64,000 nt of DNA, taken from positions 186,001-250,000 of the forward strand of contig JAEINS010000002.1 in assembly GCA_016342755.1 (NCBI GenBank). Reading direction: 5' to 3'. Both the position numbers and the translations under genes were made by a program. The notes under the pieces were generated by a model that was not told where the DNA came from, ran no database searches, and saw only the letters and a list, made by a program, of their open reading frames with translations. Position 1 is the stretch's first letter, and the number at the start of each line of letters is the position of its first letter. This document shows positions 1-64,000 of this stretch, one piece after another. The stretch is from Melioribacteraceae bacterium. GTDB lineage: Bacteria; Bacteroidota; Ignavibacteria; Ignavibacteriales; Melioribacteraceae.

Positions 1-291
1 AGATACATTTGATATGTACAATTTCGGCAAAATCCGCTCATGCTTTGTTATAAAATAAAAATAACGATTCATCACCGAAATAAACATTATAATCGTTGAT
101 TCCGGCCCCCCAGAATCATATAGGTAAAGTTAATAATAATTCTATTAAAATTACAACTATATCGAGAGTTAAAATAAATCTTTCCAATATTTTTAACAAG
201 TTAAAAACGATACTAATAATTTTGGACTATTCACAATAGGCTTTAAGAGATTTAATCTTTACTAGTTTTTAAAAGACACTAGTAGCTTAAT
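1..291. other. Left-edge intergenic stretch, no gene supported
   Basis: No coding region is supported here. The sequence is very AT-rich with frequent stops in all six frames. A 7-bp inverted repeat (TACTAGT at 260-266, ACTAGTA at 278-284) lies near the right end and could be part of a weak terminator, but it has no clear U-tract. A minus-strand ATG at 41 opens only 13 codons before the window edge and has no ribosome binding site, so it is not called. Confidence 0.6.
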
Positions 292-331
292 AAAATAAAA
301 AAGCTATTTAACTATACTGGTTAAATAGCTT
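292..331 (-). terminator. Intrinsic terminator after trxA
   Basis: A perfect 12-bp inverted repeat (301-312 with 320-331, 7-nt loop) is followed on the minus strand by a T-rich run (TTTTTTATTTT). It begins 28 nt past the trxA stop codon, the expected place for a Rho-independent terminator closing the leftward transcript. Confidence 0.85.
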
Positions 332-358
332 TAATAATGCTATATATTTTAAGCAATA

Positions 359-679
359 TTATAAAGCAGCATTTAGTTTTTCTACAAATGTATCTTTAGA
401 TACAGCACCAATAACTGTGTCTTTAACTTCGCCGTCTTTAATAATTAAAACTGTAGGTATACTTCTAACACCATATTTAATGGCAGTCTGCTGGTTAGTA
501 TCAACATCCACTTTACCAATCTTAGCTTTTCCTTCAAACTCTTCTGCTAATTCGTCTACAATAGGCGCAATCATTTTGCATGGTCCGCACCAGGCTGCCC
601 AAAAATCAAGCAATACAGGAACATCCGAATTCATTACTTCTGCTTCAAAGTTATCATCTGTTATTGTTAAAGGTTTCAT
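359..679 (-). CDS. trxA: Thioredoxin
   Basis: Cytosolic thioredoxin, a small disulfide reductase that passes electrons from thioredoxin reductase to target proteins. The 106-residue product is the normal family length and shows the redox motif WCGPC (W30, C31, C34), the buried Asp region before it and the cis-proline loop SIPT (P75). The ATG at 679 follows a good Shine-Dalgarno (AAAGGAG). It is the last gene of a leftward run that includes the acyl-CoA dehydrogenase, SDR and dnaE; a strong terminator lies just beyond it. No thioredoxin reductase is adjacent. Identification is secure. Confidence 0.96.
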   Translation of the reverse strand: MKPLTITDDNFEAEVMNSDVPVLLDFWAAWCGPCKMIAPIVDELAEEFEGKAKIGKVDVDTNQQTAIKYGVRSIPTVLIIKDGEVKDTVIGAVSKDTFVEKLNAAL

Positions 680-711
680 AATTTACTCCTTTCGTTATAT
701 AAAAATTTAAA

Positions 712-1854
712 TTAAACAATTCCTTTTTTCTTTATAATATCACGGGCAATTATACCCTTTTGTATTTCATTTGTACCTTCAAAAATTCTATTTATTCTGG
801 AATCCCTGTAAAATCTTTCTATCGGATATTCCCTGCTATATCCCATTCCGCCATGTATCTGTACCGCGTAATCCGCTATTTTATCTAACGATTCTGAACA
901 GTATAATTTAACCATGGCCGATTCTTTAGCAATATTTTTTCCAAGATCAGCATCAACTGCTGCTCTATAAACAATAGATTCCATAGTATATACAAGTACA
1001 TTCATCTCTGCAAGCATGTTCTGTATAGTCTGTAAAGCACTTATTGGTTTTCCAAACTGAATTCTGTTTAACGAATATTTAGTAGAGAGTTCAAGAAGCT
1101 CTTTTGCTCCGCCTAAACATGCGGCTCCTAATCCTAATCTGCCATTATTTAATACAGCCATAGCCAGTAAAAACCCGCGTCCTTCTCTGCCAAGCATATT
1201 TTCTTTAGGAACTCTTACGTTCTCTAATGTTATGGCATTAGTTGTACTTCCCCTAATTCCCATTTTCTTTTCAGGCGGACCAACAATAAATCCGGGAGTA
1301 TTTGTTTCAATTATAAAAGCAGTAATTCCTTTAGGTGTTCTTGCAAATAAAGAAACAATATCAGCTAACCCGCCATTTGTAATCCACTGTTTCTGTCCGT
1401 TGATAATGTAATCGTCACCATCAGGTTCAGCAATAGTCTTCATATTAAACGAATCGGATCCTGCTTCAGGTTCAGTTAAACAGAAAGCAGCAATTTTTTC
1501 GCCTCTGGCTAAAGGTTTTAAGAATTTTTCTTTTTGTTCATCAGTACCGCCAAGATAAATAGTATTAGCACCAATGGACTGATGAGCACCTATATAAGTA
1601 GCTGTTGAAGCACATGCACGAGATATTTCTTCCTGCATTAAACAATAGCCGACTTTTCCAAGTCCGCCTCCTCCAAATTCTTCAGGAAAAGAAACACCCA
1701 TAAATCCTAAATCAGACATTTTTTTTCTTAACTCAATCGGAATCTCCTCATTTTCATCAATCTGACTTGCAATAGGTTTTATTTCTTTATTAACAAAATC
1801 ACGAACCATATCCCGGAACATCATATCTTCTTCAGAAAACTTAAACTCGAACAT
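712..1854 (-). CDS. Acyl-CoA dehydrogenase family protein
   Basis: FAD-dependent acyl-CoA dehydrogenase that introduces a trans-2 double bond into acyl-CoA thioesters and passes electrons to ETF. The product (380 residues) has the usual three-part fold: helical N-terminal domain, central beta domain with the family signatures CLTEPEAGSD and WITNGG, and C-terminal helical domain with QIHGGMGY. The catalytic base is probably the Glu of the FEGTNEIQ segment about 23 residues from the end. The reading frame is also open from a GTG at 1860, but the ATG at 1854 is better spaced from AAGG, so I prefer it. It sits 32 nt from the SDR gene; chain length preference cannot be read from sequence. Confidence 0.93.
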   Translation of the reverse strand: MFEFKFSEEDMMFRDMVRDFVNKEIKPIASQIDENEEIPIELRKKMSDLGFMGVSFPEEFGGGGLGKVGYCLMQEEISRACASTATYIGAHQSIGANTIYLGGTDEQKEKFLKPLARGEKIAAFCLTEPEAGSDSFNMKTIAEPDGDDYIINGQKQWITNGGLADIVSLFARTPKGITAFIIETNTPGFIVGPPEKKMGIRGSTTNAITLENVRVPKENMLGREGRGFLLAMAVLNNGRLGLGAACLGGAKELLELSTKYSLNRIQFGKPISALQTIQNMLAEMNVLVYTMESIVYRAAVDADLGKNIAKESAMVKLYCSESLDKIADYAVQIHGGMGYSREYPIERFYRDSRINRIFEGTNEIQKGIIARDIIKKKGIV

Positions 1855-1886
1855 GCACACTACCTTATTATGTTAATTAATTTCGT

Positions 1887-2711
1887 CTATTTAATTGGCT
1901 GACAAACTTTATCGCCAGTATAACTAACTATATATTCGCCCCCATCCACAGCAATAACATTACCTGAAATCCATTGGCAATTTTCGCCCGATAAAGATAC
2001 AATAGCTTTTGCAACTTCTTCAGCATTAGTTAATCTGCCTCTCGGATTTTTTGCGGTTGCCGAAGACAACATTTTATCAGCTCTAGGGATTTTTCTTAAA
2101 GCAGGCGTATCAGTTACACCAGCCATTATTGCATTTGCAGAAACTTTCATATGTCCAAGTTCAACTGCAAGCTGTCTAATATGCGCTTCTAAAGCCGCTT
2201 TTGCAGCAGACACCGCACCATAGCTAAATATAACTGTTTGTGAACCGGCACTTGTTAATGCAAATATTTTTGAACCTTCGGCTAATAATTGTCTCTGAAC
2301 TAATCCCTGAGTCCAATAAACCAGCGAATGAGCCATTACATCCATTGTCATTTCCATCTGCTGCTTCGAAATACATTCGTTTGGATCTTTAGCTATAAAG
2401 GGTTTCAAAGTACCAAAAGCTAATGAATGAACAATTATATGAATCTTATGATCGTTTTTTGCTTCATGAGATTCTTTAATCTCATCTAATATATCATTTC
2501 TTTTTATTGGATCCGCAGCATTCATATTAAAGTATTCTGCCCGCATTCCCAGTTTGGTAATTTTCTTAGTCAGCTTATCTACATTAGGCATGGTAGAATT
2601 TCTGTCTAAGTGAATTCCAAGTATATTATAGCCTGCTTTTGCGAACTCAAGTGCGGCTGCTCCTCCAAAACCACTTGACGCGCCTAAAATCAGAGCCCAT
2701 TTTTTTTCCAT
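1887..2711 (-). CDS. SDR-family oxidoreductase, FabI/FabL-like
   Basis: Short-chain dehydrogenase/reductase of 274 residues. The N-terminal nucleotide-binding motif is GASSGFG (residues 10-16), as in classical SDRs rather than FabI. The active site, however, is spaced Y164-x6-K171 as in enoyl-ACP reductases FabI and FabL, and the HSLAFG segment (95-100) resembles the HSIAFA of FabI. The tyrosine that FabI has ten residues before the catalytic Tyr is Ser154 here. A role as enoyl-ACP or enoyl-CoA reductase is the best guess, and its place beside an acyl-CoA dehydrogenase fits acyl chain metabolism; another substrate is possible. The ATG follows a strong ribosome binding site (GAGGAAGG). Confidence 0.75.
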   Translation of the reverse strand: MEKKWALILGASSGFGGAAALEFAKAGYNILGIHLDRNSTMPNVDKLTKKITKLGMRAEYFNMNAADPIKRNDILDEIKESHEAKNDHKIHIIVHSLAFGTLKPFIAKDPNECISKQQMEMTMDVMAHSLVYWTQGLVQRQLLAEGSKIFALTSAGSQTVIFSYGAVSAAKAALEAHIRQLAVELGHMKVSANAIMAGVTDTPALRKIPRADKMLSSATAKNPRGRLTNAEEVAKAIVSLSGENCQWISGNVIAVDGGEYIVSYTGDKVCQPIK

Positions 2712-2789
2712 TGTAATACCTTCCTCTCTTAAAAATGAAACGGAAATGTAATATTATTCATTTCTTATGTCAATTAAACAAATTTAGCA

Positions 2790-5700
2790 TTAGCACAAAA
2801 ATTTGTAATGCTTTTCACCTAAAATCTTATCTATTTTTGATAAAAACTCATTGCTTATCTTTACTTTATAATCTTTCAGCAAATATTTTCCTAAGATTAA
2901 ACCATCCCTTTTAGTACACATAAAAACAGGAATAATTCCTTCATTTTTTTCCAATACCGGCTTTAGTTTTTTTATTGTATTTTCATTATGAACATCTTCA
3001 TCAGCAAAAATCACAAAGTTTTTGGTGAACTCAAATTTTACTTCCGCAAGATCAAATGCTTCATCAATCTGTAGTTTTATGGCATCTCCGCTGCTTTCGG
3101 GTCTTCCTTTAACCATTATTGTTGATTCAGCATCAATCAGTTTTCCAAACTCCTCATAAGTTTTTGAAAACATTAAACATTCACATGATCCGGTAAAATC
3201 ATCTAGTTTAAAGAAAGCCATTGTCCGTCCGGCTTTATCCATCTTAGTTCTTACCTCTGTAACAACACCACAGGCACGCACTAAATCACTTTTTTCAAGA
3301 TTGAATGTTTCAGGATCGCCTAAATGAACAGTTGCAAAGGAATCATACTCAATAGAATATTTTTTTAATGGATGATCAGAAAGATAAAAACCCAGTACCT
3401 CACGTTCTCTTTTCAATAACTCTTTCTGTTCCCACAGTTCAATAGCCGGAAGCACTGGTTCTTCAATTTGAAGTCCTTCATCTGTACCGCCAAATAAACT
3501 ATCAACCTGCTGTAGTTTTGCGCTTCGCAGTTTAGATCCATAATGAAGAGCGTCTTCTATAGCGGCAAAATTTTGAGTTCTGTTACCGGTCAAAGTATCA
3601 AACGCACCGGCAAGAACAAGTCCTTCCAATGTTCTTTTATTTACAACTCTTGTATCAATGTTTACACATAAATCAAATATACTTGTAAAATCTCTGTCTA
3701 ATTCTTTTCTGGCTCTTTCAATTTCTTCAACAGCACCGACGCCTACATTTTTAATAGCGCACATTCCAAATATTATATTTCCATTATCAACATTAAAATA
3801 AACAGATGGTTTATTAACATCCGGCGGAAGTACTTCAATTTTTAACCGTCTGCAATCATCAAGAAATACAGTTACTTTATCAGTGTTGGTAAATTCATTT
3901 GTTAAGTTGGCAGCTAAAAACTCAGGCAGAAAATTTGCCTTTAAGTAGGCAGTCTGATAAGCTACAATACTATAAGCAACAGCATGACTCTTATTAAAAC
4001 CGTAGTTGGCAAACTTATCAATAGCGTCAAAAATTTCACCCGCAATTTTTTCCGGGATGTTATTATTAACTGCCGCACCTTTTATAAATATAGAACGCTG
4101 TTCAGCCATCGCTTTTAAATCTTTTTTACCCATTGCACGACGAAGAATATCCGCATCCGCAAGGCTCATTCCGGCAACTTTATTTGCAAGCTGAATTACC
4201 TGTTCCTGGTAAACAATAATTCCATATGTTTCATTAAGAATTGGCTCTAAAATGGGATGAAGATATTTGGTCTCTGCACGGCCATGTTTACGATCAATGA
4301 AATCGCCTATAAACTCCATTGGACCCGGACGATACAATGCATTCATCGCCGCAAGATCTTGTATGCTATTTGGTTTAAGATTTTTTAAGTGCTCGCGCAT
4401 AGGACCAGATTCAAACTGGAACACGGCTGTTGTCTGACCTTTTGCAAAAAGCTCATATGTTTTTTTATCATCAAGGGGAATTTTATCAGGGTCAATATCT
4501 ATTCCTCTGGTTTTCTTAACAAGAGTAATTGCGTCTCTAATAATTGTTAAAGTTCTTAATCCAAGAAAATCCATTTTAAGCAGACCGGCACTGCCCTCCA
4601 GCTCTTTCATATTGAATTGCGTTACTAGATCGCGGGTAGCTCCGGCTGTTGCTAAAGCAACATAATTACTTACTTCACTTGGCGCAATTACAACTCCGGC
4701 GGCATGTTTGGAATTGTTTCTATTCATTCCTTCAAGAACCTGTGAATATTTAATCAGGTCCTGTATTTGCGGATCATCAGATTCCTTAACCCATTTCAGT
4801 TCAGGTACTTCTTCTAAAGATTTTGATATCGAAAAAACTTTTCCAAATTTTGACGGAATATGTTTAGTTATATTTGCAACTGTCGGGATCGGAATTCCTA
4901 AAACTCTTGCAACGTCCTTTAATACTGCCTTTGAAGACAATGTATTAAATGTTACAATCTGACAAACGGAATCTTCGCCATACTTCTTTTTTACATAATC
5001 TATAACTTCGCCCCGCTGGTCATCGGCAAAATCAATATCAATATCGGGCATAGACTGTCGGGCAGGATTTAAAAATCTCTCAAACAGCAAATCATAATCA
5101 AGCGGATTAACATTGGTAATTCTTAATGCATAAGCCACCAGACTACCGGCAGCACTTCCTCTGCCGGGGCCAACCGGAATCCCCATATCTTTAGCTGCAT
5201 TAATAAAATCCTGAGTAATTAAGAAGTAACCCGGATATCCCATATCGTTAATTACTTTTACTTCAAAATCAAATCTATCCCAAACTTCCTTAGTAATTTC
5301 TTTACCTTCGTATCTCTTTTCTAAACCTTCTTTGGCCAGGATTTCAAAGTATTCACTTAAATTTTTTGCAGGCGAATCTTCCGGAATCGGGAAATCAGGA
5401 AAATGCAATCCGCCAAAAGAAATATTTTCATCAATCTTCTGTTCAATCTCAACTGTATTTGAAATAGCTTCAGGGAAATCCTTAAAAAGCTCCTTCATCT
5501 CTTCAGTTGATTTAAAGTATATCTGATCAGTTCTATAACGAAGTTCTTTATAATTAGCTGCACCATTTTTATCCGATAACATCAATAAAATATTATGTGC
5601 AATAGCATGTTCTTTTTTTACATAGTGTATATCGTTTGTAGCTATTAATTTAATATTCTGTTCTTTCGCAATCTTAGGCATATGTTCAAGTAAAATTTTA

Positions 5701-6263
5701 TCTTCTTCCATGCCATGATCCTGAAGCTCAAGATAAAAATCATCACCAAACATATCTTTAAATCTTTGGGAAACTTCTCTGGCTTTTGCTAAATCACCAT
5801 TAATCATTGGAGCTGCCACAACACCGCCCAAACAGGCCGAAAGAGCAATTAAACCTTCTTTATATTGTTCAAGCATCTCCATATCAATTCTTGGTTTATA
5901 ATAAAAACCTTCTGTATACCCTATGGAAACTAGCTTACACAAATTTTTATAACCGGTATCATTTTTGGCTAATAAAACTAAATGGCTATAATGTCTCGAT
6001 TTCTTTTTGCCACCGCCCTTTTCTCCTTTATCGAAGCGGGTTCCGTCAACAACAATATAAACTTCAGAGCCAAGAATTGGTTTAATGCCTTTTTTCTTTG
6101 CTTTTTTATAAAACTCGGATACGCCGTACATAACACCATGATCGGTTAGTGCCAAAGCATGCTGCTTATTTTCTACTGCCGCATTTATTAAACTATCAAC
6201 TGTACAGGCCGCGTCCTGTAAGCTGTAATGTGTATGATTATGTAAGTGAACAAATTCACCCAT
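2790..6263 (-). CDS. dnaE: DNA polymerase III subunit alpha
   Basis: Replicative DNA polymerase catalytic subunit, 1157 residues, the normal DnaE1 length. The N-terminal PHP domain starts with HLHNHTHYSLQD. The palm carries the catalytic aspartates in PDIDIDF (about 406-412) and a third in LKMDFLGL (about 563). The GPGRGSAAGS loop lies about 40 residues before the first aspartates. After the fingers come the helix-hairpin-helix region and an OB-fold (about 970-1060, 'VVTEVRTKMDKAGRTMAFF'). There is no PolC-type exonuclease insertion. The ATG follows AAAAGGAAG. It lies 18 nt after dut and 78 nt before the SDR gene, all leftward. Confidence 0.97.
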   Translation of the reverse strand: MGEFVHLHNHTHYSLQDAACTVDSLINAAVENKQHALALTDHGVMYGVSEFYKKAKKKGIKPILGSEVYIVVDGTRFDKGEKGGGKKKSRHYSHLVLLAKNDTGYKNLCKLVSIGYTEGFYYKPRIDMEMLEQYKEGLIALSACLGGVVAAPMINGDLAKAREVSQRFKDMFGDDFYLELQDHGMEEDKILLEHMPKIAKEQNIKLIATNDIHYVKKEHAIAHNILLMLSDKNGAANYKELRYRTDQIYFKSTEEMKELFKDFPEAISNTVEIEQKIDENISFGGLHFPDFPIPEDSPAKNLSEYFEILAKEGLEKRYEGKEITKEVWDRFDFEVKVINDMGYPGYFLITQDFINAAKDMGIPVGPGRGSAAGSLVAYALRITNVNPLDYDLLFERFLNPARQSMPDIDIDFADDQRGEVIDYVKKKYGEDSVCQIVTFNTLSSKAVLKDVARVLGIPIPTVANITKHIPSKFGKVFSISKSLEEVPELKWVKESDDPQIQDLIKYSQVLEGMNRNNSKHAAGVVIAPSEVSNYVALATAGATRDLVTQFNMKELEGSAGLLKMDFLGLRTLTIIRDAITLVKKTRGIDIDPDKIPLDDKKTYELFAKGQTTAVFQFESGPMREHLKNLKPNSIQDLAAMNALYRPGPMEFIGDFIDRKHGRAETKYLHPILEPILNETYGIIVYQEQVIQLANKVAGMSLADADILRRAMGKKDLKAMAEQRSIFIKGAAVNNNIPEKIAGEIFDAIDKFANYGFNKSHAVAYSIVAYQTAYLKANFLPEFLAANLTNEFTNTDKVTVFLDDCRRLKIEVLPPDVNKPSVYFNVDNGNIIFGMCAIKNVGVGAVEEIERARKELDRDFTSIFDLCVNIDTRVVNKRTLEGLVLAGAFDTLTGNRTQNFAAIEDALHYGSKLRSAKLQQVDSLFGGTDEGLQIEEPVLPAIELWEQKELLKREREVLGFYLSDHPLKKYSIEYDSFATVHLGDPETFNLEKSDLVRACGVVTEVRTKMDKAGRTMAFFKLDDFTGSCECLMFSKTYEEFGKLIDAESTIMVKGRPESSGDAIKLQIDEAFDLAEVKFEFTKNFVIFADEDVHNENTIKKLKPVLEKNEGIIPVFMCTKRDGLILGKYLLKDYKVKISNEFLSKIDKILGEKHYKFLC

Positions 6264-6281
6264 TATTACTTCCTTTTAATT

Positions 6282-6737
6282 TTATTTTGTTCCTGTATGA
6301 CCAAATCCGCCTTCACCGCGCCTACTTTCATTTAGCGCAACTGACTCTTTTATTTCTGCCTTTATAACTTCAGCAATAACTAACTGGGCAATTCTTTCGC
6401 CTCTATTAATTACAAAATCTTCATGCCCGTAATTGAACAATATTATTTTCACCTCACCACGATAGTCAGAATCAATTGTTCCGGGAGAATTAAGAACACC
6501 AATGCCGTGTTTAATTGCTAAACCGCTTCTTGGTCTAACCTGTATTTCAAATCCTAATGGAATTTCAAGACTTAGGTTAGTAGGTACTAATGCAATCTTC
6601 CCTTTCTCAATTATAATCTTTTCATCAACAGCAGCCCTAATATCCATGCCGGAACTTCCTTCGGTTGCGTATGATGGTAAAGGTATATCACTAAATTTAT
6701 TTTCTAATCTTTTAATTTTTAATTCAATTGAATTCAT
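6282..6737 (-). CDS. dut: dUTP diphosphatase
   Basis: Trimeric dUTPase (EC 3.6.1.23) that hydrolyses dUTP to dUMP and pyrophosphate, keeping uracil out of DNA and supplying dTMP synthesis. The 151-residue protein shows the family motifs in order: AGMDIRA-like SSGMDIRA (about 28-35), PRSGLA, the substrate motif [10 protein letters not shown] with the catalytic Asp, GERIAQLV, and the C-terminal P-loop-like [11 protein letters not shown]. All five are intact. It is placed directly upstream of dnaE in the same direction, a sensible replication grouping, and 3 nt downstream of the flippase gene. Confidence 0.96.
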
Positions 6738-6740
6738 AAT

Positions 6741-8201
6741 TTATCTTCTAGTTATAAGTTTTACTAATTTTTTAATTTCAGTTATTTGAATAATGTTGCT
6801 TCCAATTAATGCTATTGGGAAAAAGAAAAACAGTCCTATTTTATATGAAAGATAATCATGTCCCACTGATTTTAAGTAATAATACGCGCTTCCAAATACT
6901 ATCATTAATAAAAACATTTTGCCTATTTTATAATACTCGTACTCTACCGGATAATACTTATTTGCCACAATAAAAATGCCTGCCGACATAACAATGTAGC
7001 TTATGAGTGTTGAAACCGCCGCGCCCATAATTCCGTAGTATGGAATTAGGATTAAATTTGCCGCAACGTTAGAAACAGCTCCCAGACCGGTTATAAGCGG
7101 CATATACTTTGTCTTTTCTTCAATGTATATACCGGCAGAAAAATTAACATACAGACCGTGAAATATGTACGCAAATAATATTATTGGAACAATTGAGAGT
7201 CCGGACAGATAGCTTTTTCCAATAATTGTCTTCCCGTTTAAGATCTCGATTGCTGCAAAATTTTCGATAAAAAGAGTTATAAACAGCCAAACTAAACTAG
7301 CAGCCAAAACAAACATTGTTAGAACCTTTGCAAAAACATCCTTTGCGTCTTTCTCTTTTGCGTTGTTCAGAAAAAACGGCTGCCACGCGTATTGAAACAT
7401 TGCTACAAACAACATCATAAAAATGCCAAGCTTATAATTAGCCGTATATAACCCTACTGTTTCGTTATCGGTAAGCTTAGTTAAAATGGGTCTGTCAATA
7501 ACCTGCACTATAGTTGCGGCCATGCTGGCTGGTAAATACGGGATTCCAAATTTCAACATTTGTTTCAGTGTTTTTACATCAAATGTAAAACTTACATTTT
7601 TAAATATTTCACCCGAAACAGCCAGCAGCGAAAACCCGGAAGCGGCTATATTACTATAGAATACCGCTTCTATTCCCATATCATAAATAAGAATCAGTAT
7701 TAGATTAAGACTGAGATTTATTATAATATTGACTGTTTTAATAAACGCAAATTTTAAGGATCTGTTTTCCAGTCTTAAATTAGCAAAAGGAACCAGTGCC
7801 AATGTATCAAGCAATAAAATCCAAATAGTCAGTTCAACCAAATAATGAAATTCTAAAGGTACTTCCATAAAACTTGCGGCAGAATCACTAGCTGAGTAAA
7901 AAAAGAGTGTGAGTATAATAGTTGTAAAAAAAATAAATACATAAACGGTAGTAAACTTACTTTTCTTTTCTGAACTTTTTGCCAGCGATGCATACTTCAT
8001 AAACGCAGCATCCATACCAAAAATATAGAGTATGTTAAAGAATGCTATGTAAGCATATATATTTCCATAGATTCCCATTGCAGACTCCGCAAATACATTT
8101 GTATAGAATGGGACTAATAAAAAGCCCAGAAATCTTCCAACAATTGTGCTAATGCCGTATATGGCGGTATCTTTAGTAAGTTGTTTAAGTTTATTTAACA
8201 T
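6741..8201 (-). CDS. Oligosaccharide flippase family protein (MOP superfamily)
   Basis: Multi-pass inner membrane protein of 486 residues with about 12-14 predicted hydrophobic helices, starting with a segment typical of polysaccharide biosynthesis flippases (TAIYGISTIVGRFLGFLLVP, residues 13-32). Such proteins move lipid-linked oligosaccharides across the inner membrane. Its start codon overlaps the stop of the thioesterase gene (TAATG), and dut follows after 3 nt, so it is translationally coupled to housekeeping genes rather than to the EPS locus, which already has its own flippase at 21121-22566. Substrate unknown; a role in a second surface glycan is inference. Confidence 0.85.
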   Translation of the reverse strand: MLNKLKQLTKDTAIYGISTIVGRFLGFLLVPFYTNVFAESAMGIYGNIYAYIAFFNILYIFGMDAAFMKYASLAKSSEKKSKFTTVYVFIFFTTIILTLFFYSASDSAASFMEVPLEFHYLVELTIWILLLDTLALVPFANLRLENRSLKFAFIKTVNIIINLSLNLILILIYDMGIEAVFYSNIAASGFSLLAVSGEIFKNVSFTFDVKTLKQMLKFGIPYLPASMAATIVQVIDRPILTKLTDNETVGLYTANYKLGIFMMLFVAMFQYAWQPFFLNNAKEKDAKDVFAKVLTMFVLAASLVWLFITLFIENFAAIEILNGKTIIGKSYLSGLSIVPIILFAYIFHGLYVNFSAGIYIEEKTKYMPLITGLGAVSNVAANLILIPYYGIMGAAVSTLISYIVMSAGIFIVANKYYPVEYEYYKIGKMFLLMIVFGSAYYYLKSVGHDYLSYKIGLFFFFPIALIGSNIIQITEIKKLVKLITRR

Positions 8202-8617
8202 TATTTTTTTGGAAAAAACTCCGCAAGTTTTTCAATATAAAATTTTGGCGGTCTGGTTGCTTTCTTAGTGCTTTCTAAAATAAATACATGATCAGTAAAT
8301 CCAGTAACAAGCAACTCACCGGTTTCGTGTCTTCTTACTTCATATTCAATATGAATTTTGGGGGAATATAAAACAGTAACCTTTGCTTCAATATCTAAAA
8401 GCTCATCATAAAAAGCCGGGTTTCTATAAACCAAACCGGTTTCAATTAACGGAAGCTGATACCCTTCTGTCTCAATTTCACTATACGGCAATCCATAAGT
8501 TCTTAGAAGTTCACATCTGCCTACTTCAAAATATTCCAAGTACTTTCCATTATATACAAATTGCATTTTATCAGTATCGGCATATCTAACACGTAGTTGT
8601 GTAACATTTGTAATCAT
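8201..8617 (-). CDS. Acyl-CoA thioesterase, 4-hydroxybenzoyl-CoA thioesterase (YbgC-like) family
   Basis: Hot-dog fold thioesterase of 138 residues, the typical family length. The N-terminal signature RYADTDKMQFVYNGKYLEYFE (11-31) matches the YbgC/FadM pattern, with the catalytic Asp in the DTD segment (D16 is the best candidate). These enzymes hydrolyse short or medium acyl-CoA or aryl-CoA thioesters in the cytosol. It is the first gene of the run ending at trxA and its stop codon overlaps the flippase start. YbgC enzymes are often linked to tol-pal; no tol genes are here. Confidence 0.85.
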   Translation of the reverse strand: MITNVTQLRVRYADTDKMQFVYNGKYLEYFEVGRCELLRTYGLPYSEIETEGYQLPLIETGLVYRNPAFYDELLDIEAKVTVLYSPKIHIEYEVRRHETGELLVTGFTDHVFILESTKKATRPPKFYIEKLAEFFPKK

Positions 8618-8648
8618 TGAATTTCCGTAGAGTTTAAGTTTATATGGA

Positions 8649-8679
8649 AATCCCGTTTTGGTTTTACCGCAACGGGATT
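8649..8679 (-). terminator. Hairpin between EPS locus and thioesterase gene
   Basis: A perfect 9-bp inverted repeat AATCCCGTT (8649-8657) / AACGGGATT (8671-8679) with a 13-nt loop lies in the 150-nt gap after the last EPS gene. The minus-strand tail is not strongly U-rich, so this may be a weak or Rho-assisted terminator for the leftward EPS transcript. Confidence 0.45.
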
Positions 8680-8768
8680 GTAAAATTTTTCAAATCAAAT
8701 TTACTCTTTTTAAAAATGATTTTCGATATTGATTTTTAATTTCTAAATACTATTTATTAAATCCAATT

Positions 8769-10748
8769 TTAGAAAAATAACTTTGGTATTGTTCGTCCTA
8801 ATATTTCAAGATCGAGCCATGTATTTTGATTTTTCGCATAATACAGGTCAAGTTTTTCAACTTCAACTTTATCACTCATATCAATATTTTCAATAAACCA
8901 GAGTCCTGTTAATCCGGGCTTGCCTAAAAACAGATCGGGAGTATCATAATTATCTTTTGGTCCGACAAAACTTTTTGAGCCTGATAAAACCAAAGGCAGT
9001 CCTCTTAAAAACTTCATCAAATTACTGTCACTTCCATTTTTTATAAAACTATAAATAACAAACGGCAATGTAAATATTGTTAAAGGAATACTGATAAATA
9101 GATCGAACAATCTTTTAGAAAACATGAACATAAGATTAGATATATTATAATTAACTTTTAATAATGGTATATTTTCTAACATAGTTACATTCGATTTACC
9201 AACAAGATAATTTTTTTCACTTCCGGCAACAGTAAACTCAACATTTTCTTCCTGGCATAAAGCTACAACTTTAAAAATTTCATTAAACGAAATTTCATCT
9301 GAAGAAAAAATCACATTATTAATTTTATTATCTCTAATCGTTTTCTTAATATTCTCTAAACTTCCAATTACTTCAAAATTATTAAACCTCTTTCCAATAT
9401 CAGCCGAATTGAACGAAATGAGTCCGGTAACACTAATAATACTATGAATATTAGATTTAAGCTTGTCTGCTAATTTTAGCGCGCCTTCGTCAGTTCCAAC
9501 AACAACAGTTTTTGCTCTATGAGGGTCACTTATAATGCCAATCTTGAAAAAAAGCTTAATAAATACACGCCAAAAAATAAAACTCATAAATACAGCGGCA
9601 TATGTAATTACAACTACTACACGGCTAAACGCGTATTGTTTAAGGAAAAATGTAGAAGCAGATAAAACTATCATTCCAATAAAAAGAGAAAGAATTATTT
9701 TTAATACTGATAATGTTTTTTTCTTATATGCACCTGATAACGCGGATATAACTAACTGTATTATTCCGGGAAAGAAATAAACCCAGGGTTTTACTTCCGC
9801 GGGAAAACCGGACCAGTTACCGGGTTTATAAATTCTTTCGGCAAAAAAAACTGAAGAAGTTATAATTGAATAATCAATTATTAAAGCAGTAATAACTAAT
9901 TTATATAGATTTAAAAAAGCTAAAAATTTTCTTGCCATAATAGCAAATTGAAGAATTGCCTCAACTATAATTGAAGATGACAAATGTTTTCTTACAAAAA
10001 GATGCATTGCATTATAAAAAACTTTTGTTTCATCAATGCTGCTTCTTTTTGTACTCTCGCCTTTATAATGTATTATCTGTGTTGTATGAACATAAAAAAC
10101 TTTATAACCTGCCTGCTGGGTTCTGAAACACAAATCTAAGTCTTCACCATACATAAAAAACTGAGGATCGAATCCGCCAATATTTTCATATACTTCACGT
10201 CTTAACATCATGAATGACCCGGATATAGCGTCTACTTCATAAGATTTGTTTTCATCAAGGTAAGTAAGGTTATATTTTGCGAAAAGTTTACTATTAGGAA
10301 ATAACTTGCTAAGACCGGTTACTTTTGTAAATGATGTCCAGGGTCCCGGGAAACTGCGTCTGCACGGGAGTTGTAAGGTTCCGTCGGGATTTAATACTTT
10401 ACAGCCGGCCATTCCAACATCGTTTCGGGATTCAAAAAATTCAAATAACTTTGTGAATGTATCTTCCTGTACAATTGTATCGGGGTTTATTAGACAAATA
10501 AATTTCCCCTTCGAAATCTTAAGCCCAAGATTATTTGCCTTTCCAAAGCCAAGATTTTCTTTACTGGCAATTAAATTTATATCAGGATGGTTTTTACGTA
10601 TTGCTTCAACACTTCCGTCTTTTGAATCATTGTCAATAATAATAATTTCTGAAGAAAAAGATTTTGTAGCCTTGTTCAGAGAATTAATTAAATTAAACAC
10701 AAACTCTTTAACATTATAGTTTACTATTATTATTGAGAGATCGGGCAT
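8769..10748 (-). CDS. GT2 glycosyltransferase fused to a degenerate polyprenyl glycosylphosphotransferase
   Basis: A 659-residue composite protein. Residues 1-235 are a rhamnosyltransferase-like GT2 domain (SIIIVNYN start, acidic motif INPDT, and GFDPQFFMYGEDLDLCFR). A hydrophobic region with several membrane helices follows (about 270-395), then a Rossmann-like domain (about 405-530, KTVVVGTDEGALKLADKL) as in WbaP/WcaJ proteins. The C-terminus has the tail of a bacterial sugar transferase (SGSKSFVGPKD, GKPGLTGLWFIEN, WLDLEILGRT). The catalytic block with the FKFRSM-x-x-D-A-E signature is absent, so the phosphotransferase half should not be active. It probably anchors the GT2 at the membrane or within the initiating complex. 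The intact enzyme is 0.7 kb upstream. Confidence 0.82.
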   Translation of the reverse strand: MPDLSIIIVNYNVKEFVFNLINSLNKATKSFSSEIIIIDNDSKDGSVEAIRKNHPDINLIASKENLGFGKANNLGLKISKGKFICLINPDTIVQEDTFTKLFEFFESRNDVGMAGCKVLNPDGTLQLPCRRSFPGPWTSFTKVTGLSKLFPNSKLFAKYNLTYLDENKSYEVDAISGSFMMLRREVYENIGGFDPQFFMYGEDLDLCFRTQQAGYKVFYVHTTQIIHYKGESTKRSSIDETKVFYNAMHLFVRKHLSSSIIVEAILQFAIMARKFLAFLNLYKLVITALIIDYSIITSSVFFAERIYKPGNWSGFPAEVKPWVYFFPGIIQLVISALSGAYKKKTLSVLKIILSLFIGMIVLSASTFFLKQYAFSRVVVVITYAAVFMSFIFWRVFIKLFFKIGIISDPHRAKTVVVGTDEGALKLADKLKSNIHSIISVTGLISFNSADIGKRFNNFEVIGSLENIKKTIRDNKINNVIFSSDEISFNEIFKVVALCQEENVEFTVAGSEKNYLVGKSNVTMLENIPLLKVNYNISNLMFMFSKRLFDLFISIPLTIFTLPFVIYSFIKNGSDSNLMKFLRGLPLVLSGSKSFVGPKDNYDTPDLFLGKPGLTGLWFIENIDMSDKVEVEKLDLYYAKNQNTWLDLEILGRTIPKLFF

Positions 10749-10749
10749 A

Positions 10750-11466
10750 TTATCTTAGTATTCCAAGAATACTTCTAATTCTTAATTTCCAAACCATGGT
10801 AATTGCTTCGCGTACAATTTTTTTCGACATCTTAGAAGTCCCTTCTACTCTGTCTGTAAATACAATAGGAACTTCGTATAGTTTAAATCCTTTTTTCCAA
10901 GCCTTAAAGTTCATTTCAATTTGGAATGAATATCCGTTTGAATGAATATTATCTAAATCAATTGCTTCTAAAACTTCACGTTTAAAACACTTAAATCCGC
11001 CGGTTGCATCCTGCAAAGGAAGCCCTGTAATAATCTTTGTATATTTATTGGCGAAATAACTCAGTAATAATCTTTGCATCGGCCAGTTAATAACATTTAC
11101 GCCGCATACATACCTGCTTCCAATAATCAAATCATAATCACCGGCTTTTTCTTTGAATTTTTTAATAACCCTTGGATCATGTGAAAAGTCGGCATCCATC
11201 TGAAAAGCCAGATCATATTTTTGTTCAATCATATATTTGAATCCCGCAACATAAGCTGTTCCGAGTCCCATTTTACCGGCTCTTTGAAGCACATGAACCC
11301 TTGGATCTTTTTCGCCAAAATCTTTTACATATTGACCCGTTCCATCCGGAGAATTATCATCAACTACAAGTATATCCGTATCAGGATACATTTTAAGAAG
11401 TTCAGGTATTAATCTTTGAATATTATTTAATTCATTATAAGTCGGTATTATAACTACAGATTTCAA
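10750..11466 (-). CDS. Polyprenol monophosphomannose synthase-like GT2
   Basis: Soluble GT2 enzyme of 238 residues related to dolichol/polyprenol-phosphate mannose synthase (DPM1/Ppm1). The nucleotide-sugar motif VVDDNSPDGTG and the metal motif QMDADFSHDP are intact, followed by the family segments IGSRYV and GGFKCFKREVL. No C-terminal membrane helices are present, as in the short bacterial forms. It should make a polyprenyl-phosphate-linked sugar for a periplasmic glycosyltransferase. No in-frame ATG is near; the start is a TTG preceded by GGGGA. It abuts the fused GT2 by 1 nt and follows the glycosylphosphotransferase by 25 nt, so all three are likely cotranscribed. Confidence 0.88.
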   Translation of the reverse strand: MKSVVIIPTYNELNNIQRLIPELLKMYPDTDILVVDDNSPDGTGQYVKDFGEKDPRVHVLQRAGKMGLGTAYVAGFKYMIEQKYDLAFQMDADFSHDPRVIKKFKEKAGDYDLIIGSRYVCGVNVINWPMQRLLLSYFANKYTKIITGLPLQDATGGFKCFKREVLEAIDLDNIHSNGYSFQIEMNFKAWKKGFKLYEVPIVFTDRVEGTSKMSKKIVREAITMVWKLRIRSILGILR

Positions 11467-11491
11467 ATTGATTTCCCCAGGTTTATGTTAT

Positions 11492-12895
11492 CTACTCGTA
11501 ATGTCCTTTTCCAAACAACACTACAAAAACTGTTTTTAGTAAAATTTTTATATCCATACGCAGAGACATATTTTCAATATAAAATAAATCGTATTGAAGT
11601 TTAGTCTTTACATCTTCCATTGTTTCATCATATTTATGTTTTACCTGTGCCCAGCCCGTTACACCCGGTCGCACAGTTAAACGCCTTCTATATAAAGGTA
11701 TTTCTTCCGATAATTTATTTACAAAATATTCCCGTTCGGGTCTAGGCCCTACTAAACTCATTTCACCTTTTAACACATTTATCATCTGAGGAATTTCATC
11801 AATACGAACCCTTCTAATAAATGCTCCTACTCTGGTTATTCGCGGATCATCTTTCATAGACCAGATAGGTCCGGTCTTTTTCTCGGCATCATTAACCATC
11901 GATCTGAATTTATAAATATTAATTGGTTTTTCATCTAATCCCATTCTATCCTGCTTAAAAAATATAGGACCTTTACTTTCATATTTAATTGCAAAAGCGG
12001 TTACAATATTTATTGGTAAAGTAAGGATTAGAATAATAATAGACACAAAAATATCCATAATTCTTTTCAATTTCTTTTCCCACTCGGGCATTAACTGCGG
12101 CATAATTTCTATTAGCGGAAATCCGTAAATATGATTTGTATGCGCAAGTCCGCTTATAACTTCGTATAGATCAGGAACAATCTTAATTGAAACTTTTCTG
12201 CTGTCGCATTTACCAATAACATTCAGCATCACATCTTCTTCATGATGTTCTAACGCAATTATAACTTCTTTTATATCATGTTCAACAAGTACTTTATCAA
12301 TATTTTTGAAGGTATCAACAACCGGAACCTCAGCATAAGATTTACCAACATTAGTTTCTTTAACGGCAACATACGCTTTAACATCTAATCCTAATGCTTT
12401 ATACCTTCCGATAGTATCATGAATATTATGAGCTTTTTTATTGAACCCGATTATAACTGTATTTTTACGTCCTATACCTTTAATTATTAAATGACGCTGA
12501 AAACTGCGTATAAATAAACGGCCGGCACTAACTGATGTAAATAAGAATCCCCAATAGATCATTATTAAAAATCTGTTTGAAGAAGCTTCACTGTTTATGT
12601 AATCATCGTAAAGTATTATGAAAAAAATGACAAATATTCCAACAAAGGTTGTCTTAAATAATGTGGAAATTTCATCGAAACGGGAAGTTGCAAACCATGT
12701 TCTATACATTCCAACAAAAATAAACATGATCAACCAGTAGAAATAAACTGCAAACATAGGAAGAATAAGCTCAGGCTGACTTAGCATATTAAACATACCG
12801 CTTTCTACCTTGAAGTAAAAAAACAGTAACCAGGCAAAATTTATAGTTAAAAAATCAGCAATAAGTATAAATAATCTTTCGATTCTTTTTTCCAA
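11492..12895 (-). CDS. Undecaprenyl-phosphate sugar phosphotransferase (exopolysaccharide initiating enzyme)
   Basis: Polyisoprenyl-phosphate hexose-1-phosphate transferase of the WbaP/WcaJ type, 467 residues. It has four N-terminal membrane helices, a CoA-binding-like Rossmann domain (about 145-255) and the C-terminal catalytic domain with a re-entrant membrane helix. Key motifs are FFKQDRMG, KFRSMVNDAE (329-338, catalytic Asp336-Glu338), RIDEIPQ, LVGPRPE (382-388) and RPGVTGWAQV. It transfers a sugar-1-phosphate to undecaprenyl phosphate to start the repeat unit. The start is TTG with no nearby in-frame ATG. The specific sugar (glucose or galactose) cannot be told. Confidence 0.92.
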   Translation of the reverse strand: MEKRIERLFILIADFLTINFAWLLFFYFKVESGMFNMLSQPELILPMFAVYFYWLIMFIFVGMYRTWFATSRFDEISTLFKTTFVGIFVIFFIILYDDYINSEASSNRFLIMIYWGFLFTSVSAGRLFIRSFQRHLIIKGIGRKNTVIIGFNKKAHNIHDTIGRYKALGLDVKAYVAVKETNVGKSYAEVPVVDTFKNIDKVLVEHDIKEVIIALEHHEEDVMLNVIGKCDSRKVSIKIVPDLYEVISGLAHTNHIYGFPLIEIMPQLMPEWEKKLKRIMDIFVSIIILILTLPINIVTAFAIKYESKGPIFFKQDRMGLDEKPINIYKFRSMVNDAEKKTGPIWSMKDDPRITRVGAFIRRVRIDEIPQMINVLKGEMSLVGPRPEREYFVNKLSEEIPLYRRRLTVRPGVTGWAQVKHKYDETMEDVKTKLQYDLFYIENMSLRMDIKILLKTVFVVLFGKGHYE

Positions 12896-13065
12896 TACAA
12901 ACCCATATTTACAAAAATTTAATCGTTAAATTTAAGCAATTTTATTTAAAAATTAGAATGTTGATTTATATTTGACCTCTGTTTTAGAAGTGAAACATTA
13001 CAATTATAACTCATTAATTATTTTAACCAATTTTAACGCTTGTTTATACTTGTCATAATCTTTAA

Positions 13066-14226
13066 TTATCTCTGAGTTGACTCCCATACAGTAGAATGTT
13101 CCTTACGTAAAAACTTTATAAATCCTCTAATTATAGCATAATTAGCTAAAACAAAAAAATAAGGGAGCGAAAACACTTTTATCCTGATACCAAATCGACT
13201 AAAAACTGCTCCAATAATGGCAAGGAAATAAAAAGATAATTGTAGTATCAGAATAAATAAATAAATATTACTATATGTTAATAAGTAAATGGTCATTAAA
13301 AGAACAAATAACGTAATAAATGGGAAAAACCATCTAATAACTTTATGCGACCAAAATGCATAAGATACCAACAAATTTTGATTAAATAATAAATTCTTAA
13401 AATTTAAGAGAGTCTGAAAATTAGTAGCGGCAAATCTTACTTTACGTTTATATTCAGTAGATACATCTTTCCCGACATCTTCCGTGGCAAAAGATTCATA
13501 GCAATACTTAAATTTGAATTTTTTTGATAATACATTTAGCGAAATAAATAAATCATCAGTAACAGCCTTTTCAATGGGTATAGGTTTGAACAATTCTCGT
13601 CTAATTGCAAAAATACCACCATTTGCCCCAATTAATGTTCCACATCTACCTTCCGATTTTTTTAGCTTAGTTTCATACTTCCAATATTTTGTTTCTTCTA
13701 CACTTTCATTAGAATCAACATTAGCATCTGTTAATATCAATCTTCCACTAACACCACCAATAGTCTGATCTTGAAAATAATTCATCAACGATTTAATAGC
13801 TTTTTTATCAAAGACTGTATTTGCATCAGTAAAAATTAATATTTCATTTTTACTCTGTTTAACAAGATCGTTTAAAATAGAAGCTTTTCCTCTTCTTTTA
13901 TCAAATAAAAAAACCTTTAGCCATGGATGATTTTTTTTCAAAGAATTAAGTTTTGAGTTTGTACTATCTGAAGAACAATCCGATCCCACCAGAACCTCAA
14001 CTTTATCAAAATCATATACTAAATTATTAATATTTTGGATTCTATCTTCAATTACTTTTTCTTCGTTATATGCTGCAATTAATATTGAAATTGAAGGTGC
14101 AAAATCCTTAAACTCAGGTTGGCTATACAATTTTGATATAAAAAATATTATAATTGGATAAATTAAATATGAATGGACAATTATGATTAATAAAATCCAA
14201 AATCCACTTTCAATAAAACTATTCAC
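13066..14226 (-). CDS. Membrane-anchored GT2 glycosyltransferase
   Basis: Processive-type GT2 enzyme of 386 residues. An N-terminal membrane helix (about 8-32) precedes the GT-A domain, which has the nucleotide motif AAYNEEKVIEDRI, the metal-binding DANTVFD, the catalytic TDD in KAVTDDLFIS and an R-rich QxxRW-like segment (KRKVRFAATN). Three further C-terminal helices follow. It resembles chondroitin/cellulose-synthase-like EPS transferases. The GTG start has AAGGA ten bases upstream and no better ATG. It lies 4 nt after the GT4 gene. Donor and linkage unknown. Confidence 0.85.
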   Translation of the reverse strand: MNSFIESGFWILLIIIVHSYLIYPIIIFFISKLYSQPEFKDFAPSISILIAAYNEEKVIEDRIQNINNLVYDFDKVEVLVGSDCSSDSTNSKLNSLKKNHPWLKVFLFDKRRGKASILNDLVKQSKNEILIFTDANTVFDKKAIKSLMNYFQDQTIGGVSGRLILTDANVDSNESVEETKYWKYETKLKKSEGRCGTLIGANGGIFAIRRELFKPIPIEKAVTDDLFISLNVLSKKFKFKYCYESFATEDVGKDVSTEYKRKVRFAATNFQTLLNFKNLLFNQNLLVSYAFWSHKVIRWFFPFITLFVLLMTIYLLTYSNIYLFILILQLSFYFLAIIGAVFSRFGIRIKVFSLPYFFVLANYAIIRGFIKFLRKEHSTVWESTQR

Positions 14227-14230
14227 TACA

Positions 14231-15418
14231 TTAATCCTTAAATTTTAGACAGAAGTTGTTATAAACATCTAACATAACTTTTTCTTCTCTTTTCCAGTTA
14301 TATTTTTCCTTAACCGCTTTATTACCCTTGATTCCACACTGATTAAAGTTTTTTTTCATTTTTATCACATTATCCGCAAAACTTCTCGGATTATTTGAGA
14401 TAAACGATTTACCAGCACCAGTTTCTTCAACAATCCTCTTAAGAGATTTTGCATCCGAAGTTAAAACCGGCTTAGACATAAACATGTACTCAAACAACTT
14501 ATGCGGAATAGTTGTATCAATAAATTCATTGCAAGGTTGCGGTATAATACAAATATCTGCAATACTAATATATTTCGATAGATTCTCATGTCCAGGCCAA
14601 GAAACTAAATCAACAAATTCTTCTAAATTGTATTTCTTAATAATATCTTTTAGTTTAGAAACAGATTTACCATCCCCAATTACTAATAACTTTATTTCTG
14701 GCAATTCATTTTTCAAAAACTTCATTGCTTCAACCGGAGTTTCCAAACCTCTTTCAGGACTAACAGTGCCAGTATAAACTAAAGTAAATCTATCTTTAGA
14801 TCCTTTCTCAATTGTTTCATCTTTTTTATCAGTTATAAATGTTTCTAAATCAACTGTATTAGAAACAACCGAAACCTTTTCGGCAGAATATCCTTCACTT
14901 ACTAATCTTTCCTTACTTTCTTCTACTACTACAAAAACATGATTAACAAATTTTAGACACACTTGTTCTAATTTTTTGCTAAGTGTTGGGTTTTTGAATA
15001 TATAATTAATGATCCCTTTTTTCTTAAAACATTTTAACGCTTCCGGATAATTTTCGTGCATGTCAAAAATAACCGGGACACGGGAAAGCATTTTGAGAAC
15101 TAGAGCAATTGGCACCATAGGTAAATCATGCGCATGAATAAAATCGGGTTTAAATCTTAAATATTCTTTTACTGATTTATACAATAATCTTGGATTAAAA
15201 AAAATTGGGAAGTTAATTATTTTATTTAATCTATTAGAATCAAAGATTGCATTAAATCGGGATATTGAGCAGTATTTATAATTAGGAGTTTTGGTTTTAT
15301 CATATTGATTACAAAGCACATTAACAACAAATCCATTTTGGTACAAACTTTTAATTTCTTTTTCCAATCGTATGTCAGGAGGAAAAACAGTCTGCGAAAT
15401 CATTAAAATTCTTTTCAT
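14231..15418 (-). CDS. GT4 family glycosyltransferase
   Basis: GT-B fold transferase of 395 residues. The N-terminal Rossmann domain starts MKRILMISQTVFPPDIR with HAHDLP at about 95-100; the C-terminal domain starts LVYTGTVSPERG (about 213-224) and carries the GT4 donor-binding E-x7-E-like motif in IPHKLFEYMFMSKPVL. It would add a sugar from a nucleotide donor to the growing lipid-linked repeat unit at the cytosolic face. Cotranscribed in the EPS run, 6 nt after the next GT2 gene. Sugar specificity not deducible. Confidence 0.88.
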   Translation of the reverse strand: MKRILMISQTVFPPDIRLEKEIKSLYQNGFVVNVLCNQYDKTKTPNYKYCSISRFNAIFDSNRLNKIINFPIFFNPRLLYKSVKEYLRFKPDFIHAHDLPMVPIALVLKMLSRVPVIFDMHENYPEALKCFKKKGIINYIFKNPTLSKKLEQVCLKFVNHVFVVVEESKERLVSEGYSAEKVSVVSNTVDLETFITDKKDETIEKGSKDRFTLVYTGTVSPERGLETPVEAMKFLKNELPEIKLLVIGDGKSVSKLKDIIKKYNLEEFVDLVSWPGHENLSKYISIADICIIPQPCNEFIDTTIPHKLFEYMFMSKPVLTSDAKSLKRIVEETGAGKSFISNNPRSFADNVIKMKKNFNQCGIKGNKAVKEKYNWKREEKVMLDVYNNFCLKFKD

Positions 15419-15424
15419 AGAATA

Positions 15425-16357
15425 CTATATTTTAGGATAAGTAAATAATTGTTTGAAATAGTAATAAGACTTCAAGAATAGATCAGTATTAAATCTTAAA
15501 ATTCCACCTAAAAAATAAACTGGAATCCTCAATAAAATACCCAATTCATGAAACATTAAAATTAAAAAAAAGTCTATTCCCTTATACCTTTTTTTAAAAA
15601 ATATAATTTTTGAAAGAGTTTGATTTTTATACTTAAACCATTGTGCCTTTTTTGTTGAAGATCCTTCAAGATGAATTATTGATGTTAACGGATAATAAAT
15701 AACCTCTCCAATTTTTTTGAATCTATAACATAAATCTTTTTCTTCACCGTAAAAAAAGAAATTTTCATCAAATCCATTTAATTTTAGCAAACAATCCTTT
15801 GGAGCTAATAAAAAAGCACCTTTTAAGCTTTCCACATCAGTTGGCTTAGTAATATCGGAATAGTTTAAGTTATATTTGTTAAATAAACTGGATTTTGGAA
15901 AAACTAAATATAAAAACAAACTAATTGCCAATGTATTCCAAATAGTATCAAATTTATCTATTGAAACCTGATGTGATCCATCATAATTTAACAGTTTACA
16001 ACCAATCATTTTCGGCTTATTATCACTTTTACTATAATTTAGAACATCCAATATACAATTGTGAGTAAAAACCATATCGTTATTTAGATAAAGGATATAT
16101 TCACCTTTAGCAATGTTTAGCCCTTGATTATTGGCTTTAGCGAAACCGAGATTTTCATTATTCTGGATTAAAATTATATTCTCGAACTGATCAGTAATAA
16201 TTCTCACATTACCTTCAGTAGAATTATTATCAACAATTATAATTTCATAATTAAATTCTTTAGAATACTCAATTAAAGTTTTTAAACAATTTTTTAAAAC
16301 TTCGAATGAGTTATAGCTAACAATAATTATCGATATGTCAATTTTTTGATTGTTCAT
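15425..16357 (-). CDS. GT2 family glycosyltransferase (rhamnosyltransferase-like)
   Basis: GT-A enzyme of 310 residues with SIIIVSYNSFEVL at the N-terminus, ENLGFAKANNQGL, the acidic motif LYLNNDM in place of DxD and GFDENFFFYGEEKDLCYR downstream, all typical of WbbL-like transferases. A short hydrophobic C-terminal part (about 265-290) may tether it to the membrane. Its ATG overlaps the stop of the preceding GT4-like gene by 1 nt. It is closely similar in architecture to the GT2 at 18766-19713 and to the N-terminal half of the fusion at 8769-10748. Confidence 0.88.
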   Translation of the reverse strand: MNNQKIDISIIIVSYNSFEVLKNCLKTLIEYSKEFNYEIIIVDNNSTEGNVRIITDQFENIILIQNNENLGFAKANNQGLNIAKGEYILYLNNDMVFTHNCILDVLNYSKSDNKPKMIGCKLLNYDGSHQVSIDKFDTIWNTLAISLFLYLVFPKSSLFNKYNLNYSDITKPTDVESLKGAFLLAPKDCLLKLNGFDENFFFYGEEKDLCYRFKKIGEVIYYPLTSIIHLEGSSTKKAQWFKYKNQTLSKIIFFKKRYKGIDFFLILMFHELGILLRIPVYFLGGILRFNTDLFLKSYYYFKQLFTYPKI

Positions 16358-17616
16358 TAATTTACTGCTGCATCTATAAAAATTTGTTTTAGATTTTTCT
16401 CTGTAAAATCATGCGGTATTTCTATATCATAATTGCTAGTATAACATGCTTCCAAAAAAAGTTTTACATTCTCGTAATCTGTCTCTGTTGGGGTAATATA
16501 ACTAAATAAAAATATTTGAGGAATACTTTTACATAATCTCCAGACAGCACTATCTCTTTTAGTTATAGCTAGAATTGGTTTCTTAGTTATAATATATTCA
16601 AAAAGTTTACTAGGAATTGCACATGTTGAAGCTGATAATAATAACAAGCCGTCATTTAACAATAATTCCTTAATCATTAAATCTCTCGGCATTCTATTTA
16701 ATACTTTAATATTAGATTTTTGTATTTCAATTTTTTTCTGCCATTGATTTACTTCTATCAAATCTTTTTGTCTATAATCTCCTAAAAGTGAAATTTCAAT
16801 AGTTTTATTTTTAAGCGATTTTATTATTGGCTGAAGTAATAATTCCATTTTCCTAAAAACCGTAAAATTGCCAGTGTAAATCAGTTTCAGATCATATCCC
16901 GCTTGGTTTACATTGTTTTCATTAATCTTAGGAAAATAATCTTCAATCTCAATTTGGGGATAACCATTTGTGAGAACCGTAGTTTTGTTACTAATATTTT
17001 TATACCTTTCATCAATTTTTTCTTTCCATAACTCTGAAGTAACAAAAATATTAGTTGCTTGTAAAACTACCTTTTTTTCCCATTCTCCTTCAATTCTTCT
17101 TCTCCATTTCCATTTCTCTATTATGGGACGTAATGGTTCATCCAGCCAGCCATCTCTAAAATCAGCAACAAAAGGAATTTCGTATTTTTTTGATAAAAGA
17201 TATCCCCCAATATGCGATGAGTTTGGAGGACTTGTTGACAACACAAACCTAACATTCTTTAGTACTTTTTTAACATTTTTATCGTCGGAAATTTTCTTTG
17301 CCCAAAAATAATATTGATCAGATGGAAGAAAATAATAGAGTAAAGTATTCCAGAAAATATAAAAAATCTTAAGAAACTTAGTCTTCCCAATTTTTAATAA
17401 CATGTTCGAAATTATTAAAATAGGATCCTTAACAAAAATTTCAGTAATGTTATTTCTTTTTACAATGCTATTTTCTGTACCAGAATTAATGATTACAATT
17501 TCATATTTGTCATCTAACCATCGTTTAAATCTATCTACTCTATAAACACCAACATGCTTATTATTAGACCAAAAGGGAGCTAATATTATTATTTTTTCTT
17601 TTTGATTTTTCTGCAT
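16357..17616 (-). CDS. GT4-like glycosyltransferase
   Basis: Probable GT-B glycosyltransferase of 419 residues. The N-terminus (KIIILAPFWSNNKHVGVYR) and the segment VLSTSPPNSSHIGGYLLSKK (residues about 131-150) resemble WfgS/WcaI-like EPS transferases, and the C-terminal domain begins LIYTGNFTVFRKMELLLQPI with a donor-loop-like AIPSKLFEYIITKKPILAI. The frame opens with a TTG at 17625, but the ATG at 17616 gives the better start. It lies inside the EPS operon, 1 nt overlapping the GT2 gene and 28 nt from the deacetylase. Function beyond glycosyl transfer is not clear. Confidence 0.78.
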   Translation of the reverse strand: MQKNQKEKIIILAPFWSNNKHVGVYRVDRFKRWLDDKYEIVIINSGTENSIVKRNNITEIFVKDPILIISNMLLKIGKTKFLKIFYIFWNTLLYYFLPSDQYYFWAKKISDDKNVKKVLKNVRFVLSTSPPNSSHIGGYLLSKKYEIPFVADFRDGWLDEPLRPIIEKWKWRRRIEGEWEKKVVLQATNIFVTSELWKEKIDERYKNISNKTTVLTNGYPQIEIEDYFPKINENNVNQAGYDLKLIYTGNFTVFRKMELLLQPIIKSLKNKTIEISLLGDYRQKDLIEVNQWQKKIEIQKSNIKVLNRMPRDLMIKELLLNDGLLLLSASTCAIPSKLFEYIITKKPILAITKRDSAVWRLCKSIPQIFLFSYITPTETDYENVKLFLEACYTSNYDIEIPHDFTEKNLKQIFIDAAVN

Positions 17617-17644
17617 AAGTCTCAAAATATGCTTAACACTACTA

Positions 17645-18751
17645 CTATTTTTTCTTCAAAATTAAGGAGTATGTATTTTCGTCTGGAATTAAATTTACTA
17701 ATGTAAATTCTTTATCAATTATCTTTTGACAAACCAAAGAATCGTTTAGATAGAACGATAGTGATTCGAATTCTTGGAATTTTTTTAATCCCAATTCCAA
17801 TGTTAGTTCTTGATCATAAATTTTATTATCTAAATTATCACTAATAGTTATTTCATAATGAACTTCAGAATTATCACTACTTTCAAATTCTAGATTATAC
17901 TCAAAATTACTGCGCTCATAAATATATAATGCAACTTGATCCATATTTCCGCACCAAAGATCATTATCCTTAATAAAGTCCAAATCTTTCAAAAATTCTG
18001 CAGTTGGATAATAAGAATAACCTTTGTCGTTACCTATACTATGGTACATCAATATAACCCAAGCTCTTTTATTAATTGTAGATTCTAATATCGGTTCCAT
18101 TTCACTGTGGTTCTCAATCTGAATTGGATTATCTGTTCCTACATTTACAGCCTGTAAATAATACCAATTCTCAGGTATCATTTCATCTTCCACGCACATA
18201 TATGCAAGTTTTGAATCATTTACTGCACCTCTTGCACAAATAAATCCAGCCAATTTGTTAGCAAGTTGCGTACTAGGTAACTTGCCTCGTCCTCCGGGAT
18301 AGGCATAAGCCTTAGGATTTAAACCCCATTGTGTCATTAAATCGTAACAAGTCTTAAATGAATTATAAGCTTCATCAAAAGAAACTTCATCATGATTAAT
18401 ATGTGTATGCCCATGACCAAAAACGTGGATTCCCCTCTTGGGCAGTATTGTTGCCATTTCTACAACAAACTTCCGTAAATAATCTTGGCTAAAAGGCTGG
18501 GTCACTAATTCAAAATCCATTGTAAGATTTCTCTTTTCAATTTCAGAGACAGCCATTTCTACAAGTGGATTATCACTCCATGGAATATCATAAGTTACGG
18601 TAACTGTTCCGGAATGACCGTTATACCATTTAGTAGGAGAAATACTAAGATCATAATTTTGATCATAATTTGAAACATCCGAAACATTTGAATTTGACTC
18701 ACACCCGATTACCAAAACACTCAGAATCATTATAAATGTATACAATCTCAT
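17645..18751 (-). CDS. Polysaccharide-deacetylase-like lipoprotein
   Basis: Exported protein of 368 residues with a lipoprotein signal peptide (lipobox VIGC, C17). The middle part has a NodB-homology (CE4) outline: VTYDIPW where the TFDD motif 1 is expected, a His-rich GHGHTHINHDE as motif 2, and AYPGGRGK as motif 3; ILMYHSIG is seen near residue 235. The second Asp of motif 1, normally a metal ligand, is Ile here, and motif 2 has altered spacing, so catalytic activity is uncertain. The C-terminal 90 residues look like a beta-sandwich. It may modify or bind the secreted polysaccharide in the periplasm or outer membrane. Confidence 0.7.
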   Translation of the reverse strand: MRLYTFIMILSVLVIGCESNSNVSDVSNYDQNYDLSISPTKWYNGHSGTVTVTYDIPWSDNPLVEMAVSEIEKRNLTMDFELVTQPFSQDYLRKFVVEMATILPKRGIHVFGHGHTHINHDEVSFDEAYNSFKTCYDLMTQWGLNPKAYAYPGGRGKLPSTQLANKLAGFICARGAVNDSKLAYMCVEDEMIPENWYYLQAVNVGTDNPIQIENHSEMEPILESTINKRAWVILMYHSIGNDKGYSYYPTAEFLKDLDFIKDNDLWCGNMDQVALYIYERSNFEYNLEFESSDNSEVHYEITISDNLDNKIYDQELTLELGLKKFQEFESLSFYLNDSLVCQKIIDKEFTLVNLIPDENTYSLILKKK

Positions 18752-18765
18752 ATTTAACCTGACCT

Positions 18766-19713
18766 TTATTGTTTTATTGATTTATTGTTATTAACTGGAT
18801 TCCCGACTAAATAATACTTTATTAAATAAACTAATACTCTTTTAAAATCTTTTTCCTTTTTTAAGTTACTATTGAACATGTAAGGCAATATTTTTTTAAT
18901 CAGATTTAACACAATTACAAATCTAATTATTAAAACTTTCAATGAAGAATAATGTTTTCTAAAAAATATCAACTTACTTTCGTATGTCCATTTTACTCTC
19001 TGTGATTTAATTTTATTAGTTATTTCACCACCTAAATGTCTTATAGATCCATTTTTCCAATAAACAGTTTTATATTCTCCACACAATTTTTTCGCTCTAT
19101 AACATAAGTCTGTTTCTTCGGCAAAAAGAAAATAATCTTCGTCAAATCCATTTGTCTTTTTTATAACTTCATTTCTAATCATCATACATGAACCAAAAAT
19201 GTAATCAGTATTATAAAATTCTTTCGATTTAGTTAAAGTGTTTTTCAATCTCTTTTTTATTGCAACGTAATACCCTAATAAACCAAACAAATCCCAAAAC
19301 TCGTTTGTTAAATTATGAAAATTTTGAGCTGAACCTTGTATTCTTCCATTTTCATATAACACAACCGGTCCGGCTATTCCAACATCAGAATTATGTTCCA
19401 TAAAATCATAAAATTTCTTAGGTAAATTTTCTTCTAAATAAGTATCCGGGTTTAACAACAAATAATATTTACTTTCATAGTTTCGTAAGACTTCATTATT
19501 TCCATGCCCAAATCCATAATTAGTTTTTAACATTTTAAATTTAACTTTGGGAAATTGTTCTGCTAATTTTTCGATACTTCTATCTTGTGAATTATTATCA
19601 ACAACAAAAATCTCGCAATCAATATCAGCTACATACTTTTCAATTGAAATGAGTAAGTTTTTAACACAATCAGTTAAGTTATAATTAACAATAATAATAC
19701 ATAGATTATTCAT
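18766..19713 (-). CDS. GT2 family glycosyltransferase (rhamnosyltransferase-like)
   Basis: GT-A transferase of 315 residues. It shows CIIIVNYNLTDCV at the start, NYGFGHGNNEVL, the acidic motif LNPDTYLEE and GFDEDYFLFAEETDLCYR, the same ordered signatures as other WbbL-type enzymes in this locus. A hydrophobic stretch at about 255-280 may associate with the membrane. Its ATG lies inside the end of the polymerase gene (8-nt overlap), indicating translational coupling. Donor sugar unknown. Confidence 0.88.
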   Translation of the reverse strand: MNNLCIIIVNYNLTDCVKNLLISIEKYVADIDCEIFVVDNNSQDRSIEKLAEQFPKVKFKMLKTNYGFGHGNNEVLRNYESKYYLLLNPDTYLEENLPKKFYDFMEHNSDVGIAGPVVLYENGRIQGSAQNFHNLTNEFWDLFGLLGYYVAIKKRLKNTLTKSKEFYNTDYIFGSCMMIRNEVIKKTNGFDEDYFLFAEETDLCYRAKKLCGEYKTVYWKNGSIRHLGGEITNKIKSQRVKWTYESKLIFFRKHYSSLKVLIIRFVIVLNLIKKILPYMFNSNLKKEKDFKRVLVYLIKYYLVGNPVNNNKSIKQ

Positions 19714-21121
19714 TTATACTCACTAAATTTTCATCATTCTCATTTTCTATTTTATGAGAAAGAAAATCTACATATGCCAAAACAAATGCTAAAATTATAT
19801 TCGATTTATATTTAATAAATAGAGGAGAAACCAAATTTAACACTGCAAATCCCATAAACGCGGCTAAAAGTCCGATACAAATAAACTTATATTTTTTATT
19901 TGTAGTTTTAAGACTAATTGTAAACGCAGTCTTCATAAATCGATAAAACATCCAGATAAACAGAATAAAACCAATTATCCCACTTTTCCATAATACATAC
20001 AAATAAGTACTATCTGGATAGTAAATATTTGCCTTAGCATTTCCTAAAAGTTGATAATTAACTGCATCTCCAAATCCTTTTCCCAAAATAGGACTTTCTA
20101 AGAACTCAGTTATCACGTAGTAACCAATTTCAATTCTCATTAGAAAAGATTGATCCTCGCTTACTTTTGTAAGTGACTGTGCTCGTTTTTCGGCATCCCC
20201 AACATTTTCTGATACTTGTGTTGCCGGTTGTAAATTCATAACAAAAATTAGTGGTAATAAAATTATTAGTAGATAAGGTAATAACCTTTTGTAAGAATAA
20301 TTCTTTGTAAACTTTAGGTTTAGAACATATACCATGTAAAGGGTGATAAATGTGATTACCCATAAAGTTCTTGTAAGTGTCACAAATATTCCCATTACAA
20401 CTATTATTAGAGGAAAAATATACTTCATTTTCTGTTTGCTTACCAGAGTTGCTGAAAAAAGAACACCAACTACTATAGGTAAGTAACCGGATTGAAAAGT
20501 AACAAATCTATCATATCCTAATTGTGTATTATAAAAGATATATTCTAAGGAAATAAAAACGCCTATTCCTACCAACATTAAATTTACAAGGTTATAATCA
20601 TCTTCCGAAAAAAAGTGGTAAATAATAATAGCATAGAAAAAATAGAAAAAATGATATTGTTCAACAAAAATAGCCATAATCGGGTAACCATTCAAATAAC
20701 CAATTATAGAAGAAATTATTGAATAGAGCACAACTAATAATATTGGCTTCTGTATATAAGTAACCTTTATTAAAAAAATATCATGTTTCCAGAAAAAGTA
20801 TAATATACTAATTAATAATAAAGCGAATAATGGGAAACTAAATAACAGTTCGAATAAAAACCTATAATGGAACTCATTATTTAAATAGAGAAGAGGCAAA
20901 AAATTTATAATAATCAAAGAAACTGGTAATTTTAGTTTTCTGCTCAAATTAAAAAGGAAAAATATTAGAATAACATTAAACCCGCCCAAAATTAGCACTG
21001 ATTTTTCGCCGCCTTTTGTTATAATCAAAAGTTGAATCAACCAGCCTACAATAATTGCAACAAAAAGGACTAAGTAGCTTAATCTATTTACAGCTATATT
21101 TTCATCTTTATGAAACGTCAT
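19706..21121 (-). CDS. O-antigen/exopolysaccharide polymerase (Wzy-like)
   Basis: Inner membrane protein of 471 residues with about 11-12 hydrophobic helices and a large periplasmic loop (about 260-360, PATQVSENVGDAEKRAQSLT to ILGKGFGDAVN), the layout of the O-antigen ligase/polymerase family (Wzy_C). The ESPILGKGFGD segment matches the conserved E-x-P-x-x-G-x-G loop of this family. It should polymerise undecaprenyl-linked repeat units in the periplasm. Its 1-nt overlap with the flippase gene upstream and 8-nt overlap with the GT2 downstream support a Wzx/Wzy operon. A ligase role cannot be excluded from sequence. Confidence 0.85.
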   Translation of the reverse strand: MTFHKDENIAVNRLSYLVLFVAIIVGWLIQLLIITKGGEKSVLILGGFNVILIFFLFNLSRKLKLPVSLIIINFLPLLYLNNEFHYRFLFELLFSFPLFALLLISILYFFWKHDIFLIKVTYIQKPILLVVLYSIISSIIGYLNGYPIMAIFVEQYHFFYFFYAIIIYHFFSEDDYNLVNLMLVGIGVFISLEYIFYNTQLGYDRFVTFQSGYLPIVVGVLFSATLVSKQKMKYIFPLIIVVMGIFVTLTRTLWVITFITLYMVYVLNLKFTKNYSYKRLLPYLLIILLPLIFVMNLQPATQVSENVGDAEKRAQSLTKVSEDQSFLMRIEIGYYVITEFLESPILGKGFGDAVNYQLLGNAKANIYYPDSTYLYVLWKSGIIGFILFIWMFYRFMKTAFTISLKTTNKKYKFICIGLLAAFMGFAVLNLVSPLFIKYKSNIILAFVLAYVDFLSHKIENENDENLVSINE

Positions 21122-22566
21122 TAAGATCTGGCTTCTCTCATTTTTTTTAATAAACTCTCAATTTTATCTTTATTCATTAATAGACTCAATGCTATATAGC
21201 TTATGGTTCCAATTGCAAATAAAGAAACTAACGAAATAACATTATTTAAGTTGAGTTTTTGAAAAACAAAAACTTTACTACTATAAACAATTACATACAT
21301 TGTTATACTTGTAAAAAAAGTTCCAGCGAAAGACTTTAAAAAGTCCGTAATTTTGTAATCGATATATTTAAACGGAATTTTGAATCCATGATACAATACT
21401 AATATATTACAAATAAGATATGCTGAAGCAACACCGATGATACCCCATTTAAGCCCAATTGAAAAACCTGTTATAAAAATTAAAGCTGTAAATATCCCCC
21501 ACTTAAACCAAACATCTGTTTTTCCCTTAGCCTGAAATATTGCTCCGGAAGTTGTATATATTGACTGGACTAATCCTAAAGGGGATAATATTAATAGTAC
21601 ATTTACAATTGGAGTCCATTTTTCGCCAATTACTATTGGAACATAATCAGCAATGGCCATTAGTCCTAACATCATAGGAAAAGTTATTAAAGCAATTGAG
21701 TTGGCAACAACAGTAAACATTTCCCGGAATTTTTTATTATCGTTTTTAATTTTTGAATAAACCGGGAACATTACCCGCGAAATTATCTGAGTTATATTTT
21801 GTATTGGGTAAAGCATAATTCTATAAGCATAGGAATAAATACCTAGTGCTTCCATTCCAAGAAAACGACTTATTAAAAAGTAGTCTGCATTTCTAACAAA
21901 ATAATTAACAATATTAAACCCAGAAAGATTAATACTAAATTTTGCAACTTTTTTTACTTCATCTATCGAAAACATGAATTTTGGTTTTAAAGAAGAATTT
22001 ACCCACAATAGAAATGTATTTACTATAGTAACAGTTAAAGTTTGAAACACTAAGCTCCAAACACCATATTTTAATATGGCCATGCTAATTCCAACACAAG
22101 CACCAAAAATGCTTGCTATTATTTCAATCTTCGCAGTTTTATCAAATAAAAATTTTCTCTCAAGTAAAGCCTGATGGCCATTGCTAAAACTTGAGATTAC
22201 AAAATTCATAGCTAAAACACTAAGAATCATTGTTAATCTTTCTTCATTATAAAATATTGCAACATATGGCGAAGTAGTAATTATAATCAAGCTAAGTATT
22301 ATTCCAAATACTATATTTACCCAGAACACACTTGAAAACAGTTTTAGATTAATTTCATCAATTTGAATTAACGCTGATGAAATACCCAGATCTTTAATTA
22401 TCTGAAGAAACCCAACATATATCATTGCTGTGCTCATTAACCCAAAATCTTCTAATGATAATAACCGCCCTAAGATTAAAATTGTTATAAACTGCAAACT
22501 TTGCTTTATTATTCTAGCCGATGTTGACCATTTTATTCCTTTAAAAGCAATTTTGTTTAAACTCAT
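21121..22566 (-). CDS. Lipopolysaccharide/EPS repeat-unit flippase (Wzx-like, WzxC type)
   Basis: MOP-superfamily membrane protein of 481 residues with about 14 hydrophobic helices. The N-terminus (KGIKWSTSARIIKQSLQF, residues 9-26) and the segment GRLLSLEDFGLMSTAMIYVGF (about 35-55) are typical of the WzxC/Polysacc_synt_3 family, as is YAYRIMLYPIQNITQIISRVMFP split across residues 245-270. It would flip undecaprenyl-linked oligosaccharide to the periplasmic face for the adjacent Wzy. It begins 38 nt after the Wzz-like gene and overlaps wzy by 1 nt. Confidence 0.88.
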   Translation of the reverse strand: MSLNKIAFKGIKWSTSARIIKQSLQFITILILGRLLSLEDFGLMSTAMIYVGFLQIIKDLGISSALIQIDEINLKLFSSVFWVNIVFGIILSLIIITTSPYVAIFYNEERLTMILSVLAMNFVISSFSNGHQALLERKFLFDKTAKIEIIASIFGACVGISMAILKYGVWSLVFQTLTVTIVNTFLLWVNSSLKPKFMFSIDEVKKVAKFSINLSGFNIVNYFVRNADYFLISRFLGMEALGIYSYAYRIMLYPIQNITQIISRVMFPVYSKIKNDNKKFREMFTVVANSIALITFPMMLGLMAIADYVPIVIGEKWTPIVNVLLILSPLGLVQSIYTTSGAIFQAKGKTDVWFKWGIFTALIFITGFSIGLKWGIIGVASAYLICNILVLYHGFKIPFKYIDYKITDFLKSFAGTFFTSITMYVIVYSSKVFVFQKLNLNNVISLVSLFAIGTISYIALSLLMNKDKIESLLKKMREARS

Positions 22567-22604
22567 ATTGTTGCAATAAAAATTTTAATCAATATTCTCA
22601 TTTA

Positions 22605-23780
22605 CTAAGAAACTTTCCATTTAAACAAATTTCGCCTAACAAAAAGCATTTTTTCTGAATTTAGAAAGTTTTCATTTTCTCTAAATACTATAAAAATAAA
22701 GACTATAAAAAATGTACTCATCCCTACTAATAAAGTAAGAATTGTTCTTGAAGGAAAACTTTTCTTTGCAGGAGGTTTAGCATTATCAATTATTTGTAAA
22801 ACTGGAATATCTTTTTGTTCTTCTAATCTTGATTGCTCATATAAGGGTAACATAAACTGTAAAATTGCATTGTTTATTTCAACATCTCGCAAATATCGAT
22901 AATAATCTAAAGCTTTTTTAGGAATAGAATTAAAAGACATTAACATGCTATTTTTTTGCTTTCCCGCACGAATATCTTCAATCTTTTTTTGAAATTCTTC
23001 AACTTGAACATTTATACTTGTAAGTTCAGGAGAATCTTTATCTACAATATTTTCTAAAATTGATTTTTGAATTTGCTTTGTGATAACCTCAGTTTCTAAT
23101 TGCGAATATGTTCCAATTATTCCTTTTACTTGTTCTGTCGGATCATATATTCCAGATTTTTCTTGATAGATCCTCAAAGAATCTTCCGAGTTTTTCAGTT
23201 TCAATTTAACTTCATCTAATCGTTTTCCAAGAAAAACTCTATTATTTTTAGATTTTTTAACTTTAAGTTCAATAATTTTATTATTAAGAGAAGTTATTAT
23301 AAAATTTGCTACATCTGCAGCTTTTTGTGCAGAAAGCATCCGAACTTTGATTTGAAATGCACCTTCATCAGTTTCTTCGGCTGTTATACTATTTGATAAT
23401 CTTTCTATTGCCTTTTCATATCCTTCAAGATAATTCTTTCTTATATGGTAATCTTCAAGTAAGTTAAATTTTTCAATAATATTTTCTAGATTTGAACGAC
23501 TGTAAATAATAGTGTTGTACAATCCAATTTCCGGATTTGAAGATCCACCAAGACCTAAAGGTAAACCTTGTAAATCTCCTAACATTCCCATAATTCCACT
23601 CATTGACTGGTCTTCAGAAGGAATTATTGTTGCTGAAGAATCGAATTGTTCTTCAACTAAGAAAAAAATTGCTAAATAAGAAAATACCATTACTAGAAAA
23701 GTAATTCCTATTAAAAACTTTTTATGTTTTACAAATAATACAAGATAATCTGCTAAATCAATGTTCTTTTCTTGCTGCAT
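22605..23780 (-). CDS. Wzz/polysaccharide co-polymerase without kinase domain
   Basis: Chain-length determinant family protein of 391 residues. Topology is membrane helix near 19-40, a long periplasmic domain rich in coiled-coil helices (about 190-300), and a second helix near 350-372 followed by a short cytosolic tail. The Wzz fold start (DLADYLVLFVKHKKFL) and the proline-rich entry to the second helix (DNAKPPAKKSFPSRT) are family hallmarks. There is no C-terminal BY-kinase domain and no separate tyrosine kinase gene nearby, so it is PCP1-like or its kinase is elsewhere. It sits between the exporter and flippase genes. Confidence 0.88.
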   Translation of the reverse strand: MQQEKNIDLADYLVLFVKHKKFLIGITFLVMVFSYLAIFFLVEEQFDSSATIIPSEDQSMSGIMGMLGDLQGLPLGLGGSSNPEIGLYNTIIYSRSNLENIIEKFNLLEDYHIRKNYLEGYEKAIERLSNSITAEETDEGAFQIKVRMLSAQKAADVANFIITSLNNKIIELKVKKSKNNRVFLGKRLDEVKLKLKNSEDSLRIYQEKSGIYDPTEQVKGIIGTYSQLETEVITKQIQKSILENIVDKDSPELTSINVQVEEFQKKIEDIRAGKQKNSMLMSFNSIPKKALDYYRYLRDVEINNAILQFMLPLYEQSRLEEQKDIPVLQIIDNAKPPAKKSFPSRTILTLLVGMSTFFIVFIFIVFRENENFLNSEKMLFVRRNLFKWKVS

Positions 23781-23796
23781 TTAAATTCTCTATTTT

Positions 23797-25242
23797 TTAT
23801 TTACCAAGTTGTGTCATTAAAATTATTAATGTTGCAATACTACCAATAATTCCTGCAATAGTCCCAATTCTTGAAATAGAATACCAAATTGATATTGGGA
23901 AATCTTTTGGGACATAAACATAATCCCCGGGCTCAATAGGAACAACTTCATCATCAATTTTAATCCACTCTCTAGATCTTTTCTTTATGATTATTATTTC
24001 TTCAAAATCTTTTGCGAATTCTGTAATACCGCCAGCCTGACCTATATAATAATTATAATCATGACCTTCTTTATAATTATAATAACCTGGTTTTCGAACT
24101 TGTCCCCATACATATATTTTAGTGTTTTTCTCAGGTATAACAACAACATCCTTATCCTTCATAATATAATTTGCTTCATCAGAATCATTATCCAAAATTT
24201 TAGTAAAATCTAGTTCTATACTTGTATTTATGATTCTTAATTGATTATCAATATTAAAAGTTGAAGTATCTTCTCTAACTAAACTAATTAGGCGGTACAT
24301 TTTTAAAACTTCAATTTTATCACTTAGATATTCAAAAGATTTTAGTTTTATTTCGTCTAATTCACTATCTAAACCATCTAACTGAGCCTGGAGTTTTAAA
24401 CTTTCTACAGATGAGTTTTCTCTAATTAATTCTGCATCAGCTAAAGAAGCGTTTGGTTTTAAGCCACCAGCTTTTCTAATGATTTCAGATAATGTTGTAG
24501 AATTTTTAGTAATATAAATTTCGCCGGGATTATTTACTTCACCCAAAATTTTAATTTTAAAATTCTTTTCTTCTAATTCATTTGTTAAAATTCTAATTCT
24601 ATCTCCACTTTGAAGAGAAAAATCATTTAGTATTTTAACTTTTGTAACTTCTTCTGATTCACCGTCAGCACTCAATCTAGATATTTCAGCCACTTCAACA
24701 TCATCAAATGCAATACTAATTCCTTTTGCATAAAAAATTATATCAGAAAGTTTATCACCCTTTACATAGTGATATTTACCGGGTTTATTAATTGCTCCGG
24801 TTATTTCTATAAAATTTCGTTCTATATCATAAACAGGGAAAATTATAACATCGCCATTTTTTAGATATGGATTATGCGAGAAATCTCCAGTTAATCTAAA
24901 TTTCTCCAAATCAATTTTTAATTCAGATCCATCGTAACGCTTTATAAGAATATCACGTTTCGAAAAACTATCTATCTTTTTATAAGTGTTGGCTACCATT
25001 TCTTGTTGTTTAATAGTATTTAATATAGCAACTTTGCCCAGATTGTATTGCCGGGTTATAAACTGATCTAACCTTTCCATTGGAGAAGATTGGAATGAAC
25101 CGTTGACTAAAAAATCACCGCCAATAGTTACACTTATAACCTGCATTGAACTAAGATTTAATCCGGTTGCTTCTTCAGAGATAGTTTGAGCTTTTGAAAT
25201 TGTGATTGCAAGTAATAATAAGATTAATAGTATTTTCTTCAT
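23797..25242 (-). CDS. SLBB-domain polysaccharide export protein (Wza-like)
   Basis: Exporter component of 481 residues with a cleavable signal peptide ending ISKAQ and no lipobox cysteine, unlike E. coli Wza. An N-terminal poly-export domain (about 60-135, GDFSHNPYLKNGDVIIFP) is followed by at least three SLBB beta-grasp domains, recognised by ITGAINKPGKYHYVKGDKLS (147-166), ILGEVNNPGEIYITKNSTTL and VWGQVRKPGYYNYKEGHDYN. A C-terminal hydrophobic helix (about 458-478) could span a membrane. It is the first structural export gene after rfbB and should form the channel that carries the polymer out. Confidence 0.9.
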   Translation of the reverse strand: MKKILLILLLLAITISKAQTISEEATGLNLSSMQVISVTIGGDFLVNGSFQSSPMERLDQFITRQYNLGKVAILNTIKQQEMVANTYKKIDSFSKRDILIKRYDGSELKIDLEKFRLTGDFSHNPYLKNGDVIIFPVYDIERNFIEITGAINKPGKYHYVKGDKLSDIIFYAKGISIAFDDVEVAEISRLSADGESEEVTKVKILNDFSLQSGDRIRILTNELEEKNFKIKILGEVNNPGEIYITKNSTTLSEIIRKAGGLKPNASLADAELIRENSSVESLKLQAQLDGLDSELDEIKLKSFEYLSDKIEVLKMYRLISLVREDTSTFNIDNQLRIINTSIELDFTKILDNDSDEANYIMKDKDVVVIPEKNTKIYVWGQVRKPGYYNYKEGHDYNYYIGQAGGITEFAKDFEEIIIIKKRSREWIKIDDEVVPIEPGDYVYVPKDFPISIWYSISRIGTIAGIIGSIATLIILMTQLGK

Positions 25243-25266
25243 AGTCTCTTTATAATTTTTAATATT

Positions 25267-26277
25267 TTACTTACCATACTGTGTTTTATAATAATCCTGA
25301 TAGGCGCCGGAGATTATCCTTTCCCACCAGTTTTTGTTTTCTTTATACCATTCAACCGTTTTAACAATTGCCTCTTCAAATTTGTATTCAGGTTTCCAGC
25401 CAAGTTCATTTTGTATTTTTGAAGAATCAATTGCATATCTTCTATCATGTCCTGGTCTGTCTTTTACAAACTCAATTAAATCTTCCGATTTACCCAGAAT
25501 ATTTAAGACTAATTTTATAATCTCAATATTAGTCATTTCCTGAGAAGCTCCAATATTATAAACTTCACCAACTCTACCCTTTTCAAATACCAAATCAATA
25601 GCTTTGTTATGATCAATAACGTAGATCCAGTCGCGTACGTTTAACCCGTCTCCGTAAACCGGAAGTTTTTTATCAGCCAGAGAGTTTAAAATCATCAACG
25701 GAATTAATTTTTCTGGGAACTGCAAAGGACCATAATTATTTGAACATCGGGTAATAAGAACCGGAAATCCGTATGTTTCATAAAATGACATTGCTAAAAG
25801 ATCAGCACTAGCTTTACTTGATGAATATGGACTATTTGGTGATATTGAAGTCTTTTCGGTAAATAATCCGGTTTCACCTAAACTGCCGTAAACTTCATCT
25901 GTAGATACTTGCAGAAATTTTTCTACATCATATCTTCGTGAAGTTTCTAACAATACATTTGTACCAATTACATTTGTCTGGAAGAATACTTCCGATCCTA
26001 AGATACTTCTATCAACGTGCGATTCTGCCGCGAAGTTTATAACATACTTAATATTATACTGATTAAATAAATAATCTACTAATTCATGATTCGTGATATC
26101 ACCTTTCACAAAATGGTAGTTTTTATTTCCTTCGCTAGATTTTAAGTTTTCCAGATTACCGGCATAGGTTAATTTATCAAGATTAATAATATTATAATCG
26201 TCACGTTCGTCAAGAATATGGTTTATAAAATTACTGCCAATAAATCCAGCTCCGCCTGTTACTAAAATATTTTTCAT
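25267..26277 (-). CDS. rfbB: dTDP-glucose 4,6-dehydratase
   Basis: Extended SDR enzyme (336 residues) converting dTDP-glucose to dTDP-4-keto-6-deoxyglucose, the first dedicated step to dTDP-rhamnose and related sugars. It shows the NAD motif GGAGFIG (8-14), HVDRSI, the catalytic STDEVYG and Y-x3-K in SPYSSSKA, and NNYGPLQFPEKLIP. The longer frame opens with a TTG at 26313 that adds 12 residues not found in the family; the ATG at 26277 gives the correct N-terminus MKNILVTGG. rfbA, rfbC and rfbD are not adjacent. It heads the EPS locus and lies next to the repeat island. Confidence 0.95.
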   Translation of the reverse strand: MKNILVTGGAGFIGSNFINHILDERDDYNIINLDKLTYAGNLENLKSSEGNKNYHFVKGDITNHELVDYLFNQYNIKYVINFAAESHVDRSILGSEVFFQTNVIGTNVLLETSRRYDVEKFLQVSTDEVYGSLGETGLFTEKTSISPNSPYSSSKASADLLAMSFYETYGFPVLITRCSNNYGPLQFPEKLIPLMILNSLADKKLPVYGDGLNVRDWIYVIDHNKAIDLVFEKGRVGEVYNIGASQEMTNIEIIKLVLNILGKSEDLIEFVKDRPGHDRRYAIDSSKIQNELGWKPEYKFEEAIVKTVEWYKENKNWWERIISGAYQDYYKTQYGK

Positions 26278-26321
26278 TTTTTTCTTATTTATTTGTGCAA
26301 TTATTACTTTCAACTCTCATT

Positions 26322-26394
26322 GTCATTCCAGCAATATTTTAGCTGGAATCCATTTTTATTTTTTAGATTCCCGATTAATAATTTCGGGAATGAC
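26322..26394. repeat. Palindromic intergenic unit, copy A (73 bp)
   Basis: The unit begins GTCATTCC and ends with its exact reverse complement GGAATGAC. Inside are two sub-hairpins, ATTCCAGC...GCTGGAAT (26325-26348) and TTCCCG...CGGGAA (26368-26390), joined by a T-rich spacer. It can fold as one long hairpin closed by the ends or as two side-by-side hairpins. Copies B and C in the same orientation follow the nuclease pseudogene. It is 45 nt from the rfbB start. Confidence 0.85.
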
Positions 26395-26432
26395 ATTCTC
26401 TTTTTTTCAATCTTTTTTATAGCCGGAATCAA

Positions 26433-26720
26433 TCAAACTATTGTCTCATACAAATCTTGCCAATCTGGATTATCTTTTTCAATCAACTTAATTTTCTAGA
26501 TTCGTTTCCATTTTTTTAACATTTTCTCTCGGATAATTGCTGATTCAATATTTTCAATAATCTCAAAATATACTAGTTTTTTAATCCCGTATCTAAAAGT
26601 AAAACCTTTTGAAATATCATTTCTATGTTCATATACTCTTCTGCAAAGATCATTGGTAACTCCTATATAAAGAGTTCCGTTCTTTTTACTTGCTAAAATA
26701 TAAACATAATACTGTTTTAT
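26433..26720 (-). pseudogene. Decayed GIY-YIG endonuclease gene
   Basis: The minus-strand frame reads KQYYVYILASKKNGTLYIGV, then TNDLCRRVYEHRND, and further GFTFRYGIKKLVYFE and ESAIIREKMLKKWKRI, a classic small GIY-YIG nuclease (YVYIL...LYIGVT with the catalytic Tyr, Arg and later Glu). Two lesions break it: the expected ATG is ATA at 26718-26720, and an in-frame TAG at 26496-26498 stands where this family has Trp (WKRxWKIKLIE). Past the stop the frame continues with family sequence KIKLIEKDNPDWQDLYETIV to a TGA at 26433. The ~95-codon length equals intact relatives. It lies between palindromic units. Confidence 0.85.
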
Positions 26721-26758
26721 ATTTCAAGACTCCCAATTATTGCTTCCAACTTACTTTC

Positions 26759-26831
26759 TCATTCCAGCAATCTTTTAGCTGGAATCCATTTTTATTTTTT
26801 TAGATTCCCGATTGATGATTTTGGGAATGAC
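26759..26831. repeat. Palindromic intergenic unit, copy B (73 bp)
   Basis: Near-identical to copy A: CTCATTCCAGC opening, GCTGGAATCC, T-rich spacer, TTAGATTCCCGATTGATGAT, TTGGGAATGAC closing. It is 38 nt from the start-codon end of the GIY-YIG pseudogene and only 15 nt from copy C. Both internal hairpins are preserved; differences from copy A are a few substitutions and one indel in the T run. Confidence 0.85.
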
Positions 26832-26846
26832 TTCCAAGTTATCATT

Positions 26847-26915
26847 GTCTTTCCAGCATTTTTTTGGCTGGAATCCATTTTTTTGGGATCCTCGATTGAT
26901 GATTTCGAGGATGAC
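26847..26915. repeat. Palindromic intergenic unit, copy C (69 bp)
   Basis: A more diverged third copy in the same orientation: GTCTTTCCAGC, GGCTGGAATCC, T-rich spacer, then GGGATCCTCGATTGATGATT and CGAGGATGAC. The second hairpin has changed on both arms together (TCCTCG with CGAGGA instead of TTCCCG with CGGGAA), which keeps pairing and suggests the fold is under selection or copied as such. Confidence 0.8.
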
Positions 26916-26957
26916 ATTTAAAAAGTCACGATAAATTTATTTCTTTTTCAATAAAAA

Positions 26958-27692
26958 TCAGAACGCAAAAAAACCGACAAATATTCCGGCTTGGATAAAA
27001 TAGGAATCGCCATTAAAATCACCCGGTACATTCTTTAAATCACGCTTGTTCTCAATTTCCCAGTCATTTTCAAAAGTAATCTGATATCCACCGCCTAATC
27101 TAAAAGCCGAAAAACGTGTAAACGGGATATCAAAATTAATTGTCGGTGTAAATGTATAAAAATTGTTGCTTATTTTTCTACTTATGTCATTTATATTTTG
27201 AGATTGTTCAGAATAATCAGTCCAAATCTCATTCCAGTCAAAATTGCCGTCATTCTTAAATAAATTTAATTCAACGCTGCCACTTCCAAAAATGGCTCCG
27301 ACTGAAATACCAATTCTTCTTATAAAGGGCAAAGTATATTCAAGAGAAATACCTCCGCCCGAGATTGAATAATCAGCCTGAGTAATAACACCATTAATAT
27401 TGGTCTTTTCAGATGTTGAGCCTGTATATCCCATTCCCCCAATTCTTAAATCTTTAATCAGCATCAGGTATATATATCCGCCGCCACCGGAAACAAAAAG
27501 TCCGTTTTCCGCAATTGAAGATATATTTAATTTTTTAAGTTCTTTATTCAAAGGATCAACATTAGGGACTATCCATGCGGGAGTGTATCCTATTGCTGCT
27601 CCAAATTTAGACATCCAGCCAACATCCTCATATTTTTGAGCGACAGACACACTTATATTTATAATAAAGAAAAAGAGAAATAACTTTTTCAT
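26958..27692 (-). CDS. Putative outer-membrane/periplasmic beta-rich protein
   Basis: Unrecognised exported protein of 244 residues. A signal peptide (MKKLFLFFFIINISVSVAQ) is followed by a glycine- and aromatic-rich sequence of alternating hydrophobic residues (for example SGGGGYIYLMLIKDLRIGGM, 68-87, and FRLGGGYQITFENDWEI, about 200-216) ending GIFVGFFAF with a terminal Phe, as in small outer-membrane beta barrels. It lies between the palindromic repeats and the dcw cluster in the same direction. Function unknown; the barrel assignment is inference. Confidence 0.65.
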   Translation of the reverse strand: MKKLFLFFFIINISVSVAQKYEDVGWMSKFGAAIGYTPAWIVPNVDPLNKELKKLNISSIAENGLFVSGGGGYIYLMLIKDLRIGGMGYTGSTSEKTNINGVITQADYSISGGGISLEYTLPFIRRIGISVGAIFGSGSVELNLFKNDGNFDWNEIWTDYSEQSQNINDISRKISNNFYTFTPTINFDIPFTRFSAFRLGGGYQITFENDWEIENKRDLKNVPGDFNGDSYFIQAGIFVGFFAF

Positions 27693-27810
27693 CTAAACCC
27701 GGATAATTACAAAATTTAAGATGTGAATTTAAGGATTTCCTAAACCAATAAAAATAGGATAAGCAGGTTTTAATAGATCAAAAAATAGTGACCTTTACAT
27801 AAAAGGAGTA

Positions 27811-27895
27811 AAGGCTGTATTGATTTCATATAGCGTACCGCCAAGTTAACGCTATTATTTGTCTTCCACAACAAGGCGAAATCTAATACAGCCTT
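27811..27895. other. Structured intergenic element with three-way junction fold
   Basis: An 85-nt segment in the 235-nt gap after ftsZ closes on itself: AAGGCTGTATT (27811-27821) pairs with AATACAGCCTT (27885-27895), then GATTTC (27822-27827) with GAAATC (27878-27883) past one bulged T. The inside holds a 7-bp hairpin (27830-27836 with 27849-27855) and a 4-bp hairpin (27859-27862 with 27871-27874). CGCC in the first loop (27839-27842) can pair with GGCG at 27875-27878. It may be a small RNA, a 3' end of the ftsZ transcript or a small mobile repeat. I do not recognise it as a known RNA family. Confidence 0.55.
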
Positions 27896-27927
27896 CACAG
27901 ATATAGATCAAGATAATAAAACTTTAT

Positions 27928-29220
27928 TTAATCCATCATCATTCTAAGAAACGATGAACTGTTATCATCGTCCTCTTTAGATGCTTTATGTTTATTTGTT
28001 TCTTCTTCAATAATTTCTTCTTCTTTATTTCTTACAGAAAATCCGCTTTGTGGAATATTAAATTCATCCAACAGATTAGCTTTACTTTTCTTAACTCTAA
28101 AAATAGTTGGTTTATCAAGATCATCCTGACTATCGATTTTCATACCGCCTAAAGTAAATCCGCCGGTAAATTCACTTCTAATTTTTGGATCTTCTTTTTT
28201 TCTCTGCTCAATAACCGGGGTCTTTATTACATTACTAACCGGTTTTTCTTCACTATTAGAATCAAAACCCGTCGCAATTACTGTATATGAAACATATTCA
28301 TTCATTTCAGGTTTATTAACCCAGCCAAATATAACATTTGCTTCTTCGCCGGCCGCTTCATATATAACCCGGTTACCTTCATCAATTTCCTGCATGGTAA
28401 GCGATTCTGAACCAGTTACATTTAATAAAATATTCTTTGCGCCGTTTATATTTATCCCCTCTAACAGAGGAGATGATATAGCCTTCTGAGCTGCTTCTAT
28501 AGCTCTGTTTTCACCGCTCGATAGTCCGCATCCCATTAGTGCAACGCCGCTTTCGTTCATAACAGATTTAACATCTGCAAAGTCAACATTTATAATACCA
28601 TTGATGGTAATAATATCAGCTATACCGCTTGTTGCTTCGTATAAAACTTCGTTAGGAATATCGAATGCCTTATTAGCTGATGTCTGGCTGTCGAGCATTG
28701 TTAATAATCTTTCATTTGGAATTGAAATTAAACTATCAACATATTGTTTTAAATCATGAATTCCCTGTTCAGCATTAAGAGTTCTCCTCTTTCCTTCCCA
28801 TCTAAACGGTTTCGTAACAATTCCAATAACTAACGCGCCTAAACTTTTTGCAATAGACGCAACCAAAGGAGCAGCACCTGTTCCGGTTCCGCCTCCCATT
28901 CCGGCAGTAACAAATACCATATCGCTGCCTTCTAAAACTTTTGTTAAATTTTCACGATCTTCTTCCGCAGCCTGATGCCCAACGTTCGGATCAGCTCCCG
29001 CGCCTAGTCCGCGTGTAATATTTTTTCCTATCTGTATTTTTCTTGTAGCACTGCTTTTAAGCAATGCCTGATTATCAGTGTTTACCGCTACATATTCAAC
29101 CCCGGTTAATCCTCTTTTAATCATACTTTCTATAGCGTTACAGCCGCCGCCACCTACACCAACAACTTTTAATACTGCTGACATAGTTTCTTCCTGATCT
29201 AATGTGGCAAATCTTGGCAT
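27928..29220 (-). CDS. ftsZ: Cell division protein FtsZ
   Basis: Tubulin-like GTPase that polymerises into the division ring. The 430-residue protein has a ~15-residue N-terminal leader, GVGGGGCNA (21-29), the GTP-binding signature GGGTGTG (109-115) and the synergy loop NVDFADV near 215. After about residue 320 a variable linker leads to an acidic stretch (EEEIIEEETNKHKASKEDDD) and the last residues SSSFLRMMMD, whose FLR resembles the FtsA-binding C-terminal peptide (DIPAFLR in E. coli). The start follows a perfect AAGGAGG. It is the last gene of the dcw cluster, 26 nt after ftsA. Confidence 0.97.
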   Translation of the reverse strand: MPRFATLDQEETMSAVLKVVGVGGGGCNAIESMIKRGLTGVEYVAVNTDNQALLKSSATRKIQIGKNITRGLGAGADPNVGHQAAEEDRENLTKVLEGSDMVFVTAGMGGGTGTGAAPLVASIAKSLGALVIGIVTKPFRWEGKRRTLNAEQGIHDLKQYVDSLISIPNERLLTMLDSQTSANKAFDIPNEVLYEATSGIADIITINGIINVDFADVKSVMNESGVALMGCGLSSGENRAIEAAQKAISSPLLEGININGAKNILLNVTGSESLTMQEIDEGNRVIYEAAGEEANVIFGWVNKPEMNEYVSYTVIATGFDSNSEEKPVSNVIKTPVIEQRKKEDPKIRSEFTGGFTLGGMKIDSQDDLDKPTIFRVKKSKANLLDEFNIPQSGFSVRNKEEEIIEEETNKHKASKEDDDNSSSFLRMMMD

Positions 29221-29246
29221 ATTTACCTCCTTGTTGTGGAAATTAT

Positions 29247-30488
29247 TTATAATTCGTCAAAAAAATCTTTTACTTTTTTTAGTGCTGCTTTAAAATTTAT
29301 GTTACCTGTTTTTTTAATTTTTGAAATGGAAGGAGATTCTCCGCTTCCAATTCCGGGAATTCCCTTTATAAGTCCGGCAACCGTAGCAAATTCGGGTCTT
29401 TCAATCTCATCAGAAAATCCTTTTCCCAGATCTAACGGTAACCCAATGCGTGTTGGTAATCCGAATATTTCCTCTGCTAATTCTTTACATCCTTTTAACA
29501 TCGATCCGCCGCCTGTTAAAACAATGCCGGCTTTAATTTTCGATTTTAATCCCGACTGTCTAATATCATTATCAATAATTGCAAATAATTCTCTCATGCG
29601 TACACTAATAATCTGGGTAAGCAGACTAACCGGAATTTTAACTTCGCTTCTGGCACCAACTCCGGGTATAAAAATATCTTCATCTTTTATAATTGATTCT
29701 TCGTGAGCATAGCCAAATTCAATTTTCAATTTTTCCGCGACTTCCGAAACTATTCCCAATGATTCTCTAATATCATTTGTTACCTGATTTCCGGCAACAC
29801 CAATAACCTTAGTGTATTTTATACTTTTATCATGAATTATTGCTAAGTCTGTTGTACCGCCGCCTATATCTATTAGAACAACTCCCAGGTCTTTTTCATT
29901 TTCTTCTAATACCGAAACACTGGAGGCAATTGGCTGAAGTATAAATTCTCTAATTGTATAACCAGCTCTTTCAACCGATCTTTTAATATTTTGAATTGCC
30001 GGAACTGAAGCCAGAACTACATGATTAACGGCTTCAAGCTTTGAACCGCACATTCCAAGCGGATCTGAGATCTTATCTTGTCCGTCAATAATAAATTCTT
30101 CGGGTATGATGTGTAAGATTTGACGATCCGATGGTATTCTAATTAATTTAACATCTTCTCTTAGTCGGTCTAAATCATGCTGTGTAACTTCCTGATCGGG
30201 ATTATTTATTGTAACATAATTACGATGTCTTAAGCTAGTTATATGTTCGCCGGCTACACCAACGTTTACTTCTTTTATAATTATATCTGCTCTATTAGAA
30301 GCAATTTCCATAGCTCTTTTAACGGCTTCCGCAGTTTTAGAGATATTAGAGACCAGACCTTTGCTAAGTCCTTCAGATTTTACAACACTAAATCCACGGA
30401 CTTCTAAGCCATCCTCTGTTTGCTCAGCTATAACTGCACCGACTTTGGTTGTTCCTAAATCAAGTCCGGCAATATAATTTTTTTTCAT
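29247..30488 (-). CDS. ftsA: Cell division protein FtsA
   Basis: Actin-like ATPase that tethers FtsZ to the inner membrane. The 413-residue sequence starts YIAGLDLGTTKVGAVIAE (phosphate 1 motif), has the SHS2/1C region (about 85-165), phosphate 2 IDIGGGTTDLAI (about 204-215) and the adenosine motif GIVLTGGGSMLKG (about 325-337). The C-terminal tail KAALKKVKDFFDEL is a basic-hydrophobic amphipathic helix, the membrane-targeting sequence. Its ATG overlaps the ftsQ stop by 4 nt (ATGA). The usual length is about 420. Confidence 0.95.
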   Translation of the reverse strand: MKKNYIAGLDLGTTKVGAVIAEQTEDGLEVRGFSVVKSEGLSKGLVSNISKTAEAVKRAMEIASNRADIIIKEVNVGVAGEHITSLRHRNYVTINNPDQEVTQHDLDRLREDVKLIRIPSDRQILHIIPEEFIIDGQDKISDPLGMCGSKLEAVNHVVLASVPAIQNIKRSVERAGYTIREFILQPIASSVSVLEENEKDLGVVLIDIGGGTTDLAIIHDKSIKYTKVIGVAGNQVTNDIRESLGIVSEVAEKLKIEFGYAHEESIIKDEDIFIPGVGARSEVKIPVSLLTQIISVRMRELFAIIDNDIRQSGLKSKIKAGIVLTGGGSMLKGCKELAEEIFGLPTRIGLPLDLGKGFSDEIERPEFATVAGLIKGIPGIGSGESPSISKIKKTGNINFKAALKKVKDFFDEL

Positions 30489-31261
30489 ATCTCGTATCCT
30501 TCGTTCTCTAAAAAGCTTTCACTAAATCCAAGATAAATCTGGCCGTCAAATCGTAAATCGATATAATCTACATGTTCGTTTATCTCACTGCCTTTCAAGT
30601 TGGTCCAAAGTTTTTTTAAATAAACCATTTTAGATATTTCGTTATCTCTGCCTATAATAACCGGATAATCAAAATTGGAAAAATAGATCATTATATCTTT
30701 TCCATTCCGAAGATCGATTTCAGATAACATTTCTGATAATTCTGTATTTAATTGTTTTATAGCTTCTTTAATTTTAAAAGCTGTTTTAATATCAATATTT
30801 TTTTTAAGTGAACTAAACTCTGAAATACTGTTATCCAGTTTAGGGTTAACAGCAACTGGTATATTGATGTTCTTTGTAAATGGCAGCTTAGGCAATACTT
30901 CAAATCCTTCACTTATTATATAGTTAAAATCTTCACCTATTAATAAAGCTCCAAACTCTTTTTCAAAAACATGAATAACTAATTTATCATTATCATCAAT
31001 AGATATATTTGCATTATTAATGTATGGGTGTTTTTCAATCCTGTCTTTTATTACTGTTAGACTTAGATTCTGGAAGTTCTCACTATTGTCTAAACGAATA
31101 AATTTTATGTACTCTTGAGAGTCAAGATAAAGGCTATTTTCAACAACAACACTTTTAAAATTAATCTCATAATCATTTTCAACTGATAATGAAATGTACA
31201 CCAAAAGAGCTACTACACTTACAAGGGTAACTATACTCGATATTTTAAGATTATTACTCAA
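30485..31261 (-). CDS. ftsQ: FtsQ-like cell division protein
   Basis: Bitopic membrane protein of 258 residues: short cytosolic N-terminus, membrane helix at about 8-26, and a periplasmic part with a POTRA-like module (about 33-100, 'NLSLTVIKDRIEKHPYINNA') and the FtsQ beta domain (IIGRDNEISKMVYLKKLW near 205-222). Sequence identity to E. coli FtsQ is low, but the place between murC and ftsA and the topology make the call firm. FtsQ links FtsL and other divisome proteins. The start is TTG, with AAGGA upstream; no early ATG exists. Confidence 0.85.
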   Translation of the reverse strand: MSNNLKISSIVTLVSVVALLVYISLSVENDYEINFKSVVVENSLYLDSQEYIKFIRLDNSENFQNLSLTVIKDRIEKHPYINNANISIDDNDKLVIHVFEKEFGALLIGEDFNYIISEGFEVLPKLPFTKNINIPVAVNPKLDNSISEFSSLKKNIDIKTAFKIKEAIKQLNTELSEMLSEIDLRNGKDIMIYFSNFDYPVIIGRDNEISKMVYLKKLWTNLKGSEINEHVDYIDLRFDGQIYLGFSESFLENEGYEI

Positions 31262-31263
31262 GT

Positions 31264-32637
31264 TTATTTCTTTAATCCTTTAATATATTCTTCACCAAAT
31301 TTCCAAATATCTCCGGCTCCAAGTGTTACTACAAAATCATTTTCTTTACAAAGTTCTTTTAATATCGCAGGAATTTTTGTCTTGTCCGGTTCATATATTA
31401 CATTCTTATGTCCGAAGTTTTTTGCGGCATCTGCTACAAGTTTTCCTGTTACTCCTTCAATAGGAGCTTCTCTTGCCGGGTATACATCAGTACAAATAAA
31501 TATATCTGAGTTCAAAAATGAACGTCCAAATTCCGCATAGAAATCACGGGTTCTTGAAAACAAGTGTGGCTGAAAAACCGCTACCAGACGTCGTTTCCAT
31601 CCGTCTCTTATCCCGGATAAGGTGGCATTTATTTCTGTAGGGTGATGTGCATAATCATCAACAACTAAAATCTCTTTATTATACTTTGTCTCAAATCGTC
31701 TGTAAACACCGGAAAATGCTTCCAGCGCTTTTTTAATAATGGAAAACTCAACACCCATTTCCGTTGCTATTGTTACCGCAACTAATGAATTTTTCACATT
31801 GTGATCACCCGGGGCATTCAGATTAATTTCACCCAGCTCTTCCCCTTTATAAACAACTTTATAGGTACTGCAAAACTCATTGTGAATTATATCAACCGCT
31901 TTTACATCTGCTTGTGATGTAGTTCCGTATGTGATAACTTTTTTATTTATTAAGGGCATTATATCCTGCAGTGCAGGCTCATCTAAACAGAGTACTACAA
32001 AACCGAAGAAAGGAACCTTATTTGCAAATTGTACAAAGGCTGATTTTATATCATCCAAATCTTTATATGTATCTAAATGTTCCCTTTCTAAGGTAGTAAT
32101 AGCAGCTATACTAGGTGTAAGTTTCAAAAATGTTCTATCAAACTCATCAGCTTCAACAACTATGTACTCGCTATTTCCCAGTCTGGCATTTGTTCCGCCA
32201 AGTCCGCTTAGTTTTCCGCCGACTATAATGGTGGGATCGATACCAGCTTCTGTTAAAACTAATCCTACCATAGAAGTTGTTGTAGTTTTTCCATGAGTTC
32301 CGGCAATGCCAATACCATAACGCATTCTCATACATTCGGCCAGCATTTCGGAACGTTTGATAACAGGTATTTTACGCTCAAGTGCTTCCTTAACTTCAGG
32401 GTTCTCAGTTGAAACAGCCGATGAATAAACAAGTACATCAACATCATTTAAATTTTCTGATTTATGACCTTCGTTAATTGTTACACCAAGACTTTCCAAT
32501 CTATCAGTTATATCGGTCTTTGCCATATCAGAACCAGATATTTGGAATCCTTGATTTAACAAAATTTCGGCTATTCCACTCATTCCAATTCCGCCGATTC
32601 CAACAAAATGTATTTTTTTAATTACGTTGTGTATCAT
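31264..32637 (-). CDS. murC: UDP-N-acetylmuramate--L-alanine ligase
   Basis: ATP-dependent Mur ligase (EC 6.3.2.8) adding L-Ala to UDP-MurNAc in the cytosol. The 457 residues show the three-domain Mur fold: UDP-binding HFVGIGGIGMSGIAEIL (10-26), the ATP P-loop GIAGTHGKTTTTS (about 108-120), EADEFDRTF, and DDYAHHPTEI in the C-terminal domain, which marks MurC. The ATG follows GGGAAG. It starts 12 nt after murG. murB and ddl, which often follow murC, are missing here. Confidence 0.97.
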   Translation of the reverse strand: MIHNVIKKIHFVGIGGIGMSGIAEILLNQGFQISGSDMAKTDITDRLESLGVTINEGHKSENLNDVDVLVYSSAVSTENPEVKEALERKIPVIKRSEMLAECMRMRYGIGIAGTHGKTTTTSMVGLVLTEAGIDPTIIVGGKLSGLGGTNARLGNSEYIVVEADEFDRTFLKLTPSIAAITTLEREHLDTYKDLDDIKSAFVQFANKVPFFGFVVLCLDEPALQDIMPLINKKVITYGTTSQADVKAVDIIHNEFCSTYKVVYKGEELGEINLNAPGDHNVKNSLVAVTIATEMGVEFSIIKKALEAFSGVYRRFETKYNKEILVVDDYAHHPTEINATLSGIRDGWKRRLVAVFQPHLFSRTRDFYAEFGRSFLNSDIFICTDVYPAREAPIEGVTGKLVADAAKNFGHKNVIYEPDKTKIPAILKELCKENDFVVTLGAGDIWKFGEEYIKGLKK

Positions 32638-32649
32638 AATCTTCCCTGT

Positions 32650-33750
32650 TTAACTATTCTCAGCAAGTTTAATAGCATTTTTAGCAATTATATTTGCAGC
32701 TTCTGGTCTTGCACATTTTTTTATATTTTTTGAATATATATTTTTCTTTTCCTCATCATCAATTAGCTTAAGAACTTCAACACCAATTGACTGGCTGATA
32801 CGATTATCTTCAATTATACTGCATGCATTCATATCAACTAGCGACATAGCGTTTTTATACTGATGATTAGCAGCAACATTTGGAGAAGGAACAAAAATCA
32901 CAGGCAATCCTAAACTGCTGACTTCAGCAATTGTTGTGGCTCCGGCTCTTGCAACAACTAAATCAGCAGCTGAATATGCTGAAGACATATCTTCAATAAA
33001 AGGCATCACTTTTACAATTTTACTTTCTGAACCTTTGTATTTCTCATAATATGCTGAACCAGTCTGCCAAATAATTTGAATATTATTATCACTAAATAAT
33101 TGCAGATTTTTTCCAATGGCTTCATTAATTGAACCTGCACCTAGGCTTCCGCCAATGACCAGTAATGTTTTTTTATTAGCATCTAAATTTAATGTATTTA
33201 TTGATTCAATTTTGTCTTTAAGAATTAAGTTTAATCTTATTGGATTTCCGCTTAGCAAAAGTTTTTCACTAAATCTGAAATACTTTTTTGAATCCTCAAA
33301 ACTTATATGTATTTCATTAGCTTTTTTCTCAAGCATTCTGTTTGTAACGCCGGGATAACTGTTCTGTTCCAGCAACATAATTTTAGAACCTAAGAGTGAA
33401 GCACTCCAAAGAACAGGACCCGATACATAAGCTCCGGCACCTATAGCTACACTTGGCTTGAATTTTATATTTAACATCAATGCCTGAATAGAACCAATTA
33501 CTAATTTCAAAGGAAAAAGTATATTCTTCAAAGTTATTTTTCTAGATAAACCGCTAATCCAAATAGATTTAAAATTAAACCCTAATTGTGGAACAACTCT
33601 CGCTTCAATTTTCCTGCTTGTTCCAACAAACAGAAATTCAGCTTCAGGCTTTAATTCTTTTATACTCTGAGCTACAGCTATTGCAGGATATAAATGCCCG
33701 CCTGTGCCGCCTGCCGCGATTATAAAACGATATTTATTTTTGTTGATCAA
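32650..33750 (-). CDS. murG: UDP-GlcNAc:undecaprenyl-PP-MurNAc-pentapeptide GlcNAc transferase
   Basis: GT28 enzyme (EC 2.4.1.227) that converts lipid I to lipid II at the inner face of the membrane. The 366 residues include the acceptor-loop AAGGTGGHLYPAIAVAQ (12-28), GAYVSGPVL (105-113), and the UDP-GlcNAc site ARAGATTIAEVSSLGLPVI (about 268-286) ending in PSPNVAANHQYKNA. The start is TTG overlapping the TGA stop of ftsW (TTGA), a coupled arrangement; no ATG fits the N-terminus better. Confidence 0.96.
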   Translation of the reverse strand: MINKNKYRFIIAAGGTGGHLYPAIAVAQSIKELKPEAEFLFVGTSRKIEARVVPQLGFNFKSIWISGLSRKITLKNILFPLKLVIGSIQALMLNIKFKPSVAIGAGAYVSGPVLWSASLLGSKIMLLEQNSYPGVTNRMLEKKANEIHISFEDSKKYFRFSEKLLLSGNPIRLNLILKDKIESINTLNLDANKKTLLVIGGSLGAGSINEAIGKNLQLFSDNNIQIIWQTGSAYYEKYKGSESKIVKVMPFIEDMSSAYSAADLVVARAGATTIAEVSSLGLPVIFVPSPNVAANHQYKNAMSLVDMNACSIIEDNRISQSIGVEVLKLIDDEEKKNIYSKNIKKCARPEAANIIAKNAIKLAENS

Positions 33751-34850
33751 GTAGAAACTCTAAACTCTAATTTTTTGTAATTAATTCTTGCAACATTTAG
33801 AATTAACCCTACCGAAGCACATAATAGAATTAGCGATGTTCCGCCATAACTAATAAACGGCAATGTAATTCCCGTAGTGGGGATAACGCCCATAACAACA
33901 GCAGCATTTATAAACGCGTTTAAGATTATATTAAATGAAAGTCCGAAAACTAATAATTGTTCAAACTTTGTTGGTGCATTTTTCGCGATCAAAAATCCTA
34001 AAAGAAAAATACCCATGAACATTGCTAAAATTGTTAATGCGCCTATATAACCTAATTCTTCTCCAAGTATTGAAAATATAAAATCACCATAAGCTTCAGG
34101 TAAAAACAAATCACTTTGTCTGCTTTCACCTAATCCTACACCCAGCCAACCGCCGCTTCCCAAGCCTATTTTAGCCTGGTGAACCTGAGTATTTATATCT
34201 CCGCCATTCATTAAAGCGTCTATATAGGTCATTATTCTGTGGCGCGAATGTGGAAAGATCATCATTGTACTACCGCCTGCAATTGCACCAAGTCCTAAGG
34301 TTGAGGCTATATGCTTAAATTTTGCCCCGCCAACATATAATAAAGTAAACGATGTTAAAACAATAATTATGCTTGTACTAACGTTGGGCTGCATAAGAAC
34401 AAGTCCGCCAATAATAACAATCCATATTAATGCATATCTAAAACCAGCTTTAAAGTCAGTGATTACTGAATCTTTTAATTCCAGAAGACATGCTAAATGA
34501 ATTACTAAAGCTATTTTCGCTATTTCGGATGGCTGAATTGTAAATGAAGCAAAACTTATCCATCTTGCGGCACCCTTTACTTTGGCAAATAAAAACAGCA
34601 GAACAAGAGCTATGGTTACTCCAATCATAATTTTTTTACTGTTTTCTTTCAGCACATCTAAAGGTATAATGGAAAAAATAATAAGAGCACAAATTGCAAA
34701 AGCAACTCTGATAATATGTTTGTTTATCAGATGATAAAAACTATCAAATCTAAACTGACTGTAAGTTCCGCTTGCACTAAAAACAAGAAGCATACCCACA
34801 GTTATTAGAGCAACAACACATGTAATTAATATTTTTGAATAAAGTTTCAT
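33747..34850 (-). CDS. ftsW: SEDS peptidoglycan polymerase FtsW
   Basis: SEDS-family glycosyltransferase of 367 residues with about ten membrane helices that polymerises lipid II at the septum together with its class B PBP, here FtsI. Signatures are ASGTYSQFRFDSFYHLINK near the N-terminus, QPSEIAKIALVIHLA (about 107-121), QAKIGLGSGGWLGVGLGES (about 224-242) and the C-terminal GVIPTTGITLPFISYGGTS (about 325-343). Placement between murD and murG is the common dcw order and separates it from RodA. Confidence 0.95.
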   Translation of the reverse strand: MKLYSKILITCVVALITVGMLLVFSASGTYSQFRFDSFYHLINKHIIRVAFAICALIIFSIIPLDVLKENSKKIMIGVTIALVLLFLFAKVKGAARWISFASFTIQPSEIAKIALVIHLACLLELKDSVITDFKAGFRYALIWIVIIGGLVLMQPNVSTSIIIVLTSFTLLYVGGAKFKHIASTLGLGAIAGGSTMMIFPHSRHRIMTYIDALMNGGDINTQVHQAKIGLGSGGWLGVGLGESRQSDLFLPEAYGDFIFSILGEELGYIGALTILAMFMGIFLLGFLIAKNAPTKFEQLLVFGLSFNIILNAFINAAVVMGVIPTTGITLPFISYGGTSLILLCASVGLILNVARINYKKLEFRVST

Positions 34851-34851
34851 A

Positions 34852-36198
34852 TTATAAACTGTTCACTATTTTTTTAAAAACTTCACCACGATGTTCATAG
34901 CTGTTAAACTGATCAAAACTTGCACAGGCTGGCGAAAGTAAAACTATATCGCCATTTTCAGCTTCCTTAATTGATTTATCAATACTTTTTTCAATAGTAT
35001 CTGTAATCTCGGTCTCTACACGGCTGTGAAAATATTCATATACTTTTTCGGCTGATGAACCAATTGCGTATATTTTTTTAACATGTTTTTTTACCGGCTC
35101 TAGAATTTGATCGTAATTATTTCCTTTATCTTTACCGCCTAATATTAAATATAAAGGTCTGTCAAAACTCCTAATTGCAAACCATACTGAATCAACATTT
35201 GTAGCTTTTGAATCGTTAATAAAACTAATACCGTTAATTTCCTTAACAAACTCTAATCTATGTTCAACACCACTAAAACTTTTTAATCCGTTCCCGATTT
35301 CTACATTAGTAAGTCCAATTTTTTTTGTTACACAAATTACAGCTAAAGCATTTTGAATATTATGTTCACCCTTTATCTGCATACTTTGTGAATCACAAAT
35401 AAATTCACTCTGTTCAATATTTTTGAAGTATAGCTTATCTTCAAGAAGATATGCACCTAAAACGATTTTATTTTCTATGCCAAATTGAATTAATTCACTC
35501 TGTGTATTGATTGATCTTAATCCCAAAGTCCTGTCATCTACATTGGTGATCAAACAATCAGATTCAATCTGATTCATTGAAATACTTAATTTTGAATTTA
35601 CATATTTATTAAAGTCAAAATCATATCTGTCAAGATGATCCGGTGTTATATTCAATATCATAGCATATTTAGGTCTAAATTTACTTATGTGATCCAATTG
35701 AAAACTTGAAACTTCCAAAGCAACATAGTCACTTTCTTCAACATCAAGAACTATTTCAGAAAACGCGAAACCAATATTCCCAGCCAGGTACGTTTTATAG
35801 CCTGCTTCATTTAATACATGAGCACATAAAGATGTAGTCGTGGTTTTACCGTTTGTTCCTGTAATAGCTATTATTGTACCTTTACAAAACCAGGATGCAA
35901 ATTCAATTTCACTAATTACATCTATACATTTTTCCTTTGCTTTCAATAGTACAGGTGCGTTACCTGGCACACCGGGACTTGTGATTATAAAGTCAGCGTC
36001 AAAAACTTTTTCGCTGTGAGCTTCTATTTCGTATTCAATATTTAATTCTTCTAATTGCTTTATTTGGTCTGATAATTTTTCCATTGAGGACATATCGCTA
36101 ACAAAAGGAATTGCTCCAAGTTGTTTAGCAAGTTTAGCAGCACCAATTCCGCTTCTAACTGCTCCTAATATCGATATTTTCTTCCCTTGAATATTCAC
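34852..36198 (-). CDS. murD: UDP-N-acetylmuramoylalanine--D-glutamate ligase
   Basis: Mur ligase (EC 6.3.2.9) adding D-Glu to UDP-MurNAc-L-Ala. The 448 residues have an N-terminal Rossmann-like domain (ISILGAVRSGIGAAKLAKQL), the ATP loop AITGTNGKTTTTS (about 110-122), the NITPDHLDRY segment (about 183-192), FINDSKATNVDS and LLSPACASFDQF near the C-terminus, which together are diagnostic of MurD. It begins with GTG, the G of which is shared with the TAG stop of mraY (TAGTG). Confidence 0.96.
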   Translation of the reverse strand: MNIQGKKISILGAVRSGIGAAKLAKQLGAIPFVSDMSSMEKLSDQIKQLEELNIEYEIEAHSEKVFDADFIITSPGVPGNAPVLLKAKEKCIDVISEIEFASWFCKGTIIAITGTNGKTTTTSLCAHVLNEAGYKTYLAGNIGFAFSEIVLDVEESDYVALEVSSFQLDHISKFRPKYAMILNITPDHLDRYDFDFNKYVNSKLSISMNQIESDCLITNVDDRTLGLRSINTQSELIQFGIENKIVLGAYLLEDKLYFKNIEQSEFICDSQSMQIKGEHNIQNALAVICVTKKIGLTNVEIGNGLKSFSGVEHRLEFVKEINGISFINDSKATNVDSVWFAIRSFDRPLYLILGGKDKGNNYDQILEPVKKHVKKIYAIGSSAEKVYEYFHSRVETEITDTIEKSIDKSIKEAENGDIVLLSPACASFDQFNSYEHRGEVFKKIVNSL

Positions 36199-37307
36199 TA
36201 TCTGACCTTAAAAGATGCTAAACTAATAATTGCTAAAATTATTGTTATTATATAGAATCTGATTACTATCTTTGGTTCAGCCCAGCCTATCTGTTCAAAG
36301 TGATGATGAATAGGAGCCATTTTAAAAACTCTTTTACCTTCGCCATATTTTTTCTTTGTGTACTTAAAATATAATCTTTGAATTATTACTGACACAGTTT
36401 CTAAGAAAAATACTCCTCCTAATATTGGAATTAGTAATTCTTTCTTTATCAGAATAGCCATAATACCAAATGCACCGCCAAGAGCTAACGAACCGGTATC
36501 ACCCATAAATACTTGGGCAGGATAAAAATTGAACCAGAGAAATCCCAAACCGGCTCCTATTAATGCCGCAATAAAAACTGTAAGTTCACCTGACCCGGGT
36601 AAATAAATTATATTAAGATAATCGGCATAAAATATATGTCCTGAAACATAACTCATTATACCAAGAGCTAACATAACTATAACTATTGTTCCAATAGCCA
36701 GTCCGTCTAAACCATCAGTTAAATTGACTGCATTTGAGGTAGCAGTTATTATAAATACTACTGCCGGTATATATAAATATGAAAAATCAAGATTCAGATT
36801 TTTGAAAAATGGCAATGTTGTTTCTGTAGCATAGGCACTGAATTCTGGTGAAAAGTAGACAACACTACCGACAAGTAAACCAAGCAGTATCTGACCAAGG
36901 AGCTTGTAACGTGCAATAAGTCCATCTGGATATTTAGCAACAACTTTTAAGTAATCATCAATAAAGCCAACTATACTTAACAATACCGTTCCTACCAAAA
37001 CTAAAATTATATATGTACTTGCAATATCGGCCCACAATAAAACAGGAACTACAACCGATATAATTATTATAATTCCACCCATGGTTGGCGTACCGGCTTT
37101 TGATTTATGGGACTGCGGTCCTTCTTCCCTAATTGTTTCGCCAATCTGTTTCTTTTTTAGAAACGCGATTAATTTTGGTCCTAAATAGACCGAAAGAAAT
37201 AATCCCGTAATTGCGGCTAAAGCTGAACGGAATGATAAATACCGGAAGACATTAAATCCCGGAGGCGAAAAAACTTTATTAATATATTCTAGAAGATAAT
37301 AAATCAT
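36198..37307 (-). CDS. mraY: Phospho-N-acetylmuramoyl-pentapeptide transferase
   Basis: Integral membrane enzyme (EC 2.7.8.13) that transfers phospho-MurNAc-pentapeptide to undecaprenyl phosphate, forming lipid I. The 369-residue sequence has about ten membrane helices and the family signatures KAGTPTMGGIIII, SIVGFIDDYLKV with the catalytic aspartates, NAVNLTDGLDGLAIG, FMGDTGSLALGG and MAPIHHHFEQIGW. Residues and length match the family. It starts at ATG directly after the murF stop and overlaps murD by 1 nt. Confidence 0.97.
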   Translation of the reverse strand: MIYYLLEYINKVFSPPGFNVFRYLSFRSALAAITGLFLSVYLGPKLIAFLKKKQIGETIREEGPQSHKSKAGTPTMGGIIIIISVVVPVLLWADIASTYIILVLVGTVLLSIVGFIDDYLKVVAKYPDGLIARYKLLGQILLGLLVGSVVYFSPEFSAYATETTLPFFKNLNLDFSYLYIPAVVFIITATSNAVNLTDGLDGLAIGTIVIVMLALGIMSYVSGHIFYADYLNIIYLPGSGELTVFIAALIGAGLGFLWFNFYPAQVFMGDTGSLALGGAFGIMAILIKKELLIPILGGVFFLETVSVIIQRLYFKYTKKKYGEGKRVFKMAPIHHHFEQIGWAEPKIVIRFYIITIILAIISLASFKVR

Positions 37308-38693
37308 TTAATTTCTCTCCTCTAAAACTTTTACAAATTCTTCCATCTTCATTCCACGGGAGCCTTTTACTAAAATTACACTTTCACTTAGATCGCTTTT
37401 CAATAAATACTTAATAAGGTTTTCTCTTTTAGCAAAATGTCTGGCGTTTATTCCATCAGCTTTCAATTGCTTAGATAAATATTTTGAATAAGTTCCTATC
37501 GTTAATACATTATCAATTTTTGCCATTATTATTGGTTCACAAAGGGTAATATGTTTTTCTTTACTCCCGGAACCAAGTTCAAACATATCGCCAAAAATCA
37601 GAATTTTTCTTTTTGCAAGTTTGAATTTCTTTAATACATCAATTCCATTTTTAACCGAAGCGGGATTTGAATTATAAGAATCATTAATTACATAAAAGGA
37701 ATTAACTTTTGTAAGCTCTAATCTTCTATCAAAGGCAACCAGCTTTTTAGTGCCTTCTATAATCTGTTTTTCTGTTAATCCCAACTTTACAGCAATGGTA
37801 ACAGCCGTTAAATAATTTTCGGCATTGGCTTTCCCAAGCAATGGTATAGTTGTTTCAATTTCTGTTTTGCCGATTTTAATAACTGTTTTAGGAAAAGCTT
37901 CTTTTGTATAACCGGCTAATTTCCCTTTCGTTTCAACATTTCCCTTGAAGCCAAAAGTAATTGAATCTTCATACAGCTTTGATAATCCTTTTAACATTGG
38001 ATCATCACAATTAATAAGAACTTTACCACCATTATTATTAGCGATATCCAGAAGATCTTTTTTCTCTTTTAGCACACCATTTTTATCAATTAAAAATTCG
38101 AGATGCGAATCACCAATATTAGTTATAACAGCATAATCAGGCTGAGCTATTTCTGCTGTATATTTTATCTCGCCAAAATGATTTGTTCCATGTTCAAGAA
38201 TTAAAATTTCACAATCCGGCTTAGTATTAAAAATTGTTAAAGGAACACCGATGTGATTATTATTATTAGAAATTGTTTTTGATACTTTATATTTCTCAGA
38301 TAACAGCGTCTCTAAAATTTCCTTTGTTGAGGTTTTTCCATTGCTGCCTGTTATCGAAATCACTTTAACATCTAATTTTCTTCTATATATATTAGCAAGA
38401 TTACCAAAAGCTTTTGTTGTATCTGAAACAGCAATTATAGGGATTTCAGTATTCTTAAGAGTTCTGAGTCTATTTTTATTGATCATAACTGCTGCCGCAC
38501 CGTTTTTAACCGCATCAGCAACAAACTTATGTCCATCAAATTTATCACCCTTAATGGCAATAAAGAGATCATTCTTTTTAATATTCCTGGAATCAATTGA
38601 AACACCAGAAACAGCTTTATAATCATCCGGATTATAAATAACCGCTGTTGGCAGTTCGAATAAATCTTCCAATGTAATTTTTATTTTTCGCAT
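37308..38693 (-). CDS. murF: UDP-N-acetylmuramoyl-tripeptide--D-alanyl-D-alanine ligase
   Basis: Mur ligase (EC 6.3.2.10) adding D-Ala-D-Ala to the tripeptide precursor. The 461 residues show SIDSRNIKKNDLFIAIKG in the N-terminal domain, the ATP loop SITGSNGKTSTKE (about 112-124), NNNNHIGVPLTI, LEHGTNHFGEI and VINDSYNSNPASVK (about 335-348), all MurF-specific. Its ATG lies 13 nt inside the end of murE. The ddl gene supplying D-Ala-D-Ala is not in the window. Confidence 0.96.
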   Translation of the reverse strand: MRKIKITLEDLFELPTAVIYNPDDYKAVSGVSIDSRNIKKNDLFIAIKGDKFDGHKFVADAVKNGAAAVMINKNRLRTLKNTEIPIIAVSDTTKAFGNLANIYRRKLDVKVISITGSNGKTSTKEILETLLSEKYKVSKTISNNNNHIGVPLTIFNTKPDCEILILEHGTNHFGEIKYTAEIAQPDYAVITNIGDSHLEFLIDKNGVLKEKKDLLDIANNNGGKVLINCDDPMLKGLSKLYEDSITFGFKGNVETKGKLAGYTKEAFPKTVIKIGKTEIETTIPLLGKANAENYLTAVTIAVKLGLTEKQIIEGTKKLVAFDRRLELTKVNSFYVINDSYNSNPASVKNGIDVLKKFKLAKRKILIFGDMFELGSGSKEKHITLCEPIIMAKIDNVLTIGTYSKYLSKQLKADGINARHFAKRENLIKYLLKSDLSESVILVKGSRGMKMEEFVKVLEERN

Positions 38694-40150
38694 TCTTCCA
38701 AAAATTCTATTGCTGTTTCTTTGTCTGAAAAATAATTTCTAACGCCATTTATTTCCTGATAATTCTCATGCCCTTTTCCGGCAATAAAAATAATTGAATA
38801 ATCATCAGATTCTTTAATTGCTTTTTTTATAGCTTCTCTTCTATTCTCAATTATATCGTAATTGTCTTTATCTATTCCTGAAATTATATCCTTAATTATT
38901 TCATTAGGATTTTCAGTTCTGGGATTATCAGATGTTATTATAACCTTTGTACTTAGTCTGGACGCAATCTCACCCATTACCGGTCTTTTCGATTTATCAC
39001 GATCACCACCGCAGCCAACAACTGTTATAACATTTCTGTTTTCTTTGTTTATATGGTTAACAGCTTCCAACGCCTTTTTAAGACTATCCGAAGTATGAGA
39101 ATAATCAACAATTGCCTTTTTATTTTTACTGCTTACAACTTCAAATCTACCAGGAACCTGCGAAGTTTTTTTAATCCCTTCAGCAGCTTTTTCTAAACTC
39201 ATTCCAGCCTCAACTGCCGAAATAAAGGCCGATCCGGCGTTATATGCATTGAAATAACCAACAAGCGAAGTTTTCAATTTCTGATTAACACCTTTGTAAT
39301 CAACTTCAAACTCAGTTCCGTCCAAATTATATTTAACGTTTAATATATTGTAATCTGACTTATTATCTATTCCGTAACTAATAACTGATGCTTTTGTATC
39401 TTTAGTCAGTTCAGCCCAGTTATTATCATCCTTATTCACAATTGCTTTTGAATCAGAAGAAGCCTGATCAAAAAATATTTTTTTAGCGGCAAGATAATTT
39501 TCAAATGTTTTGTGATAGTCCAAATGATCGGACGTTATATTTGTGAAAATCAATTGATCAAAATTTAGATATTGCACTCTTGCTAATTCAAGTGAATGCG
39601 ATGATACTTCCATTACACAATACTTACAACCTTCTTTAACCATTTCTCTTAATAAGGAATTGATTGTTATCGATTCAGGAGTTGTAAGTTTGGTTTCAAT
39701 TTTTGTATCACCAATATAATTTGCAATTGTACCAATCAGTCCGGTTTTAAAACCAGCATTCTCAAAAATATTCTTTATATAAAATGCGGTTGTTGTTTTT
39801 CCTTTAGTTCCGGTAATTCCAATAAGAGTTAATTTGCTGGAAGGGTTTTCATAAAAATTGCAGGAAATTCTTGCCATTGCATCTCTTGTATTTGTAACAA
39901 CAAGAACGACAACTGACTTATTATCAATTTCAAAATTTGCATCTTCATTTACTGCAATAACAGAAGCACCTTTCTTAATTGCATCTTTTATAAATGAATG
40001 TCCATCCGCTTTAAAGCCTTTTATAGCTATATATAAACTTCCTTCAGAAACCTCACGGGAATCCATTGTAATATTATTGACTTCCACCAAATCAATATCA
40101 CCTATTGTTCTAACTGTATTTAGGTTTTTTATTACTTCTTTCAATAACAT
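38681..40150 (-). CDS. murE: UDP-N-acetylmuramoyl-L-alanyl-D-glutamate--2,6-diaminopimelate ligase
   Basis: Mur ligase (EC 6.3.2.13) adding the third stem residue. The 489 residues include MDSREVSEGSLYIAIKG (UDP site), the ATP loop GITGTKGKTTTA (about 114-125), EVSSHSLELARV, TNITSDHLDYH and, in the C-terminal domain, SDNPRTENP (about 407-415). The DNPR motif selects meso-diaminopimelate, so the organism should have Gram-negative type A1gamma peptidoglycan. Its ATG shares a base with the ftsI stop (TAATG). Confidence 0.96.
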   Translation of the reverse strand: MLLKEVIKNLNTVRTIGDIDLVEVNNITMDSREVSEGSLYIAIKGFKADGHSFIKDAIKKGASVIAVNEDANFEIDNKSVVVLVVTNTRDAMARISCNFYENPSSKLTLIGITGTKGKTTTAFYIKNIFENAGFKTGLIGTIANYIGDTKIETKLTTPESITINSLLREMVKEGCKYCVMEVSSHSLELARVQYLNFDQLIFTNITSDHLDYHKTFENYLAAKKIFFDQASSDSKAIVNKDDNNWAELTKDTKASVISYGIDNKSDYNILNVKYNLDGTEFEVDYKGVNQKLKTSLVGYFNAYNAGSAFISAVEAGMSLEKAAEGIKKTSQVPGRFEVVSSKNKKAIVDYSHTSDSLKKALEAVNHINKENRNVITVVGCGGDRDKSKRPVMGEIASRLSTKVIITSDNPRTENPNEIIKDIISGIDKDNYDIIENRREAIKKAIKESDDYSIIFIAGKGHENYQEINGVRNYFSDKETAIEFLEECEK

Positions 40151-42159
40151 TAATTAATTCTCAGTGAGTTTAAATTTTTTGATGAACATTTTATATAACA
40201 GATTAATCCGGGTCTAACTTTGTTTCCTGCTTTAATGCTTTGTGAAACTACATTTCCGTTACCAACAATTTTATATTTTAATCCGAATTCAATTAATTTT
40301 GAAATGGCATCCCGCTTCGATAATTTTTTTAAGTCAGGCATTACATTCTTGGCTACAGTTTTTTTCTTTATTTTGGGTTCCGGTTTTTCTTCAGCATAGT
40401 TTGAATATATTGTTTCGCTTATTTCTTCTTTTTCCAGATTAGTAAAAAATTTCTTTATGCTGTTTCTAGGAATCTTATTTCTCTGATCTTCCGGGATAAT
40501 TTCCGGATCAGCTTCAATTATTCTTTCCGCTATATTTTTAAAAATTGGTGCGGCAACAGTTCCGCCGTACCTACTTTTTTTAGGAGAACTTACTAAAATT
40601 AAGCAGACTATTTGCGGATTATCGACGGGGAAAAATCCAATGAAAGAAGCATTATGTTCACTATGCGAATAAGATCCGTTAACAAGTCTTTCAGCCGTTC
40701 CGGTTTTTCCGCCGACTTCTATGTTTTTAATTTGAGCAATTTTCGCTGTACCGTTCTCAACAACACCGTACATAAATTCTTTAATTTTGGCTGATGTTTC
40801 TTTACTTACAACTCTTCTAATTTTTCGGGGATTAAAGCTTTCAACAATTTTATCATTTGAATTCAAAATATTTTTAACAAGTAATGGCTTGTAAAGATCT
40901 CCACCGTTTATAATCGCAGAATATGCAGTAATCATCTGTAAAGGTGTAACTGATACTTCATAACCCTGAGCAATAAACTGCTTAGAAATTCCGGAATATT
41001 CATTTGGCTTTTTCAAATAACCGTCAGCTTCTCCGGGCAATTCAATTGAGGTTACATTTCCAAATCCGAAGTTCCGTAAATATTTGTAATAGCTTTCGTT
41101 ATCAACACGATCAACTAGTTTAACCATTCCTATGTTACTCGACTGCTCAATTATTCCTCTAACCGTTAGTGACTCATGTTTATGTGTGTCTCTAATTCTT
41201 GCAGTTTTAAATTTAAAAGAACCGTTCTCGGTATTTATAACCTGACTTTCGCGCACAAGGTTTTTATCTAGTAAAATTGACATTACTAAAGATTTAAATG
41301 TAGAACCCGGTTCATAAGTATCTGTTAAAGCTCTATTCCGCAGTTCTTCGTTAGAAAAATCACCATAGCTCTGAGGTACAAAGTCAGGTAAATTTGTCAG
41401 GGCTAATATTTCTCCGTTATTTGGATTCATGATAATACCGACAGCAGATTCACCGCCATATATATCAACAGCATCAATAATTTCATCTTCTAATATTTTC
41501 TGATAAGTTTTGTTAAGTGTCAACTGTATGGTTCCGCCATTAATTACTGATTGTGAATTTTCATCATCAACAGAAACAGTTCGTCCAGCAACATCTCTTT
41601 CCAGCATCAAAATACCTTTTTCACCTTTCAGGTATTCATCAAACACTTTTTCAACTCCGGCAATTCCGTTTGAATGTTCATCTACATATCCTAAAACATG
41701 AGACGCCAATTTGTTATACGGATAAATACGTGTAAAATCCTGAGTATTAAATAATCCGCCAACAACAAAATCCCTTAACTTATTTGCTTTGCTTCTGGAA
41801 GTTTTTTTCTCGAGTTCAACATTACCCTTGCTGGTATTCATTTTATCAAGATAGTAACCGGCATCCTTATTAAAAACGGAGGCAAATCTATCTGCAATTC
41901 TTTTTTTATTTTTTTCACTTAACATTCTAACATCAGCAAAAAATGAAATATCATCTTTTGTATAAGTAAGAACATTTTTATTTCTATCAACAATAGAACC
42001 TCTTTCAGGTTCAACTATTTGCTTTTTATTCTGCTGTCTATTAGCCTTGGCAAGATATTCTTCATGCATACTTACTTGAATTGTAAACAATTTGGAAGCA
42101 AGAATTCCCATTCCAATTAAAAGAAACAATATTACTAATATGGCTCGGGAGTTATTCAT
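40150..42159 (-). CDS. ftsI: Septal class B penicillin-binding protein FtsI/PBP3 with PASTA domain
   Basis: Transpeptidase of 669 residues that crosslinks septal peptidoglycan. An N-terminal membrane helix (8-26) is followed by the PBP dimerisation domain (RGSIVDRNKNVL, 53-64) and the catalytic domain with S286-x-x-K289 (PGSTFK), SSN (340-342) and KTG (485-487), all intact. A single PASTA domain lies at about 605-665 (MPDLKKLSKRDAISKLIEFG), which is absent in E. coli FtsI but seen in Bacteroidota and Firmicutes Spo/Pbp proteins. It overlaps ftsL by 8 nt. Confidence 0.94.
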   Translation of the reverse strand: MNNSRAILVILFLLIGMGILASKLFTIQVSMHEEYLAKANRQQNKKQIVEPERGSIVDRNKNVLTYTKDDISFFADVRMLSEKNKKRIADRFASVFNKDAGYYLDKMNTSKGNVELEKKTSRSKANKLRDFVVGGLFNTQDFTRIYPYNKLASHVLGYVDEHSNGIAGVEKVFDEYLKGEKGILMLERDVAGRTVSVDDENSQSVINGGTIQLTLNKTYQKILEDEIIDAVDIYGGESAVGIIMNPNNGEILALTNLPDFVPQSYGDFSNEELRNRALTDTYEPGSTFKSLVMSILLDKNLVRESQVINTENGSFKFKTARIRDTHKHESLTVRGIIEQSSNIGMVKLVDRVDNESYYKYLRNFGFGNVTSIELPGEADGYLKKPNEYSGISKQFIAQGYEVSVTPLQMITAYSAIINGGDLYKPLLVKNILNSNDKIVESFNPRKIRRVVSKETSAKIKEFMYGVVENGTAKIAQIKNIEVGGKTGTAERLVNGSYSHSEHNASFIGFFPVDNPQIVCLILVSSPKKSRYGGTVAAPIFKNIAERIIEADPEIIPEDQRNKIPRNSIKKFFTNLEKEEISETIYSNYAEEKPEPKIKKKTVAKNVMPDLKKLSKRDAISKLIEFGLKYKIVGNGNVVSQSIKAGNKVRPGLICYIKCSSKNLNSLRIN

Positions 42160-42481
42160 ATTTAGAGTTTACTATTTTATTAATTTTCTGTACCAATTCT
42201 TTATCTATAACTAATTTTTCAGGCTGTTCTAAAGTTCTAACTAATCCAAGTCTGTTTTCGGCAATCCCTATAATTCTGTCTTCTGACGATAACTTTTGTA
42301 TCTCTACATATTTTTCATTCAATACATTTTTTTGAAGACTATGAACTTCAGTTTTTTTCTTTTTAAAATTGCTTAAAGATTTTATTTCAAGAATTAAATA
42401 TACATGAGTCAGTAAAAATAGAGCTACCACACCGGTTAAACCAAGTATGATACGTAAATATGATTTTTTTCCTTCGCTCAT
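42152..42481 (-). CDS. ftsL: FtsL-like cell division protein
   Basis: Small bitopic membrane protein of 109 residues: a short basic N-terminus, one membrane helix (about 10-33, IILGLTGVVALFLLTHVYLI) and a periplasmic coiled coil (about 35-80) ending in a FtsL-typical segment IAENRLGLVRTLEQPEKLVI. FtsL forms the FtsQLB complex and activates FtsWI. The call relies on position between rsmH and ftsI and on topology, since FtsL sequence is poorly conserved. It overlaps rsmH by 4 nt and ftsI by 8 nt. Confidence 0.85.
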   Translation of the reverse strand: MSEGKKSYLRIILGLTGVVALFLLTHVYLILEIKSLSNFKKKKTEVHSLQKNVLNEKYVEIQKLSSEDRIIGIAENRLGLVRTLEQPEKLVIDKELVQKINKIVNSKYE

Positions 42482-43398
42482 ATTTTTTCTGCTACTCTTA
42501 ATTTTGCACTTCGTGCTCTTCTATTATTCTTTAATTCCTCACTTGTAGGAACTATTGGTTTTCTTGTAACTAATTTTAAGTTCTTCTTTTTATCACAAGT
42601 ACAAATAGGAAACTCTGGCGGACAAATACACTCTAAAGCCTCATATCTGAAAAAATCTTTTACAATTCTGTCTTCAAGCGAGTGAAATGTGATAATACCA
42701 ATTCTTCCGCCACTGTTAAGCAGATTTACTGATTTCGCTAAAAATCCTTCAAGAACACTTAATTCATCATTAACAAAAATCCGTAAAGCCTGGAAAACTC
42801 TGCTTAAAGATTTTACTAAATAAAATTCTGGAACTATTCCGGCAATAATTTCTTTTAACTGCCCGGAAGTTTTTATTTTTTTATTAGCTCTATACTCAAC
42901 AATTTTTTTTGCAATAATCCGCGATTTTTTCTCTTCGCCAAATTTGTAAATGATGTTTGCAATTTCATCTGCTTCAAAAGTATTAAGAACGTCGGCGGCT
43001 GTAATTCCCACTGACTTATCCATACGCATATCGAGCGGTGAATCTTCTCTAAAAGTAAATCCCGAATCAGTATTATCCAGCTGAAACGATGAAACACCCA
43101 GATCAGCAATTATTCCGTCAAATCCGTCTACAAATTCAATCTTTGAAATAACATTTATATTACTAAATCCAGTATGAAAAATTCCAAATCGGGAATCATC
43201 TTTGAATTTATTTTTACAAAATTTATATGCTTCAATATCTTTATCAGTTGCTAAAAGTTTACCATCATTATCAAGTCTTTTTAATATTTCACCAGAATGC
43301 CCGCCAAAACCCGCCGTACCATCAAAATAGATCCCGTTTGTTTTAGAAACAACGTTATCAATACATTCATAAAATAGAACTGGAATATGAATATTCAT
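42478..43398 (-). CDS. rsmH: 16S rRNA (cytosine(1402)-N(4))-methyltransferase
   Basis: SAM-dependent methyltransferase (formerly MraW), 306 residues, that N4-methylates C1402 in the decoding centre of 16S rRNA. The N-terminus HIPVLFYECIDNV, the SAM motif FDGTAGFGGHSGEIL (about 25-39), ADLGVSSFQLD, the insertion segment DMRMDKS and the C-terminal ITFHSLEDRIVKDFF and RRARSAKLRVAEKI are all canonical. Overlap of 4 nt with both mraZ and ftsL shows tight coupling. Confidence 0.97.
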   Translation of the reverse strand: MNIHIPVLFYECIDNVVSKTNGIYFDGTAGFGGHSGEILKRLDNDGKLLATDKDIEAYKFCKNKFKDDSRFGIFHTGFSNINVISKIEFVDGFDGIIADLGVSSFQLDNTDSGFTFREDSPLDMRMDKSVGITAADVLNTFEADEIANIIYKFGEEKKSRIIAKKIVEYRANKKIKTSGQLKEIIAGIVPEFYLVKSLSRVFQALRIFVNDELSVLEGFLAKSVNLLNSGGRIGIITFHSLEDRIVKDFFRYEALECICPPEFPICTCDKKKNLKLVTRKPIVPTSEELKNNRRARSAKLRVAEKI

Positions 43399-43838
43399 CG
43401 TTTATTCATGACTTCTTTCGCAATCTCTGTATAAGTACGTGAATCAGCATTTAGGTATTCATCGTAAATTGTCGGATTCCAAATTTCAATTTTTTTACCG
43501 GCGCCAATTATTAAAGCATCTTTTTCAATTCCGGCAAAATTTCTTAAATGCTGAGGAAGTGATATCCGGGCTTGAGAATCAATTGTATCATCAAAGGCAT
43601 TTTGCAAGTAAATTCTAAGAAATCTATTCCCAGTTTCATCAAACTCATCTAACTGATTAATTTTGGTTTCTATAGTATCTTTCCAAAGATCCATTGGATA
43701 AACAACTATACACTGATCCATTGCCCTTGTCATCATGAAATTATCGTTAGCCTCAGGATTAACATTCTTGCGTAATTTAGCAGGAATACTAACTCTTCCT
43801 TTTGCATCGACTGAATATTTATAACTTCCTACAAACAT
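43395..43838 (-). CDS. mraZ: Transcriptional regulator MraZ
   Basis: AbrB-fold DNA-binding protein that binds repeats before its own gene and controls the dcw cluster in several bacteria. The 147-residue product has the two MraZ modules, FVGSYKYSVDAKGRVSIPAK (2-21) and DTIDSQARISLPQHLRNFAG near 87-106. The frame is open 30 codons further upstream from a TTG at 43928, but that leader overlaps the predicted promoter and operator and is not family-like; the ATG at 43838 gives the standard N-terminus MFVG. It is the first gene of the cluster. Confidence 0.95.
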   Translation of the reverse strand: MFVGSYKYSVDAKGRVSIPAKLRKNVNPEANDNFMMTRAMDQCIVVYPMDLWKDTIETKINQLDEFDETGNRFLRIYLQNAFDDTIDSQARISLPQHLRNFAGIEKDALIIGAGKKIEIWNPTIYDEYLNADSRTYTEIAKEVMNKR

Positions 43839-43874
43839 GACCTTGACACTTAGTTTTAAAAATTTGGGAGAATT

Positions 43875-43890
43875 AAACACTTTTCCCCAC
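43875..43890 (-). promoter_or_regulatory. Possible MraZ operator
   Basis: On the minus strand GTGGGG (43890-43885) and GTGTTT (43880-43875) are spaced exactly 10 bp, as in known MraZ boxes, where GTGGG-type repeats recur every 10 bp before mraZ. The second repeat is imperfect. It lies 37 nt before the mraZ ATG, just downstream of the predicted -10 element. Confidence 0.4.
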
Positions 43891-43898
43891 TTGAATCC

Positions 43899-43928
43899 AA
43901 AATAACACATTTTAGGTGCTAAAGTCAA
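43899..43928 (-). promoter_or_regulatory. Possible sigma-70-type promoter of the dcw cluster
   Basis: Minus-strand TTGACT (43928-43923) is followed after 18 nt by TATTTT (43904-43899), which match the -35 and -10 consensus at 5 and 4 positions of 6. The position, about 60 nt before mraZ and just upstream of the possible MraZ box, is sensible. The -10 is weak. Confidence 0.4.
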
Positions 43929-44209
43929 GAACTTTATTAGAAAAAATAAATAATTTAGGATAGGTTAACTTATTATAACATCAATAATTAGGCGAATATC
44001 TTATTATTTTAAGATATAGTTGGCAAATACTAATGAATTTTAAAATTTTGAACTATTTTTCTACTGAAAAACTATATTTTAAAATGAATTTGATTGAAAC
44101 CAGCTCTTAGATTAAGTATTTAGAAAAATCAGATATAAATATTTAATATGTGTCAAAGTGTGGGAGAAATTGAAGCCATTTTACAATAATTACTTCACTA
44201 ATAAAAAAA
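43929..44209. other. Non-coding gap between TonB receptor and dcw promoter
   Basis: About 280 nt of AT-rich sequence without an open frame of note and without a recognisable terminator for the upstream TonB receptor gene. The full gap to the mraZ start, including the promoter and possible operator, is 371 nt. I see no structured RNA in it. Confidence 0.6.
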
Positions 44210-46519
44210 CTAAAATTGGGTTGATAATTTTAACCCGATTGCTAAAGGTTCCTCAACAAATCCAACTTGTCTTGGATATTGTCTCAGATTTCCATTTTCC
44301 CAGTATTGTATTACATATCTAACATTATTGAAACTCAAAATATTCATTGCAAAGAGGGATAATTCCACATCATAATTTTTAAGCGGCAATTTCCAACCGA
44401 GAGAAATATTTGATGTAAAGGAGTTTTCACCATAACCATTATCATGTAAATCGTTATAAATATTTTTCATTTCTTTTGCAGATTCTGGTGCCCCATAATT
44501 ATCATGAACTTCTTTAAACATTCCTAACATTTCTTCCTGCTGGTAATCAAAGGACATTCTACAATCGAAATGAAGACTTAAATTGTACGGCAATTTTTGA
44601 TTGAGATAAAACTTTAGGGAATGAATTGGCAAATTGTTAATTCTATTTTCTCCATAACCGGATAAATATATTTCTTCTGTTTCGCTCGAAAGATCAATAT
44701 CAACGTAAGCGTTAATTTCTTCCTCAGGTTCCCAGCTAAGCTGATTTATATACGAATAATTTCCACCAACTTTAGTTTTTTCTGTTGAGTAAACAAACTC
44801 AGCGTCAATACCTGCAAGTTCAAAAATCCCAATTAAACCAGCGTACCCTGCGGGAAGCCATGCAATCTGATCAATTGTGTGATAGTGTCCCGTGAAAATA
44901 AAATTCAGATTTTTTGTCTCCATTCTGCTATAAATAAGTTCGGCACCTTTTAAAATTTCAGGATCAGGATTGGTATTAGAAATTACATGTTCCGAATATA
45001 AATCGCGAAATGCCGGTAAACGCACCGATTGCTGAAGTATGATTTTCAAAATATTATTATCATCAAATTCAGATATAAATGCCAACCTGGGTGAAAAAGC
45101 CCATTTTGAATATTTATGTTTATCAGCTCTTCCAGAAATAAGAAGTGTGTTGTTATTGGTGATTTTGTAATTAGCCTCAAAAAAACCGGAAATTGTATTG
45201 GAATTTAAGTCATCTACCAAAGTACAATTATCACTGTATTGTTTATAAAATCCCGAGGATTTTTCATACACTGCAAACCCAACAGGATCTTGAAATCCAA
45301 GTAAAAACTCATCATCATCCGTTCCCCACTCAGATCGATAATACTCAAAATTAAATTCGCCGCCAAAAGCCAGACTTAATTTGTTAGACGGATTGTAATT
45401 TATTAGACTCTTAATAAAAATATCGTTTTCAGAAAAGGAATAATTTCGCTGTGTTATATGATCGGCTGGTTGATTTTCACCTTGATAAAAACTTACTTCG
45501 CGATGACTTTGCGAAGAGAAGACGGCATTTGATTTCAATTTTACTGTTTTAGAAAAATCATGATTATTTTCAAACATTACAGTAAAATGTTTTCCAAACA
45601 ATCCGGGAAATTTAATTCCATCGGCAACTTTATCGGCTTGCTGCTGTTTTGAAAAACTATAACTTGTATATCTTGCCCAGAGTCTATTTTCTTTCAAAAA
45701 TGTTACATCAGCATGAAGTTTTATTTCAGGCTTGTCCCAATAGTTTTCGTAAAACTTTGGAGCCGCGGTACCTCTCCCTTTGTTTCCCCAATTACTCGAC
45801 ATATAACCATATCCGAATCCATGAGCTCTATCAATATAATAAAACTTAGAATCTGTTTGACCCTTAGAAATATTATAACTGCCATACAAATAAACTTTTA
45901 TATCATCAGTATTTAATCCGTAGCTAATATTTCCGGTTGTATATCTGTATTCAAAATTAGTTTCAAATCCGGCTTTAATTCCCTCAGATTGTTCAGCTTC
46001 TGTTGTAACTAAATTTATAATACCGCCAATTGCACCGGATCCATAAGTAACTGATCCTGAACCTCTGATAATCTCGATTTTTTCTATATCATTTAAGTCT
46101 TTATTTTGAATTTCTGTTAAAGCCTGACCTAGATAGCTTGAATTTACTTTTACACCATTCACTAAAATTAGATAAGATGAATTTTCATCTCCCGATACAC
46201 CGCGCAAACCTAACCGCGAACCAAGAAAATGATTTACAAAAGTTGCCGATGGAACATACGTTTCTATAAGATCAAAAATATTTCTATAGGGAGTGTTTTT
46301 AATATTCTCTTTTGAAATTACGGTAATAGCTGCAGGTATTTGCGAAAAACTGATTTCAGTTAATGTCCCGGTAGTTACTTTGATATCCATTAGTTCTTCA
46401 ATGGACATTGAAAGAAGCTTTTTATAGCTTAAATCTTCTTTTTCCTGAGCAATTAAATGCGGAGATATAATAATTACTATAAAGGGAAATAACTTAATAA
46501 GTTTTAATAATTTACACAT
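44210..46519 (-). CDS. TonB-dependent outer membrane receptor
   Basis: Outer-membrane active transporter of 769 residues. A signal peptide (to about residue 24, ending LIAQ) precedes a sequence LLSMSIEELMDIKVTT typical of a TonB-receptor subfamily, the plug domain (about 55-170, AAITVISKENIKNTPYRNIF; VNGVKVNSSYLGQALTEI; RGSGSVTYGSGAIGGIINLV) and a C-terminal 22-strand barrel ending in Phe (KLSTQF). It resembles vitamin B12/colicin-type (BtuB/CirA-like) receptors; substrate unknown. No TonB, ExbBD or metal transporter is adjacent, and no cobalamin riboswitch is visible in the short leader. Confidence 0.9.
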   Translation of the reverse strand: MCKLLKLIKLFPFIVIIISPHLIAQEKEDLSYKKLLSMSIEELMDIKVTTGTLTEISFSQIPAAITVISKENIKNTPYRNIFDLIETYVPSATFVNHFLGSRLGLRGVSGDENSSYLILVNGVKVNSSYLGQALTEIQNKDLNDIEKIEIIRGSGSVTYGSGAIGGIINLVTTEAEQSEGIKAGFETNFEYRYTTGNISYGLNTDDIKVYLYGSYNISKGQTDSKFYYIDRAHGFGYGYMSSNWGNKGRGTAAPKFYENYWDKPEIKLHADVTFLKENRLWARYTSYSFSKQQQADKVADGIKFPGLFGKHFTVMFENNHDFSKTVKLKSNAVFSSQSHREVSFYQGENQPADHITQRNYSFSENDIFIKSLINYNPSNKLSLAFGGEFNFEYYRSEWGTDDDEFLLGFQDPVGFAVYEKSSGFYKQYSDNCTLVDDLNSNTISGFFEANYKITNNNTLLISGRADKHKYSKWAFSPRLAFISEFDDNNILKIILQQSVRLPAFRDLYSEHVISNTNPDPEILKGAELIYSRMETKNLNFIFTGHYHTIDQIAWLPAGYAGLIGIFELAGIDAEFVYSTEKTKVGGNYSYINQLSWEPEEEINAYVDIDLSSETEEIYLSGYGENRINNLPIHSLKFYLNQKLPYNLSLHFDCRMSFDYQQEEMLGMFKEVHDNYGAPESAKEMKNIYNDLHDNGYGENSFTSNISLGWKLPLKNYDVELSLFAMNILSFNNVRYVIQYWENGNLRQYPRQVGFVEEPLAIGLKLSTQF

Positions 46520-46664
46520 TGTTTACCTCATAGTTAAAAAACTATGGAAAGACAGTGATTATAATTATTACAATGAAAAGAATATAGGGAAAATTTAAGC
46601 AAGTGAATAGAGAATAAAATATTTGATCAGATAAATTTTAGAATGGACTTAATTTAAACCAACA

Positions 46665-46697
46665 AACCCCTTATAAATCATTGTATTATAAGGGGTT
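46665..46697 (-). terminator. Hairpin after tRNA-Thr
   Basis: A perfect 12-bp inverted repeat AACCCCTTATAA (46665-46676) / TTATAAGGGGTT (46686-46697) with a 9-nt loop lies 7 nt past the tRNA 3' end. On the minus strand it is followed by TTGTTGGTTT, a modest T-rich tail, consistent with a terminator of the tRNA-containing transcript. Confidence 0.7.
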
Positions 46698-46703
46698 GCG
46701 CTG

Positions 46704-46776
46704 AGCCACCTAGCAGAGTCGAACTGCTGGCCTATTCATTACGAATGAATTGCTCTACCAGCTGAGCTAAGGTGGC
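46704..46776 (-). tRNA. tRNA-Thr (anticodon CGT)
   Basis: A complete cloverleaf reads on the minus strand: acceptor stem GCCACCT with AGGTGGC, D arm GCTC...GAGC, anticodon arm ATTCA-TTCGTAA-TGAAT with anticodon CGT (reads ACG, Thr), variable loop AGGCC, T arm AGCAG-TTCGACT-CTGCT. The discriminator is U (46704) and the CCA end is not encoded. It follows the small basic protein gene by 16 nt and is probably cotranscribed. Confidence 0.96.
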
Positions 46777-46792
46777 CTCTTAAAAGATTATA

Positions 46793-46888
46793 CTATTTAC
46801 CTTTTTTCTTATGTCTATTCTTTCTTAATCTTTTTTTGCGCTTGTGTGTAGCCATTTTATGGCGTTTACGTTTTTTTCCGCAAGGCAT
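46793..46888 (-). CDS. AURKAIP1/COX24-domain small basic protein
   Basis: A 31-codon gene. The product starts MPCGKKRKRHKMATHKRKKR and ends LRKNRHKKKGK; more than half the residues are Lys or Arg. This is the bacterial AURKAIP1/COX24-domain mini-protein annotated in many Bacteroidota genomes, related to mitochondrial mS38 and to the actinobacterial ribosomal protein bS22, so a small-subunit ribosomal role is likely (inference). The ATG follows AAAGGAG at proper spacing. It lies 13 nt after the zinc-ribbon/TPR gene and 16 nt before tRNA-Thr. Confidence 0.88.
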   Translation of the reverse strand: MPCGKKRKRHKMATHKRKKRLRKNRHKKKGK

Positions 46889-46901
46889 AACTATGCTCCT
46901 T

Positions 46902-47633
46902 TTAATGTGATTTTAATAAATCTATTGCTTTTTTACCAATTTCAGAATTAGGATCAATTTCTGATGCTTTCTTAAAATATTCTTCGGCTTCCTGATCTTT
47001 ACCCATATTCAAATAAACAATTCCTGCGTTAAAAGTACCAATTTGATGTTTAGGATTTAATTTTAACCCTTTATTAAACACTTCAATTGCATCATTATAT
47101 CTTTTTAATTCAAATAAGCAATATCCTTTATCGATTAGAACATCAACTTCACTTGGAAATTTTTTAAGATATACATTATACTTTTCAATAGCTTTTTCAA
47201 AAAGTCTTGAATCAGAAAGTAAATGACCCTGTTTTAATAATGATTGATAATCATTTGGATCTTTATCAAATTTTTGCTGAAGTTCATTTATTTCGTTCAT
47301 CATTCCAAGATTAACGCCTTTTTGAACTTCAGTTTGACTTTGAACTTTATTTGTATTAGCAGCCACTTTAGGGTAATTAAATACACCCGAAGCTGTTAAT
47401 ATAACAACACCTAAAACAATTAAAGCAACAACAAAATATCCTAAGTGTATATTGCTTAACTTATTAGACTTTGAAGATTTTGATGCTTTTTTTTCTTCAA
47501 CTACTAATTCTTGTTTAGGTTCGATAGTTGTTCCATTTTTATTTATCATAGTTCCGCAAGAACTACAATATTTAAGTTCAGGTGAATTTTCTTCACCACA
47601 AGTTGGACATATTCTCATTCCACTATCTTTCAT
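46902..47633 (-). CDS. Zinc-ribbon, membrane-anchored TPR protein
   Basis: Protein of 243 residues with three parts. Residues 9-26 are a rubredoxin-like zinc ribbon (C9, C12, C23, C26; CPTCGEENSPELKYCSSCG). A membrane helix spans about 68-88 (YFVVALIVLGVVILTASGVF). Residues about 110-240 hold at least three TPR units (for example AIEVFNKGLKLNPKHQIGTF, AEEYFKKASEIDPNSEIGKK). The zinc ribbon faces the cytosol if the positive-inside rule holds, so TPRs would be periplasmic. A scaffolding role is likely, partner unknown. It lies 18 nt downstream of the HU gene. Confidence 0.82.
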   Translation of the reverse strand: MKDSGMRICPTCGEENSPELKYCSSCGTMINKNGTTIEPKQELVVEEKKASKSSKSNKLSNIHLGYFVVALIVLGVVILTASGVFNYPKVAANTNKVQSQTEVQKGVNLGMMNEINELQQKFDKDPNDYQSLLKQGHLLSDSRLFEKAIEKYNVYLKKFPSEVDVLIDKGYCLFELKRYNDAIEVFNKGLKLNPKHQIGTFNAGIVYLNMGKDQEAEEYFKKASEIDPNSEIGKKAIDLLKSH

Positions 47634-47651
47634 AATAATTATCGAAAATCC

Positions 47652-47954
47652 TTAGTCCTCATTATCTGCTTCTTTCATTCCTCTATCAACTGAAGATTTA
47701 AAATCTTTAGAAAATTTAAAAACCGGAACAAAATGTTCATCAACAAACACTTTTTCACCAGTTCTAGGGTTTCTAGCGTACCTGGCGTTTTTCTTTTTTA
47801 CTTTGTAACTACCGAATCCTCTAATTTCAATACCATTCCCGTCACGTAGTGACTGGATTACAGTATTCAAGAATCCTTCAATTATAGCTTCAGTTTCAAG
47901 TTTTGTTAACCCCGTTCCCGAGGCAACTTTTTCAACGATATCAGCTTTGGTCAT
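47652..47954 (-). CDS. HU/IHF family DNA-binding protein
   Basis: Nucleoid-associated protein of 100 residues. It starts MTKADIVEKVASGTGLTKLE and has the HU beta-arm signature GFGSYKVKKKNARYARNPRTG with the intercalating-loop RNPRTG; a short acidic tail (MKEADNED) extends beyond the fold. HU proteins bend DNA as dimers. A longer frame opens with TTG at 47975, but the ATG at 47954 follows AGGA at good spacing and gives the family N-terminus. HU and IHF cannot be separated with certainty. Confidence 0.93.
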   Translation of the reverse strand: MTKADIVEKVASGTGLTKLETEAIIEGFLNTVIQSLRDGNGIEIRGFGSYKVKKKNARYARNPRTGEKVFVDEHFVPVFKFSKDFKSSVDRGMKEADNED

Positions 47955-48080
47955 AATTTTCCTACTTTTGTGCAAAGTGATATAAAAATAGCTTAAAAAG
48001 ATATTAAATTTTAATATAAAATCAAAGGAATAAACAATTTAGAGTAATTGATGCAGACGCCAACTTTGAAAAACTCCGAA

Positions 48081-48092
48081 TTATCCGGATAA
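48081..48092. promoter_or_regulatory. 12-bp perfect palindrome in divergent intergenic region
   Basis: TTATCCGGATAA is a perfect palindrome 127 nt upstream of the HU start and 132 nt upstream of the gene at 48224. Its GC-rich centre stands out from the AT-rich gap between two divergent genes, as expected for a repressor site. No regulator is known for it; it could also be chance. Confidence 0.3.
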
Positions 48093-48223
48093 AAAATGTA
48101 TCATTTTGAATCACATTCTTATTTTGAATCGCTTGTCTTCTTCATACACTCTTTACTGCTCTTTAATTGAATAAATTTATGGCACATCTATTGATTTAAC
48201 TTACTAGTGATATTGGAGACGGA

Positions 48224-48754
48224 ATGTTTATCTCAATTATATTTTCGAGTTTAGTTGTTTTTTCTGTTGTAATAGTTTCTGTTTTTCTGCTCTCTTTTTT
48301 TGGTTCGAAAATTAAAGAACAAAAAGCGAGAAATGAAATTAGTATTGATAGTACAGTAAATAATTTAGTAACTATTAAAAAGCCTTATGAAGACAAGAAA
48401 AAAACAAGATCGAACGTAAGTCCTTATGTTGTTAAAGGTTATGCAAATAAGGTTTCCAGATTGGATAACAAATTTAGTTTCGACAAACATTATGATCATT
48501 CACTTTTTGTTAAAGATAACTTCAAAACCGATTTAAGTGTTAACAGTTTTCCACGCGGAAAAAACATGGAGATTTTGAATAATCAGTTTGAGTTTAACGG
48601 AGCAGAAAAAGATTTAAATTCAGGTAAACTTTTTAGAAATACTGAATCTGCACTGCTTAATAAATTATCGGCACCCAATAGTTGCAAAGAAGTTTTAGAT
48701 TTTTACGGTTCAGAAAAAAAAGAATCAGATTTTTATACATTAAAAACAAGTTAA
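48224..48754 (+). CDS. Small membrane-anchored protein of unknown function
   Basis: Unrecognised protein of 176 residues. An N-terminal membrane helix (about 3-28, ISIIFSSLVVFSVVIVSVFL) is followed by a basic stretch (KIKEQKARN; KKPYEDKKKTRS) and a hydrophilic, probably disordered body to the end (KLSAPNSCKEVLDFYGSEKK). One Cys is present. The ATG has GGAG upstream. The layout is the same as the next plus-strand gene at 48869, and a terminator separates the two. No domain can be named. Confidence 0.7.
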   Translation: MFISIIFSSLVVFSVVIVSVFLLSFFGSKIKEQKARNEISIDSTVNNLVTIKKPYEDKKKTRSNVSPYVVKGYANKVSRLDNKFSFDKHYDHSLFVKDNFKTDLSVNSFPRGKNMEILNNQFEFNGAEKDLNSGKLFRNTESALLNKLSAPNSCKEVLDFYGSEKKESDFYTLKTS

Positions 48755-48785
48755 ATATTTCTGTGGAGCTTGTTTTAAGAGAGGG

Positions 48786-48820
48786 ATACCCGACTTTAAG
48801 TCGGGTATTTTATATTTATT
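48786..48820 (+). terminator. Intrinsic terminator after 48224-48754
   Basis: A perfect inverted repeat ATACCCGAC (48786-48794) / GTCGGGTAT (48800-48808) with a five-base loop is followed by TTTATATTTATTT on the plus strand. It starts 32 nt after the stop codon of the first small membrane protein. Confidence 0.85.
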
Positions 48821-48868
48821 TAGTTCAACATTATTTTGCTATATTTGGCAAAACAAATTGGAAGTTTA

Positions 48869-49369
48869 ATGGAATTAATTGAAGTCATATACTCAGTTGT
48901 AATTTTCTTTTTAATATTATTCACAACTGTATTTTCTTTTTCATATATAAGTTACAGATTAAAACAGAAAGGGAAACAGCCTAAAACTGCACAGGTAAAA
49001 AATGTTAATCCTTTGCCGGTAAGTCCTGCACGTGATAAAACGGTTCACAACGTGCCTGTTATAAAATCATCAAATAGTAATAGAAAAAAAACTACTGAAT
49101 ATCATAAACACCAACATAAATTACAGCAGACAAAAGAGGTTCCTCAAAAATCAAAAACTCCGGAACAGTTACGTAAAAAAAGAGTTCAGAGAATTGTTGA
49201 TTTAACAAATCAAAATAAACCAGCAAATGTAAAAAAAGCTAAAACTGTTGATCTGCCGAAACAGAAAATTACAAAGACTAATACTCTTGAAGATGATCTG
49301 TTGAATAAGTATATGGATGATTATAATGATGGAATGAACTCAATTATAAAGAAAACTAAAATCAGATAA
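48869..49369 (+). CDS. Small membrane-anchored, Lys-rich protein of unknown function
   Basis: Unrecognised protein of 166 residues. A membrane helix at about 4-27 (IEVIYSVVIFFLILFTTVFS) is followed by a strongly basic, Gln/Lys/Pro-rich tail (RLKQKGKQPKTAQ; EYHKHQHKLQQTK; PEQLRKKRVQRIVD) and a short acidic helix (LEDDLLNKYMDDYNDG). The frame also opens at 48836, but the ATG at 48869 places the helix at the N-terminus. It resembles the upstream gene only in layout. The end is 2 nt from the convergent TPR gene. A nucleic-acid or wall binding role is only a guess. Confidence 0.65.
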   Translation: MELIEVIYSVVIFFLILFTTVFSFSYISYRLKQKGKQPKTAQVKNVNPLPVSPARDKTVHNVPVIKSSNSNRKKTTEYHKHQHKLQQTKEVPQKSKTPEQLRKKRVQRIVDLTNQNKPANVKKAKTVDLPKQKITKTNTLEDDLLNKYMDDYNDGMNSIIKKTKIR

Positions 49370-49371
49370 CG

Positions 49372-50985
49372 TTATAAATGTTTCTCTGCTTTAGCAATTA
49401 ATTTTTCAGTTTTTGCTTTAAACTTTGGCTGTTGTTTCTCTGCTTCCTTCCAATCATTTATCGCGTTTTGATATTGCCTCAATGAAAAACAGGCATTCCC
49501 TCTTTGGAAAAATGCTTCCGCAAAATTTGCTTTGTTTTTAATTGCCAGTGTAAAATCATCAACCGCATCCGCATCATTTGTTTCTTTCAGATTAGCTAAA
49601 CCCCGCATATAAAGAACCGATGGATCTAGCGGTTTTAATTTTAACGCCTTACTAAAATCGTTTACAGCACTATGATAATCTTCCGAATTGAACTTAAGCT
49701 TTCCCCTTCCAATGTAAGCGTTTACATACTCGGCATTTGTCAGAGCTTTTGTATAATCCGCTAATGCCGCCTGAGTATCAGCCAGTTTTTCTTTCGCCTT
49801 TGCCCTATAATAGTATCCGTCATGATTTTCTTCGTTTAGCTTAATAACTTCGCATAAATCTTCAATAGCAGAATGGACTTCCTTTTTCTTGAGTTTTAAA
49901 ATCCCTCTTTGTAAAAATGCTTTCTCGTTTTTAGGATCAATATCTATTACCTTTGAAAAACATTGTTCAGCAAACTTAAACTTATTTAACTTATTCAAAA
50001 TGTCGCCCGATAAGAAAAAGGCTTCAACATTTTTTCTATCCAGTTTGATAACTTTTTTAAAATCTTCTAAAGCTCCATCGTAGTCAAATAAACCACTTTT
50101 TAACTTCCCACGCTTTAAATAATTTGAAACTGATCTCGGTCTAATTTTAATAGCTTCATTTATATCTTCCAAAGCACCGTCCGGATCGTCAGATTTCATT
50201 TTAACTTCAAAACGCTTCAGATATACTTCAAAATATTTGGGGTTTAACCTAAGAGCTTTATCAAAACTTTCTATAGCTAATTCCGCATCCCTCTCTTTCC
50301 ATTTAATCAATCCGGAAAAATAGTATGCCTCTGCTGAATTTGTATCAATCTCCAATGCTTTATCAGCATCTTTCTGAGCTGCCTTAAACTTTCCCATTTT
50401 AATCTGAACTAATGCACGCTTACTATAAACTTCAGCAATATTCGGACTAACCTCTGCAGCAGTATTTAAATCGATTAATGCTTTATTATAATCTTCAAGT
50501 TCAATTCTGGATTTAGCTCCAAGTATATAAGCCTCAGCTTTATCAGCTTTTAACTTTACAACTTTTTCGCAAAGTTCAATTGTTTCTTTATGTTTCTTTA
50601 AGACTGATTGAATTTCGGCTAATAAAAAATAGGACTCCGGATTTTCTCCATCATTCTTAATAAAATCTTCAGCATACTTTTGCGCCGCTTCAAAATCCTT
50701 ACTATTAAAACTAATTCTACTCAGGAAGTAATATACATAGGCCGGGATATCAGCTTTAAATTTTAATAATTTCTCGAAATCAGTTCTGGCACTTACGTGA
50801 TCTAATGAATAGAAAAATGATAATCCCCTGCCATATAAAGCTGAAAGTTCATTCTCATCTTCAGATAACAATCCATTATAGACTTCTATAGCTTTAGCGT
50901 AATCTTTACTTTTATAAAGTTCAGCTGCTTCAGCTAATTTTACATCAACGTTATTTTTCGAAAAAATATTTTTTAAAAAACTCAT
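49372..50985 (-). CDS. Tetratricopeptide repeat protein
   Basis: Protein of 537 residues built almost entirely of about 15 tandem TPR units (34-residue period), for example AIEVYNGLLSEDENELSALY, AQKYAEDFIKNDGENPESYF and AVNDFSKALKLKPLDPSVLY. No signal peptide or membrane helix is evident, so it is likely a cytosolic protein-protein interaction scaffold. Conserved small residues at TPR positions (A8, G/A20, P32) recur throughout. The partner is unknown. It runs convergent to the plus-strand gene, with only 2 nt between stops. Confidence 0.88.
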   Translation of the reverse strand: MSFLKNIFSKNNVDVKLAEAAELYKSKDYAKAIEVYNGLLSEDENELSALYGRGLSFFYSLDHVSARTDFEKLLKFKADIPAYVYYFLSRISFNSKDFEAAQKYAEDFIKNDGENPESYFLLAEIQSVLKKHKETIELCEKVVKLKADKAEAYILGAKSRIELEDYNKALIDLNTAAEVSPNIAEVYSKRALVQIKMGKFKAAQKDADKALEIDTNSAEAYYFSGLIKWKERDAELAIESFDKALRLNPKYFEVYLKRFEVKMKSDDPDGALEDINEAIKIRPRSVSNYLKRGKLKSGLFDYDGALEDFKKVIKLDRKNVEAFFLSGDILNKLNKFKFAEQCFSKVIDIDPKNEKAFLQRGILKLKKKEVHSAIEDLCEVIKLNEENHDGYYYRAKAKEKLADTQAALADYTKALTNAEYVNAYIGRGKLKFNSEDYHSAVNDFSKALKLKPLDPSVLYMRGLANLKETNDADAVDDFTLAIKNKANFAEAFFQRGNACFSLRQYQNAINDWKEAEKQQPKFKAKTEKLIAKAEKHL

Positions 50986-51035
50986 ATTACATTAATGAAT
51001 ATTCATAATCGAAGAAATTACGAATTATTATATCT

Positions 51036-53111
51036 TTATTCAAATATTAAATTGCGAATCATCTTTTTACTTGAGTATGGCGCAACTTTACCACCCAGAT
51101 ATTTATTGAACCATTCCAGATGGGAATTATAATACAGCGGCATCGATTTTAAATGACTAGGCCAGTGTCCATCGTTTTTAAAAATAATTAATCGTGAATC
51201 AATTTTCATTCTTTGAAGTACAGTGAAGTATTGAATGCTCTGTGTGTAAGAAATTCTATAATCTTTTTCGCCTGTAATAATCAAAGTAGGAGTTGAGAAA
51301 TTTTCCGAATAACTACTTGGAGAATCTTGAAAGTATAACTTGGAATTTGTAGGGTCACCTTTTAAATCCCACTTTGGAAACCATAATTCTTCTGTCTCAC
51401 GATAAAAAGTTTCCAGGTCATAAATCCCCATCATGGATGCAAGGCACTTAAATTTCTTAGATTTTGCCTGCAGTAAATTCATAAAATATCCGCCGTAAGA
51501 CCATCCCATTGCTCCCATTCTGTTTTCATCAACATACGATAACTTTGAGAGGTAATCAGTTACAGCCATAACATCATCATAAACCTTTCCATCCCAGTCG
51601 CCAGAAATAGCCGCGGTATAATCCTGGCCATAACCGGTTGAGCCATGAGGATTAGGAAACGCGACAACATAGCCGGAACCGGGATAAACCTGCCAGTCAC
51701 CCCTAAATGCATCCATCCACTGGTACTGCGGTCCTCCATGCACATTTATTACAAGAGGATACTTTTTATCAGGATCAAATCCATGAGGCTTTACAATAAA
51801 TAGATGAACCTTCTTTCCATCTGCTCCATCAACCCAGACTTGTTCCGCTGATCTAAAATCGACTTCATCTAATATTTCTTTATTAAAACTAGTTATATAC
51901 TTTTCAGATTCGTTAACTAAATCAACCAGTTTTAGTTCTAAAGGTTTTTCAACTTTAGTATCTCTAATGATCGCAAAATCCTCACTGGCAGAAACAGTAA
52001 AACCAAATACAGTTTTTTTAGGAGTAAGTTCAATAATCTCATTATTATCAATATTTATTTTGTATAAAGGATGATATCCTCTTGAAGGTGCTGTAAAATA
52101 AACTGCTTCGGAATTATGCGACCATTCGTACTCATCAACCCAGTTATCAAATTTACTTGATATTATTTTTGTCTCTCTGGTTTGCACATTATAAATTGCC
52201 AGTGTAATTAGATCGGATTCATAAGCAGGAATACTTTGTCTTTTGAATGCTATATACTTGCCATCCGGAGAATATTTTGGATCGGTATCCGCAGCTAAAT
52301 TTTCTTTAGTTAAATTATTGGTTTCCCCGCTTGCAATATTTACAGTCCAGATGTCAATATTAGTAGAACTGGCCGGGTTCTTAACTCTTTTAGAAGTAAA
52401 AACAATTTCCTTTGAATCTGGAGAAAATGTAAATTCGCCGCTTCCACCAGCACTAAATGCCGGCGAGTGATAGAATCCCGGTGTTATATCTTTGTATTCC
52501 TCTGTTTCAAAATCATAAATAATAATATGTGAATAAAGTCCGTCGTTATATTCAGTCCAGTGACGTACAAATAGAGAATCAGCTATATGTGCCTGGATTG
52601 GCCCGTTATTCATGCTCTTTTTTGTTTTTTTATTTTTTTCAATATCTAAACCGTACTCTGGAAAAACCTTTGTAGTAAAGGCTAATAATTTACCGTCCGA
52701 TGAAATCTGAGGGAAAGAAATTCCAAGTTCAAAATTAGTGATCTGTTTTGATTCTCCGCCATCGATAGGTAAATAATAAATCTGTGAAGCTCCACTCCTA
52801 TAAGAAATAAAATAAATCCCTTTATCATTATTTAGCCACATTGGGTTAAAATCAGCACTCTCGTTATTTGTAAGCTGCACTAATTCACTTCCATCAACAT
52901 TCATTAGGTAAATATCTGTATTCGATTCTCCCTTTTTCATATCACTTTCTGAAACCGTAAAAACAACTTTGCAGCCGTCATTAGACAAAACCGGGGTGCC
53001 AACAGACTTCACTTTATATAAGTCCTCAATAGTAAATGCTCTTTTCTGGGCAATTAAACTTGCACTTAAGATTAGACATGCCAACAGGGTTATAATAATT
53101 TTAAATTTCAT
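51036..53111 (-). CDS. S9 family prolyl oligopeptidase-like peptidase, exported
   Basis: Serine peptidase of 691 residues with a signal peptide ending SLIAQ. The N-terminal half is a beta-propeller of WD40-like/PD40 repeats (SNDGCKVVFTVSES; SSDGKLLAFTTK; SPDGKYIAFKRQ), the C-terminal part the alpha/beta-hydrolase domain (about 440-680) with the nucleophile Ser538 in GWSYGGYF, an Asp in GEKDYRIS and His in NDGHWPSH. This is the acylaminoacyl-peptidase/dipeptidyl-peptidase type of family S9, common in Bacteroidota envelopes, and probably degrades peptides in the periplasm. Confidence 0.93.
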   Translation of the reverse strand: MKFKIIITLLACLILSASLIAQKRAFTIEDLYKVKSVGTPVLSNDGCKVVFTVSESDMKKGESNTDIYLMNVDGSELVQLTNNESADFNPMWLNNDKGIYFISYRSGASQIYYLPIDGGESKQITNFELGISFPQISSDGKLLAFTTKVFPEYGLDIEKNKKTKKSMNNGPIQAHIADSLFVRHWTEYNDGLYSHIIIYDFETEEYKDITPGFYHSPAFSAGGSGEFTFSPDSKEIVFTSKRVKNPASSTNIDIWTVNIASGETNNLTKENLAADTDPKYSPDGKYIAFKRQSIPAYESDLITLAIYNVQTRETKIISSKFDNWVDEYEWSHNSEAVYFTAPSRGYHPLYKINIDNNEIIELTPKKTVFGFTVSASEDFAIIRDTKVEKPLELKLVDLVNESEKYITSFNKEILDEVDFRSAEQVWVDGADGKKVHLFIVKPHGFDPDKKYPLVINVHGGPQYQWMDAFRGDWQVYPGSGYVVAFPNPHGSTGYGQDYTAAISGDWDGKVYDDVMAVTDYLSKLSYVDENRMGAMGWSYGGYFMNLLQAKSKKFKCLASMMGIYDLETFYRETEELWFPKWDLKGDPTNSKLYFQDSPSSYSENFSTPTLIITGEKDYRISYTQSIQYFTVLQRMKIDSRLIIFKNDGHWPSHLKSMPLYYNSHLEWFNKYLGGKVAPYSSKKMIRNLIFE

Positions 53112-53345
53112 ATTTTCCTCAAAGTTTTAATTTTTCTAACCGAAAATATTATAAATCTTTCTTCAATCAAAAATAAATAATTAAATTATTTTTACATTCA
53201 CCTTAAACCAATTAGTTTTATTTACGATAATAATCATGTAAATTGATTTAAAAAGTTTATATTTTACTTGAAGGAATAACCAGAAAATATTATTATCAGT
53301 CTATAATTTAGTAATCTATTTATCATTAAAGGTTTTGGTATTATA

Positions 53346-54224
53346 ATGGACGAAAAAATTCTTGAGGAAAAAAGGAAAAAGACGAAACTAGTCTTATCAA
53401 ATGTTTACAACCTTCCTGCTATGTCATCAACTATGATGGAAGTTTCAAAGCTGCTGGATGACCCGACAACAAATACTGCTACTCTAAGCAAGAAAATTGG
53501 TAAAGATCAGGGAATTGCGACAAAAATATTATCAATAGCAAATTCACCTTTATATGGTTTAAGAAGAAGAGTTTCAACAATCGATTTTGCCATTTTAGTT
53601 ATTGGATTTATTGAGATCAAAAATATTATTCTTGCTCTTTCAATGATGGAATCGTTCAAGAACAAGACCGATAAATATATGGATCAGAAAGAATTCTGGC
53701 TGCATTCTCTTATGACCGGAACCGCGGCGAAACGTATTGCTGAAGATCTTGACTGCTACAAAGGCGGCGAAGCTTTTGTTGCCGGACTTTTACACGATCT
53801 TGGAATTCCAGTTATTCATAAATATTTTCATTCTAGTTTTGTTGCTATTTGCGAAAGAGTTGAAAATGAAGAAGTTCCTTTCCTAACATCTGAACTTGAA
53901 CAATTAGGATACACTCATCAGGATGTTGGTAAATTCCTGGGAGAAAAATGGAATCTGCCGGCTTCGCTTTGTAATGTAATTTCAAAACATCATACACCTT
54001 CGCTGCTTGAAGATCCGAATGATAAAACTTTGGCTGCCATTGTTCACTTAGCAGATTATATGACACAGAGACTTGAAGTTGGAAGTTTTTATTGGGATAA
54101 AGAATTTGTATTTGATGAAAAAATACTTGAAGTTTTGAAGTTTGAAAATATGGATGCGCTTGATGAATTTGTTGATAAATACAAAGGCGCTTTTGAAGAA
54201 GAGTTAAAACTGATTAAGATTTAA
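53346..54224 (+). CDS. HDOD domain-containing protein
   Basis: Cytosolic signalling-type protein of 292 residues with an HDOD domain (about 18-220): LPAMSSTMMEVSKLLDDP, IANSPLYGLRRRVSTIDFAI and AGLLHDLGIPVIHKYF. The HD pair is present in LHDLG, but the other metal ligands of true HD-GYP or HD phosphohydrolases are not all evident, so catalysis is doubtful. HDOD proteins commonly act in stress, chemotaxis or c-di-GMP signalling. No response-regulator domain is fused and no signalling gene is adjacent. A terminator lies 16 nt after the stop. Confidence 0.9.
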   Translation: MDEKILEEKRKKTKLVLSNVYNLPAMSSTMMEVSKLLDDPTTNTATLSKKIGKDQGIATKILSIANSPLYGLRRRVSTIDFAILVIGFIEIKNIILALSMMESFKNKTDKYMDQKEFWLHSLMTGTAAKRIAEDLDCYKGGEAFVAGLLHDLGIPVIHKYFHSSFVAICERVENEEVPFLTSELEQLGYTHQDVGKFLGEKWNLPASLCNVISKHHTPSLLEDPNDKTLAAIVHLADYMTQRLEVGSFYWDKEFVFDEKILEVLKFENMDALDEFVDKYKGAFEEELKLIKI

Positions 54225-54240
54225 TTGTATATAAATTATT

Positions 54241-54275
54241 AAAATCCCATTCAACTTTGAATGGGATTTTTTTTA
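54241..54275. terminator. Bidirectional intrinsic terminator
   Basis: A 13-bp inverted repeat AAAATCCCATTCA (54241-54253) / TGAATGGGATTTT (54258-54270) with a 4-nt loop has T-runs at both outer ends: plus-strand TTTTTTTT after it and AATAATT-type AT sequence on the other side. It lies between converging genes, HDOD (plus) and the IMPDH/GMPR-like gene (minus), so it can stop both. Confidence 0.88.
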
Positions 54276-54282
54276 TCAGTAA

Positions 54283-55299
54283 TTATTTTTTTGGCAGCCT
54301 TTCTAAAAATGAACTATGACTCAAAATTCCGAAAGTATCTTTTCCCCTTAATTCATCAAGGTTAAAACAGTTCATATAACTCATTGCACTTCTTAATCCG
54401 TCTGAAATTCCATCAATCACATTTCGGACAGAACCTTTATATGCTATCATTGTTTCGGCACCTTCAATAAATTCATTTTTCATCTTAACACCAAAAGAGG
54501 CCGATCCTCTATACTTTTTCCAAAGCTGATCATCGTATTTTATAATCTCACCAGGAGTTTCTTTTGTTCCGGCTAACATTCTGCCAAGCATTACAACATC
54601 GGCACCAAGAGCAATTGCCTTTGCTACGTCACCGGGATTTTTAATTCCGCCGTCGGCTATAAGTTCTATATCAAACTTCCCTTCAGCCCTGGCACTATAA
54701 ACATTAAGCAAAGAAGAAACCTGACCAATACCAATACCGGTCTGAACACTAGTTGTACAAACACTTCCGCCGCCAATACCAATTCTAACCGCATCGGCAC
54801 CGGCATTTACAAGATCTCTTAATGGAGCGCCGTGTGCAATATTTCCAAGTATAATTTTTACATTGAATTTGTTTTTTATTTCTTCGCATCTTTTTAATAC
54901 AGCCAGATTACTTGCATTTGCAGTATCAATACAAATAACAAAGTTACGCTCTGCTAATTTTGCAACAACATCATCCGCTGTGTTTAACGCGACTGAAACT
55001 CCGCCAATGCTTTTCTCTACATCAGACTCATCAACCAAACTGCCTAAAGATGAATCAAATCTATTAAGCACACCTAAACATCCCAACGAAGAAAGTTCTT
55101 TTGCCATATCAATTCCTGTAACCGTATCCATCGGACTTGAGATAACAGGTAAACTTAATTCTCTATCTAAAAACTTACAATCTGTTATTGCTTCGGTTCT
55201 GCTTTTTATTCTGGATACTTCTGTTGGAACCAGACTTATATCATCATAAGTTAAAGCAAGTTCATATTGTGTTAAATTTTTTTTAGAATAAATTCTCAT
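54283..55299 (-). CDS. IMP dehydrogenase/GMP reductase family protein without CBS domains
   Basis: TIM-barrel nucleotide enzyme of 338 residues. It shows [25 protein letters not shown], the catalytic-Cys loop [11 protein letters not shown] (C181), [26 protein letters not shown] and YRGSASFG, then [25 protein letters not shown] usually has about 490 residues with two CBS domains inserted; these are missing, so the length is that of GMP reductase. The loop has G-G-G-S-V where most relatives have GPGS. Whether it makes XMP from IMP or IMP from GMP cannot be settled here. The ATG follows GAGGTT. Confidence 0.88.
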
Positions 55300-55319
55300 A
55301 TAAACCTCTAAAATTCTTT

Positions 55320-55352
55320 ACAAAAGAAAGGCCGGTAAAATTACCAGCCTTT
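55320..55352 (-). terminator. Intrinsic terminator after the M3 peptidase gene
   Basis: Read on the minus strand, AAAGGCTGGTAA (55352-55341) pairs with TTACCGGCCTTT (55338-55327) through 12 bp including one G-U wobble, with a 2-nt loop, and TTTCTTTTG follows. It lies 22 nt past the stop codon of the peptidase gene. On the plus strand the same position is a C-A mismatch, so the terminator suits the minus strand. Confidence 0.75.
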
Positions 55353-55374
55353 GAAATTCTTATTTATCAAAAGC

Positions 55375-57279
55375 TTATTCAGCTAATAGTTCTTCCATCT
55401 TATCTAATAATTTATTCATCTTATTTACAACAGATTTAATTGGTTCAGGTGAATTCATATCAACACCGGCATCTTTTAAAACTTCAATTGGATATTTTGA
55501 ATTTCCAGATTTTAGGAAAGTTAAAAATTTATCTATTGCAGGCTGGCCTTCTTCAATAATCTTAGCCGCTAAAGTTTCTGAAGCCGCAAAGGAAGTAGCA
55601 TACTGATATACATAAAAGTTGTAATAGAAATGAGGAATTCTAGCCCATGAATAAGCCTCTTCATCATCCATTACCATTTCTGAACCCCAATATTTTTTAT
55701 ACATATCACCAAATAATTCTGTTAATTTGTCCGGAGTTAAAGCTTCACCTTTTTCAGTTAACTCATGTGTTAGCTGCTCATATTCCGCAAATCTTGTCTG
55801 ACGGTAAAATGTTGCAACTATATTAATTAAATGTTTTTCTATTAAAGCTAATTTTTCTTCTTTTGTTTCTGCATGTTCTAATAAATAATCAAGCAAAAGA
55901 GCTTCGTTCATTGTTGACGCAACTTCTGCAACAAAGATTGAATAATCCGCATATGGATAAGGCTGAGTGTTACCGGTATAATATGAATGCATATTGTGTC
56001 CCATTTCGTGCGCGAATGTAAACACATCATTTAACTGATTATTCCAGTTCAATAAAACGTAAGGATGCATTTCGTAAGTTGTACCCGAAGAATAAGCACC
56101 GCTTCGTTTACCTTTTGTTTCATAGACATCAATCCATCTGTTATCGAAGGCAGTCTTTAGATCGCTAATATATTGCTCGCCCATTGGCTTTAATGCTTCT
56201 AAAAGCACTTCTATACTTTGCTCATACGTGTATTCTTTTTTTACGGATGGAAACAATGTTACATAAGTATCGTATGGATGAAATTCTTCCAGACCCAAAA
56301 CTTTCTTTTTAAGAGCGCACCATCTATGTAAAGGCTGAAGATTTTCATTTACAGTATTTACCAAATTATCATAAACTGATAACGGAATATTATTTGCATC
56401 TAGTGAAGCTGTTCTTGTTGATTCATATTTTCTTGCTTTGGCATTGAACATTAATGATTTAATATTACCATTAAACATTGAAGCTAAAGTATTTTTATAA
56501 TCTTTGTAAGGCTCATAAATCCCTTTGTAAACTCGTTCTCTATAATCACGATCAGTTGAATACATTGCGGCTCCGTAACGGCCATGACTAAGTTTCACCT
56601 CGTTTCCTTCGCTATCTTTTATAGTTGGAAATTGAATATCAGCGTTATTGAACATACTGAAAACCTCACCGGAAACATTCATTGCCGGACCGGATAATGC
56701 TAAAAGTTCTTCCAGATCTTTACTTAACGTATGTTTCTTTGTTCTAATTATATTGCTGAAATACTGTTTGTAAACTTTCAGATCTTTATTTTCCTCAACC
56801 ATTTTCCATAACTGATCTTCAGGAATACTTAAAATCTCCGGCGTTATAAAAGAACTTGCGGCAGAAACATCAGCTAAAACCGCCATCAATTTATTATATC
56901 TGCCCTGGTTATCCGAATTTCCTAAATCAATATCTCTGGAAAGCATTGCATATAAATGAAGATGACCAATTGTAACTCCAACTTTCTGATCAAATTTCAA
57001 CATCGCTAACATTTGATCTGCTGATTCTCCAAGTTTACCTTCAAACTCAGAATAGTTTTTAAAGTTACTCGAAATCCATTTAAAATCTTCTTCCCATTTT
57101 TCAGATGAACTGTAAATATCTTCAACATTCCATTTATATTTTGAATCAATTTCATCCCGCTTCATCAGTTCGCCTGATTCTTCTTGTGCATATAATGCAT
57201 CACTTAATAATAAACTTGTTAATACCATAAATAAAAATACCCTCACATAATTATTTTTTGATTCAATACTTTTAAACAT
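55375..57279 (-). CDS. pepF: Oligoendopeptidase F (M3 family), exported form
   Basis: Zinc metallopeptidase of 634 residues. A signal peptide (MFKSIESKNNYVRVFLFMVL start, cleaved near ALYAQ at about 31) is followed by the N-terminal PepF domain (KYKWNVEDIYSSSEKWEEDF) and the M3 catalytic domain with HEMGH at about 424-428 and the downstream Glu ligand region FVAEVASTMNEALLLDYL. Family members of this length in Gram-positives are cytosolic; the leader here predicts a periplasmic enzyme that trims peptides. Sequence and length otherwise match PepF. Confidence 0.93.
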   Translation of the reverse strand: MFKSIESKNNYVRVFLFMVLTSLLLSDALYAQEESGELMKRDEIDSKYKWNVEDIYSSSEKWEEDFKWISSNFKNYSEFEGKLGESADQMLAMLKFDQKVGVTIGHLHLYAMLSRDIDLGNSDNQGRYNKLMAVLADVSAASSFITPEILSIPEDQLWKMVEENKDLKVYKQYFSNIIRTKKHTLSKDLEELLALSGPAMNVSGEVFSMFNNADIQFPTIKDSEGNEVKLSHGRYGAAMYSTDRDYRERVYKGIYEPYKDYKNTLASMFNGNIKSLMFNAKARKYESTRTASLDANNIPLSVYDNLVNTVNENLQPLHRWCALKKKVLGLEEFHPYDTYVTLFPSVKKEYTYEQSIEVLLEALKPMGEQYISDLKTAFDNRWIDVYETKGKRSGAYSSGTTYEMHPYVLLNWNNQLNDVFTFAHEMGHNMHSYYTGNTQPYPYADYSIFVAEVASTMNEALLLDYLLEHAETKEEKLALIEKHLINIVATFYRQTRFAEYEQLTHELTEKGEALTPDKLTELFGDMYKKYWGSEMVMDDEEAYSWARIPHFYYNFYVYQYATSFAASETLAAKIIEEGQPAIDKFLTFLKSGNSKYPIEVLKDAGVDMNSPEPIKSVVNKMNKLLDKMEELLAE

Positions 57280-57354
57280 GTTTCTTCCATATGTTAATTA
57301 ATAAAATAACCCGAAAAAGTACAAATATAATAATTTCGATTTACATTTTTTTAT

Positions 57355-57969
57355 TTAGTTTAATCTCGATTTTGCTGTATCATGAATTACAGTTTTGTTC
57401 TCTTGAATATCACTTAAAACACCACAGGCTGTTTCTACACCCGATCCCGCGGCACAAGCAAACATTGTTGGAACTCCGGCTGCTAAACCAGCCGCGTAAA
57501 CTCCGGCTTTTATTTTATTATTAACTCCGGCTTTCAATTTAATCTTACCCGGTTTTGGAACATTATCATGATCTTCAATAATAAAATCATCTCCGGCAAT
57601 TTCAAATTTGTGCATTCCCGTTGCTAAAACAACATAATCAGAAAGGATCTGTTTTTCTCCGCTTGTTGTAATATTAAACTCGCCTTTAGTGCCCGATATA
57701 CTTTTTACAGTATCTTCAACAAAACTGGTATTTCTAAATTTCTTTATCTGACTGTGCAATTTATTAAGCAGTTCCTCTCCGTCAATTCCATTTTCAGCAA
57801 GCGGAACATTATATAATCTTGCTTTTTTTAGATCTGATTTTCCATCATCTATTACTAAAAAGGAAAAATCCTGCGGCAGTTTTGGAAACCCCTTAGAGGA
57901 AGCTAATGTTAACGCGCATGATAATCCGGCAACTCCGCCGCCAATAATTGTTACAGTATATTTTTTCAT
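57355..57969 (-). CDS. Short FAD-dependent oxidoreductase (thioredoxin-reductase-like fold)
   Basis: Flavoprotein-like protein of 204 residues. The N-terminal FAD motif is VTIIGGGVAGLSCALTLA (6-23), and the C-terminal flavin segment GVYAAGLAAGVPTMFACAAGSG (150-171, near the end) corresponds to the GVFAAGD region of thioredoxin reductases. It is about 100 residues shorter than those enzymes: the NADPH domain and the CxxC redox pair are absent. DYVVLATGMHKFEI is the usual ATG motif. It could be an electron-transfer or assembly flavoprotein; function unknown. The ATG is at 57969 and a divergent promoter region follows. Confidence 0.75.
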   Translation of the reverse strand: MKKYTVTIIGGGVAGLSCALTLASSKGFPKLPQDFSFLVIDDGKSDLKKARLYNVPLAENGIDGEELLNKLHSQIKKFRNTSFVEDTVKSISGTKGEFNITTSGEKQILSDYVVLATGMHKFEIAGDDFIIEDHDNVPKPGKIKLKAGVNNKIKAGVYAAGLAAGVPTMFACAAGSGVETACGVLSDIQENKTVIHDTAKSRLN

Positions 57970-58061
57970 TTTAAACCTCTGTAAATAAGTTTCAATCTAA
58001 TTGCTCTTAAATCTTTTAATGATTATTTTTTGCAAAATCTTTCAAAATTTATGGAAAAATA

Positions 58062-58541
58062 ATGATAAATGTTGTTTTTGTTTGTCAGGGAAATATTTGT
58101 CGTTCCCCTTCTGCCGAAGCTGTTATGAATGCTTATATTAAAGGGAAAAAACTGGACGATAAAATTAAGTGCGATTCAGCCGGGACTTCAGCATACCATG
58201 TTGGCGAAATGGCGGATAGCAGAATGAAAATACATGCCGTAAAAAGAAATTATAATTTAACTAGCAGAGCAAGACAATTTGTATATGAAGACTTTACTAA
58301 ATTCGATTACATAATTGCTATGGATAGACAAAACTATAATAGTATTTTACACATGGATCATAAAATGAAGCACAGAGATAATGTTTCTATGATGACTGAT
58401 TACTGCACAGAATATAATATGAATGAGGTTCCGGATCCTTATTATGGTGGAAATGAAGGATTTGAACTTGTACTCGATTTATTGGAAGATGCGTGTACCG
58501 GATTTCTTAATAAAATAATTAAAGATCATAATTTAGAATGA
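58062..58541 (+). CDS. Low-molecular-weight protein-tyrosine-phosphatase family protein
   Basis: Cytosolic phosphatase of 159 residues with the P-loop C8-x5-R14 (VCQGNICRSPSAEAVM), the DP loop general acid in VPDPYYGG (about 126-133), and the remainder of the LMW-PTP fold; length is typical (~155). LMW-PTPs remove phosphate from tyrosines and, in the human enzyme, from protein-bound ribulosamine 5-phosphate. The next gene, a fructosamine-3-kinase homologue, overlaps its stop by 4 nt (ATGA), which points to the second activity (see findings). The ATG at 58062 has no strong Shine-Dalgarno. Confidence 0.93.
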   Translation: MINVVFVCQGNICRSPSAEAVMNAYIKGKKLDDKIKCDSAGTSAYHVGEMADSRMKIHAVKRNYNLTSRARQFVYEDFTKFDYIIAMDRQNYNSILHMDHKMKHRDNVSMMTDYCTEYNMNEVPDPYYGGNEGFELVLDLLEDACTGFLNKIIKDHNLE

Positions 58542-59389
58542 ATTCTCTCGCGAAGATAGAATCCTTCTTAGACGATAAAATCATCAATACAAATTCGCTG
58601 GGAGGCGGATGTATTGGTAATTCTCAGAAAATACAAACCGCGAAAGGTAAATTATATTTTCTAAAATCATACCCCGATACTTCTTCTGCTATTTTACAGA
58701 ATGAAGCAAACGGCCTAATAGAATTAAAAAAATCCAGAGTAATAAAAATACCGGAGGTAATTTATTTTGATGATGAATATTTATTGCTGGAATTTATAAC
58801 CACCGGTAAAAGAAAAAACAACTTTTCAGAAATTTTTGGAAAACAATTTGCTAAAATGCATAAATGCACATCTAATAAATTTGGATTTTTTGAAGATAAT
58901 TTCATCGGAGCCTCAATTCAAAAAAATCAGCCTTATTATAATAACTGGACGGAATTTTATTTTAATAACCGACTGTTATTCCAAATTAAATTTGCTGAAC
59001 AAAACGGTTATTTAACATCTGAGTTGCGATCACAATTTAATAAACTGGAATCCAAAATTGATAAAATCCTTTCTGGATCTGATGAACAGCCATCCTTATT
59101 ACATGGTGATTTATGGAGCGGTAATTTCATGGTTGCAGAAAACGGGGAACCTGTATTAATTGATCCGGCTGTTTATTACGGGCATCGCGAGGCTGATCTT
59201 GGTATGACTCATTTATTCGGTGGATTTGATAGCAGCTTTTACAAAGCTTATAACGAAACTTTCCCATTGCCGGATGGTTATGAGTATCGTATCAATATCT
59301 ATAAACTTTATCACGTTTTAAATCATTTAAATCTATTTGGAAGCGGATATTACCCACAGGCAATATCACTAATAAATTTTTATATCTAA
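58538..59389 (+). CDS. Fructosamine/ketosamine-3-kinase family protein
   Basis: APH-like kinase of 283 residues, the size of bacterial fructosamine-3-kinase homologues (YniA/FN3K). It shows GGGCIGNSQKIQT (22-34), the catalytic loop LLHGDLWSGNFM (about 187-198) with the Brenner HGDxxxxN pattern, and the metal Asp in VLIDPAVYYGHREADLGM. These enzymes phosphorylate O3 of ketosamines on glycated proteins, which then fall apart and free the lysine. Bacterial members prefer ribulosamines or erythrulosamines. It is translationally coupled to the LMW-PTP gene upstream. Confidence 0.92.
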   Translation: MNSLAKIESFLDDKIINTNSLGGGCIGNSQKIQTAKGKLYFLKSYPDTSSAILQNEANGLIELKKSRVIKIPEVIYFDDEYLLLEFITTGKRKNNFSEIFGKQFAKMHKCTSNKFGFFEDNFIGASIQKNQPYYNNWTEFYFNNRLLFQIKFAEQNGYLTSELRSQFNKLESKIDKILSGSDEQPSLLHGDLWSGNFMVAENGEPVLIDPAVYYGHREADLGMTHLFGGFDSSFYKAYNETFPLPDGYEYRINIYKLYHVLNHLNLFGSGYYPQAISLINFYI

Positions 59390-59410
59390 TGATGAATAAT
59401 GCTGTTATCC

Positions 59411-59436
59411 CGAAACCTGCCAACAGGCAGACTTCG
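59411..59436. repeat. Imperfect hairpin repeat after fructosamine kinase gene
   Basis: CGAAACCTGCC (59411-59421) and GGCAGACTTCG (59426-59436) form an imperfect stem (9 of 11 pairs) around ACA-type loop bases. The C/G-rich centre differs from the AT-rich surroundings and resembles dispersed intergenic repeats of the CCTGCC...GGCAGG kind. No U-tract follows, so it is not called a terminator. Confidence 0.35.
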
Positions 59437-59455
59437 AAAAAACAACTTATTAAAT

Positions 59456-60448
59456 TTAACCTTTTAAAATATTTTCAATTTCGTTTAATTCTTCGGTTGA
59501 AAATTCAAGATTATTTAAAGCTTCAACGTTATTATAAATCTGTTTCACAGAACTAGCTCCAACAAGTACAGAGGTTACCGATTTTAATCTTAATATCCAG
59601 GCAACTGCCATCTGCGCTAATGACTGTCCACGTTTTTCCGCTAATCCATTTAATTTTTTAATCTTGTTTATCGCCTCTTCAGTTAATGCGGATGTCTGCA
59701 AAAATCCATGAGCTTTTGCCGCCCTCGAATCATCCGGAATTCCTTTCAAGTATTTATCAGTTAACATTCCCTGCGCTAACGGTGAAAATGGAATACAGCC
59801 AATCCCTTCAATATCTAACACTTCTGTTAAACCATCTTCAATCCATCTTTCAAACATATTATACTTTGGCTGATGAATTAAACACGGAGTTCCCAATTCT
59901 TTTAAAATATTAACCGCCTGTTTTGTTTTTTCGGCACTATAATTAGAAATTCCAACGTACAAAGCTTTTCCTTGTTTAACAATTAAATCGAGTGCTGCCA
60001 TTGTTTCTTCAAGCGGAGTATCAGGATCAAAACGATGCGAATAAAAAATATCAACATAATCAAGACCTAATCTTTTCAAACTCTGATCAAGACTTGAGAT
60101 TAAATATTTTTTGGAGCCCCACTCGCCGTATGGACCTTCCCACATATAATAACCGGCCTTAGAAGAGATCACTAATTCATCACGATAATTTTTCAACTCA
60201 CCGCTTAAAACTTTTCCTAAAGTTTCTTCTGCCGATCCAGGAGGCGGACCATAATTATTTGCTAAATCGAAATGTGTAATTCCAATATCAAAAGACTTTA
60301 AAATTATTTCCTTAGCATTTTCAAAAACATCAACTCCGCCAAAGTTATGCCACAGTCCCAATGAAATTGCCGGTAATTTTAGTCCGCTTCTTCCGCAGCG
60401 GTTATAGATCATCTTTTCATATCTTTTAGAATCTGCTAAATAGTTCAT
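59456..60448 (-). CDS. Aldo/keto reductase
   Basis: NADPH-dependent TIM-barrel reductase of 330 residues. The catalytic tetrad is visible: Asp and Tyr in THFDLANNYG, Lys in VISSKAGYYMW and His in FYSHRFDPDTP. The sequence RCGRSGLKLPAISLGLWHNFG matches the YghZ/Gpr (L-glyceraldehyde-3-phosphate reductase, AKR14-like) group, which detoxifies aldehydes such as methylglyoxal. The ATG at 60448 follows AAAAGGAA. It lies 65 nt downstream of the convergent deglycation pair; a link through glyceraldehyde/methylglyoxal stress is only suggestive. Confidence 0.92.
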   Translation of the reverse strand: MNYLADSKRYEKMIYNRCGRSGLKLPAISLGLWHNFGGVDVFENAKEIILKSFDIGITHFDLANNYGPPPGSAEETLGKVLSGELKNYRDELVISSKAGYYMWEGPYGEWGSKKYLISSLDQSLKRLGLDYVDIFYSHRFDPDTPLEETMAALDLIVKQGKALYVGISNYSAEKTKQAVNILKELGTPCLIHQPKYNMFERWIEDGLTEVLDIEGIGCIPFSPLAQGMLTDKYLKGIPDDSRAAKAHGFLQTSALTEEAINKIKKLNGLAEKRGQSLAQMAVAWILRLKSVTSVLVGASSVKQIYNNVEALNNLEFSTEELNEIENILKG

Positions 60449-60618
60449 AATATTCCTTTTCGGTTAGATAACTAAAATAAAATTTAAAGATAAAAAATTA
60501 AAAGGAAATGTTTTTAGTGTACCTTAAGTTTTGTACAATTAATATGAATAAATCATAATTTTTATTTTTAGAGAAAATGTTTAACTTTATAATTTTTTAA
60601 TAATTAATTGAGAGTAAT

Positions 60619-61959
60619 ATGACATCAGCAACCGGTGTAAAAGGGAAAGAATCATGGAAATTTCCTAAAGAATTTTGGCTCGCAAACACAATGGAACTTT
60701 GTGAAAGAGCTGCCTATTACGGCTTTTTCATTGTATTAACTTTATATTTAACAGACATTGTTGGTTTTACAGATATTGAAACCGGCGGTATTGTAGGGCT
60801 TTTTTACGGCGGCTTGTATCTGCTTCCTCCTTTTGTTGGTGCATATGTAGATAAAATTGGATTTAGAAAAGGGCTTATTGTTGCATTTAGTTTATTAACA
60901 ATCGGATATTTTTTCTTAGGAATATTTTTGACTAAAGGCGCGGTAATATTTTTCTTAACTGTACTTATGATTGGTGCTTCTTTAATTAAACCGCTTATTA
61001 CCGCTACAGTAGCAAAAACAACTGATGAAAGTAACCGTGCAAGAGGTTATTCTCTATTTTATTGGATTGTTAACATTGGCGCATTTGGCGGAAAAACTTT
61101 TGTTCCCTTTATTAGACAAGGACTTGGTCTTGAATATGTAAATTTTTTCTCTTCCGGAATGGCATTTTTAGCATTGTTATTTGCGATATTTTTATTTAAA
61201 AATGTTGAAACTACTAAACAGGAAAAAACAATTCAAGATGTTTTAGGCGCGTTAAAAGGAATTTTCAACAAGCCCCGCCTTTGGATACTTACATTGATAG
61301 TAACAGGCTTCTGGCTTATCCAGGGTCAGTTATATGCAACAATGCCAAAGTATGTTATTCGTTTAGTTGGCGATGATGCTAAACCGGAATGGCTTGCAAA
61401 TGTAAATCCATTTATAGTAGTATTATTTGTTGTGATTGTTACTCAGCTAATGAAAAAACAGAAAGCGGTTTCTTCCATGATGGTTGGTATGCTTTTAATG
61501 CCGCTTTCAGCTTTAGCAATGTCTTTAAGTCAGTCTTTACAATCAATCACTGGTCCATCAGTTGATATTTTGGGATTATTTACAATGCATCCTTTAACTG
61601 TTATGATGATCATTGGTATTGCAATTCAAGGTTTGGCTGAGTGTTTTATATCACCAAGATTTTTAGAATATTTTTCTTTTCAGGCACCTAAAGGTGAAGA
61701 AGGATTATATCTTGGATTTAGTCATCTGCATTCATTTCTATCAGCTATAATCGGATTTAGTTTATCCGGAGTATTATTAGATAAATATTGCCCGGATCCT
61801 AAAACTCTTCCAATAGGAATTACTGAAATAGAAAAAGCAGCTTATTACGCCGATGCACATTTAATCTGGTATTATTTTGTCGCTATTGGATTAGTATCTG
61901 CTGTATCACTGGTAATATTTAGAAGTGTTACTAATAAAATTGACGTAAAAAACGCATAA
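60619..61959 (+). CDS. POT/MFS family transporter (peptide-transporter-like)
   Basis: Proton-coupled transporter of the POT (PTR2) family within the MFS, 446 residues with about 12 membrane helices. The signature E26LCE29R30AAY33YG (ExxERxxYYG) couples protons, and YSLFYWIVNIGAFGG matches the PTR2 motif of helix 5. Substrates of POT proteins are usually di- and tripeptides. The sequence is shorter than E. coli DtpA (~490-500) and diverged, so other small solutes are possible. It is preceded by GAGAG before the ATG and followed by a terminator. Confidence 0.85.
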   Translation: MTSATGVKGKESWKFPKEFWLANTMELCERAAYYGFFIVLTLYLTDIVGFTDIETGGIVGLFYGGLYLLPPFVGAYVDKIGFRKGLIVAFSLLTIGYFFLGIFLTKGAVIFFLTVLMIGASLIKPLITATVAKTTDESNRARGYSLFYWIVNIGAFGGKTFVPFIRQGLGLEYVNFFSSGMAFLALLFAIFLFKNVETTKQEKTIQDVLGALKGIFNKPRLWILTLIVTGFWLIQGQLYATMPKYVIRLVGDDAKPEWLANVNPFIVVLFVVIVTQLMKKQKAVSSMMVGMLLMPLSALAMSLSQSLQSITGPSVDILGLFTMHPLTVMMIIGIAIQGLAECFISPRFLEYFSFQAPKGEEGLYLGFSHLHSFLSAIIGFSLSGVLLDKYCPDPKTLPIGITEIEKAAYYADAHLIWYYFVAIGLVSAVSLVIFRSVTNKIDVKNA

Positions 61960-61984
61960 ATTATAATTTGTGTACGAACATAAA

Positions 61985-62024
61985 AAAACCTCCAGAAGTT
62001 TATAACCCTGGAGGTTTTATTTTA
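61985..62024. terminator. Bidirectional intrinsic terminator
   Basis: AAAACCTCCA (61985-61994) pairs with TGGAGGTTTT (62009-62018) over 10 bp with a 14-nt loop. Plus-strand TTTTATTTTATA follows, and on the minus strand TTTTTTTA follows the other arm. It separates the plus-strand transporter from the minus-strand amidase. Confidence 0.85.
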
Positions 62025-62046
62025 TATTACAATTAGTTCTAATTAA

Positions 62047-63111
62047 TCAATCTGTGTATTCAAGCTTCAGCTTTTTGCGAAACGGAATTGATGGCAGCCC
62101 TTCTTCATTTTTGCAAACAACACTTAAAGAATACTCACCTTCTCCAAGATCATTTCTTTCAACCCTAAGTAGTTTTCTAACCGGATCAAAGAAATATTCT
62201 GTTTTAACAGAATCAATAAATACATTTATCGAACTTCCATCTATTTTAGATTTATTTTCAATAAACATAAACAAATCTAATTCACCCATTTTTAAAGTAC
62301 TTAAATCCGGGTCTAAAGAAATTTTGGGATAATCATGCTGTAAAAATTTACCAAGACCTCTAAAAACACCCCATGCCTGAATAGAATTAAAATAATCTAT
62401 TATTATTCTTTCCTCTTCAAAAGGATTTGTGAAGAACGAGCATTCTAATAATACTGCCGGTATTTCAGTTTTTCGAAGAACTGAAAATCCTTCTCCCGGA
62501 TAAATTATATAATCAGAATATGTTCCATCAAATGATCCTAATCCGCCAGAGTTTCTCATTACATAAGCTAAATCTCTCTGAATATATCTTGCCATTTCAT
62601 GTTCGTAAGCATCATATTCATAATCAGTTTCTTTTGCATGATAAAACGTACTAGTATAATTAGTTCTGTAGTTATCCTTGCCTGGCGCGTTATGATGAAT
62701 ACTTATAAAAAAATCAGCCCCGCTTTCATTTGCCATTTCCGATCTTTCTTTCAGTTCTACAGTTGCATCATCATCCCGGCTCATTATAACTTCAGCTCCG
62801 GCTTCTTCTAAATATTCTCTTAGGAATAAACCGACTCTCAAATTCACTTCGGCCTCAACAGCTCTGCCGCTTTTACTTTGCCCGCGATGATCTTCTCCGC
62901 CATGCCCGGGATCAATAAAAATCTTTTTCCCGGTATAAAACACGGAATACTTTTTAATCGTTTCAGCTCTGGCTTCTTCGGTTTCAAAATCTAATGGTAT
63001 ATCAAAGATGGGTCTAATATTTTCTTCGGAATATACTTCAGTATAAGTTGAATATGGTGCACAGCTAGTTATAAATAAAATTGTAAACAGTAATAAAACT
63101 ACTTTTTTCAA
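62047..63111 (-). CDS. N-acetylmuramoyl-L-alanine amidase (Amidase_3), lipoprotein
   Basis: Zinc amidase of 354 residues that cuts the bond between MurNAc and the stem peptide. The N-terminus is a lipoprotein signal (FTILFITSC, lipobox ITSC with C17). The catalytic domain has H70 in FIDPGHGGED, Glu88 in AEVNLRVG, the third metal ligand in FISIHHNAPG and the catalytic Glu in LLECSFFTNP; it ends near residue 255. The C-terminal 100 residues form an unassigned beta-domain. The start is TTG, coupled to the stop of the upstream gene (TTGA), with GGGAGG before it. No AMIN domain is visible. Confidence 0.9.
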   Translation of the reverse strand: MKKVVLLLFTILFITSCAPYSTYTEVYSEENIRPIFDIPLDFETEEARAETIKKYSVFYTGKKIFIDPGHGGEDHRGQSKSGRAVEAEVNLRVGLFLREYLEEAGAEVIMSRDDDATVELKERSEMANESGADFFISIHHNAPGKDNYRTNYTSTFYHAKETDYEYDAYEHEMARYIQRDLAYVMRNSGGLGSFDGTYSDYIIYPGEGFSVLRKTEIPAVLLECSFFTNPFEEERIIIDYFNSIQAWGVFRGLGKFLQHDYPKISLDPDLSTLKMGELDLFMFIENKSKIDGSSINVFIDSVKTEYFFDPVRKLLRVERNDLGEGEYSLSVVCKNEEGLPSIPFRKKLKLEYTD

Positions 63112-63584
63112 TGTAAACCTCCCGTAACTTCAGCAGCGTGAATTTCTTCAGTATCTATCATATAAATTGATACTTCTTTAAAATCACATATTTCTTTACT
63201 CTCATTATTACTTAAAGAATAATATTTGCGCTTAAACTCCTCGCAAAATTTTTTAAGTTTTTTCTGGTCTTTAACATGCTTCAAAAATCCGGTTAAATAT
63301 ATTTCCAAATACTTAAAAGCCATTTTATTTACTTCATTTTCAAACTTCGAATTCAAATCGTTAAATGAAACAAAAGAAATCTTTTTATTTTCAGAATGTA
63401 AATTAAGCTTTTCCTCATTCTTTTTTATCAAAATATAAATGTTTTTTTCAAAAAAGATAAAAGGGACAACAACCTGGACAACAAAAGAGTCTTCATCTAT
63501 ATAAGCCAAAACACCTAAATAATCTTCCATCAATAAATTTTCAATCACTTCAATAGTTTTTACAGAATGATTTTTCTTAGCCAT
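63108..63584 (-). CDS. Pyridoxamine 5'-phosphate oxidase-like (FMN split-barrel) protein, tentative
   Basis: Protein of 158 residues of uncertain family. The N-terminal 60-70 residues follow the split-barrel pattern of PNPOx-like proteins (YLGVLAYIDEDSFVVQVVVP; KNIYILIKKNEEKLNLHSEN, then KKISFVSF), with short strands and a bound-flavin-like loop. The C-terminal half is Lys-rich and predicted helical (FLKHVKDQKKLKKFCEEFKR), ending HAAEVTGG. FMN binding is not proven. Its stop overlaps the amidase TTG start, so both are probably cotranscribed; it lies between the nuclease fragment and the amidase. Confidence 0.55.
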   Translation of the reverse strand: MAKKNHSVKTIEVIENLLMEDYLGVLAYIDEDSFVVQVVVPFIFFEKNIYILIKKNEEKLNLHSENKKISFVSFNDLNSKFENEVNKMAFKYLEIYLTGFLKHVKDQKKLKKFCEEFKRKYYSLSNNESKEICDFKEVSIYMIDTEEIHAAEVTGGLH

Positions 63585-63665
63585 TATTTCCCCTCAAAAC
63601 TTACCGTTTTCATTATATCATGCTAAGTATAAGATTGTTTTTTTACTGAATCAAGAAAATAAAAA

Positions 63666-64000
63666 TTATGCAAATTTGGATTTAACACAAGATTTATCAG
63701 CATAAAAATTACAAGCATCACAGTGTTTTAAATTCGGCTCAAAACTTAAATTGACGGTATTTTTTATATATTTTTCCAATAAAAGTTTAAATTCTTTAAG
63801 CTCGTTTGCAGAAAGTTTCCACTTAATAATTTGCTCCGGGACCTTAATAAAACTAAGCCAGAGTTCATAATTTTTAATTCTTGGAAAAACTTTGCTCAGC
63901 GTATAAGCATAAAATTTTAACTGCGGTAAATAGTTCTCAGATTTCTTAAGCAAACTCTCTTTATCAACTTCATCGGTTTTATAATCAACTATAATCAGAG
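63666..64000 (-). CDS. C-terminal part of a RecB/AddA-type PD-(D/E)XK nuclease (partial)
   Basis: The frame is open across the right edge of the window; only the last 110 residues are seen. They read LIIVDYKTDEVDKESLLKKS followed by ENYLPQLKFYAYTLSKVFP, the core of RecB-family nucleases (metal-binding Asp and Lys in DYKT, then Q-x3-Y in YLPQLKFYAY). Near the end, three cysteines (HCDACNFYADKSC) form a C-x2-C-x7-C group, the kind that binds an Fe-S cluster in some members. An AddA-like helicase-nuclease or a stand-alone RecB-like nuclease would both fit. The TTG at 63953 is internal, not a start. Confidence 0.85.
   Translation of the reverse strand, partial: LIIVDYKTDEVDKESLLKKSENYLPQLKFYAYTLSKVFPRIKNYELWLSFIKVPEQIIKWKLSANELKEFKLLLEKYIKNTVNLSFEPNLKHCDACNFYADKSCVKSKFA

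Follow-up and report, generated by a model that had tools for sequence, protein, structure and literature searches.

The window, a 64-kb stretch of DNA analysed as a whole, contains a broken GIY-YIG nuclease gene surrounded by three direct copies of a twin-hairpin unit of about 73 bp. The stretch is probably a decayed REP-associated locus, in which a small Slx1/UPF0213-like GIY-YIG gene lies among head-to-head pairs of YGTC-tagged hairpins. The association of such genes with such REPs extends across many phyla and can be regarded as firm.

The nuclease pseudogene and its hairpin units

The three copies of the unit are located at 26322-26394, 26759-26831, and 26847-26915, and copies 2 and 3 showed 93% and 78% identity to copy 1, respectively. 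Each unit, read on the plus strand, contains two hairpins whose stems measure 7-8 bp and is built as a head-to-head REP pair with outward TGTC tags, an 8-bp stem starting with AT, and a CCA or CTA tail (Table 1). In copy 1, the TGTC tag is followed by ATTCCAGC, a loop, GCTGGAAT, and CCA; the inverted mate comes next and ends in ATGACA, so that the tags face outward. In copies 1 and 2, a linker lengthens the direct repeat to about 97 bp.

Table 1. Features of the nuclease locus, in window coordinates
Feature	Position	Strand	Description
Linker before dimer 1	26298-26321	+	24 bp; recurs before dimer 2 (26734-26757); family D1
REP dimer 1	26321-26395	+	Hairpins + 26321-26352 (TGTC, CCA) and - 26364-26395 (TGTC, CTA); tags outward
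GIY-YIG nuclease pseudogene	26433-26723	-	97 codons including stop; between copies 1 and 2
In-frame TAG within nuclease frame	26496-26498	-	
REP dimer 2	26757-26832	+	Hairpins + 26757-26788 and - 26801-26832; each with one tag base changed
REP dimer 3	26846-26916	+	+ half (TGTC, 7-bp stem, CCA); - hairpin 26885-26916 (tail CCC)

The nuclease frame scored 55.4 bits against PF01541 (cut-off, 22.6), and an intact relative scored 64.2 bits. The frame is interrupted by an in-frame TAG and lacks a start codon, with ATA at the position where five of six comparable aligned relatives have ATG (one a codon earlier). A previous sequence-only reading had described three palindromic units in the same orientation enclosing a GIY-YIG frame and had taken this copy to be dead; the coordinates, identities, fold, and PF01541 score confirmed the former, and the two lesions bear out the latter.

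The 73-bp unit, which that reading had tied to the nuclease, was indeed found only there when it was searched against its own genome (4,731,990 bases). The only significant matches were the three window copies (E value, 6e-32, 4e-24, and 3e-10), and no fourth significant match was present in the whole 4.7-Mb genome, the next best having an E value of 0.007. This search for the exact unit covered its own genome, and relatives were compared by repeat type. A strict REP pattern was defined as a YGTC tag and an 8-bp stem with at most one mismatch. Three strict YGTC REPs were detected across the 64-kb window, every one at the nuclease locus. Twenty dinucleotide shuffles of the window yielded 0-3 strict REPs each (11 in total), so lone REP-like matches are not rare by chance in such AT-rich DNA; what is non-random in the window is the direct repetition and clustering of the units. 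The pseudogene belongs to the same clade that was found elsewhere among YGTC REPs, and the best reading of the window is a dead locus of the REP-associated GIY-YIG nuclease kind.

Five PF01541 matches were identified in the same genome, two of them in long frames of 610 and 555 codons. Besides the window copy, there were two further small GIY-YIG genes (L001 and L002), each flanked by its own, different direct repeat with TGTCA/TGACA ends. The L001 unit had two matches in the genome, both flanking the L001 gene. The L002 unit had 15 matches, of which seven were within 1 kb of the gene with 97-100% identity and the other eight showed 76-89%. Each small nuclease gene of the genome thus has a repeat of its own. 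At the L002 locus (G000:C34:18464-19783), the 78-bp REP dimer occurs in seven near-identical copies; six lie on one side of the gene at a steady spacing of 159 bp.

Association of small GIY-YIG genes with REPs

PF01541 matches were present in all 146 genomes searched in the order, including the genome of the window, with up to 20 per genome and UvrC-type genes among them. We compared 92 small GIY-YIG loci, among which L061/L127, L062/L128, and L063/L129 are the same places, with 30 UvrC and 30 ParE-toxin control loci. GTCA-tagged inverted repeats within 400 bp were found at 23 of 89 GIY-YIG loci (duplicates removed), compared with 2/30 UvrC and 1/30 ParE loci; with a stricter setting, the counts were 19/92 (three duplicates included) and 1/60 controls. 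GTCA gave the sharpest contrast between GIY-YIG and control loci among the 25 commonest of 256 tags. A repeat of at least 35 bits was common to both flanks in 47/80 GIY-YIG loci, a count that omits eight of the 92 loci with short flanks, the three duplicates, and L045 with its gene at a contig end; the corresponding numbers were 0/30 for UvrC and 5/30 for ParE. Some flank-shared repeats in the order were partial tRNA or gene copies and not palindromes. The ParE loci with similar sequence on both sides were L105, L107, L113, L096, and L122.

In a tree of 105 rows, which was based on few columns and left many forks unresolved, all 24 palindrome-flanked rows fell within one set of 39 rows (SH-aLRT, 88), and none of 500 shuffles of the palindrome-flank label needed as few changes. 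Within the clade of the window (support, 99), eight of the nine rows besides the window copy were palindrome-flanked. The genes were also assigned to groups A, B, and C by sequence pattern, which placed two members of the window's clade in the tree, L002 and L152, in group B. The window copy counts towards group A, of which 8/9 members had strict YGTC REPs within 500 bp. Within the window's order, group B had strict REPs in 2/28 and looser GTCA palindromes in 13/28, and the repeats seen there were longer or of another type. Group C had strict YGTC REPs in 0/78 and a tRNA gene within 100 bp in 41/78; no tRNA was detected beside the 60 control loci, for which the search covered a single stretch of each ParE locus and the ends of the UvrC loci. 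Among the tRNA-adjoining GIY-YIG genes (L167:2515-4900, L057:1376-2420, L125:2560-3518, and others), similar proteins were often beside the same isotype. Some of these genes were in tandem arrays that also contained incomplete tRNA copies broken by a short palindrome, and the L167 array consisted of five near-identical 450-bp units.

To extend the comparison across phyla, 80 loci were taken from a scan with the window's clade. According to the record titles, they came from Alphaproteobacteria, Flavobacteriia, Omnitrophota, Patescibacteria groups, Chloroflexi, Nitrospirae, Armatimonadetes, and others; they are not a random sample but the 80 most similar of 581, and near relatives (several Bradyrhizobium and Flavobacteriaceae) are among them. 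A strict YGTC REP was located within 500 bp of the gene in 68/80 loci, as scored with a pattern drawn up after viewing these same loci, and in the other 12 no strict REP was found within that distance. The distal control and the plasmid set were scored with the same pattern. REP density was 2.42/kb near the gene (189 REPs) and 0.087/kb beyond 2 kb (34 REPs), and outside ORFs of at least 100 codons it was 5.74/kb (91 in 15,846 bp) versus 0.58/kb (12 in 20,716 bp). Shuffled flanks gave an expectation of 0.4 REPs compared with the 189 observed, of which 142 had the CCA tail. Flanks of control genes carried strict REPs in 0/30 UvrC and 2/30 ParE loci. Of the REPs more than 2 kb away, 5/29 exactly matched one of the gene's own REPs, compared with 2.3% for other loci. 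With four loci left out for short flanks, a repeat common to both flanks was present in 44/76 loci (26 direct and 18 inverted) versus 2/132 windows about 2.6 kb away, and 34 of these 44 repeats folded better than shuffles (z below -2). A looser GTCA-palindrome measure separated less, with 26/76 near loci and 15/132 distal windows.

The geometry was scored on the nearest REP of each side in the 52 of 80 loci with REPs on both sides. Tags pointed outward on both sides in 38/52, placing the gene inside an outward-tagged pair; in six and four loci both REPs were on one strand, in four the tags were inward, and the loci remaining out of 80 had REPs on one side only (16) or none (12). Inward tags were a minority also in the plasmid set (2/9), and they occur in the window, where the tags adjoining the gene point inward and the gene is flanked by complete dimers instead of being enclosed within one. 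The gap from REP to matched protein was 32 bp or less in about two thirds of cases. The left and right stems were identical in 23/52 loci versus 5.7% between loci, and none of 10,000 permutations reached as high a value.

From a plasmid collection, 14 of 33 matches were picked to spread over genera. YGTC REPs were found within 500 bp in 10/14, with a density of 2.64/kb versus 0.13/kb far away; no strict YGTC REP was found within 500 bp in Planktothrix, Novosphingobium, Spirosoma, and Rhizobium tumorigenes. Where REPs were on both sides (n = 9), six loci were outward, two inward, and one on one strand. Neisseria gonorrhoeae had 11 dRS3-type copies (ATTCCC-N8-GGGAAT) within 500 bp of the gene. 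The Neisseria gonorrhoeae and Aeromonas caviae records (L317 and L322) are chromosome-sized records filed as plasmids. In Azospirillum lipoferum (L321:4992-5285), sufB and sufC of the Fe-S assembly operon are separated by the GIY-YIG gene, which has REPs on each flank. In Planktothrix (L318:5004-5288), the neighbours of a relative without REPs are an MmeI-type restriction enzyme on one side and drmA (DISARM) on the other. The sequence-only reading had suggested testing whether repeat and nuclease co-occur, and intact relatives were flanked by the same repeat type in most of the loci examined, in the cross-phylum and plasmid sets alike. The other two small GIY-YIG genes of the window's own genome each have a different repeat.

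Searches that started from the repeats led back to the gene. Outward REP pairs separated by 315-345 bp were detected in 3/299 genomes from the family of the Arenibacter record, and pairs with a gap of 405-435 bp in 2/395 genomes from the window's phylum; all five pairs, found without using the gene, enclosed a GIY-YIG gene. The 405-435-bp search had been intended as a control, but it could not serve as one because both of its pairs contained the gene. No outward pair with a gap of 305-335 bp was found in the 395 genomes of the window's phylum. In two Arenibacter genomes, 3/4 and 5/5 copies of one REP sequence (at most two mismatches) were located at the gene. One intergenic Arenibacter site, compared in 18 genomes, held the gene with REPs in three, REPs or a REP hairpin alone in seven, and neither in eight. 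REPs can thus exist without the gene.

Mobility and possible roles of the nuclease

Transposition was considered as a reading of similar copies in which the shared segments end at or near REP tags, and it was rejected, since 5 of 10 pairs share flanking genes. These genes were shared in place in L208/L223, L230/L249, L246/L254, L253/L263, and L198/L214, which indicates that the locus is often inherited in place. In L250/L263, the flanking genes were common but rearranged. The copies of L199/L207, from the same genome, have one flank ORF in common but at different distances, and the L207 contig stops where the element does. Flank homology was absent in L234/L263 and L225/L234; for L226/L256, the flanks matched over two short stretches of DNA but showed no protein match. 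In several syntenic pairs, the best-conserved intergenic stretch spanned from tag to tag. Nuclease and repeats had been proposed in the sequence-only reading to form a small mobile element: the link between the two is strongly supported, but their mobility is something we only infer, given the synteny of half of the pairs.

The nuclease is likely to act on the REPs, and the chances that it has a role in spreading them are about even. By analogy with RAYT and GTAG REPs, it would recognise, cut, and mobilise the hairpins. The tagged hairpin might be recognised when single-stranded or extruded as a cruciform and might then be nicked next to the tag. Repair or replication starting at this nick could maintain, duplicate, and occasionally spread hairpin pairs near the gene.

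The nuclease may instead cut REPs for some other purpose, such as limiting or shaping ssDNA uptake in natural transformation, with the repeats serving as self marks and not as mobile DNA. A 2025 report is said to describe GIY-YIG nucleases of Neisseria, named Ssn (site-specific single-strand), that act on a repeat, and this explanation would suit both that report and the dRS3-type REPs flanking the N. gonorrhoeae relative, just as the syntenic positions in half of the pairs suit a resident function. We nevertheless regard it as unlikely: with only 2-5 copies in some genomes, almost all of them located at the gene, few would be left to serve as a genome-wide mark. The hairpins could also be transcription terminators or could stabilise mRNA, serving the nuclease gene or genes next to it, with slippage or recombination having produced the local copies; this is very improbable. 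In its favour, the units form a local array in direct orientation, and hairpin pairs could act in RNA. Against it, one combination of tag, stem start, and tail is found again in many phyla next to one gene family, on both sides and mostly outward, and a terminator needs no such arrangement.

Low-copy genomes have REPs almost only at the gene, the stems of the two sides match each other, the tags are mostly outward, and such REPs flank hardly any UvrC or ParE genes. These observations argue against the GIY-YIG gene being a passenger, inert on the repeats, for which REP-rich intergenic DNA is a tolerant or preferred insertion site. This possibility, which appears quite improbable, would account for the REPs without a gene at the same Arenibacter site in 7/18 genomes and for the position of the N. 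gonorrhoeae copy in a REP cluster, most Neisseria CGTC elements being in large clusters according to excerpts of Di Nocera et al. (2013; PMC3733652).

Small GIY-YIG nucleases could be the dedicated enzymes of CGTC/TGTC REPs and form a second REP system, present in many phyla and mechanistically unrelated to RAYT, in which outward REP pairs would be element ends and gene-less dimers non-autonomous derivatives; we consider the case for this evenly balanced. The tRNA-adjoining sister group would extend the rule to each such nuclease being beside its own hairpin-forming target. In excerpts of the 2013 study, CGTC REPs such as Neisseria dRS3 and the rickettsial RPEs were left without a known enzyme (PMC3733652). 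A nuclease of about 95 residues is a specific candidate partner, which would make the origin and spread of CGTC REPs directly testable, and the loci would supply nuclease-hairpin pairs for specificity work.

Comparison with known systems

Excerpts of Di Nocera et al. (2013; PMC3733652) describe CGTC/TGTC REPs as having stems of 8-9 bp that start with AT and CCA tails and as forming mostly head-to-head dimers; the CGTC-tagged members include Neisseria dRS3 (Neisseria CGTC-1) and Rickettsia RPE-4 and RPE-6. The window units share the tag, stem start, tail, and dimer form. TGTC was present in four of six hairpin halves, the other two (dimer 2) having one base changed. A stem of 8-9 bp starting with A and T, with at most one mismatch, was found in five of six halves (ATTCCAGC, ATTCCCGA, and ATCCTCGA are examples of the 8-bp stems), and the plus half of dimer 3 departs from this with a 7-bp stem without the A. 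The tail was CCA in the three plus halves and CTA, CTA, and CCC in the minus halves, and all three units were head-to-head dimers with the tags outside. The window loops are 9 nt and not the 4-5 nt of CGTC REP families 1-4, so the units lie outside these four named families; some species are listed with other loop lengths in the same excerpts. Judged by these sequence features, the units are assigned to the CGTC-tagged REP superfamily only and to none of families 1-4. The difference lies in the partner: the window REPs accompany a GIY-YIG gene, whereas the superfamily was reported, in the excerpts, without a dedicated transposase and as not associated with transposase genes (PMC3733652).

Slx1-like/UPF0213 prokaryotic proteins have a single GIY-YIG domain, as here, and the solved relatives found by sequence are the UPF0213 proteins 1ywl and 1zg2. 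They differ in that the Slx1-cluster section of PMC1564403, as excerpted, mentions no repeats beside the genes. A free-standing homing endonuclease cuts and is copied into a gene-less allele, and the Arenibacter site was seen with and without the gene among its 18 genomes. The Ssn nucleases belong to the same enzyme superfamily, and the N. gonorrhoeae relative found here is flanked by dRS3-type REPs. Among the papers searched, none tied GIY-YIG genes to REPs. The Ssn report may already cover part of the nuclease-REP association, in which case the novelty of the present finding is smaller.

RAYT is the known partner of the other REP superfamily, GTAG, according to excerpts of Di Nocera et al. 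(2013; PMC3733652). RAYT/GTAG-REP REPtrons, as excerpted there, resemble the present loci in combining a small nuclease-type gene with its own kind of tagged hairpins, often head-to-head. They differ in that the enzyme here is GIY-YIG and not an HUH tyrosine transposase, and the tag is YGTC and not GTAG. Five relatives scanned with Pfam and NCBIfam had no transposase family match, the RAYT HUH transposase included, and all five matched GIY-YIG-type models. By this analogy, the window locus is best read as comparable to a RAYT gene with its GTAG REPs.
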